Assembly: GCA_027623325.1 (NCBI GenBank)
Contig: JAQBXY010000028.1
Coordinates: 1 to 39,884, forward strand
Length of the DNA stretch: 39,884 nt
Origin: Gemmatimonadota bacterium
GTDB lineage: Bacteria; Gemmatimonadota; Gemmatimonadetes; Longimicrobiales; Gaopeijiaceae
Reading direction: 5' to 3'
Below are positions 1-39,884 of this stretch, one piece after another. Positions within the stretch are counted from its first letter, which is position 1. Each line of letters begins with the position of its first letter. Position numbers and translations under genes: made by a program. The notes beneath the pieces were generated by a model. That model saw only the letters and a program-made list of their open reading frames with translations. It ran no database searches and had not been told where the DNA came from.

Positions 1-2
1 AC

Positions 3-2567
3 AACGTGATCATCGTCTGCTCCATCGAGAACTTCGACCCGATGGGGGTTCACACCGGCGACTCGATCACCGTCGCCCCGGCACAGACGCTGACCGACGT
101 CGAGTACCAGGTAATGAGGAACGCCGCGATCGCGATCATTCGCGAAATCGGTGTCGAGGCCGGCGGCTGCAACATCCAGTTCGCAATCAATCCCGACGAT
201 GGAGAGATGCTCATCGTCGAGATGAATCCGAGGGTCTCCCGGTCGTCAGCGCTCGCGTCGAAAGCGACGGGCTTCCCGATCGCTCGCGTGGGGGCCAAGC
301 TCGCAGTCGGGTACAACTTGCACGAGCTACCGAACGACATCACGAAGACGACGCCGGCATCCTTCGAGCCGGTGCTCGACTACGTGGTTGTGAAGGTGCC
401 GCGCTTCGCTTTTGAGAAGTTCGCCGAGGTCGACGATACCCTCGGCGTACAGATGAAGTCCGTCGGCGAGACGATGGCGATCGGGCGCACCTTTCGCAGC
501 GCCTGGCAGAAGGGATTTCGGGGTCTCGAAACCGGCCGACTCGGGTGGGCTGTCGGAGACCGGCTCAAGGACGACGGACTCGTCGAGGACAGCAAGTCCG
601 CGCTCCTATCGGCCATGCGACGCCCGACACCCAATCGCCCGTTTCAACTGAAGCGTGCACTTCTCGCGGGGCTGACGGTCGAGGAGATCTTCGAAGCGAC
701 CAAGATCGATCGTTGGTTCCTGGATCAACTCGTGCAGATTCTGGAGTGGGAAAAACGCTACGCCGAAGCGCCGGAGGTAACTCCCGAGCTTCTGCGGGCG
801 GTCAAGCGCGAAGGGTTCAGCGACGACCAGCTCGCGATCCTGCGGGGCGAGGACGTGGCGACGGCGCGGGAGCGGCGATGGGCGTGGGACATTCGCGCGA
901 CTTACAACGTGGTCGACACGTGCGCCGGGGAATTCCCCGCTGCCACACCGTACTACTACTCGTCGTACGAGGGCGAGTCGGAGAGTACTCCGTCGGATCG
1001 GAAGAAGGTCGTGGTGCTGGGCAGTGGGCCGAACCGAATCGGGCAGGGAATCGAGTTCGACTACTGCTGCGTACAGGCTGTCCTCGCACTGAGGCACGCC
1101 GGTTTCGAGACGATCATGATCAACTCGAATCCGGAAACCGTATCGACGGACTTCGATGTCAGCGACAAGCTCTACTTCGAACCGCTGACGCTCGAGGACG
1201 TGCTCGAGATTCTGCACCTCGAGCAGCCCCTGGGGATCATCGTTCAGCTCGGCGGCCAGACACCGCTCAAGCTGGCCAAGGGGCTCGAAGCCTACGGGGC
1301 CAAAGTGCTCGGAACTTCCGTCGACGCGATCGACCGGGCCGAGGATCGTGATCGCTTCGACGCCGTGTGCCGCAAGATCGGAGCGCGCACGCCAGCCAAC
1401 GGGATGGCGACCAGTGAGGCGGAGGCGCTCGCTGTTGCGGAGAAGATCGGATATCCCGTGCTGGTGCGGCCGAGTTACGTGCTCGGTGGGCGCGCGATGC
1501 GCATCGTCTACGACGCGGCCTCGCTCGAAGAGTATTTCGATGAGGCCGCGAAGGCCTCTCCCAACCACCCGGTGCTGATCGACCGCTTCCTCGAGGACGC
1601 GTTCGAGGCCGACGTCGATGCGCTCTGTGATGGTACCGACGTCGTTATCGGTGGAATCATGCAGCACATCGAGGACGCGGGCGTCCACTCCGGCGACTCG
1701 GCCTGCGTACTGCCCCCGTACATGCTTTCGTCAGATTCGATCGGACAGATTCGGACGTTGACCCGCAAGTTCGCGCTCGAGCTAGGCGTTGTCGGACTCA
1801 TGAATGTCCAGTACGCGATCCGCGACGGAGTCGTGTACGTTCTCGAGGTGAACCCTCGAGCCTCGCGGACCATTCCGTTCGTCAGCAAGGCCACCGGTGT
1901 TCCTCTCGCCCGCCTCGCCGCACGCGTGATGGCGGGGGAGAAGATTGCCGACCTCGGGATTCCGGAGGAACCGCCGGTTCCGGGCGTAGCTGTCAAAGAA
2001 GCGGTGTTTCCCTTCAACCGCTTTGACGTCGACGTGCTTCTCGGCCCTGAGATGCGCTCGACGGGAGAGGTCATGGGCTTCGACGACTCCTTCGGCATGG
2101 CATTCGCCAAGGCGCAGGTTTCGGCGGGCAACGTACTTCCCGAGAGCGGCCGAGTCATCGTCACGGTGAACCAGGGCGACCGCGAGACGGTGGCGCCCAT
2201 GCTGCGCCGCTTCCTCGACCTCGGCTTCGACCTGATGGCGACCCGAGGGACCCGCGAGTCGCTCATGCGCCTTGGTGTTCCCACGACGCTCGTGTACAAG
2301 GTCGGCGAGGGGCGTCCGAACATCGTCGATCACATTGTGACCGGTGACATCGCATTGCTCATCAACACCCCGCTCGGGAAGAAATCACAGGGCGACGACT
2401 ATGCCATGCGGCGCGCGGCGATCACCTACGGTGTTCCGTATCTGACGACGATGTCGGCGACGTCGGCAGCCTGCGACGCCGTCATCGCACTCAAGTCTCG
2501 ACGCCGGGAGGTCCGTTCGATTCAGGAACGTATCGCCTCTCTCGTTGCGCCGGTCGGCGCAGACTGA
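3..2567 (+). CDS. carB: Carbamoyl-phosphate synthase large subunit, 5'-truncated by the window edge
   Basis: CarB makes carbamoyl phosphate from bicarbonate, ATP and ammonia delivered by the CarA glutaminase, for arginine and pyrimidine synthesis in the cytoplasm. The visible 854 codons begin inside the first ATP-grasp domain, at a stretch matching E. coli CarB ([19 protein letters not shown]), so roughly the first 225 residues lie upstream of the window. Then come [20 protein letters not shown], the oligomerisation region, the second ATP-grasp half ([39 protein letters not shown]) and the C-terminal MGS-like regulatory domain ([25 protein letters not shown], near residues 700-853). Both halves look intact, with no frameshift. 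The HDAC-fold gene starts 14 bp after the stop, so the two may be cotranscribed. The assignment is secure; only the N-terminus is missing. Confidence 0.97.
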
Positions 2568-2581
2568 CGGTCGAAGGGTAG

Positions 2582-3565
2582 GTGTCGCCCGTGGGCTGCA
2601 GGACCGGATTCTTCCTACACCCTTCGTCGCCGCTGCACGACACGGGGTGGGGACATCCCGAACACCAGGGGCGTCTCAGGGCTCTGGCCTCCACGGTGGG
2701 GAAGGACCTTCTGACGCTCCACGGCCACGTCGAGCAGATGGAGGCCGCCGACGCCACTCTCGACGATCTGCTCCGCGTCCATAGCGCGGCACAGGTGGAA
2801 CGAGTCAGAGCGGTGTGTGATTCGGCCGAAGAGTCGGGCCGAGTCATGGCGCTTGATGCGGACACCAAGGTCTCCGCGGCCTCGTGGGACGCGGCCGTCG
2901 GAAGCGCGGGGACGGCCATCGGGGCCGCGCGTGCGGTTGTGGAAGGCGCGGTCCGGAACGCGTTCGTCGCGACTCGCCCCCCGGGCCACCACGCGACTCC
3001 GGATCGTTCGATGGGTTTTTGCCTGTTCAACAACGTGGCCGTCACGGCCCGCTGGCTTCAGGCTCAGGGCCATGCGGAGCGCGTTCTGATCGTGGACTGG
3101 GACGTGCACCACGGCAACGGTACCCAGGACACCTTCTACGACGATCCGTCGGTCTTCTTCCTTTCGCTGCACCAGTGGCCCCACTATCCCGGGACCGGCG
3201 CGGTCGATGAACGGGGCAGCGGAGAGGGGGTCGGCTACACCTTGAACGTGCCGCTACCGGCTGGCACGACCGCGGCCGTGTATCGAACTCACTTCGACGC
3301 CGCGCTCGGGAATGCGCTCGAGGTCTTCACACCAGACTTTGTCCTTGTGTCTTCCGGCTTCGATTCCATGGCGGGGGATCCCCTCGGGGACTTTCATCTC
3401 GAGCCATCGGATCTGTTCGATATGACCCGACGTGTGGTCGAGATCGCTCAGGACGTCTGCGATGGCCGGGTCGTCACACTCCTCGAGGGGGGGTACGAGC
3501 CGAAGCGTTTGGGGGCAGGTGCGGTGGCCGTGATCCGTGCACTCGCCGGTCTGGAGATGGCGTAG
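2582..3565 (+). CDS. Histone-deacetylase-family (AcuC/class II HDAC-like) zinc amidohydrolase
   Basis: This is a 327-residue arginase/deacetylase-fold enzyme, expected to remove acetyl groups from lysine side chains or small amines such as acetylpolyamines. The active site is complete: RPPGHH at 132-137 (the His dyad), VDWDVHHGNGTQ at 171-182 with zinc ligands D174 and H176, the third ligand D261 in SSGFDSMAGDP, and the transition-state tyrosine Y305 in LEGGYEP. There is no signal peptide, so it is cytoplasmic. The GTG start follows an AGGG-type ribosome binding site, and the gene begins 14 bp after carB. The methyltransferase downstream is not obviously linked. The family is clear but the substrate cannot be read from the sequence; bacterial members include acetoin-utilisation and polyamine deacetylase-like enzymes. 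Confidence 0.9.
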   Translation: MSPVGCRTGFFLHPSSPLHDTGWGHPEHQGRLRALASTVGKDLLTLHGHVEQMEAADATLDDLLRVHSAAQVERVRAVCDSAEESGRVMALDADTKVSAASWDAAVGSAGTAIGAARAVVEGAVRNAFVATRPPGHHATPDRSMGFCLFNNVAVTARWLQAQGHAERVLIVDWDVHHGNGTQDTFYDDPSVFFLSLHQWPHYPGTGAVDERGSGEGVGYTLNVPLPAGTTAAVYRTHFDAALGNALEVFTPDFVLVSSGFDSMAGDPLGDFHLEPSDLFDMTRRVVEIAQDVCDGRVVTLLEGGYEPKRLGAGAVAVIRALAGLEMA

Positions 3566-3626
3566 CGGCTGGATTCCTGGCCGACACGCGTTGCCTCGAC
3601 CGTCCTGCTCCATACCTTTCTCTCCC

Positions 3627-4664
3627 ATGTCGCGTGATCATCTCGGAGCGGAGGGGTACGCCCCTACTGTTCCATCCATGCTCGACCTCATCCGGTTGAG
3701 TCCCCGTCTTCTCTTTCCACCGGGAGGCGTCGATCTATACCGTCAGATCGCGCTACTCACAGAGATGGCGGCCGACGCTGAGGTTCTCGATGTCGCCTGC
3801 GGCAAGGGTATTTCACTCGGCTACTTCGTGAACGAGTTCGGGGCGCAGGGTTCTGGTGTCGATATCGACCCGACCATGACCGAATTCGCCGAGTCGCGGA
3901 GCCGGCTGGAAGGACTCGGCGAACGACTCCAGTTCCAGACAGGCCGATCGGATGCTCTTCCCTACCGTGACGAGATCTTCGATGTGACGGTCGGTGAAAT
4001 CGGTCTCGCGAACCACTGCGATCCCGCCGACGCGATTCGCGAACTCGCCCGCGTAACGAAGCCCGGTGGGTTCGTCGTCCTGGTCCAGTTGGTTTGGAAA
4101 GCTCCGGTCGAGGAAACGAGACGCGCGCTGCTCTCGGATCACTTGGGTGTCCGACCGCTGATGGTCGTGGAATGGCGTCGTTTGATGCGGGAAGCGGGCG
4201 TCGGCGAGATCCACGTCGAGGATTGGTCGGACGAGGAAACTGCGTTTCGACCCACGGTCGTCAAGCCGTTCCCCGATTTCGCAGAGCTGTTTTCCCTTCC
4301 GGAACGACTCGTGATTCTCCGTCACGCGTGGAAGCGGTGGGGGTGGCGAGGCGTGAGCTCTGCGATCGCCCGCGAGAATGAGGCGCACAAACTGCTTTCG
4401 AATGAGCGCATCCTGGGGCTCGACCTTCTGCGTGGGCGAAAGGAACCGGACCTGGTTGGGGCGACCGCTCTCGCGGATCAGACGGAACAGGCGTCCGCGC
4501 CACCAGCCTCGGAGCTCCCGCCCGGATCCGGCCGAAAGACGGGGAAGGGACCGCGCGACGCGCGCGCGGCTGCGGCCGGCGAGGGGGCATCGCCGACCGA
4601 GACGACAGGCCTGCCTCTCTTTGCCGGCGAGGGCCCTCCGGGACGACCGGACACCAGAGACTGA
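3627..4664 (+). CDS. Class I SAM-dependent methyltransferase
   Basis: The protein has 345 residues from the chosen ATG. Motif I, VLDVACGKGISLGYF, lies near residues 53-67 and the acidic ribose-binding loop GSGVDIDP near 76-82. An SDALPYRDEIFD segment (about 108-119) and ELARVTKPGGFVVLVQ (about 139-154) complete a Rossmann-type methyltransferase like the UbiE/Methyltransf_11 group. The last 50 or so residues are a Pro/Gly/Arg-rich, probably disordered tail. The start is uncertain: an upstream GTG at 3537 would overlap the HDAC gene, and another ATG lies at 3678. None has a convincing Shine-Dalgarno sequence, and 3627 keeps the gene clear of its neighbour. The substrate is unknown; small-molecule, quinone or lipid methylation are all possible. 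Confidence 0.8.
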   Translation: MSRDHLGAEGYAPTVPSMLDLIRLSPRLLFPPGGVDLYRQIALLTEMAADAEVLDVACGKGISLGYFVNEFGAQGSGVDIDPTMTEFAESRSRLEGLGERLQFQTGRSDALPYRDEIFDVTVGEIGLANHCDPADAIRELARVTKPGGFVVLVQLVWKAPVEETRRALLSDHLGVRPLMVVEWRRLMREAGVGEIHVEDWSDEETAFRPTVVKPFPDFAELFSLPERLVILRHAWKRWGWRGVSSAIARENEAHKLLSNERILGLDLLRGRKEPDLVGATALADQTEQASAPPASELPPGSGRKTGKGPRDARAAAAGEGASPTETTGLPLFAGEGPPGRPDTRD

Positions 4665-4682
4665 ACCAAGTGAGGTTGGACC

Positions 4683-5876
4683 GTGAGTACCGCTCTATTA
4701 TGTACCCCGGAAGGAATCGCTCGCGTCCAGGCGGCGTTGCGTGAGCAGGACCTCGACGGCTGGTTGCTCTACGAATTCCACCACCTCAACCCCATCGCAG
4801 TGACCCTCCTGGGGCTCGGAAAGACCACGCGCCGAGCCTTCGTACTGATCCCCGCCGAGGGTGAGCCGATCGCCATGATTCATGCGATCGAGGCGTCGTC
4901 CTGGCGCCACTGGCCCTTCGCCCGGCGGACCTATTCGGGGTGGCGGGATATGGAGGAGCAACTCGGGGAACTAGTCTCGGGCGGGCAGCGTTTCGCCATG
5001 GAGGTGTCACCGGGTGCGGCCGTCCCCACACTCGACTACGTGCCGGCGGGGATCGCCGGCGTGTTCCTCGGTCATGGCGTCGAGATCGCCAGTTCCGGAG
5101 ATCTGGTCTCGGCGTTTCACTCGGTCCTGTCACCTGCACAACTCGACGACCATCAGAGAGCTGCCGAGATCGTGCGGGATGTTGCGAGGAGAGCATTCGA
5201 GCGGGCGGCCAATGCGATCCGCGCAGGGGAGCCGACGTCCGAAGGTGCGTTATCGGAATGGATCGTTTCCGAACTCGTTGGGGCGGGCCTCGTGCACCTC
5301 CCGGCGTGTATCGTAGCGATCGGACCTCGGGCATCGGACTCGCACTACGCACCCGCGGGTCAAGGCGAGACCATCAACCGGGGCGACGTGCTCTTGATCG
5401 ACCTGTGGGGTGCCTTCGAGGGCTCGGTCGCCGCCGACCAGACGTGGATGGGTGCCATGGCCTCATCCGTGGACGCCCGTACTCAGGACATCTGGGCGGC
5501 CGTTCGTGACGCGCGCGATGCTGCGGTGACGTTTTTGAGAGAGCGATTCGACGCGAACGAGGAAGTACGAGGGTTCGAGGTAGACGACATTTCGCGCGGC
5601 CTGATCGCAGAACGGGGGTACGGCGATTTCTTCGTCCATCGGACGGGGCACTCCATCGACACCGATCTCCACGGAAGCGGCCCGAATCTCGACAACCTGG
5701 AGAGCCGGGACGACCGTCGACTCCTGCCGGGCGTTGCCTTCTCGATCGAGCCGGGCATCTACATCAACGATGACATCGGTGTGCGGAGTGAAATCAACGT
5801 GTATTGGGGGCCCTCCGGGCCGCTGATCACACCGTCTGAGATTCAGACCGAGATCTTCCTGCTCCTCGACGATTGA
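4683..5876 (+). CDS. M24-family metallopeptidase (Xaa-Pro peptidase type)
   Basis: A 397-residue pita-bread-fold protein with an N-terminal creatinase/prolidase-like domain (about 1-150) and a C-terminal catalytic domain. All five expected metal ligands can be placed: D240 and D252 (DLWGAFEGSVAADQTW), H323 (HRTGHSIDTDLHG), E356 (FSIEPGIYI) and E370 (GVRSEINVYW). H221 fits the substrate-side histidine. The loop after H323 reads GHSID rather than the common GHGIG, so it is a divergent member. The GTG start has a GAGG site about 8 nt upstream. The stop overlaps the TTG start of priA (TTGA), implying translational coupling. The likely role is cytoplasmic peptide turnover at Xaa-Pro bonds. A second, more PepP-like M24 enzyme lies at 25026. 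Confidence 0.88.
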   Translation: MSTALLCTPEGIARVQAALREQDLDGWLLYEFHHLNPIAVTLLGLGKTTRRAFVLIPAEGEPIAMIHAIEASSWRHWPFARRTYSGWRDMEEQLGELVSGGQRFAMEVSPGAAVPTLDYVPAGIAGVFLGHGVEIASSGDLVSAFHSVLSPAQLDDHQRAAEIVRDVARRAFERAANAIRAGEPTSEGALSEWIVSELVGAGLVHLPACIVAIGPRASDSHYAPAGQGETINRGDVLLIDLWGAFEGSVAADQTWMGAMASSVDARTQDIWAAVRDARDAAVTFLRERFDANEEVRGFEVDDISRGLIAERGYGDFFVHRTGHSIDTDLHGSGPNLDNLESRDDRRLLPGVAFSIEPGIYINDDIGVRSEINVYWGPSGPLITPSEIQTEIFLLLDD

Positions 5877-8365
5877 GCTCGGACTCATCGCGGGTCGATG
5901 TCGCGCTGGCGCTCCCCATCCATCGGACGTTTACCTATCGGGTCGATGGCCCAGTTCCGCCGCCGGGTACTCGAGTCCTCGTACCCTTCCGGCGAGACGA
6001 ACGAATCGGGTGGGTGGTTGGACCGGGCTCGACGGAGTCGATCGAAGGGATCAAACCGGTTCTCGCGGTACTCGACGAGAGGCCCACAGTGCCTGTGGAT
6101 CTGCTCGAGTTGTGCCGATGGATCGCCTCGTATTATCTGGCCCCGCTCGGTGTCGCGCTGCGCGCGGCGCTTCCCTCGGTGCTTACGGATGTCTCTCGCG
6201 ACTATCTGACGCTGCGCGAGTCGGCCGGCGCCGCGCTGAAGCCGCGGGAGCGGCGTGTCGTGGAGTGGCTTCAGGGGAAGGAAGGACCTCAGCGGGTCCT
6301 GACCCTTCGCAAGGCATTGGCCATGGGTTCGGTCTGGCCAGAGGTCCGGGCGCTCACCGCGCGGGGTGTCCTGACACACGAGACGGTTCCTCCGTCCGAG
6401 CCCTCGGTGAAGACGCGCCGGGTGATTCGAATCGTCGGCCACCTGGGAACGCTTGCCGAACGAGACCAACTCTTCGGGAGAGCCGGTCGCCAGCGGGAAG
6501 CGTACGCCTTCATCGAGGCGGCTGGTGGATCCGCAGAGTTGGGGCAACTCACGGGAACCGAAGGCTTCAGCCGGACGGTCATCACCGGGCTCGAGGCGAA
6601 GGGGCTTGTAGAGGCGGTCGATGAGGAGGAATTCCGAGATCCATTCGCGGACGTGCCTCCCGCCGACCCGCCCGACCTGGTACTAACTCCGGACCAACGC
6701 ACCGCCCTCGACGCTCTGGTGGCCGCTCTGGATGAGCCGTCCCCCGCGCCGTATCTCTTGCAGGGAATCACGGGGTCGGGGAAGACACTCGTCTATATCG
6801 AGCTGATACGCTCGGTGCTCGCACGAGGCCGCACCGCGATCGTACTCGTGCCCGAGATTTCGCTTACGCCGCAGACCGTATCACGATTCCGCGCACACTT
6901 CGGGAATCAAGTCGCGGTCTTGCACTCGGGGTTGTCGGATGGTGAGCGATACGATGCCTGGAGACAGCTACGCTCCGGAGAGAGGAGCGTCGCCGTCGGT
7001 GCGCGGTCGGCTCTTTTTGCTCCGCTCGCCAACCTCGGGGCCGTGGTTGTGGACGAGGAGCATGACGGCAGCTACAAGCAATCCGAGGCGCCGAGATACC
7101 ACGCTCGGGATCTCGCGGTGATGAGAGCCAAGGCCCATGGGGCCGTCTGTGTCCTGGGCAGCGCCACGCCTTCCCTCGAGAGCTGGCATAACACTCGGAC
7201 CGGCAAGTTCCGCCGTCTCCTTCTTCCGGAGCGGGTCGGCGGGGGGCGGTTACCGGAAGTTCGCATCGTGGACCTGAGGGAGGGTCGGGCCGCGAGGGCC
7301 GAGGGAAGCGCCTCCAAGTCTCGAGCGCGGGGTGCCGGCGTTCTGTCGGAGGTATTGGTCAATGCGATCGATGTGCGACTGCGGAAGCGCGAACAGGTCA
7401 TCCTGCTCCTGAACCGTCGCGGCTACTCGGCCTTCGTACAGTGTCGGGAGTGTGGCGAGGTCGAGCGCTGCGAGAACTGTTCGATTTCATTGACCTATCA
7501 TCGGACTACCCAGCGAATCGTCTGTCACCACTGCCGATTCGAGGCTCCGGCACCCTCCAGGTGCCCCCGCTGCGGCTCGGATGACCTGTCCTTCAGAGGC
7601 CTGGGTACCGAACAGGTCGAGCGAATTACGGGGGAGACGTTCCCCGACGCGCGCATCGCCCGCATGGATGTGGATACGACCTCCGGGAAATGGGCTCACC
7701 AGCGCATTCTGGATCGGGTGGAGCGGGGTGATATCGACATCCTGTTGGGCACTCAGATGATCGCGAAGGGTCTGGATTTTCCGCGCGTGACGCTCGTGGG
7801 CGTGGTCAACGCCGACGTCGGTATGCATCTCCCGGACTTCCGCGCGAGCGAGCGCACGTTCCAGCTGTTGAGTCAGGTCGCGGGGCGGGCGGGCAGGAGT
7901 AAGCTGGGAGGTGAGGTCTTCTTCCAAACGTCGCTGCCGGATCACTACGCTGTGCGAGCAGCCGTCGCGCACGACTTCGAGTCCTTCGCGGTCCGCGAGT
8001 TCAGCGAGCGTGAGCGTCCCAGCTATCCGCCGCATGTCCGGATGCTGAACGTGGTGGTGAGCAGCCCCGATCAGAGGCTCGCCGCGCGCGTCGCCGAGGA
8101 GGGAGCGCTCTGGCTCCGTCGTCGGCTGTCGCCGGGTCGGAAGCCAGGGACCACCGGACGCGGAGCCGTCAGCGACGTAGAACTCGTCGGTCCGGCGCCG
8201 GCGCCCATCGAGCGACTGCACGGCCGTTGGCGGTGGCATTTTCTCCTTCGGTCGGCGTCGCCCGGGGCCCTCGGCGATGCCGCCCGGTCGCTGGCGGAGG
8301 ATTTCCGGGTGCCTGCGGGCGACGTACGCTTGGTGCTCGATCGCGATCCTGTCGCACTTCTCTGA
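5873..8365 (+). CDS. priA: Primosomal replication-restart helicase PriA
   Basis: PriA recognises stalled-fork structures and reloads the replicative helicase; it is a 3'-5' superfamily 2 DNA helicase. The 830-residue protein has an N-terminal 3'-end-binding domain (about 1-105), a winged-helix region, Walker A GITGSGKT at 298-305, the PriA-type Walker B DEEH at 394-397, and GSATPSLES. The zinc module has eight cysteines in four CxxC pairs (524/527, 533/536, 551/554, 564/567). The second helicase lobe (QMIAKGLDFPRVTLVGVVNAD, QVAGRAGR) follows. Length and domain order are typical. The predicted start is a TTG overlapping the M24 stop by 4 bp; no better start lies upstream in frame. Confidence 0.97.
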   Translation: MSSDSSRVDVALALPIHRTFTYRVDGPVPPPGTRVLVPFRRDERIGWVVGPGSTESIEGIKPVLAVLDERPTVPVDLLELCRWIASYYLAPLGVALRAALPSVLTDVSRDYLTLRESAGAALKPRERRVVEWLQGKEGPQRVLTLRKALAMGSVWPEVRALTARGVLTHETVPPSEPSVKTRRVIRIVGHLGTLAERDQLFGRAGRQREAYAFIEAAGGSAELGQLTGTEGFSRTVITGLEAKGLVEAVDEEEFRDPFADVPPADPPDLVLTPDQRTALDALVAALDEPSPAPYLLQGITGSGKTLVYIELIRSVLARGRTAIVLVPEISLTPQTVSRFRAHFGNQVAVLHSGLSDGERYDAWRQLRSGERSVAVGARSALFAPLANLGAVVVDEEHDGSYKQSEAPRYHARDLAVMRAKAHGAVCVLGSATPSLESWHNTRTGKFRRLLLPERVGGGRLPEVRIVDLREGRAARAEGSASKSRARGAGVLSEVLVNAIDVRLRKREQVILLLNRRGYSAFVQCRECGEVERCENCSISLTYHRTTQRIVCHHCRFEAPAPSRCPRCGSDDLSFRGLGTEQVERITGETFPDARIARMDVDTTSGKWAHQRILDRVERGDIDILLGTQMIAKGLDFPRVTLVGVVNADVGMHLPDFRASERTFQLLSQVAGRAGRSKLGGEVFFQTSLPDHYAVRAAVAHDFESFAVREFSERERPSYPPHVRMLNVVVSSPDQRLAARVAEEGALWLRRRLSPGRKPGTTGRGAVSDVELVGPAPAPIERLHGRWRWHFLLRSASPGALGDAARSLAEDFRVPAGDVRLVLDRDPVALL

Positions 8366-8451
8366 AGCGCACGAAGGGATTGAGGGGACCCGCTGTTCGA
8401 AATAGCTTCGGGAGCAAGGGAATCGACCTGCGCGGGTGACCAGGAGGTGTC

Positions 8452-9006
8452 GTGAGTTGTTTGGCGCTGAACGCTTCGTTCGAGCCGCTCACCATTGTTC
8501 CCGTGCATCGAGCCGTCCGGCTCGTCCTCGACGGTAAGGCAGAGATCGTCGAAGAGGACGACGGAAAGCGGTTCCGATCCGAGCGACGGACGTTGCCCTG
8601 GCCCTCGGTGATCCGACTCGTGCGTTACGTGCACGTCCCCTATCGTTTCAGGCGGCAGGTCACGAACACCTTCCTCTTCGCCCGCGACGATTACACCTGC
8701 CAGTATTGCGGACGCCACCGAAGTGAACTCCGCGGGCGACAGTTCCTCACCCGGGACCACATCTTGCCGGTTTCGCGCGGGGGTGGGAACTCGTGGGACA
8801 ACGTGGTCACGAGTTGTTCGGCGTGTAACAACCGAAAAGGAGGACGGCTTCCCCGAGAGGCCGGGCTGAGCCTGCTCAGTCAGCCGACGGAGCCGAACTA
8901 CGTCCATCTGGTTTGGGTGGTCCGCAGCGTTACGCAGACCCAAGCCAAATACATCCAGATGTTCTACGGCCAGGACGCCCTCGACGCGGTGTCTCCCTCG
9001 CCTTAG
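8452..9006 (+). CDS. HNH endonuclease family protein
   Basis: A 184-residue protein whose central HNH domain has two zinc-binding CxxC pairs, C83/C86 (TCQYCGRH) and C122/C125 (SCSACNNRKG). The catalytic DH is at 102-103 (TRDHILPVSRGG), the central N at 117 (WDNVV), and the final N near 126-127. The N-terminus (LNASFEPLTIVPVHRAVRL) is characteristic of a widespread chromosomal HNH family whose cellular role is not well defined. A strong AGGAGGTG site just before the GTG start fixes the beginning. No partner methyltransferase or toxin/immunity gene sits next to it, so restriction or bacteriocin roles are unsupported. The 86 bp before it hold no gene I can recognise. Confidence 0.9.
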   Translation: MSCLALNASFEPLTIVPVHRAVRLVLDGKAEIVEEDDGKRFRSERRTLPWPSVIRLVRYVHVPYRFRRQVTNTFLFARDDYTCQYCGRHRSELRGRQFLTRDHILPVSRGGGNSWDNVVTSCSACNNRKGGRLPREAGLSLLSQPTEPNYVHLVWVVRSVTQTQAKYIQMFYGQDALDAVSPSP

Positions 9007-9011
9007 TGCAC

Positions 9012-9026
9012 CCTCTTGTGAAGAGG
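9012..9026. terminator. Short hairpin between convergent genes
   Basis: A perfect 6-bp inverted repeat (CCTCTT / AAGAGG) with a 3-nt loop sits in the 24 bp between the HNH stop and the stop of the convergent coiled-coil gene. Its position suits a bidirectional terminator. There is no clear T-tract, and the stem is short. Confidence 0.35.
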
Positions 9027-9030
9027 TTCC

Positions 9031-9507
9031 CTAGTCGTCGAGCCAGGCGTACGGACGTTCGCAAATCTGTCCGTACCCCCGGACCGTTCCGCCGCGGTTG
9101 GTAAACTCCTTCCAGCAGATGATCCAGCCGCGCACCTCGTCCTGGGTGACCTCGTAGCTGAAGCCCGGTTGCGCTGCGCGCTCCGACAGGAATCGCTGAA
9201 GGTAGGCCGGCATGTTCGCGACCCCCTCTACCTCGAACGAAGCGTCGTCGGCCTCGCTGATCGCGTTCTGAAGCCGCGACTGGGAGAGTTTGAGAGCCCT
9301 GAGCGCCTCTTCGACCGACGTCTTGACCCCCGTCAGGTCGGGCGTGGAGCCCGTTCTGGCCTTGATCTTCTTGACCAGGTCGTCTGTGCCGGGCGCCAGC
9401 AGCTCGTCGCGAGCACGGCTGAACTGCCCCAGAAGCTGCTCGTGCAGACGTAAGAGCTGGGTATACTCCCGCTTCGCCTGACGCTTAGTTTCTGTTCCGT
9501 CGGCCAT
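9031..9507 (-). CDS. Conserved-looking hypothetical protein, mostly helical
   Basis: A 158-residue cytoplasmic protein with no family I recognise. Residues 1-37 (KRQAKREYTQLLRLHEQLL) and about 60-87 are charged helices likely to form coiled coils. The C-terminal 45 residues, rich in W, Y and C (EVRGWIICWKEFTNRGG, ERPYAWLDD), look like a small folded region. The ATG at 9507 has GAGG 5 nt upstream; the reading frame stays open to 9813, but that extension runs through the divergent gene and is not supported. No signal peptide or membrane span is visible. It diverges from the next gene and may share a promoter region with it. Confidence 0.65.
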   Translation of the reverse strand: MADGTETKRQAKREYTQLLRLHEQLLGQFSRARDELLAPGTDDLVKKIKARTGSTPDLTGVKTSVEEALRALKLSQSRLQNAISEADDASFEVEGVANMPAYLQRFLSERAAQPGFSYEVTQDEVRGWIICWKEFTNRGGTVRGYGQICERPYAWLDD

Positions 9508-9599
9508 GACCGCCTCGGACGTGGATGGGCGCGCTCTCGGTCCAGCAGAGCGGAAGTGATAAGGTGTTTTCTTGCCGAGGCTGCAACCTTGAGAGTCTG

Positions 9600-10094
9600 A
9601 TGTCAGACACACCGAAGGCCCTTGATCCTGTGCCCGAGCCGGCTGCGAGTGGTGCTTCGCCGCTTCCCTCGGCGCGGTCGTCGTCTTCTCTGGAGCCCAC
9701 GCCAAGAGCGGAGGCTCGAAGAAGGAACCGAAGCGGCGCGGCAGATCGGCAGAAGCCGACGCCAGTCCGTGCGATGGCTGGGCTCGACGGTTCGCCGGCT
9801 GCCCCCGAGCCATCGGTCGACGAGGTTCAGCTTGTGGTCGATGGCCAGGAGTGGGTGACTCGAGTCATGGGCATGACCGGTGGCGCGCGATCGACTCCGC
9901 TCGTTCTGCTCGGGTTCTGGGAGGGCGGCGCGGCTTCTGGCCCCCCCCAGCGCGAGACTCTCGTCGTGGGTCAAGCATTGGCCGACTTCTCGGAGGGGGA
10001 TCTCGTGCTGGCCCTGTCCGCTTCTTCCCCCCCGAGGGAGGAAGGGCGCTCCACGACGATCTTTGCCGAAACCGGAGAACGGCGGCGCAAGTAG
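9600..10094 (+). CDS. Hypothetical protein with disordered N-terminal half
   Basis: A 164-residue protein of unknown function. Residues 1-70 are rich in Ser, Pro, Ala and Arg and probably disordered. Residues 73-156 look folded: VDEVQLVVDGQEWVTRVMG, then TPLVLLGFWEG, then ETLVVGQALADFSEGDLVLAL, a beta-rich pattern. The ATG at 9600 is chosen, but the frame is open from 9525 and the 25 extra residues contain a CxxC (SCRGC), so an earlier start is possible. Neither start has a strong ribosome binding site. It is divergent from the coiled-coil gene. The C-run near 9943 is a spot where a sequencing indel would matter. Confidence 0.5.
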   Translation: MSDTPKALDPVPEPAASGASPLPSARSSSSLEPTPRAEARRRNRSGAADRQKPTPVRAMAGLDGSPAAPEPSVDEVQLVVDGQEWVTRVMGMTGGARSTPLVLLGFWEGGAASGPPQRETLVVGQALADFSEGDLVLALSASSPPREEGRSTTIFAETGERRRK

Positions 10095-10291
10095 CGCGGC
10101 GTGTCGCGGTGAAACGGGTCTGACGAATCCGATGCTCGGCTCGTCCTCAACGGGGGACACTTACCTGGCAGCAGCGCGGGCACAATTGTGCGGCGTAGGC
10201 GGCGGGCGGCTAACTTTCGAAATAGATACACCCCAGTACTGGCGCGCGTAGGCGCCTCCAGCGGAAATCCTCAACACGGTTAAGTGCCTCG

Positions 10292-10876
10292 GTGTCTTCA
10301 AGGATGTCGGAACCACTGACGGACGGTGAGCTGGTCCACCGAGCGCGAAAGGGCGACGAGGTCGCATTCGGGCTTCTGGTGGAGCGGTATCAAGGACCGG
10401 CGTATGCGGTCGCGTACTCCGTCACGGGAAGACGCGAAGATGCGGAGGACGCGGCGCAGGAAGCGTTCTTGGTGGCGTTGGATCGGATGGACGAGTGCAG
10501 GAGCCCCGAGAGGTTCGCGGGATGGTTGATGACCATCGTCCGGAATCGTTCGAAGAACCTCATTCGTCGTGAGTCACTCCGGGAGACGGATCAGGTTCCG
10601 CCCGGGGCACGCTCGAGGATCCCGACACCGGATCGTGTAGCGGAAACGAACGAGTTGAGGGCCCTTCTGGAGAAGGCTCTCGCAGAGATACCGGAGGTAC
10701 AGAGGCAGATTGTCCTGCTGCACGACCTCGAGGGTTGGAAGCATAGAGAAATTGCGGAGAGACTGGACCTACCGTCCGGGACCGTCAGGTCCCATCTACA
10801 TTTCGCGAGGAAGGCGCTGAGGCAGGCCCTCGAAGGGGTGCCAGGAGTGCCGGAGATGATAAGGAAAGCGCTATGA
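10292..10876 (+). CDS. ECF-subfamily RNA polymerase sigma factor
   Basis: A 194-residue sigma-70 factor with only regions 2 and 4. Region 2 covers GLLVERYQGPAYAVAYSVT through DAAQEAFLVALDRMD and FAGWLMTIVRNRSKNLIRR. Region 4 covers IPEVQRQIVLLHDLEGWKH with the helix-turn-helix EIAERLDLPSGTVRSHLHFA. It should direct transcription of a small envelope or metal-stress regulon when released from an anti-sigma factor. The start may be GTG 10292 or ATG 10304; neither has a well-spaced Shine-Dalgarno sequence. The stop overlaps the next ATG (ATGA), so it is coupled to the membrane protein that follows. Sigma, small single-span membrane protein and CnrX-like protein in a row recall the cnrYXH arrangement. 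Confidence 0.92.
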   Translation: MSSRMSEPLTDGELVHRARKGDEVAFGLLVERYQGPAYAVAYSVTGRREDAEDAAQEAFLVALDRMDECRSPERFAGWLMTIVRNRSKNLIRRESLRETDQVPPGARSRIPTPDRVAETNELRALLEKALAEIPEVQRQIVLLHDLEGWKHREIAERLDLPSGTVRSHLHFARKALRQALEGVPGVPEMIRKAL

Positions 10877-11286
10877 GCAAATGGTTCAGGTCCGATTCGA
10901 CGGCGCCGACCGACGAGGAGCGTGACGTGATGCTGGCCGACGCACTGCACGTGCTCGATCCGATGTCCAGCGATCCCAACTACTGGTTCCGTTTTCGCGG
11001 TTGGGTGATGACTGGAGCGGCCCGCGAGCTGTCTCGTCGCCGACGCTTGGCGGAGCTGACGGTGGCGGACGTCCTCACCGCCTGGGCACGAACTGTCGTG
11101 CCGACGGCAGCTCTGGCGGCTGCGCTCGCCGCGATGATGCTCCTGCGGGGGGACATCGGGCCCAGCACACATCTACTGGGTGTGGAGGATCTGCTTTTGT
11201 CGGACATCCCCAGCGAGACCGTTCCCGTGCTCCTGTCACCGGATGCGGCCGCGGGTGTCGTCGCGTTCGCATCTGAGATCTTCTGA
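10873..11286 (+). CDS. Single-span membrane protein, probable anti-sigma factor
   Basis: A 137-residue protein with a cytoplasmic N-terminal part (1-70, ending in a basic RELSRRRRLAEL stretch), one predicted membrane helix at about 73-92 (VVPTAALAAALAAMML), and a short periplasmic tail. No zinc-finger HxxxCxxC motif is present, unlike the anti-sigma factor at 16683. Its start overlaps the ECF sigma stop by 4 bp and its stop overlaps the following ATG, so the three are made together. From topology and position I infer that it tethers the sigma factor, as CnrY does. Sequence alone does not prove this. Confidence 0.65.
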   Translation: MSKWFRSDSTAPTDEERDVMLADALHVLDPMSSDPNYWFRFRGWVMTGAARELSRRRRLAELTVADVLTAWARTVVPTAALAAALAAMMLLRGDIGPSTHLLGVEDLLLSDIPSETVPVLLSPDAAAGVVAFASEIF

Positions 11287-11720
11287 TGGAACACGGATCG
11301 CGGACCCGCCTTATGACGGCCCTCGTGCTGGCCGTGGTGTTCGGCTCTGGGGTGCTCCTGGGATTCGCCGCCGATAGCAATCTTGGCGCGACCCCGGTCG
11401 AGTCCGCCGACGAGATCGCCAACAGCGCGGAGGCAGATGAGCCCCGGAGCCGCACGCGGCTGTACGACCAGGTCGATCCGACTGAGGTCCAGCGGACACA
11501 GATCGACTCGATCGTGAGCGAGCACCGTGCGCGGACCAACGCGCTCGACGAACAACTGCGTGGAGAGTATCGGGCGGGATTCAAAGTGATCCTCCTCGAG
11601 ACCCGTGAGGCGATCAAGGGAGTGTTCACGCCTCAACAGGCGGCGGAGTACCAAAGGCTTCTCGAGGAATGGGACGCCAGGCCCGCCGAAGCGCGCGGGA
11701 ACCGGGACGAGCGGGACTGA
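11286..11720 (+). CDS. Periplasmic CnrX/Spy-like (heavy-metal-resistance family) protein
   Basis: A 144-residue protein with an N-terminal signal anchor at about 10-28 (TALVLAVVFGSGVLLGFAA), then a helical periplasmic domain. Residues 65-128 (VDPTEVQRTQIDSIVSEHR; GVFTPQQAAEYQRLLEEW) have the spacing of the LTxxQ/CnrX-type helical hairpins that sense metal ions or bind unfolded proteins. It overlaps the preceding stop (TGATG). In the Cnr system the periplasmic CnrX sensor controls release of the ECF sigma factor, which fits this three-gene unit. Family membership is judged from pattern and context. A Spy/CpxP-like chaperone is the alternative, and the metal, if any, is unknown. Confidence 0.65.
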   Translation: MEHGSRTRLMTALVLAVVFGSGVLLGFAADSNLGATPVESADEIANSAEADEPRSRTRLYDQVDPTEVQRTQIDSIVSEHRARTNALDEQLRGEYRAGFKVILLETREAIKGVFTPQQAAEYQRLLEEWDARPAEARGNRDERD

Positions 11721-11938
11721 GGCAGCGTGCGGGATTGATTGCCGGGGAAGCCACGTTCGTAACATTTGCGGATCTCGAAGCGTCGTGAGTGCACGGTCGG
11801 TCGGTCCGTGCGGTGAATCGCATGCGGGCGCGATCTGGCGGTACGGACTGATCCGATCCGGCAACACGACTTATTGAACTCAGGCGCGACTATCTGCTCG
11901 CCCGAGCCGAGCTCGAGGCGATGGGGGGGGAGGGAACT
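11720..11938 (+). pseudogene. Possible remnant of a TolC/CzcC-family outer-membrane factor gene
   Basis: These 218 bp carry no intact gene. One frame reads AGLIAGEATFVTFADLEAS then a stop near 11783, another stop at 11849, and then [20 protein letters not shown] running in frame up to the ABC ATPase start. The last segment resembles the C-terminal helix of TolC/CzcC-family proteins, and an adjacent frame reads RYGLI just before it. This would fit a gene truncated by deletion and frameshift where an outer-membrane factor is expected after a CnrX-like gene. A chance match is possible. The region otherwise serves as the leader of the ABC ATPase gene. Confidence 0.3.
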
Positions 11939-12649
11939 GTGAGCGATGAAGCGATCATTCGTACCCAAGGGCTGACGAAACACTACGTACTCGGTGCGGA
12001 GACGGTGAGGGCCGTGCGAGGCGTGGACCTCGTTATTGAACGGGGTGAGTTCGTGGCGATCATGGGCCCCTCAGGGTCTGGCAAGTCCACCTTCATGAAC
12101 ATGATCGGTTGCCTGGACACGCCGACCGAAGGTCAGTATTGGCTCAATGGACAGCTCGTGAGCGACCTGTCCGACGACCAGCTCGCCCGCGTTCGCAACC
12201 GTCAGATCGGATTCGTCTTTCAGACGTTCAACCTTCTGCCGAGGGCCACGGCGCTGCACAACGTGGAGCTCCCTCTCATCTACGCCGGTATTGGAAGCCG
12301 TGAGCGTCGTCGCCGAGCGATGGAGAAGCTCGAACTCGTGGGGTTGGGCGATCGAATGGGTCACAAGCCGCCTGAACTGTCCGGTGGTCAGCGTCAGCGT
12401 GTCGCGGTCGCCCGCGCGCTGGTCAACGAGCCCGCGCTCCTTCTGGCCGACGAGCCGACCGGAAATCTGGACTCGGAGACGAGTGGCGAAATCATGAACC
12501 AGTTCGAGCAGCTTAACGAGCAGGGGCAGACGATCGTCATAGTTACGCACGAGCACGATATCGCACAGCACGCGAGGCGGCAGGTACACCTGCACGATGG
12601 ACACATCGCTCGGGATTTTCTCAACGAGGTGGCGGAGAGCACGGCATGA
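11939..12649 (+). CDS. MacB/LolD-type ABC transporter ATPase
   Basis: A 236-residue nucleotide-binding subunit with Walker [10 protein letters not shown] (K49), Q-loop [20 protein letters not shown], signature [15 protein letters not shown], Walker [13 protein letters not shown] and H-loop VTHEHD. The Q-loop and the TGNLDSETS segment are typical of the MacB/LolD/FtsE branch. The GTG start is chosen because a strong GGGGAGGG site lies 5-6 nt upstream; an ATG at 11921 is in frame but lies within that site. Adaptor and permease genes follow, so the exporter is split into three polypeptides instead of a fused MacB. The stop overlaps the adaptor ATG (ATGA). Probable role: ATP-driven export of a substrate from the periplasm or inner membrane. 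Confidence 0.93.
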
Positions 12650-14226
12650 CGATGACGAACGGGAGGCGGGCACTGGTCTTGATCGGCGGACTGGCCGTTG
12701 CGGGTTGCCAGACGGGGGAGGCCGCCGACACTGCACCGAAGCTCCTGACGACCGTGGTGAGCCGGGGAGATCTTATCATCCGGGCTGAGGCGACGGGCAC
12801 CGTCGAGCCGGTCCGCGAAGTCGAAGTGAAATCGAAGGCCTCGGGTGAAGTGTTGCGCCTTTTCATCGACATCGGCGATGAGGTCGATCGCGGCACGCTG
12901 TTGGCGGAAATCGATCCCCGCGACGTGCGGAACAGGTTCAACCAGACTCAGGCCGATCTTGCTGTGGCGAAAGCCCAGATTGAGATCGCGCAGGCGCAGT
13001 TGGGACGCCAACGTCAGCTGCGTGAGGCGCAGGTCATCACTCAGGCCGAATTCGAGAACGCGACGCTCTCGCATGCGAACGCACAGGCCTCGCTCGTACG
13101 GGCCCAGACGAACCACGATCTGGCCGAACTCCAGCTTGCCGACGTGAGCATTCGTGCTCCGATGGCTGGCACGATCATCCAGAAGAATGTCGAGGAGGGC
13201 GCAGTCATCCAATCAGCCTCGTCCAACGTGTCGGGGGGCACGGCGCTGTTCGTGATGGCCGATCTCGGCGCGATGCAGGTGCGGACGATGGTCGACGAGA
13301 CCGACATGGGCGACCTGAAGGCGGGCCTCACCGCGTCCGTACGGGTCGAGGCGTTTCCTGATCGGACCTTCCAGGGCACCGTCGACAAGATCGAGCCACA
13401 GGCTGCGGTCGTTCAGAACGTCACCATGTTCCCGGTCATCGTCTCGATCGACAATCGGTCAGGACTGCTCAAGCCGGGTATGAACGCCGAGGTGGAAGTC
13501 TTCATCGATCAGGCGATCGGTGTACTGCTCGTTCCCAACAATGCGGTTGTTCAGTCGACCGACGTTGGGCCGGCAGCCATGGCGCTTGGCCTCGACGTGG
13601 AGACTCTGGACTTGAGCCAGTTCATGCGCGCGGGCCGGGGCGGTAGGGGTGGTGGCGACAGGGCCGCCGGTGGTACGGGGCAGCGGGCCGGAGTGGCGCA
13701 GCCGGGTGGCCAGCCCGCGACGCGTGGCCAGCCCCCAACGGGTGGTGAACGCCCTGCCACGGAAGGAGGCACTGCGGCGGCGTCCCCGCAGGGAGTGCCC
13801 GCGGACGCGATGGCTCGCATTCAGGCGATGCGCGCCCAGGTCGAATCAGGCGAAATCACGCAGGATTCGATGCGCACTGCGATGCAAGCGCTTCGTCCTC
13901 AGGGCGCGGGTGGCGGTGGGCAGAGAGGTGCAGCGGCAGCCGGCGGAGATTCCGGTTCCGCGCCACCGCGCGAGACCCGTCCTGCCGCGGTCTTCGTACT
14001 CGGTGCCAACGGTGTTCCAGAGCCCCGGCTGATTCAGATCGGACTTGGTGACTGGGATAACACCCACGTTGTCACGGGTCTCGAAGAGGGCGAGACGCTT
14101 GTCATCGTCGGAGCCGCTCAGCTCCAGGCGCAACAGCAGGAGTTCCTGAACCGCATGCGCGGCTTCCAGAGCGGGAGTCCGTTCGGGGGTTCTGCGCCTC
14201 GTGGCGGCGGCGGTCGCGGTCGATAG
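12646..14226 (+). CDS. MacA-like periplasmic adaptor lipoprotein with a long low-complexity insert
   Basis: A 526-residue membrane-fusion protein. The N-terminus is a lipoprotein signal ending in the lipobox VAGC (C21). The lipoyl/barrel-sandwich halves flank a coiled-coil hairpin (about 99-165, [18 protein letters not shown] and onward), followed by a beta-barrel ([17 protein letters not shown]) and a membrane-proximal domain. That last domain is interrupted between about residues 303 and 447 by a segment dominated by Gly, Ala, Gln, Arg and Pro that contains one helical stretch ([19 protein letters not shown]). The domain resumes at [19 protein letters not shown]. The C-terminus is again Gly/Arg-rich. 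It links the inner-membrane permease to an outer-membrane channel, none of which is intact nearby. Confidence 0.93.
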
Positions 14227-14237
14227 GAGGCGGTAGC

Positions 14238-15452
14238 ATGCTCGTTTTTGAAATCGTCATGGTCGCCATGGGCGCGGTTCGCGCCAACATCCTGCGCTCC
14301 GTCCTGACGACCCTCGGCATTGTCATCGGTATTGCAGCGGTCATCACGATGGTGGCTCTCGGCGAGGGCGCGCAGGAGCGTGTCCAGGCCGAGATCAACC
14401 GGATGGGCACGACCGTTCTGACGATCCGCCCCGGCCAGCAGTTCTCGATGGGGGTATCTCGCGGCGACGCCGAAATGTCGATCGAGGACGCGATCGCGCT
14501 GCGCGTGGAGTCGGAGGGACTACTAACGGTTTCGCCGGAGCAGTCCTCGCGCCTTCAGGTTGCCTACAAGCGCTGGAACTCGAATACCCAAATCATGGGT
14601 GTCTGGCCCGAGTATTTTGATATCTACAACCACCAACTCCAGGCCGGTCGCTTCTTCAATCAAGGAGAGGTTCAGGGACGCCGGAGGGTCGCGGTCCTCG
14701 GGTACAACCTGCCGGAGACGCTCGGAGACACGCCTCCGGAGGTTCTCATCGGGGAAACGATCCAACTGCGTGGGATTCCGTTCGAGGTGATCGGAGTGCT
14801 CGCCGAGAAGGGCGACGCCGCCTTCATCAGGCCCGACGACCAGATCTTCGTTCCGCAGTCGACCGCGCAGTATCGGGTAATGGGAGGACGGGACCGCTTG
14901 GGATCGATCTATGCGGCGACGGAGACGACCGAACAGTTGGATATGGCCTTCGCGGAGATCGACCGGATTCTGCGCCGTGAGCACCGACTCAAGGCAGGTG
15001 AGGACGCCGACTTCAACATTCGGAACTCGGCCGATCTGCTCGCAACCTTCAACGAGACTAACCAGACGTTCACCATGTTGCTGGCCGGGATCGCCGGGGT
15101 GAGTCTCCTGGTCGGTGGAATTGGCATCATGAACATCATGCTCGTCTCGGTCACGGAGAGGACCCGCGAGATTGGTATTCGCAAGGCTTTGGGTGCGACC
15201 CGCCGGGCGATCATGACCCAGTTCCTCGTCGAGGCCCTCTTCCTGTGCGTGATCGGCGGAATCCTCGGGGTGGCCGCTGGATACGGGGCCGCCGAGATGA
15301 TGACGCGAATCGCTCAGTGGGACACATCGGTAGCGCCCGGCGCGGTCGGTGCGGCCATCGGCTTCTCGGCCGCGGTCGGTCTCTTCTTCGGAATGTGGCC
15401 GGCGCGACGAGCGGCGCTACTCGACCCCATCGATGCGCTTCGGTACGAGTAG
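14238..15452 (+). CDS. MacB-type ABC transporter permease (FtsX domain)
   Basis: A 404-residue inner-membrane protein with one N-terminal span (about 18-38, LTTLGIVIGIAAVITMVALG), a large periplasmic MacB_PCD-like domain (about 40-270), and a C-terminal FtsX-type block of three spans. The block carries LLVGGIGIMNIMLVSVTERT and the coupling sequence REIGIRKALGATRRAIMTQF. GGAGG lies about 7 nt upstream of the ATG. With the two preceding genes it forms a complete inner-membrane MacAB-type exporter. It ends 1 bp from the stop of the convergent PDZ gene, with no room for a separate terminator. The exported substrate cannot be predicted. Confidence 0.94.
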   Translation: MLVFEIVMVAMGAVRANILRSVLTTLGIVIGIAAVITMVALGEGAQERVQAEINRMGTTVLTIRPGQQFSMGVSRGDAEMSIEDAIALRVESEGLLTVSPEQSSRLQVAYKRWNSNTQIMGVWPEYFDIYNHQLQAGRFFNQGEVQGRRRVAVLGYNLPETLGDTPPEVLIGETIQLRGIPFEVIGVLAEKGDAAFIRPDDQIFVPQSTAQYRVMGGRDRLGSIYAATETTEQLDMAFAEIDRILRREHRLKAGEDADFNIRNSADLLATFNETNQTFTMLLAGIAGVSLLVGGIGIMNIMLVSVTERTREIGIRKALGATRRAIMTQFLVEALFLCVIGGILGVAAGYGAAEMMTRIAQWDTSVAPGAVGAAIGFSAAVGLFFGMWPARRAALLDPIDALRYE

Positions 15453-15453
15453 C

Positions 15454-16680
15454 CTACCGGCGTAGCAGTACCTGGATGCTCGCTCCCTGACGGATCAGCG
15501 AGATGGGTAGCGTCTCACCGGCCTGCGACACGCCGAATCGGAAGTCCTCGACCGACCGTACGCTCACCTGGTCAAGCCGTGTGATCACGTCTCCCGGTAC
15601 GATTCCAGCCATCGAGGCGGGGGTGCCTGGTGCGACCTCCAGAACGAGGATCCCGGCGTCGACCTTGAAATACTCTGCGAGCTCCGGCTGAAGGTCGACG
15701 ACCTCGGCCCCGGCCACTCGGTTGCGCCCCACCAAGTAGGGTGTCAGCGGCCGAAACTCCGGCGCGGGTGCAGCACCTGTCCGGATGACCGATTGCCCAC
15801 CCGGCACTCGCAGCGTAAAGGCCGGTCCCGCGTTCTCACGCGCGTTCTCCGCCATAGTCGCCTCGAGCACGCTGGAACGCCGGGCGGCCTCGGTCAAAGC
15901 TGTCTCGAGGCGCCTGAACTCAGCGTCCTGCCCAAAACGCGCCTCACTCTGCCCGCCCATGACACGCCTGAGTTCTCCCTCGCGCCGGACCAGGCGGACC
16001 TCGAGGTCACCGACGAGGTCGTTGAGGGCGAGCATCTCCTGACGGAGTGAGTCGTGCTCCTCTCCCCTGAAGATGAAGAACTCGAACGGAGCACGCACTC
16101 CGCGTCCCGCGCCACTCTCGGTGACTTCGGCGATCCGACCCCTGACAGGGGCCGGGGTGCCCTGAATCCGGACGTTCTGCCCGCGGCCTTCGACCAGCTG
16201 AACACGAAGTGAGTCCATGGCGCGAACCCACGTATCGACCATCGAGTCGGTTCGAAACGAGAACTCGGTCGTGGTGGTCATGGCGAACTCAGCCGGCCGC
16301 TCGGTCGCGCGCAGGCGCACCCGAAGGGGCCTTCCGTCACGTTCCACGTTCACGGACACCCGGTCGCCGGCCTTCAGGTGGAGACGTTCGCTGAGCGATG
16401 CAAGTTCGCTCGGACTGTCCAGGTCATTGATCGACACCACACGGTCGCCCGCACGGAGCCCCGCGGCCTCAGCGGGACTTCCCGGGCGTACTTCGACGAT
16501 GACGACCTCAACCGCTCTCCCCCATCGATCTCCGCTCACGTCGAAGGAGATCCCGATCCAACCGGGTGACGGCGCATCGGCGACCGGCGCTCGTTGGGCA
16601 ACCCCGGCCGACGGCACGAGTGGAAGCATCAGCGCCGCGGTCGCGACACCACGGATCGTTCTACGTGTGAGTGTGTTCAT
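15454..16680 (-). CDS. Exported protein with two PDZ domains, third gene of an ECF sigma operon
   Basis: A 408-residue protein with a signal peptide at 1-29 (ATAALMLPLVPSAGVAQ). PDZ1 is at about 40-125 (GWIGISFDVSG, PGSPAEAAGLRAGDRVVSIN), a charged helical stretch at about 205-280 (EEHDSLRQEMLALNDLVGDL), and PDZ2 at about 312-406 (LEVAPGTPASMAGIVPGDVI). There is no trypsin-like or M50 catalytic domain, so it is not DegP, DegS or RseP itself. The ATG at 16680 lies 2 bp after the anti-sigma stop; the frame stays open to 17373, but that would run through the anti-sigma gene. A periplasmic role in sensing misfolded proteins or regulating anti-sigma cleavage is an inference. Confidence 0.82.
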   Translation of the reverse strand: MNTLTRRTIRGVATAALMLPLVPSAGVAQRAPVADAPSPGWIGISFDVSGDRWGRAVEVVIVEVRPGSPAEAAGLRAGDRVVSINDLDSPSELASLSERLHLKAGDRVSVNVERDGRPLRVRLRATERPAEFAMTTTTEFSFRTDSMVDTWVRAMDSLRVQLVEGRGQNVRIQGTPAPVRGRIAEVTESGAGRGVRAPFEFFIFRGEEHDSLRQEMLALNDLVGDLEVRLVRREGELRRVMGGQSEARFGQDAEFRRLETALTEAARRSSVLEATMAENARENAGPAFTLRVPGGQSVIRTGAAPAPEFRPLTPYLVGRNRVAGAEVVDLQPELAEYFKVDAGILVLEVAPGTPASMAGIVPGDVITRLDQVSVRSVEDFRFGVSQAGETLPISLIRQGASIQVLLRR

Positions 16681-16682
16681 GG

Positions 16683-17333
16683 TCAAAACCAATTGTCCCT
16701 CTTCGCGGACACCATCCGGAACGCGGCGTCGCGCTCCGCCATGGCCGAAGCGAGGAAGCCGTTCAGGAACGGATCGCCCGGTGCCTGGCGCACCGCGGCC
16801 TGGCTCACCATGACGAGATGTTCGAGCGCGGCGAAGCGACTGATCGGGTCTGAGCCCGAATCTTCGCCCCCGCCCCGGGCGAGGACTTCGCGATAGCGGG
16901 CCACCGCGGTGACGTAGTCTTGCTCGGCCACACGGACTGCCGAGGCTGCATCTTCGACGGAGGCTACCGGGTCCGCCCCTCTGTGGACCCCGGGCAATCC
17001 TCCCCCGGTGACCATCGAGCCCGCGCCGGCGCCGCTCAGGAAGAGCATCACGGCGGCTGCGGCCTTCATCCAGGCCGGTGTTTGAGCGAGGCCGAGCCGT
17101 CGGATCAGCCCAGGATCGCTCACGAGGCCCTCGGAGCGAAGACGCGCCTCGAGGACACTCCAATCTCCGAGAGGTGGCACGAGGTCGGGCAGCGAGCCGA
17201 GCCCCAGTGTCTGTTCTCGGAGAGCCTCCCACTCGTTCGAGCAGGCGACGCACCCCGACAGGTGATCTGCTTCCGCAGAGGTCGGCTCTTCGTCCACGAG
17301 CCGGGCGAGTTGTTCGATGCTCAGATGCTCCAT
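16683..17333 (-). CDS. Zinc-finger (ZAS-type) transmembrane anti-sigma factor
   Basis: A 216-residue protein beginning with an anti-sigma zinc-finger domain: H24, C28 and C31 form HxxxCxxC (HLSGCVAC). One membrane span follows at about 89-108 (MKAAAAVMLFLSGAGAGSMV), then a periplasmic domain with helical segments (SAVRVAEQDYVTAVARYREV). It should hold the sigma factor encoded immediately upstream until an envelope signal releases it. The start ATG has GGAG 7 nt upstream and overlaps the sigma gene by 13 bp. The PDZ gene follows after 2 bp. Confidence 0.88.
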   Translation of the reverse strand: MEHLSIEQLARLVDEEPTSAEADHLSGCVACSNEWEALREQTLGLGSLPDLVPPLGDWSVLEARLRSEGLVSDPGLIRRLGLAQTPAWMKAAAAVMLFLSGAGAGSMVTGGGLPGVHRGADPVASVEDAASAVRVAEQDYVTAVARYREVLARGGGEDSGSDPISRFAALEHLVMVSQAAVRQAPGDPFLNGFLASAMAERDAAFRMVSAKRDNWF

Positions 17334-17902
17334 GCTTCTGCTCCATGTTCCTGCGCGGCCCCGTCCAATCCAACGAGCATGACTCGCATCTTGGCTCGGG
17401 CCTTGAATAGCTGTGACTTCGACGTGCCGGCGGTCACGCCGAGCGCGTCTCCGATCTCTTCGTGGGTGTAGCCCTCCACGTCGTGGAGGATGAGCACTCT
17501 CCTCATTCCTTCGGGCAAACCATCAAGTGCGCCCTCGAGGCGTTTCTGAAGGAGCGAGTCTTTGTGCGCTGGCGCGATCGGGACGTCGACAGGCGCCGGT
17601 CCTTCTCGCTTCCGTCGGGTCTCGGACTTTCGGAGGGCCTGAAGCGCGGCGTTGACCGCAATCCTGTGGATCCAGGTTGAGAAGCGAGAGTCGCCTCGGA
17701 ACGTCGGCAGTGCTCGGATCGCGCGGATCCACGCCTCTTGGGCGTAGTCCTGGGCGAGATCATCGTCTCCTGCGATTCGGCGCACGACGGCGTAGACCCG
17801 GGGGGCGTACCGGTCGTAGAGCGACCGTATGGCCCGGGCGTCGCCGTCCGAGGCGCGTCGAATGAGCTGTCGCTCCGTCGTTCCCAACGAGTCTGCTGTC
17901 AT
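17321..17902 (-). CDS. ECF-subfamily RNA polymerase sigma factor
   Basis: A 193-residue RpoE-like sigma factor. Region 2 includes IRSLYDRYAPRVYAVVRRI, DYAQEAWIRAIRALPTFRG and FSTWIHRIAVNAALQALRK. Region 4 includes LPEGMRRVLILHDVEGYTH and EEIGDALGVTAGTSKSQLFK. The ATG at 17902 is preferred over 17923 because AGGGA sits 5-6 nt before it. It heads the operon sigma, zinc-finger anti-sigma, PDZ protein. Upstream, on this strand, TGAACC followed about 17 bp later by ACTAGT lies inside an inverted repeat. This could be an autoregulated ECF-type promoter, but that is a visual guess. Confidence 0.93.
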   Translation of the reverse strand: MTADSLGTTERQLIRRASDGDARAIRSLYDRYAPRVYAVVRRIAGDDDLAQDYAQEAWIRAIRALPTFRGDSRFSTWIHRIAVNAALQALRKSETRRKREGPAPVDVPIAPAHKDSLLQKRLEGALDGLPEGMRRVLILHDVEGYTHEEIGDALGVTAGTSKSQLFKARAKMRVMLVGLDGAAQEHGAEAWSI

Positions 17903-17969
17903 CTGGTCCCTTCGATGCACCATGCGCGTAGCAGGGTTGCCGGTGAACTACGAATGTTGCCGACCGGAA

Positions 17970-18001
17970 CTAGTGAGCCTACCTGTGCAAAGGTTCACTA
18001 G
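17970..18001. promoter_or_regulatory. Inverted repeat in the divergent ECF / ABC-CPBP control region
   Basis: The arms CTAGTGAGCC and GGTTCACTAG pair at 9 of 10 positions around a 12-nt spacer. GTTCAC (or its complement GTGAAC) occurs at 17993-17998, and again at 17942, 18057 and 18075. The site lies 67 bp from the sigma start and 65 bp from the ABC ATPase start. It could be an operator for a dimeric regulator, or overlapping ECF-type promoters on the two strands (TGAACC and GGAAC elements). Confidence 0.4.
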
Positions 18002-18066
18002 CAGCTTTCTGCCCGTCCAACTAGCCTCTGTGCCTTACACGAGAACGGTTGGGGGGGTTCACGTCA

Positions 18067-18813
18067 TTGATCCAGTTCACGCGCCTCACCAAACGCTACG
18101 GCTCCGTCGTCGCCGTGCGCGACCTGACGTTCGAGGTGCGGCCCGGGGAGGTCTACGCCCTTCTCGGCCCGAATGGAGCCGGTAAGACCACGGCGCTGCG
18201 CTGCCTCGCCACCCTCCTGGCTCCCTCGTCGGGCGGAGCGAGTGTGGGAGGGGTCGATGTAGCCGCCGATCCGATCGGCGCGAGGCGTCAGATCGCGTTC
18301 CTTTCCGCGTCGATGGGGTTGTACGAGCGCCTCTCGGCCCGCGAACTGGTCGTCTACTTCGGACGTCTTCACGGACTCGAGGGCACCCGGCTGAGGGAAC
18401 GTGTCGAGGAGCTGGTCGACATGTTCGGGATCGGGACGTTCGCGAATCGTCTGTGCGGCAGACTGTCCACCGGGCAACGACAGCGCGTGTCGCTTGCGAG
18501 AGCGCTGGTCCACGACCCCCCGGCCCTGATCCTCGACGAGCCTACGCTCGGTCTGGACGTGCTGAGTGGACAGACCATCTACGACTTCATCCGCCGTGAG
18601 CGCGCCCGGGGCAAGGCCGTGCTCTTCTCCACGCATCAGATGGACGAAGTCGATCTGTTGGCGGACCGGGTCGGGGTGCTGAGGGATGGCGGTCTCGTCG
18701 CGGAGGGGAGCCCCGCGGAACTCGTGGCGCGCTCGGGGGAGCAGAACCTGGCGAGGGCCTTCCTGCGCCTCGTGACAGGTGAGTTGGGTGACGCCGTGGC
18801 AGCTGCCCCATGA
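18067..18813 (+). CDS. NatA-type ABC transporter ATPase
   Basis: A 248-residue ATPase with Walker A GPNGAGKTT (K40), signature LSTGQRQRVSLARAL, Walker B LILDEPTLGLD and H-loop STHQMDE. Its pattern is that of the DrrA/NatA exporter branch. The TTG at 18067 is chosen because it gives the canonical beginning MIQFTRLTKRYGS and has a G7 tract about 9 nt upstream as a ribosome binding site. An in-frame TTG at 18049 would add six residues. The stop overlaps the permease ATG (ATGA). Together they form a two-gene exporter resembling the NatAB sodium-efflux pair; the substrate is not proven. Confidence 0.92.
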   Translation: MIQFTRLTKRYGSVVAVRDLTFEVRPGEVYALLGPNGAGKTTALRCLATLLAPSSGGASVGGVDVAADPIGARRQIAFLSASMGLYERLSARELVVYFGRLHGLEGTRLRERVEELVDMFGIGTFANRLCGRLSTGQRQRVSLARALVHDPPALILDEPTLGLDVLSGQTIYDFIRRERARGKAVLFSTHQMDEVDLLADRVGVLRDGGLVAEGSPAELVARSGEQNLARAFLRLVTGELGDAVAAAP

Positions 18814-20849
18814 ACGCGTGGAGGGTTGTGTGCGCGAAGGAGCTTCGCGAGACCCTACGGGATCGGCGCACCTTGCTGATGATGATTGTGGTGCCGGTGC
18901 TCCTCTATCCGGTCCTCCTCATCGTGATGGAACAGCTCCTTCTGTTCGGCATGCGCAATCTGGAGGCCGAGCCGACGCCGGTCGCGGTGGTCGGTGAAGT
19001 GCCACCTGCGCTCGCGGCGCTGCTCGAGGGCGCGGAGGGACTCATTGTTGTCCCGATTGATGGTGATCCGGATTCGGCGCTTCGCTCTGATTCGGTGACC
19101 GCCGTTGCGCTCGTCGGAGGGCCTGCCGGAGTCGACGGGACCCGGGCGATCACGCTCCTGTACGATGCGGCGTCGGACCGGTCGAATCGGGGGAGAGGCC
19201 AACTTGCGAGTGTTCTCGACGACTGGGGGGATACCCTGGTCGCGCGGCGCCTGAGTGAACGCGGCCTGCCCGCGACGTTCGCGGTGCCCATTGCAGTGGC
19301 CGACTCATCGATCGCCCGTCCCGAGGAAGTCGGCGGATACACCCTCGGCCGTATTCTCCCGCTTCTTCTCGTCGTCATCACCCTGCTGGGTGCGTTCTAC
19401 CCCGCGATCGACCTCGCCGCGGGCGAGAAGGAGCGTGGGACGCTCGAAACGCTTCTCACGGCACCTGTGCCGGCCCGTGACATCGTGATTGGGAAGTTCG
19501 TTACCGTCGCGCTCATCGGAGTGATCGCGGCGGGACTGAATCTGGGGAGCATGATCCTGACCTTCCAGGCCGGCGCCCTGCAGATAACGGAGGCGATCGG
19601 CCTTGAAGTTTCGCTCCCGTTTTCGGCAATCCTGGCGATCTTCGCGACGCTGGTGCCGTTGGCGGTCCTCTTCGGCGCGATCTTCCTGGGGATCGCGGTC
19701 GGATCGTCGTCATTCAAGGAAGCTCAGAACGCACTGACGCCCGTGTACATGGTCGTCTTGATTCCGGCCATGCTGCCGATATTCCCAGGCATCGACTTCG
19801 GCCCGTTACTCGCCGTGACGCCCGTAGCCGGCGTCTCGTTCTTTTTCCGTGATCTGATGACGGGAGATGCGGAGGTGGGACTCGGCTTGCTCGTCGTGCT
19901 GTCGACCACCGTCTACGCCGTCGCTGGCCTCGCATTCGCCTCGAGGGCGTTCGGCAACGAGCGCGTCCTGTTCGGAAATGACGGAGGCGACGCCGAGGTC
20001 GGCTCGAGGTCGTGGCTCGAAGGGTGGCGAGAGCGGCGGGGCGACCGCGGCCCTCCTGAGCCCTCGACCGTGTTCGGCTTCGTCGCCCTCGTTGCGCTGT
20101 TGTTCTTCTACGGGGGTATCCGACTTCAGCTTCGCTTCGGCGAAGCGGGGCTGCTCGCAGCCGAGTGGCTCCTTCTCTTCGTGCCCGCTGTCCTCATTGT
20201 GGTTCTGACCGGGGTCGATCCGGTACGGACGCTGTCCCTCCGGCGCCCCAGTCCCCGGGGGCTCTTCGGGAGCGTAGTCCTGATTGCGGGGGCGGTGCCG
20301 CTCGTGTGGGCGATCGGCTGGCTTCAATCGTTCGTGCTCCCGGTTCCATGGGAGCTGCTGGAAGGCTTGGAGGACCTTGTCACGGCGGAGACGACGGGGC
20401 GGCTCCTCTGGCTCCTCCTGCTTCTCGCCGTCACACCAGCGGTCTGTGAGGAGTTGGTCTTTCGCGGTGTGCTTCTCGGTGGCACTCGAACGCTGGGGCC
20501 CGGTCGAATGATCGTGTTGAATGGACTGGTCTTCGGAGCATTCCATCTTTCGTTTCAAACGGTCATCCGGTTTCTCCCGACGGCGACCTTAGGTATCGTC
20601 ATCGCGTGGGCAGTCTGGCGAACCGGATCCATCTGGGTCGGAATGCTCATGCACTTCTTGAACAATGCGACCATCGTCGTGCTGGCTTCGACCCCGGCGC
20701 TCCAGGGGGTCTTTTCCGATCCCGAAGCGCCACCGCCACTCTGGTTGGTGCCGGTAGGTGTGATCGCCTTCGCGATTGGCGCGCGCTTGCTACTTCAGAA
20801 CCCGCCCCCGCAAGAGGGTGGGTACACCATTCCATCCGAGGACCCATGA
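18810..20849 (+). CDS. NatB-type ABC permease fused to a CPBP (CAAX-like) intramembrane protease
   Basis: A 679-residue multi-span membrane protein. Residues 1-390 form a NatB/ABC2-type permease: a first span near residue 30, an extracytoplasmic domain, then five or six helices with the KERGTLETLLTAPVPARDI coupling sequence. After a hydrophilic linker (about 395-420), a second membrane block ends in a CPBP glutamic protease with all motifs present: E547/E548-xxx-R552 (CEELVFRG), H579 (FGAFHLS) and H615 with N618 (MHFLNN). It overlaps the ATPase and thrC genes by ATGA. Such permease/CPBP fusions are a known architecture, but what the protease cleaves is unknown. Confidence 0.92.
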   Translation: MNAWRVVCAKELRETLRDRRTLLMMIVVPVLLYPVLLIVMEQLLLFGMRNLEAEPTPVAVVGEVPPALAALLEGAEGLIVVPIDGDPDSALRSDSVTAVALVGGPAGVDGTRAITLLYDAASDRSNRGRGQLASVLDDWGDTLVARRLSERGLPATFAVPIAVADSSIARPEEVGGYTLGRILPLLLVVITLLGAFYPAIDLAAGEKERGTLETLLTAPVPARDIVIGKFVTVALIGVIAAGLNLGSMILTFQAGALQITEAIGLEVSLPFSAILAIFATLVPLAVLFGAIFLGIAVGSSSFKEAQNALTPVYMVVLIPAMLPIFPGIDFGPLLAVTPVAGVSFFFRDLMTGDAEVGLGLLVVLSTTVYAVAGLAFASRAFGNERVLFGNDGGDAEVGSRSWLEGWRERRGDRGPPEPSTVFGFVALVALLFFYGGIRLQLRFGEAGLLAAEWLLLFVPAVLIVVLTGVDPVRTLSLRRPSPRGLFGSVVLIAGAVPLVWAIGWLQSFVLPVPWELLEGLEDLVTAETTGRLLWLLLLLAVTPAVCEELVFRGVLLGGTRTLGPGRMIVLNGLVFGAFHLSFQTVIRFLPTATLGIVIAWAVWRTGSIWVGMLMHFLNNATIVVLASTPALQGVFSDPEAPPPLWLVPVGVIAFAIGARLLLQNPPPQEGGYTIPSEDP

Positions 20850-22033
20850 CCGACAACGACCAGCTACCCGGTGCGACCCATCTCGAGTGCACCGGAACCG
20901 GAGAGATCATCGAGAGCGAACAGCTCATCGGCCTCTCCGCTGCGGGTAAGCCATTGTTCGCGCGATACGACCTCGATGCCATCCGCGATGGATTCGGCAT
21001 GAAGGATGTCGCTCATCGCCGGGCCGACCTTTGGCGTTATGCGGAAGTGCTGCCGGTGCGGGACCCGAAGGCGCGTCTTTCCTTGGGGGAGGGGTGGACC
21101 CCCATGATCGATGCACCGCGGACGGCCGCCCGACTGGGAGTGCGCAAGGTCTGGGTAAAAGATGAAGGCCAAAACCCCACCGGCAGCTTCAAGGCGCGTG
21201 GCCTGTGTCTCGCCGTATCGCGGGCCTTGGAACTCGGAGCCGAAGAACTCGCGCTTCCGTCTGCCGGGAACGCCGGGAGCGCTGCGGCTGCCTATGGTGC
21301 CGCTGCGGGACTCCCCGTGCACGTGGTCGTGCCGACGGACACGCCGGCTCCGATTCTCGAGGAAATGAAGGCGCTCGGCGCCGACGTCCAACTCATCGAA
21401 GGGCTCATCAGCGACTGCGGCAAGGTCGTGAGGAAGGGCGTGGAAGAGAAAGGCTGGTTCGACCTGTCGACGCTCAAGGAACCGTACCGGGTCGAAGGGA
21501 AGAAGACGATGGGATACGAACTGGCGGAGCAGCTCGGGGGGCGTCTGCCGGACGCCATCGTCTATCCGACAGGAGGAGGGACGGGGCTGATCGGGATGTG
21601 GAAGGCCTTCGATGAAATGGAGCGCCTCGGCTGGATCGGATCCGACCGCCCGAAGATGTTCACGGTTCAAGCTGCCGGGTGTGCTCCGATGGTGCGTGCG
21701 TGGGAGGCGGGGAAGGAAGACGCCGGGGTGTGGGAGGGTGCGTCGACGTACGCTTCCGGACTGAGGGTACCCGGCGCGGTCGGTGACTTCCTCATCCTCC
21801 GGGCGATCCGCGCATCGGGGGGCGGTGCTGTCGCAGTGCAGGATCACCAGATGGCGGACTGGGTCGCGAAGCTCGGTGTAGACACCGGAATTTTCGCCGC
21901 GCCCGAGGGAGGTGCCACAGCGGCCGCGGTCCCGATGCTCATGGAGCTCGGTCTCATTTCACCCGACGACGAGGTCGTGCTTTTCAATACCGGAAGCGGG
22001 CTGAAGTATGTCGGGATGACGCCGATCGACTGA
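20846..22033 (+). CDS. thrC: Threonine synthase
   Basis: A 395-residue fold-type II PLP enzyme that converts O-phosphohomoserine to threonine. PLP lysine K116 lies in NPTGSFKARG. The asparagine loop is LPSAGNAGSAAAAYGAAAG, the phosphate-binding loop is YPTGGGTGLIGMWKA, and the end is LFNTGSGLKY. An N-terminal segment with a CTGTGEII cysteine and SLGEGWTPM fits the longer threonine synthase class. The frame is open far upstream (20606), but the ATG at 20846 gives the right N-terminus and overlaps the permease stop by 4 bp. Why thrC sits in an exporter operon is not clear; other PLP lyases of the family are a remote alternative. Confidence 0.9.
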   Translation: MTDNDQLPGATHLECTGTGEIIESEQLIGLSAAGKPLFARYDLDAIRDGFGMKDVAHRRADLWRYAEVLPVRDPKARLSLGEGWTPMIDAPRTAARLGVRKVWVKDEGQNPTGSFKARGLCLAVSRALELGAEELALPSAGNAGSAAAAYGAAAGLPVHVVVPTDTPAPILEEMKALGADVQLIEGLISDCGKVVRKGVEEKGWFDLSTLKEPYRVEGKKTMGYELAEQLGGRLPDAIVYPTGGGTGLIGMWKAFDEMERLGWIGSDRPKMFTVQAAGCAPMVRAWEAGKEDAGVWEGASTYASGLRVPGAVGDFLILRAIRASGGGAVAVQDHQMADWVAKLGVDTGIFAAPEGGATAAAVPMLMELGLISPDDEVVLFNTGSGLKYVGMTPID

Positions 22034-22040
22034 CTCCGGG

Positions 22041-22298
22041 ATGATCGCTCTCTTCTGGTTCGTTTTCTGGGCGGGGCTGTCGCTATTGGTCGCGGCCGCC
22101 GGTGTCACGCTCTACGCGCGACGGACGCAGGGCATCATGGCGAGAGGGCCCCGGGTCGACGATGACGTGATCGCGAGAATCATCGATCACGGGGAGATCT
22201 TCTTCGAGGACGACGAGCCCCTCGATCTCGACGAGATCGACGAGGAGGAGCAGCGCTTCTGGTCCGACAGTTGGGACGAGCCCACCGACCCGACCTAG
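22041..22298 (+). CDS. Small single-span membrane protein of unknown function
   Basis: An 85-residue protein with one N-terminal membrane helix (about 3-26, LFWFVFWAGLSLLVAAAGVT), a basic flank (YARRTQ) and a very acidic C-terminal tail (DDEPLDLDEIDEEEQRFW). The RVDDDVIARIIDHGEIF segment (about 38-54) looks like a short amphipathic helix. It starts 7 bp after thrC and is probably cotranscribed. I do not recognise the family. Confidence 0.6.
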   Translation: MIALFWFVFWAGLSLLVAAAGVTLYARRTQGIMARGPRVDDDVIARIIDHGEIFFEDDEPLDLDEIDEEEQRFWSDSWDEPTDPT

Positions 22299-22329
22299 TA
22301 GCGGCGAGTGGCGTCGTCGCGAAGAAGCG

Positions 22330-22824
22330 TTACCGAGTGTACCGGTAGTACAGCTGAGGGAGGGGCACGAGCCGCTTGTTCAGCGGCACTTCGTCGTTGG
22401 GGTCCGATCGCCGGACCCCGAGGGCGCGGTTGATGTTGATGGCGGCTCCGAGGGCGTGGTCCTGGGTGACCTCCCAATCCACACCGACTGGGGCGCGCAA
22501 GACGACGCCCCATCCCGTGCGTTCGTCTCCCGGGGCCCCGACGATCCAGAGTCCCAGACCCGCGAAGGGCTGGGCTGCTCTACTGCCGAAGTATTGTTTG
22601 GCGACCGCGGAGAAACTCACGTCACGGAACGACCAGGTGCCCAGGGCGAAGTCGAGACTCCGGGAGTCGCGGAAGAGCTCGACGTCCAAAGTGATGGCAC
22701 TGATGCCGCCAACCGAGATCCCGAAGCGGACCCCGTCCCCCGCGCCGGTGGACTGTGCCGCGGTCGCGGCCGGTAGGCTCAAGGAGACCACGGCCAGAAG
22801 CGGGGCGATGAATCTCACGCTCAA
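22330..22824 (-). CDS. Secreted protein, probable small outer-membrane or periplasmic beta protein
   Basis: A 164-residue protein with a clear signal peptide (about 1-23, FIAPLLAVVSLSLPAATAAQ), then alternating short strands rich in Gly, aromatic and hydrophobic residues (FGISVGGISAITLDVELF; AQPFAGLGLWIVGAP; WGVVLRAPVGVDW), suggesting a small beta barrel or beta sandwich. The TTG start overlaps the TonB-receptor stop (TTGA); a GTG two codons later is an alternative. Cotranscription with the receptor suggests an accessory envelope role. No named family is assigned. Confidence 0.65.
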   Translation of the reverse strand: MSVRFIAPLLAVVSLSLPAATAAQSTGAGDGVRFGISVGGISAITLDVELFRDSRSLDFALGTWSFRDVSFSAVAKQYFGSRAAQPFAGLGLWIVGAPGDERTGWGVVLRAPVGVDWEVTQDHALGAAININRALGVRRSDPNDEVPLNKRLVPLPQLYYRYTR

Positions 22825-24914
22825 TTCCCCCAGGTGATCCCGAGCCCGAAACGGAACGTCCTGCCGGGACCTGGCTCGAAGTAGCGCCCTCCAAATGCAT
22901 TCGGCACCACGGAGGCCACGTAGTCGTGGTCGAAGATATTGGCCACCGCGACGAACGGTGCCACGTCGACCCTCCCGAAGCTCAACTCATCGAGTCCGAA
23001 TCGAGCATCACCTTGGAAGTAGGAAGGCGATGACGCCTGACCGTCGTCTCGGACCGGCACATCGTCCTGCCAGAGTCCTCGAAACTCAACGAACCCAATT
23101 CCGCGATCGACGATGAAGAGCGCGTCGAACTGCCGTGGCGCCAGCCCCGGCACCTTGTTGCCTGAATAATCGTCAGTATCGGTCTGGAAGATGACAAACT
23201 CGGCATCGACCTTCGTGTAAGCGACTCTCACGGACATGCCGGGCGCGAGGCTCCCGTCGAGGGAGGCCTCCCATCCCGTATGTCGCGATTCGCCCGAGTT
23301 GCGGAAGTACGTGCGACCGGGATCCGACGCCACCTCGAAGGGGACCAGGCCGTCCTCGAGCTTCGTTCGGAAGATGGAGACCTCGAGGCCAATTCGATCG
23401 ACGACCCTTGCTCTCGCACCACCCTCGATCGAAAAGCCTGTCTGTGGTTCGAGGTCGGGGTTGAATCCCCCCGCGCCGCTCGGACGATTCGCGAGTTCGG
23501 TCGTCGTGGGGGTCTCGAAGGAACGCGCCACCGAGCCGAAGAACTCGACGTTGTGTCCCGGCGTCGCGACGAAACCGACGGATGGACTCACCGCATCCAT
23601 GGAGCGGCTTCCGGAATCATCAGGATCTCCGGCTGCGATGAACTCATCGGTGACCGAGAAGGTGACGTTGTCGTATCGGACGCCGGCGAGCAGAGAAACA
23701 CCTGCGACGAGGTCCATCCGACCCTGAGCGAAGACTCCCGTGCCCGTCACGTTCTCCTGTTGATCGAGGATCAGCGCGCCCGGCGTCCCCCCATTGCTCG
23801 CGAAGTTGAGGCGATCGTCCCTCTGCAGTTCAGCCTCGAAGCCGGCACCGAAGCTGAAGGTCCCGTCACCGACCGGCGTGGATCGCTGGAACAGCGCCCG
23901 GGCACCGCCCGCGTTCCTCTTCAGATCGATCACTCGCCCCGGAATCGGGTTGAAGAGGTCGCGGCGGATGCCCCAGAGGGCGAACTCCGCGCCAGTGGCG
24001 CCGAGGGCGCCGTCCCACGACGCTCCGAGCTGCCCTTGCTGGACCTCCTTGATGGCACCGGCGGTCACGTTGCCCACGTGGGCGGGCCGTTCACCGAGGT
24101 CGAGCAGGGTCTGGTTCAAAGATCCGGGATTCTCGGCATCGAGGTCGAACCCGTTGCCGACGATCCGGAGCGTGCCCGTGGCGAGGGGCACACTCAGAGT
24201 TCCGTTCAACACGGAGCGGGTCGCAGACCCGTACGTGCAGCTCGAGCACGTTGCCGGGTCTGCCGTCGGATCGATTCGAAAGCCGTCATACGTCATGCGC
24301 GAGAAACCGACGCGGTAGCCTGTGTCTCCACTCGTTCCCGTTGCGGTCCCCTGCACAGTCCGAAGACCATGCGTTCCCGAGGTCGAGCGCACGCTCAGGG
24401 AAGTGGGGACCAGAGCTGGATCGAGCGTCCGGAAGTGGAGTACTCCGCCTGCCGCGTTCCCATACAGCGCCGCGTTCGGTCCGCGCAGGGCTTCCACCCG
24501 GCCCAGCCCCGCGAGGTCGAGGTGATCGAGCGTCGCCTGGCCGTCGGGCAAGGTGGCGGGTATTCCGTCGACCAGCACACGCACCCCTCGGACTCCAAAC
24601 TGCGAACGAGGCCCGAATCCGCGTACCGACACGCGCTCTCCGACCGCGAAGTTGAAGCGATTCTGGATCTGGACGCCGGGCACCGCTCGAAGTGCTTCCT
24701 CCAGGAAGACACCGGATGTACCGCGCGTCAGTTCGGGGCCCGCGACGATTGAAATGGGGTAGGGAGCCTGCGTCCCGATCGCGCTACGGAGCACCCGCAC
24801 CATCACCGGCGCGATTCGGACTACGGAGTCCGGCTCCTGCGCGGACGCCGAAGGCCCACTGCCTGCGAAGACTCCGCCGGTCACGGTCAACGCCACTGCC
24901 AACGTGCGATTCAC
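22821..24914 (-). CDS. TonB-dependent outer-membrane receptor
   Basis: A 697-residue protein with a signal peptide ending near SASAQ. The plug domain spans about 35-160 (FLEEALRAVPGVQIQNRF, VSVRGFGPRSQFGVRG, VEALRGPNAALYGNAAGGVL), then a 22-strand-type barrel with repeated aromatic strands and a C-terminal strand ending in F-R-F-G-L-G-I-T-W. Plug and barrel features resemble FecA/siderophore-type receptors. The GTG start at 24914 is chosen because it begins the signal peptide and has AGGG upstream; the frame is open to 24965. It overlaps the small secreted protein gene. The imported ligand (siderophore, cobalamin or other) cannot be told; I see no riboswitch in the short upstream gap. Confidence 0.93.
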   Translation of the reverse strand: MNRTLAVALTVTGGVFAGSGPSASAQEPDSVVRIAPVMVRVLRSAIGTQAPYPISIVAGPELTRGTSGVFLEEALRAVPGVQIQNRFNFAVGERVSVRGFGPRSQFGVRGVRVLVDGIPATLPDGQATLDHLDLAGLGRVEALRGPNAALYGNAAGGVLHFRTLDPALVPTSLSVRSTSGTHGLRTVQGTATGTSGDTGYRVGFSRMTYDGFRIDPTADPATCSSCTYGSATRSVLNGTLSVPLATGTLRIVGNGFDLDAENPGSLNQTLLDLGERPAHVGNVTAGAIKEVQQGQLGASWDGALGATGAEFALWGIRRDLFNPIPGRVIDLKRNAGGARALFQRSTPVGDGTFSFGAGFEAELQRDDRLNFASNGGTPGALILDQQENVTGTGVFAQGRMDLVAGVSLLAGVRYDNVTFSVTDEFIAAGDPDDSGSRSMDAVSPSVGFVATPGHNVEFFGSVARSFETPTTTELANRPSGAGGFNPDLEPQTGFSIEGGARARVVDRIGLEVSIFRTKLEDGLVPFEVASDPGRTYFRNSGESRHTGWEASLDGSLAPGMSVRVAYTKVDAEFVIFQTDTDDYSGNKVPGLAPRQFDALFIVDRGIGFVEFRGLWQDDVPVRDDGQASSPSYFQGDARFGLDELSFGRVDVAPFVAVANIFDHDYVASVVPNAFGGRYFEPGPGRTFRFGLGITWGN

Positions 24915-25025
24915 TTGAATTTCACCCTGTTCACGGTCGAACCCTCCCAAGAGGCGGACCATCATAGCGCACCCCCGGGAGCCCGCCTATCCCCCTGATC
25001 CCATGCTGTAGCTAGCTTGGCGGTC

Positions 25026-26360
25026 ATGGCTCCCGATCGACTTCCCCCCGTCCCGGCCGCGGTCTTTGCGGCCCGCCGTGCGGCCGCGTTCGAGCGACTC
25101 GGCGACGGGATTATGGTCTTGCCCGCGGCGCCGATCCAGTACTCTTCGCGAGATACCGAACGATCGTACTGTCCGGACCGCGAGCTGTACTACCTCACGG
25201 GCCTCATCGAGGCTGAGTCCGTGGCTGTCCTCGCCGGGGGCGCCGCACAGAAGCTTGTCCTCTTCGTTCGAGAGCGGGATGCCGAGGCGGAACTCTGGGC
25301 CGGGCCGCGGATGGACCCAGCCGCCATTGGGGATCTCCTCGGCGCGGACGAGTGCCACTCCCTCTCGGAGATGGAGAAGCGGCTGCCGGAGCTGTTGGCG
25401 ACTGCCGACCGAATCCACTTTCGATCTGGCCGAGCCGGTACCATCGATGCGGCCGTCCAGGCGGCGCTGGATCGGGCCCGTGCTCGAGGACCACGAACCG
25501 GATCCGGACCGCGGGGTGTCGTCGATCCGGGTGAGGTGATCGACGATCTGCGGATGATCAAGGATGAACACGAACTGGCCCTGATCCGGCGCGCGTGCGC
25601 CGTTTCGATCGACGGACAGCGCGCAGCTGCATCGAAGATCATGCCTGGGGCCGGAGAATGGATGGTCGAGGCGGCGGTCGAATCCGCCTTCCGTGATTCC
25701 GGTGCAACGGGGCCGGGCTTCGGAACCATCGTGGGTAGCGGCGTAAATGCCTGCGTCCTCCACTACGTGGACAACGCCGACCGCATCGCCGAAGACGCGT
25801 TGGTTCTCGTCGACGCCGGGGCCGAATTGGGGCTGTACCACGGCGACATTACCCGTACCTATCCGGCTTCGGGTCGGTTCAGCGCCGCTCAGGGCCGCGT
25901 ATACGACATCGTCGAGGCGGCGATGAAGGCTGGAATCGCGGCGGCGGCGCCCGGTGCATCGCTCGCGTCGGTTCACGAAGCCTCAACGCGCGTATTGGTC
26001 GAAGGCCTCGTCGACCTGAGGGTGCTGGAGGGGGGTGTCGATGACCTGATCGCCGAGGGAGCGCACAAGGTGTTCTTTCCCCACCAGACATCCCATTGGC
26101 TGGGCCTCGACGTGCACGATCCGGGGGACTACGTGCGCGACGGAGCCCCCCGGACGCTCGCTCCCGGGATGGTCTTCACGGTCGAGCCCGGTCTCTACTT
26201 CCGGCCCGAGTCATGCGCTGAGGGAGCGGGCGAGCTCGCCGGAATCGGGATTCGAATCGAGGACGATGTCGTCATCACCGACTCGGGATGCGAGGTCCTT
26301 ACCCGCGCCTTGTCGACGGCCCGTGCTGACATCGAATCGATGATCGGCGTCGGGTCGTAG
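25026..26360 (+). CDS. Xaa-Pro aminopeptidase (PepP-like, M24B)
   Basis: A 444-residue two-domain peptidase with an AMP_N-type N-terminal domain (about 8-145, SSRDTERSYCPDRELYYLTG) and an M24 catalytic domain. Metal ligands are D263 and D274 (VDAGAELGLYHGDITRTYP), H357 (HQTSHWLGLDVHD), E387 (FTVEPGLYF) and E412 (IRIEDDVVIT), with H246 and H364 as the usual accessory histidines. It removes N-terminal residues preceding proline and is cytoplasmic. The ATG at 25026 is preferred to an in-frame TTG at 25017. It is divergent from the TonB receptor and 10 bp upstream of the MTHFR-like gene. Confidence 0.93.
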   Translation: MAPDRLPPVPAAVFAARRAAAFERLGDGIMVLPAAPIQYSSRDTERSYCPDRELYYLTGLIEAESVAVLAGGAAQKLVLFVRERDAEAELWAGPRMDPAAIGDLLGADECHSLSEMEKRLPELLATADRIHFRSGRAGTIDAAVQAALDRARARGPRTGSGPRGVVDPGEVIDDLRMIKDEHELALIRRACAVSIDGQRAAASKIMPGAGEWMVEAAVESAFRDSGATGPGFGTIVGSGVNACVLHYVDNADRIAEDALVLVDAGAELGLYHGDITRTYPASGRFSAAQGRVYDIVEAAMKAGIAAAAPGASLASVHEASTRVLVEGLVDLRVLEGGVDDLIAEGAHKVFFPHQTSHWLGLDVHDPGDYVRDGAPRTLAPGMVFTVEPGLYFRPESCAEGAGELAGIGIRIEDDVVITDSGCEVLTRALSTARADIESMIGVGS

Positions 26361-26370
26361 CCGTCCGTCT

Positions 26371-27213
26371 GTGACCCTCCTCCTCGACGCGCTGCGTGCG
26401 CCCGGCCCGCTCGTCACCGTTGAGCTCCGGCCTCCCCGCTCCGATCTCAAGGCTGCGGCGGGAATGTCAGCCTGGATCGACCTCCACCACACGCTCGGTC
26501 GTCTCACCCGTGACGAGCTCTTCGTCTTCCTCACCGACAACGCGGTCGGAGCGGCCGAAGAAGAGAATCTGGCCCACGTGGGCGGAAACGTGGGTGACTC
26601 GGTCGACCTTCGGCGCATCGTTCCGATCCTGACCGCGAAGCACAAATTGGAGTACTGCCATTCGTTCGCGGTCCGCGCGGCGTCGGAGGGTTTCGAGGCG
26701 TTGACCGTACTGGGTGGGGACGTCTCGGTTCCACCACCGAGATGTGTACCCCACGGTCGCGATCTCCGTGAGATCCTTGCCGAACGCGTCCCTGGACTGG
26801 CGCTCGGCGGATGGGTGAATCCGCACCGGGACCCCGTCGAGCAGGTCGGCTTTTTGAATGCGGACGATGCACACGCCGGCTTCGCGCTCAGTCAGATCGT
26901 GTCGCATCACGCGGTCGAGGCCGTCGAAGCGTTCCTCCACGAACTGAAGCGAAGTCGAACGGAAAAGCCCGTCGTGTACGGGGTGTTCTTCTACCGCAGC
27001 GCGAATCCCACGACGCTCTCCACATTGTCGGCCTTCTTTCCCGTGCCGGTCGATGCGCTCACTGCGGAATTCGAAGCGGGTGCCTCCGCCGAAGAAATCT
27101 GCGCGCGGTCCATTCGAGAACTCCGCGCGGTAGGGGCCGAGAAGATCTACGTGAGCAACCTAGGCGAACGGGGCGGAGGTCGACGCCTTCAGAAAATCCT
27201 CGACCTAGTCTGA
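26371..27213 (+). CDS. Methylenetetrahydrofolate-reductase-superfamily protein
   Basis: A 280-residue TIM-barrel protein. The N-terminal strand VTVELRPPRSD, the middle segment FAVRAASEGFEALTVLGGD (about 96-114), GGWVNPHRDPVEQVGF and FALSQIVSHHAVEAVEAFL, and the C-terminal CARSIRELRAVGAEKIYVSN follow the layout of MetF-type flavin reductases. Similarity to classical MetF is modest, so this may be a divergent reductase or another member of the fold. The GTG start has no clear ribosome binding site; the preceding peptidase ends 10 bp before it. It converges on the methionine genes with 31 bp between stops, and a role in 5,10-methylene-THF reduction would fit that context. Confidence 0.65.
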   Translation: MTLLLDALRAPGPLVTVELRPPRSDLKAAAGMSAWIDLHHTLGRLTRDELFVFLTDNAVGAAEEENLAHVGGNVGDSVDLRRIVPILTAKHKLEYCHSFAVRAASEGFEALTVLGGDVSVPPPRCVPHGRDLREILAERVPGLALGGWVNPHRDPVEQVGFLNADDAHAGFALSQIVSHHAVEAVEAFLHELKRSRTEKPVVYGVFFYRSANPTTLSTLSAFFPVPVDALTAEFEAGASAEEICARSIRELRAVGAEKIYVSNLGERGGGRRLQKILDLV

Positions 27214-27244
27214 TCGGCCACCCGAGGTTCGGTCGGCGTGGGTC

Positions 27245-29091
27245 CTACGCCGTCACTCGAACGCCACTCTCCCGAAGCACCCGCAGGGCGACGTCGACCT
27301 TTCTGTGCGGGGCCGTCAGGTGGTACCCCTGCACGAACGTGCGCGTCGCTTCGATCATCTCGAGCGCGATCGTCACCCCTTCTTCCAACGACGCTTCCGG
27401 TCCTGAGGCATCCGCCACTCTCATGCGCTCGACGATCTCGATGGGTACGGAGACTCCGGGCATTTCGTTCGCCAGGAACTCCGCGCTTCGGAGTGTGACG
27501 ACCGGCCAGATGCCAGCGACCACCGGGATACGAGACTCCGTAGTGCGATCCAGGAACCGTTCCAGCGCTTCGGCATCGAACACCGGTTGAGTGATGGCGA
27601 AGTCGGCGCCCGCCTCCACCTTGTACTGGAAGCGCGTGACTTCCCGCTCGAAATCGACCGCCGAGTGATTGATCGCCACTCCCTGCACGAATTCAGTCGG
27701 CGCGCCTATGGAGTTGCCGCCAGGATCGATCCCGCGATTGAGTCCCTGGACAACGTTCGTGAGCCCGATCGAGTCGATGTCGAAGACCACTGTGGCATCA
27801 GGGTAGGGACCCATGGTCGGGGGGTCGCCACTCACGACCAGGAGGTTGCGCGCCCCCATGGCCGCCGCACCGAGCAGGTCGGAGATCATGCCCAGCATGT
27901 TCTTGTCCCGGCACGTGTAGTGCACGATGGTCTCGATGCCGACCTCACGTTCGATGATCAACGCGGCCGACAGCGCCCCCATCCGGCTCCGAGATCTCGG
28001 GCTCTCGACGACACTCACCGCGTCCACCCCGGCGACTTTGAGTCTTCGGGCCGGCTCGATCACCTCGCGCGCGTCCCAGCTGTGAGGAGGGATGATCTCC
28101 ACCGAAGCGACGGCTTCCCCTCGGGCGAGCTTTCTGCCCCACGCAGAGCGCGCGTCGAGCGGCACCGCGTCTACCAGGCCGCTCGGTGAGGTCGGCGAGC
28201 GGTCCGGCACCGTGACTACCACGTGCCGCGGCTGCAGCGCTGCGACCGAGTCCCTCATCTTCTGCACATGATCTGGGGTGGTTCCACAACACCCGCCGAC
28301 GAAGCGCACTCCGACATCGATCATGCGTCGAGCATACTCCGCCATGTATTCTGGGCTCGCGAGGTACATCTTTCGGTCGCGAACCGTGCGAGGCAGTCCG
28401 GCGTTCGGCTGGGCCGAGAGTGGCAGCGTCGTGGCCTCCGCCATGTCTTCGATGGCGTCGAGCATGACCGCCGGCCCGACCGAACAGTTGAGCCCGATGA
28501 CGTCGGCTCCCGCGTCGGCGAGTCCCTTCGCGAGTTGGGCCGCGTCGGTGCCGTAGGCGGTCTTGCCATCCTGGCCAACGGTCATCTGCGCCACGATAGG
28601 AAGATCAGACTCAGCGCGGACCGCCCGAACGGCGCACGCGATTTCACTCAGGTCGGCGAACGTTTCCAGAACGAATCCATCCACCCCGCCCTCGAGAAGC
28701 CCCACCACCTGCCGACGAAAGTACTCCATCGCCTCATCGAGCGACGTCGGGCCCCATGGTTCGATCCGAATCCCGAGCGGCCCGATCGCGCCCGCGACCG
28801 AGGCGCGCCCTCTTGCCGCCTCACGGGCGAGTCGCGCGGCCACTGCGTTGATTTCCTCTGTGCGCGCCTCGAGCCCGTAGGATGAAAGCTTGAGTGGGTT
28901 CGCTCCGAAGGTATTGGTCTCCAGGATCTCAGCTCCGACCGCAACATACTCGGCGTGGATGCCTTGAACGAGTTCGGGCCGGCTGAGGTTGAGCTCGTCG
29001 TAGCAGACGTTGACGAAGACTCCGCGGCCGTACAGCAGAGTGCCCATGGCGCCATCGAATACGTGGACCCGACCGTCGTCGAGCAGCGACC

Positions 29092-29095
<4 letters not shown>
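27245..29095 (-). CDS. Bifunctional homocysteine S-methyltransferase / methylenetetrahydrofolate reductase
   Basis: A 616-residue two-domain protein of YitJ type. Residues 1-290 are a homocysteine methyltransferase barrel with the zinc thiolates C204 (GLNCSVGP), C269 and C270 ([10 protein letters not shown]), beginning [13 protein letters not shown]. From about 325 (VASVEIIPP) it is a MetF-type flavin barrel ([43 protein letters not shown]). It lacks folate-binding and cobalamin domains, so alone it resembles enzymes using S-methyl donors, or it may feed MetH next door. The ATG overlaps the metH stop (ATGA), making a metH-led operon. The overlong frame to 29452 lies within metH and is rejected. 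Confidence 0.93.
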
Positions 29096-32847
<3,752 letters not shown>

Positions 32848-32867
32848 TCTTTGATCTCCAAACGCAA

Positions 32868-32896
32868 AGCCCCTCGCGAAGATACGCGACGGGGCT
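32868..32896. terminator. Strong hairpin in the metH leader (terminator or attenuator)
   Basis: AGCCCC-TCGCG pairs with CGCGA-GGGGCT: 11 base pairs, one bulged C and a 6-nt loop. It is followed by CTGGCTTTTTA on the plus strand and by TTTGCGTTT on the minus strand. On the minus strand it ends 20 nt before the metH GTG and begins 8 nt after the stop of a possible small gene. It may end that small gene, or attenuate metH. Confidence 0.55.
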
Positions 32897-32904
32897 CTGG
32901 CTTT

Positions 32905-33069
32905 TTAGCGTGTTTGCGGACGCGTTCGTCGTTCACGCGTCGTGCGGGCCGCAAGATGCCTCAAATCGCCCGAGCTTGTCGTCCAACGAAGGTAGCACTC
33001 GTCCGGGAAGTCATCCAGTATGATACCGACCGCACCTACATTGACGGGCCCTCCAAGACCCGCATTCAT
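32905..33069 (-). CDS. Possible small protein upstream of metH
   Basis: A 54-codon frame starting at ATG 33069, with GGGAAG about 6 nt upstream. It encodes VGIILDDFPDECYLRW followed by a basic tail (ARTTRERRTRPQTR), with no membrane span or signal peptide. A strong hairpin lies 8 nt after its TAA. Composition is compatible with coding, and the segment looks more protein-like than chance, but I recognise no family. It may instead simply be the metH leader. It is 14 bp from the divergent DapF-family start. Confidence 0.35.
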   Translation of the reverse strand: MNAGLGGPVNVGAVGIILDDFPDECYLRWTTSSGDLRHLAARTTRERRTRPQTR

Positions 33070-33083
33070 CCAGGCTTCCCGCC

Positions 33084-34001
33084 GTGCCGACTCACGACTC
33101 ACCGACGAATCGCTGGCCCGATCGCCCGACCCTGTCCGCAGCCTTTTATAAGGGACACGGTCTCGGGAATGACTATCTGGTGTTCGAGAATGGGGAAGAC
33201 TGGCCCGCGACCGAAAAGAACGTGCAGACCGTTTGTGATCGCCATCGGGGGGTGGGGTCCGATGGGATCGTCGTGCTCCTTCCTGGGAACCACCTGCGGA
33301 TGTTCAACCCGGACGGCGGCGAATTCGAACGGAGCGGGAACGGACTTCGGATCTTGGGATCCTACCTTTGGCGCCGCTCCATGCACGTTGAGTCGTACGA
33401 CGTCCGGGTCGGCGGTGACGAAGTACACCTCATCATTCACGGTCGAGATGGGCCGAGGTACGATGTCTCGGCCGAAATGGGGAGAGCGACCGCGGGCGGT
33501 GAAGCGGTAGCCCTCGATCCTGGCCTGTTCGAGATCGACGGCACGGTCCGCGGGCCCGACGGGAGCGTCCTGTCAGTCGTGCCCGTCTCCGTAGGGAATC
33601 CACACCTCGTGGTAGTGACCGATGGCTCGGCCGCCACGTTTTCAGAGGAACGACTGGCGGACGTCGGTCCATTCCTCGTCTCGCATCCCGCACTGCATCA
33701 TGGAGCGAACGTCCAGCTGGTGCGGGTCACCGCACCGGACCGCTGTGACGCACTCATATGGGAGCGCGGCGTGGGCCGGACCTCCACTTCAGGAACGAGC
33801 GCGTGTGCCGTCGCCGTGGCTCTGGTGTCCTCGGGACGCCTGGCGCCGGGTGTCATCACGGTAACTATGCCAGGCGGATCGTTCACCGTCGGAGTGACAC
33901 GAGACCTCGATGTCGTCTTGCGGGGTCCAGTGGAGGAGATCTTTGAGGGGCGACTCAGCAGCGAATTGGCGCGGGCCCTACGAGGCGATCCCGAGTCCTG
34001 A
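33084..34001 (+). CDS. Diaminopimelate-epimerase-family protein lacking both catalytic cysteines
   Basis: A 305-residue protein with the two-lobed DapF fold: HGLGNDY near residue 25, FNPDGGEFERSGNGLR at 74-89, SVGNPHLVV at 169-177, ANV at 208-210, WERGVGR at 226-232 and TSGTSACAVAVAL at 235-247. Substrate-contact residues match E. coli DapF (N75, N172, N209, E227, R228). The two cysteines that abstract and return the alpha proton are serine here: S84 in place of Cys in the CGNG motif, and S236 in place of Cys in the ACGTG motif. The GTG start is the only good one. It converges on lptG with 12 bp between stops. It may be inactive as an epimerase or have a changed reaction. Confidence 0.85.
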   Translation: MPTHDSPTNRWPDRPTLSAAFYKGHGLGNDYLVFENGEDWPATEKNVQTVCDRHRGVGSDGIVVLLPGNHLRMFNPDGGEFERSGNGLRILGSYLWRRSMHVESYDVRVGGDEVHLIIHGRDGPRYDVSAEMGRATAGGEAVALDPGLFEIDGTVRGPDGSVLSVVPVSVGNPHLVVVTDGSAATFSEERLADVGPFLVSHPALHHGANVQLVRVTAPDRCDALIWERGVGRTSTSGTSACAVAVALVSSGRLAPGVITVTMPGGSFTVGVTRDLDVVLRGPVEEIFEGRLSSELARALRGDPES

Positions 34002-34013
34002 TAAGCTGCGGAT

Positions 34014-35084
34014 TCAGGTGCGGACTCGGGCCATGAAGAATAGAGCCGCGATCGCGAAGAGCCCGTTGGGGAGCCAGGCCGCCATCATGGGCGAGAGAGC
34101 GCCCGCTTCACCCAGAGCCCCGGAGACTCGAAGCATCATGATGTAGACGAGTACCGTCGCGAGAGAGAGGCCGATGCCGTAGGCCGCGCCTCCCCGTTTG
34201 TTGCTGGTCGCCAGGGGCGCTCCAAACAGGATGATGACCAGGGTCGCCACCGGAATCGAGATTTTCTGCTCACGCTTCACGAGCAGCTCCCGCGCATTGC
34301 CCCCCGTTCGTTCGACGATCCGAGCGAGTCGGTCGATTTCGGCATAGGTCATCTCCTCGGGCTGGCGCGGAGCCTCGAGTAGCTCCTCGGGCCTCTCGGT
34401 CACGCCCTGCATGACCATCCGGTCGAACTCGACTGTGCGCTCGGTGCTGTCGGCGCTCAGAGTGCGGAGGTAGCCTTGCGAGAGAGTCCAGCCCTCGGCG
34501 TCGGAGAAACTGGCCGCGTCGGCGAGCACGTGCATCCCCGGCTGGTCCTCCGTCGGGGGCCGCTCCAACACCAATCCGGTCATGCGCCCATCCGAAGCCG
34601 TGAGCCGCGAAACCTGCCACGTCAGTCCAGCCTCCGACCGGTATACGAAGTCCGAGCGCCACGACCGACCGGGCGTCTCCGATCGTAGGATCTGGGCCGA
34701 AATGCGATTCCCTCGCGGGACGACCTCGGAAAGACCGAGAGCGATGACCGTGAGGCCCACCCCCGCAACGAGGATCGGGGCGATGAGTCGGTGGAAGGAA
34801 ATACCGCCTGCCTTTGCACCGACGATCTCCCGATGCACGGTCATCGAGTGAACGGTAAATACCGTCGCGAGCAACGCTGCGATGGGAAACGACCACTGGA
34901 TGAAGAGCGGCAACTGGTAGAGGTACGCCTGCGCGACCTCCGAGCCCGTGAGCCCTCGATCGATGTAGTCGTCGAGCTTCTCGGCGATGTCGCCGATGAT
35001 GAACAGCGGAGGACACGCGGCGAGCACCAGCACGAAGAGGCGGATGAATGTCGTAAAGACGAGGCGGTCGAGGATCCTGATCAT
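34014..35084 (-). CDS. lptG: LPS export ABC transporter permease LptG
   Basis: A 356-residue YjgP/YjgQ-family permease with six predicted spans: three near the N-terminus (FVLVLAACPPLFIIGDIAEK; LPLFIQWSFPIAALLATVFT; APILVAGVGLTVIALGLSEV), a large periplasmic beta-jellyroll domain (about 125-260), and three C-terminal spans (TLVIILFGAPLA; IGLSLATVLVYIMMLRV; LPNGLFAIAALFFM). With LptF and the LptB ATPase (not in this window) it extracts lipopolysaccharide from the inner membrane. The ATG at 35084 overlaps the upstream permease stop (ATGA), so the longer frame to 35591 is not used. LptF and LptG are told apart here by gene order and length. Confidence 0.88.
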   Translation of the reverse strand: MIRILDRLVFTTFIRLFVLVLAACPPLFIIGDIAEKLDDYIDRGLTGSEVAQAYLYQLPLFIQWSFPIAALLATVFTVHSMTVHREIVGAKAGGISFHRLIAPILVAGVGLTVIALGLSEVVPRGNRISAQILRSETPGRSWRSDFVYRSEAGLTWQVSRLTASDGRMTGLVLERPPTEDQPGMHVLADAASFSDAEGWTLSQGYLRTLSADSTERTVEFDRMVMQGVTERPEELLEAPRQPEEMTYAEIDRLARIVERTGGNARELLVKREQKISIPVATLVIILFGAPLATSNKRGGAAYGIGLSLATVLVYIMMLRVSGALGEAGALSPMMAAWLPNGLFAIAALFFMARVRT

Positions 35085-36514
35085 CTTCCGGCCTCGGATC
35101 CCACGTCTCGTCGCCCACCGAAGAAGTCGGCGATCGCGTCCCCCATGCCCCCGCCCCGAGCCGTGCCGACGGAGTGTCCCATCCGGCGCAGGAGGGTGAT
35201 CCCGATCGCAAGGAAGATCACGTTGCCGAGCCACATCGTGACTGCCGGATCGGCGACGCGGCGGTCGGCCATCGTTTCCCCGGCCAGCAGCCCCACCCAG
35301 TAGACGAAGAAGATCACCGCCGATGCCACGACGACGAATCCGACGCCGGCCTGCGGAAAGCGCAGTGCCAGGGGTGGCCCCATCAGGACAAAGACGAGAC
35401 ACGCGAACGCGATCGCCCACTTCTTGTGGATCTCGACCTTGTAGCGATTGATCGCCTGCTCGAGCGCCGAAGCCCGGGCCGCACGAGCGCGGGTACCCGC
35501 GACTAGTTGCTGGGTCAGCCCGTCCTGCGAGATGTACGAAGCCGTGCGGCGCACGCCGGTGAGGTCCCGGCGTCGAGCTTCCACAGCCCAAGCGGTGTCC
35601 GCCTCCAAGGGTTGGTTCAGCGCCACCCGCACCGCCTCGAGGGCCTTGAGACGGTTTTCCTGGAAGACCGAGTCGAGTTGAGCCTCTCTGCTTCTCGCGT
35701 TCTCTCCGAGAAGCGCGAACCCCATTTCGCGGTCCGACCGATCGGAGCCACCGAGCCGACGATCCAACTCGTTGCCGACGTCTCGCAACGGGACGATCTG
35801 CTGATCGAAGTACAGCCGTTGAAAGCCGCCCATCCTGTCCTTCTGTACCTCGTGGACGAAACCGTCATGCAGCGTCAGATAGAGGTCGGTCCGGGCGTCG
35901 TTGAACGCCATCTCGCCACTGGCGGCATACGTCGTTCGCTGGCGTAGCGGATCGTTGGCGTCGAAGATCGTGATATTGTCCAGCTCGTTGGTCTCGTGAT
36001 CAATCCGATCGGCAGTGAGGAAGTATCGATCGATTCCCGTACCGACCTTCAACTCATTCACAACTTGCTCACGCAGTTCGAGCGTCGGACTCTTGCGACC
36101 GATATCGAGCAGGAGGTTCTTTAGCGCGTGGTTCGACTCGGGCAACACGGTGTCGTTGAAGAAGAGCATGACCAGGGTCGCGATGATTCCGAGACCCACG
36201 ACCGGTGTCATGATCCGGCTCGGTCGAACTCCACCGGCAGACATCGCTGTAATCTCGTTGGAGGCCGCCATTTCGCTGAAAGCGTAGAGCACGGCGACCA
36301 GTACGGACATCGGCAGCGACAGGGCGATGGTATGAGGTAGAGAGTAGAGCAGGAATTCACCGATGACGCTCCACGGCAGGCCTTTGCCGACAAGCGAATC
36401 CACGCGCTGAGCGATAGCGTTGACGAAGATGAGACCCGTGATCGCTGACAATGCAAACAGGAACGGCCCGAGGTGCACACCGATCAGGTATCTGGCTAGG
36501 ACTCCTTTTCGCAT
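35081..36514 (-). CDS. lptF: LPS export ABC transporter permease LptF
   Basis: A 477-residue YjgP/YjgQ-family permease, longer than LptG because of an enlarged periplasmic domain (about 120-350) with a helical insert (AQLDSVFQENRLKALEAVRV). Spans are visible near the N-terminus (FLFALSAITGLIFVNAIAQR; LPHTIALSLPMSVLVAVLYA) and the C-terminus (WAIAFACLVFVLMGPPLALR; GFVVVASAVIFFVYWVGLLA). The ATG at 36514 is chosen for its GGAG 5 nt upstream; a GTG at 36565 is in frame. It presumably pairs with LptG in one complex and is divergent from sprA across about 98 bp. The presence of LptFG shows that the organism has LPS or a similar outer-membrane glycolipid. Confidence 0.88.
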   Translation of the reverse strand: MRKGVLARYLIGVHLGPFLFALSAITGLIFVNAIAQRVDSLVGKGLPWSVIGEFLLYSLPHTIALSLPMSVLVAVLYAFSEMAASNEITAMSAGGVRPSRIMTPVVGLGIIATLVMLFFNDTVLPESNHALKNLLLDIGRKSPTLELREQVVNELKVGTGIDRYFLTADRIDHETNELDNITIFDANDPLRQRTTYAASGEMAFNDARTDLYLTLHDGFVHEVQKDRMGGFQRLYFDQQIVPLRDVGNELDRRLGGSDRSDREMGFALLGENARSREAQLDSVFQENRLKALEAVRVALNQPLEADTAWAVEARRRDLTGVRRTASYISQDGLTQQLVAGTRARAARASALEQAINRYKVEIHKKWAIAFACLVFVLMGPPLALRFPQAGVGFVVVASAVIFFVYWVGLLAGETMADRRVADPAVTMWLGNVIFLAIGITLLRRMGHSVGTARGGGMGDAIADFFGGRRDVGSEAGR

Positions 36515-36612
36515 CGCTCCGTCACTCGGTCGGTCCTTCGTAGGCGTGCCCGTACGTTCGGGCACTCCCTACACCGGTTCGCACACTCTGTTCGTCGGTT
36601 GAGCTGGCCAGA

Positions 36613-39600
36613 GTGATCTCGCGCCTCGTTACCCTGGTTCTGGCGCTGGTGGTTCCAGCACTACCGCGCCCCCGCGAGCCCGTTCCAGACGCCTCGGTCG
36701 CGGTGCCCGTGGTGGCGGACACGATCATTCGACCGGATCTCCTGCGACCCTCGCAGTCCGTAAGGCTGGGGCTAACGGCGTCTCCGGACGAACCTCACGT
36801 GCGGCTGGGAATGCGAAGGATCCGGGTCAGCGAGGAGGGACTCGGCAGGCCGCGTTCGATACCGTTTGGAGACGTGTTGTTTGGGCCGCGGCCGAATACG
36901 CTCGAGATGGAGCCACTCGAGGACTTCGTCCTCCTCCGCCGCGTTGCGGACCGGGACCTTACCGGGGCGGCGCTCTTCCTGCCACCGGCGCCTCCGCTCA
37001 GGGGCGTTCCGTCCCCCGACGACGAGGGGGGGCGTTTCGTCACGGAGTACGCGGATCTTGCCCTCAATGTGCGCAGCCGCATGGAACTCGGCGGCGACTG
37101 GACACGGTTCGAGCCGTGTGATGAGCGCTTCGGTGTGGGCTGTAACCCGACGCTCATTCCGCAGTTGAGCCCGGAGGTCCAGTTCGGAGTTCAGGTAAAC
37201 GGCACGATCATGGATCGGATTCAAGTCGACGTCGACTTCGATCAATCGAGGGAATTCGATTCCTCGAACAGGATCAACATCGTCTACGACGGAGGAGAGG
37301 ATGATGTGCTTCGCCGGCTCGAGGTGGGTGATGTCACGTTTCGCCTCCCCCAGTCGCGATTCCTCACCCAGGGGATTCCGGCGGGCAATTTCGGGTTTCA
37401 GGCGGATGCACAGTTAGGCCGGCTCGACTTCCAGACCGTTTGGGCTCAGCAGCGGGGGGATCTGAACTCGCGAGTCTTCCAGCTGACCGGACTCGGCGAT
37501 CAGCGCGCCTTCGTCCAGGAGGACACGCTGGTTCTTGACGATGCCGACTACGTCAGGGGGCAGTTCTACTTCCTCCTCGATCCGAGTCAAATCGAGGGGT
37601 ACCCGCACGTCGATGCACTCGAACTCGATCCTGCCTCCGCGTCGTCGTTGGTCGCACCGGGAGATCAGCCGATCCAACTATACCGTTTCGAGGACGAGCC
37701 CGTCTTCCGACAGCAGGTCGAAGGCTTCATTCAGGCGGACGCCGTGGCCGATGGGCCGGGTGGCCAACTCAGGGAATCGGGCTGGTTCCGGTACTTGCAG
37801 CAGGGCATCGACTATTTCGTCCATCCGAGTGGGCTGTGGGTGGCGCTGCGACAACCGTTGAGCCGCGAGGAGATGCTTGCGGTCACGTACATCACGGCCT
37901 CGGGCGACACCATCGGCGACTACAACCCCGAGGCCCTGTACAACCGAGGTGAGCGACCGGAACTCCGGCTCCTCAAAGCGTCCGGGGCCAACCACCAACC
38001 CGGGCGACCGACCTGGGACCTGGAGATGCACCAGGTCTACCGCGTTTCAGGATCGCGCGACGTCGAGCCCGGCTCGGTAGAGTTGACGGTGTCCCTCGGA
38101 GAACTCTCTGCGGGGCGGACCTTCAAGCGTCGACCGTCCGGCGAGGATATCACGTTTCTTCGATTGTTCGGCCTCGACGAAGAAGCCCCGACCGACGTCC
38201 TCGATCCGTCCTTCGTCTACTCTCCCGGAGAGGAGTTCTTTCAAGATCAGCCTCCCGTCCAGGGCGTCTTCGTCTTCTTCCCGACGCTACGCCCGTTCGC
38301 GGAACCACCCGCCGTGCCTTCGCTCGGTCTCAATGAAACCGTAACGGGCCAGATCCTCGGCGACGACGCCAATACGCGGATCTATTCGGAGGAGGATCCC
38401 TTCGAGCGAGACAACGCGGGCCGTTTCCGACTTTCGCTCGCCTACCGCCTCCGAAGTCAGGGTGTGATTTCGTCCTTCTCCCTCGGCGCGTTCGGAATCC
38501 GCGACGGAAGCGAGCGGATCATGTTGGGAGATCGGCAACTCCTCCGGGGTGCCGACTACGAGATCGACTACGACGTGGGTCAGGTCCGACTGCTCGAGCC
38601 GGACCTCTTGTTCGCATCATCGCCCGGGGCCGCAGTACGCGCGACCTGGGAACAGCGGTCCCTCTTCCAAGTGACACCTACCCAGGTCTTCGGGGTGCGA
38701 ACCCACGTCGACCTGGGGTCAAAGGGAGGCATCGATCTTCTCGGTCTGTATCAGTCCGAGCGCTCGATCGTCAAACGGCCCATTCTGGGAACGGAGCCGG
38801 GCGCCGCGCTCCTGGGTGGTTTGAGCGGGCAGTACACCACAGAGGTCACGTGGATGGACCGTCTTCTTGAAGCCGTGCCCGGACTCAACTTCGATGGGGC
38901 GTCCAGTTTCTCGGTCGACGGGGAACTCGCGATCTCGGTGCCGAATCCGAACACACAGGATCGTGGATTCGTCGACGACTTCGATGCCGCGGCCCAACTG
39001 CCGATCTCGCTCCAATCTTCGAACTGGATGCTGGGGAGCGCGCTCACGTTCCGAGATGGCGCGGACGGAGTCCTGCCGAGTGTCGTCGACGAGACGACGA
39101 CGGCGCCGTTCACCTGGCAGCATACGTGGATCATCGAGTCGCCCGGGGGCGACAGCCTGGGCGTACACGAAGGTCTCTTCCCCCGACGCGACATCGACAA
39201 TCAGATCAAGGTCTCCGGTTCCGAGACTCGCGAACCGGGGCTTCAACTCTCGCTGGGCACGAGCGCGTCGGGAACCGGCCTGGGTTGGGCGTCGACCACG
39301 ACCTCGCTGTCGACGAACGGACTCGATCTCACGAAGACCGAGTTCCTCGAGTTCTATGCCTCGGTGAACCAGACGCTCTCGTTGGTTATCGATCTGGGAA
39401 CGGTAAGCGAGGATGTCTTTTTCGTGGATTCGTTGGGGAATTCCACGGGATCACGACCGGGAGGAGGGCCCTGGGGGCTCGGCTTGCTCGATCAGGAGGC
39501 CGACCCGAGGCTGGGCGAGATTTGGAGTGACGTCACCGACGCTCGTGGCGTTTGGGGTGAGAACTGTGTCGCTCAACGCGGGCGAATCTACCGGCTCGGC

Positions 39601-39884
39601 GACCCGAGGGCCGTGTGTACCCGAGGGAACGGTCGACCCGACACCGAGGATCTTGACGCCGACGGAAACTTGGACACCTCCGAGCGCCACCTACGGTACG
39701 TGGTCACCCTCGATGGTAGGTCGCCTTTTCTAGAGAGGACCACGGCCGAGACCGCCACCGCTCTGCAACTCTATCGAATCCCGATCCGGGGAGCCGGAGC
39801 GATCGAGGTCGGAGGCCCCGTAAGCGAAGCAGATCTTCGAGCGGTGCGCCATCTGCGAATCACCGCGACTGGGGCGTCTGGACG
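36613..39884 (+). CDS. sprA: SprA/Sov-family outer-membrane protein (T9SS translocon homologue), 3'-truncated by the window edge
   Basis: An open frame of 1090 codons that runs off the window; full-length SprA is about 2400 residues. The GTG start gives a signal peptide (SRLVTLVLALVVPALP). SprA hallmarks appear in order: IDVDFDQSREFDSSNRINIVY-like filament strands followed by EDDVLRRLEVGDVTFRLP; a second strand pair with SERIMLGDRQLLRGADYEID; FGVRTHVDLGSKGGIDLLGL; then GQYTTEVTWMDRLLEAVPGL and FVDDFDAAAQLPISL. In Bacteroidota SprA/Sov is the giant barrel that passes type IX secretion substrates across the outer membrane. No other T9SS gene is in the window. A TAG at 36541 bounds the frame upstream. 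Divergent from lptF. Confidence 0.9.
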   Translation, partial: MISRLVTLVLALVVPALPRPREPVPDASVAVPVVADTIIRPDLLRPSQSVRLGLTASPDEPHVRLGMRRIRVSEEGLGRPRSIPFGDVLFGPRPNTLEMEPLEDFVLLRRVADRDLTGAALFLPPAPPLRGVPSPDDEGGRFVTEYADLALNVRSRMELGGDWTRFEPCDERFGVGCNPTLIPQLSPEVQFGVQVNGTIMDRIQVDVDFDQSREFDSSNRINIVYDGGEDDVLRRLEVGDVTFRLPQSRFLTQGIPAGNFGFQADAQLGRLDFQTVWAQQRGDLNSRVFQLTGLGDQRAFVQEDTLVLDDADYVRGQFYFLLDPSQIEGYPHVDALELDPASASSLVAPGDQPIQLYRFEDEPVFRQQVEGFIQADAVADGPGGQLRESGWFRYLQQGIDYFVHPSGLWVALRQPLSREEMLAVTYITASGDTIGDYNPEALYNRGERPELRLLKASGANHQPGRPTWDLEMHQVYRVSGSRDVEPGSVELTVSLGELSAGRTFKRRPSGEDITFLRLFGLDEEAPTDVLDPSFVYSPGEEFFQDQPPVQGVFVFFPTLRPFAEPPAVPSLGLNETVTGQILGDDANTRIYSEEDPFERDNAGRFRLSLAYRLRSQGVISSFSLGAFGIRDGSERIMLGDRQLLRGADYEIDYDVGQVRLLEPDLLFASSPGAAVRATWEQRSLFQVTPTQVFGVRTHVDLGSKGGIDLLGLYQSERSIVKRPILGTEPGAALLGGLSGQYTTEVTWMDRLLEAVPGLNFDGASSFSVDGELAISVPNPNTQDRGFVDDFDAAAQLPISLQSSNWMLGSALTFRDGADGVLPSVVDETTTAPFTWQHTWIIESPGGDSLGVHEGLFPRRDIDNQIKVSGSETREPGLQLSLGTSASGTGLGWASTTTSLSTNGLDLTKTEFLEFYASVNQTLSLVIDLGTVSEDVFFVDSLGNSTGSRPGGGPWGLGLLDQEADPRLGEIWSDVTDARGVWGENCVAQRGRIYRLGDPRAVCTRGNGRPDTEDLDADGNLDTSERHLRYVVTLDGRSPFLERTTAETATALQLYRIPIRGAGAIEVGGPVSEADLRAVRHLRITATGASG

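Follow-up and report, generated by a model that had tools for sequence, protein, structure and literature searches.

The question raised by the locus described here is whether a diaminopimelate (DAP) epimerase, DapF, can serve its cell with serines in place of both catalytic cysteines. The product of DapF is a building block for the bacterial cell wall and for lysine. The enzyme is defined chemically by its mechanism with two cysteine thiolates, which is also a premise of drug design, and aziridino-DAP inhibitors bond to the catalytic cysteines. The DNA analysed, called the window below, is a stretch of 39,884 nucleotides from a Gemmatimonadota bacterium whose genome (G000) is a draft of 3.35 Mb in 60 contigs.

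Identification of a DapF-like protein with a Ser/Ser active site

An open frame of 305 codons was found at the following position:

33084..34001, plus strand: dapF, putative Ser/Ser diaminopimelate epimerase of 305 amino acids with a GTG start (reading frame, profile and structural model).

The start codon is the only uncertain element of this call; residues 1-8 are of low confidence in the predicted structure, so a later start is possible. The protein scored 163.8 bits over residues 20-292 with TIGR00652, the equivalog model of DapF (cut-off 114.65), and 113 bits with Pfam DAP_epimerase (cut-off 34.7). The latter was the sole Pfam match at E values up to 1, and no match to the proline racemase superfamily appeared in that search. 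A Ser-type relative from Chloroflexota (locus L209) reached 238 bits with TIGR00652. All matches in the plasmid collection were at most 34% identical to the window protein.

Alignment to solved DapFs placed S84 (in ERSGNGLR) and S236 (in SGTSACA) exactly on the two catalytic cysteines, and the codons, AGC and TCA, agree with the serines reported in the initial annotation. The substrate contacts listed there (N75, N172, N209, E227 and R228) are indeed retained, as is N29, so that the set of DAP-binding residues is complete. Since both cysteines that are the hallmark of the characterised DapF mechanism are replaced by serine, the protein is filed as a DapF-like subfamily or variant and not as a standard DapF. 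The residues discussed below are encoded as follows:

33306..33308, plus strand: N75, invariant substrate contact for the distal DAP amine and carboxylate (alignment; homologous contact in PMC12039745).
33330..33332, plus strand: R83, before S84; Lys or Arg in 85/85 sequences of the Ser/Ser clade and in 0/58 of the Cys/Cys set.
33333..33335, plus strand: S84 (AGC), first catalytic Cys position, directly before helix 85-99 (alignment, codon, model).
33351..33353, plus strand: I90; Ile or Val in the Ser clade against an invariant Cys in the Cys set.
33597..33599, plus strand: N172, substrate contact (alignment).
33708..33716, plus strand: N209, a substrate contact, to Q211, which is Gln in 85/85 Ser sequences and never in the Cys set.
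33762..33767, plus strand: E227-R228, substrate contacts (alignment).
33789..33791, plus strand: S236 (TCA), second catalytic Cys position, directly before helix 237-249 (alignment, codon, model).
33798..33800, plus strand: S239 (AGC), third invariant Ser; Gly or Ala in all Cys DapFs (alignment, codon).

Distribution and phylogeny of the Ser/Ser proteins

The alignment of 143 homologues contained 85 Ser/Ser sequences, 58 Cys/Cys sequences and no mixed pair. Serine occupies both sites in each of the 85 subfamily members, almost every one of which comes from a different assembly. In the first set, the 68 complete homologues from the order of the window, Longimicrobiales (families f1, f2 and f3), were all Ser/Ser, and the 43 sampled members of f4-f10 (different orders, same class), of f11 (a different class) and of the first outgroups were all Cys/Cys. 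A scan of 301 Chloroflexota genomes revealed DapF homologues in 124; the best 30, picked by similarity to the window protein and thus no measure of the frequency in the phylum, comprised 18 Ser/Ser and 12 Cys/Cys sequences.

A maximum-likelihood tree was built from 106 of the 143 sequences with columns 84, 236 and 239 masked. All Ser/Ser sequences fell on one side of a single branch (SH-aLRT 100), for which one change is needed, and the resulting clade consists of Longimicrobiales and part of the Chloroflexota. Its nearest Cys relatives in the tree belong to the Chloroflexota and to class f11 and not to the sister orders, and a transfer between phyla is therefore likely.

The Cys/Cys DapFs of the other Gemmatimonadota orders (L107-L146) often lack the substrate Asn at 172 (Val in 25/43), and the Arg found at residue 89 of the window protein is also often absent (Leu in 24/43 Cys-set sequences). 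Together with their large distance from the window DapF in the tree, these differences indicate that the class contains two very different DapF lineages. In two genomes of family f2 (G041 and G043), DapF was not detected and LysA and MurE were present; a gap in these two fragmented draft assemblies is the likely reason.

Residues that separate the Ser and Cys sets

Mean pairwise identity within the Ser set is 44%. In exactly six alignment columns, none of the residues of one set occurs in the other: column 83 (K or R in the Ser set; M, L, T, S, F or N in the Cys set), columns 84 and 236 (S against C), column 90 (I or V against invariant C), column 211 (Q against N, E, D, S or H) and column 239 (S against G or A). 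As these columns never overlap, the signature is, on the evidence of the alignment, that of a remodelled active site. A relocated or compensating thiol was rejected, the cysteine columns frequent in the Ser clade (51, 175 and 241) being also common in Cys DapFs or not universal.

The codon at position 84 is AGY in 84 of the 85 Ser/Ser genes. At 236, 84 of these genes have a TCN codon; each of the four TCN codons occurs there, yet the residue is never other than serine. This pattern fits separate single-base changes from TGY followed by long purifying selection for serine. Selection rather than decay had been proposed in the initial annotation, and the 85/85 conservation and the four TCN codons bear this out. 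For a sequencing error, a pseudogene or recent decay, nothing specific was found beyond what any draft assembly allows in general; the open frame, the 85 homologues with the same pair, the invariant pocket and the well-folded model stand against it. Such an origin is extremely improbable and is ruled out by conservation.

The basic residue at 83 (Lys in 29 and Arg in 56 of the 85 Ser DapFs, never basic in the 58 Cys DapFs) raises the possibility of a DAP epimerase with another chemistry, in which Lys/Arg83 or another residue would be the base on one face, in a one-serine or Lys-Ser mechanism. In Anabaena DapF, no basic residue lies within 4 Å of the catalytic sulphurs (PMC12039745), and in the fold relative PrpF a lysine has been proposed as catalytic residue (PMC5690661), both of which speak for such a chemistry. 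But residue 83 is Arg in most members of the window's family, and Arg serves poorly as a general base. With a single base there would be no need for both S84 and S236 to be invariant, and K73 of PrpF lies elsewhere in the structure, where it is the counterpart of the PhzF glutamate. We consider this chemistry unlikely.

Predicted structure

The model of the window protein (pLDDT 93.5, pTM 0.90) has the DapF fold with two pseudo-symmetric domains, and its top PDB matches are DapFs (Z 31.0, rmsd 2.2 over 266 residues). The proline racemase superfamily is related to it by structural similarity only (Z about 22-24, 12-16% identity). In the predicted structure, helices start at residues 85 and 237, right behind S84 and S236. 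In Anabaena DapF, the backbone amides of Gly76 and of Gly227, which is Cys224+3, are close enough to the catalytic sulphurs for hydrogen bonding (PMC12039745); S239 stands at this +3 position, where the backbone amide contacts the catalytic sulphur in the Anabaena enzyme. In a natural serine enzyme of the proline racemase superfamily, Asn93, also at +3, holds the catalytic Ser90 (PMC4113996), and by analogy S239 may hold S236.

meso-DAP supply in the window genome

Two homology searches of the draft genome identified a single DapF, that of the window, and no second one, including the Cys type for which the initial annotation had suggested looking. Ddh, which it also proposed to seek together with DapL, had no match above cut-off by homology search in 59 Gemmatimonadota genomes, drafts that include G000, nor in the 18 Ser/Ser Chloroflexota genomes; a Ddh bypass was rejected for both sets. 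An LL-DAP aminotransferase-like gene of G000 scored 462.6 bits, below the DapL cut-off of 507.

LysA was clearly detected in G000 (483, cut-off 297.9) and exceeds its cut-off in 17 of the 18 Ser/Ser Chloroflexota genomes, the gene being split in two pieces in the eighteenth. The MurE of G000 exceeds a DAP-ligase cut-off, and the DNPR motif was present in 16/16 MurE loci read, G000 included. DNPR is the motif of the meso-DAP-adding MurE. From the presence of LysA and of a DNPR-type MurE, the genome is judged to need meso-DAP. No description of Longimicrobium cell-wall chemistry was found in the open literature searched.

A search for the glutamate racemase MurI (TIGR00067) was negative for all 18 genomes of the window's family f1, among them G000 and the single-contig G017, but positive for 11/12 genomes of the sister families f2 and f3; G000 does have MurD. 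The absence of MurI alongside MurD gives some weight to an amino-acid racemase acting on another or an additional substrate, e.g. glutamate, and a bifunctional DapF is reported in Chlamydia (PMC5885031). However, the f2 and f3 genomes have MurI together with the same Ser/Ser DapF, so the families compared show no link between the serine pair and MurI loss, and replacement of the glutamate racemase was rejected on this ground. Moreover, the contacts to the distal carboxylate of DAP are kept, the score with the bifunctional DapF/glutamate racemase model NF038284 is 40.3 bits against a cut-off of 350, and the neighbours in Chloroflexota are DAP genes. This reading is accordingly held to be quite improbable.

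Gene neighbourhood

In the loci read from the window's order, the neighbours of dapF are mainly metH and lptG/lptF and not DAP genes. The window contains:

29092..32847, minus strand: metH, a divergent neighbour that stays next to dapF in a large part of the window's family (given as context).
34014..36565, minus strand: lptG-like and lptF-like genes, convergent neighbours kept at the majority of loci from the window's family (given as context).
27245-29452, minus strand: homocysteine S-methyltransferase and methylenetetrahydrofolate reductase domain fusion (Pfam).

These metH and lptG/lptF neighbours are uninformative on the function of dapF. The domain-fusion gene adjoins metH, which places two methionine-synthesis genes in one block. 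In families f2 and f3, most neighbours had no Pfam match and gave no information; the frames taken were the longest ones and may not be genes.

In Chloroflexota, Ser/Ser dapF adjoins dapC at L169, L172 and L205 (483-493 bits, cut-off 453.6), dapL at L209 (591 bits, cut-off 507) and lysA at L202, L203 and L204. The Cys/Cys dapF of f11 is found in the order lysA-dapF-dapL. This shared context bears on the view that the Ser/Ser protein has a binding, regulatory or otherwise non-catalytic role with its pocket intact, meso-DAP coming from an unrelated and unrecognised enzyme. The great impairment of engineered Cys-to-Ser mutants of relatives (PMC11602996) would agree with such a role. It would nevertheless demand an unrecognised epimerase across a two-phylum clade for which the searches revealed neither Ddh nor Cys DapF, and it fits badly with a Ser/Ser dapF adjoining dapC, dapL and lysA as Cys dapF does and with catalytic sites that are strictly Ser, never Ala, Thr or Gly. 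A non-catalytic protein is thus very unlikely. Of the three proposals of the initial annotation, the serine-based variant gained support from the single DapF, the negative searches for known Ddh, the presence of LysA and MurE and the Chloroflexota neighbours, and a different reaction or a regulatory role received no positive support.

A putative Ser-Ser epimerase

The same context, the same pocket and the lack of a known alternative enzyme suggest that the Ser/Ser protein most likely performs the same reaction as DapF. Sequence, clade, co-varying residues, fold and genomic context were observed directly, and the searches revealed neither a second DapF nor a known Ddh; that the protein is catalytic, and what R83, S239 and Q211 do in it, is inferred. 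It is rather likely that the Ser/Ser DapF is the working LL/meso-DAP epimerase of the cell, a Ser-Ser acid/base pair replacing Cys-Cys. The fuller proposal, a natural cofactor-independent Ser-Ser epimerase tuned by Lys/Arg and a third serine and acting as sole source of meso-DAP in Longimicrobiales and part of the Chloroflexota, is somewhat more probable than its negation.

As an acid, serine is much weaker than cysteine, which weighs against this proposal; the neighbouring changes would tune it for its role. In the proposed mechanism, LL-DAP would be held in the usual DapF pocket by N75, N172, N209, E227 and R228, with S84 and S236, each at the N-terminus of one of the two central helices, facing opposite sides of the alpha-carbon. 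Of the two serines, one would be the base, in an alkoxide-like form, and its partner the acid, and the meso-DAP produced would be passed to MurE and LysA. The invariant Lys/Arg ahead of S84 would lower the pKa of the serine or hold its proton, S239 would give an extra hydrogen bond to S236, and the loss of C90 and the change to Q211 would repack the active site.

Engineered mutants of relatives indicate that a Ser-Ser pair in an ordinary DapF scaffold would be poor and that the co-changed residues may enable function: HisR C67S and C209S are strongly impaired and greatly slowed (PMC11602996), and PrpF C107S is inactive in vitro and partly active in vivo (PMC5690661). In HiDapF C73S (2q9h), C217S (2q9j) and other crystallographic Cys-to-Ser mutants, the substitution, the positions and the fold are the same, but the changes are single and engineered, hinder catalysis and are made without those at 83, 90, 211 and 239.

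Comparison with known enzymes and significance

The Ser/Ser DapF shares with standard DapFs (TIGR00652; H. influenzae, A. thaliana, C. glutamicum and Anabaena) the fold (Z 27-31), the length, the DAP-binding Asn/Glu/Arg residues, a catalytic pair at helix N-caps and, in relatives, dapL/dapC/lysA operon partners. It differs by the double change of catalytic Cys to Ser, the Lys/Arg that always precedes the first, Ser for Gly at +3 of the second, Ile/Val for C90 and Gln at 211. To assume that serine is unable to serve is to go too far for the superfamily, in which a Ser-Cys 4-hydroxyproline epimerase and a Ser-Thr trans-3-hydroxyproline dehydratase occur naturally (PMC4113996). These enzymes likewise combine a related fold, a natural serine for a catalytic cysteine and a polar +3 residue; in contrast to the window protein, they have a single serine with Cys or Thr opposite, another substrate and family, and about 12-16% identity. 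No report of a Ser/Ser DapF or Ser-Ser epimerase was found in the open literature, subscription journals being mostly outside the scope.

In C. glutamicum DapF, a member of the same family, the catalytic cysteines form a disulfide with loss of activity, and H2O2 inactivates the enzyme (PMC5296763). A Ser-Ser enzyme cannot form this disulfide, which suggests oxidation resistance as a possible benefit. The curated TIGR00652 model scores Ser/Ser proteins as DapF, and automatic annotation therefore likely hides the change.

The textbook DapF mechanism probably has a serine-based version. In this reaction, a substrate C-H of pKa roughly 29 is deprotonated by a weak base, a step that a natural serine variant would make testable. 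If the Ser-Ser epimerase is real, enzymes resistant to thiol reagents and oxidation are predicted, and a conserved lineage without the catalytic cysteines would show that the two-cysteine mechanism is not universal.
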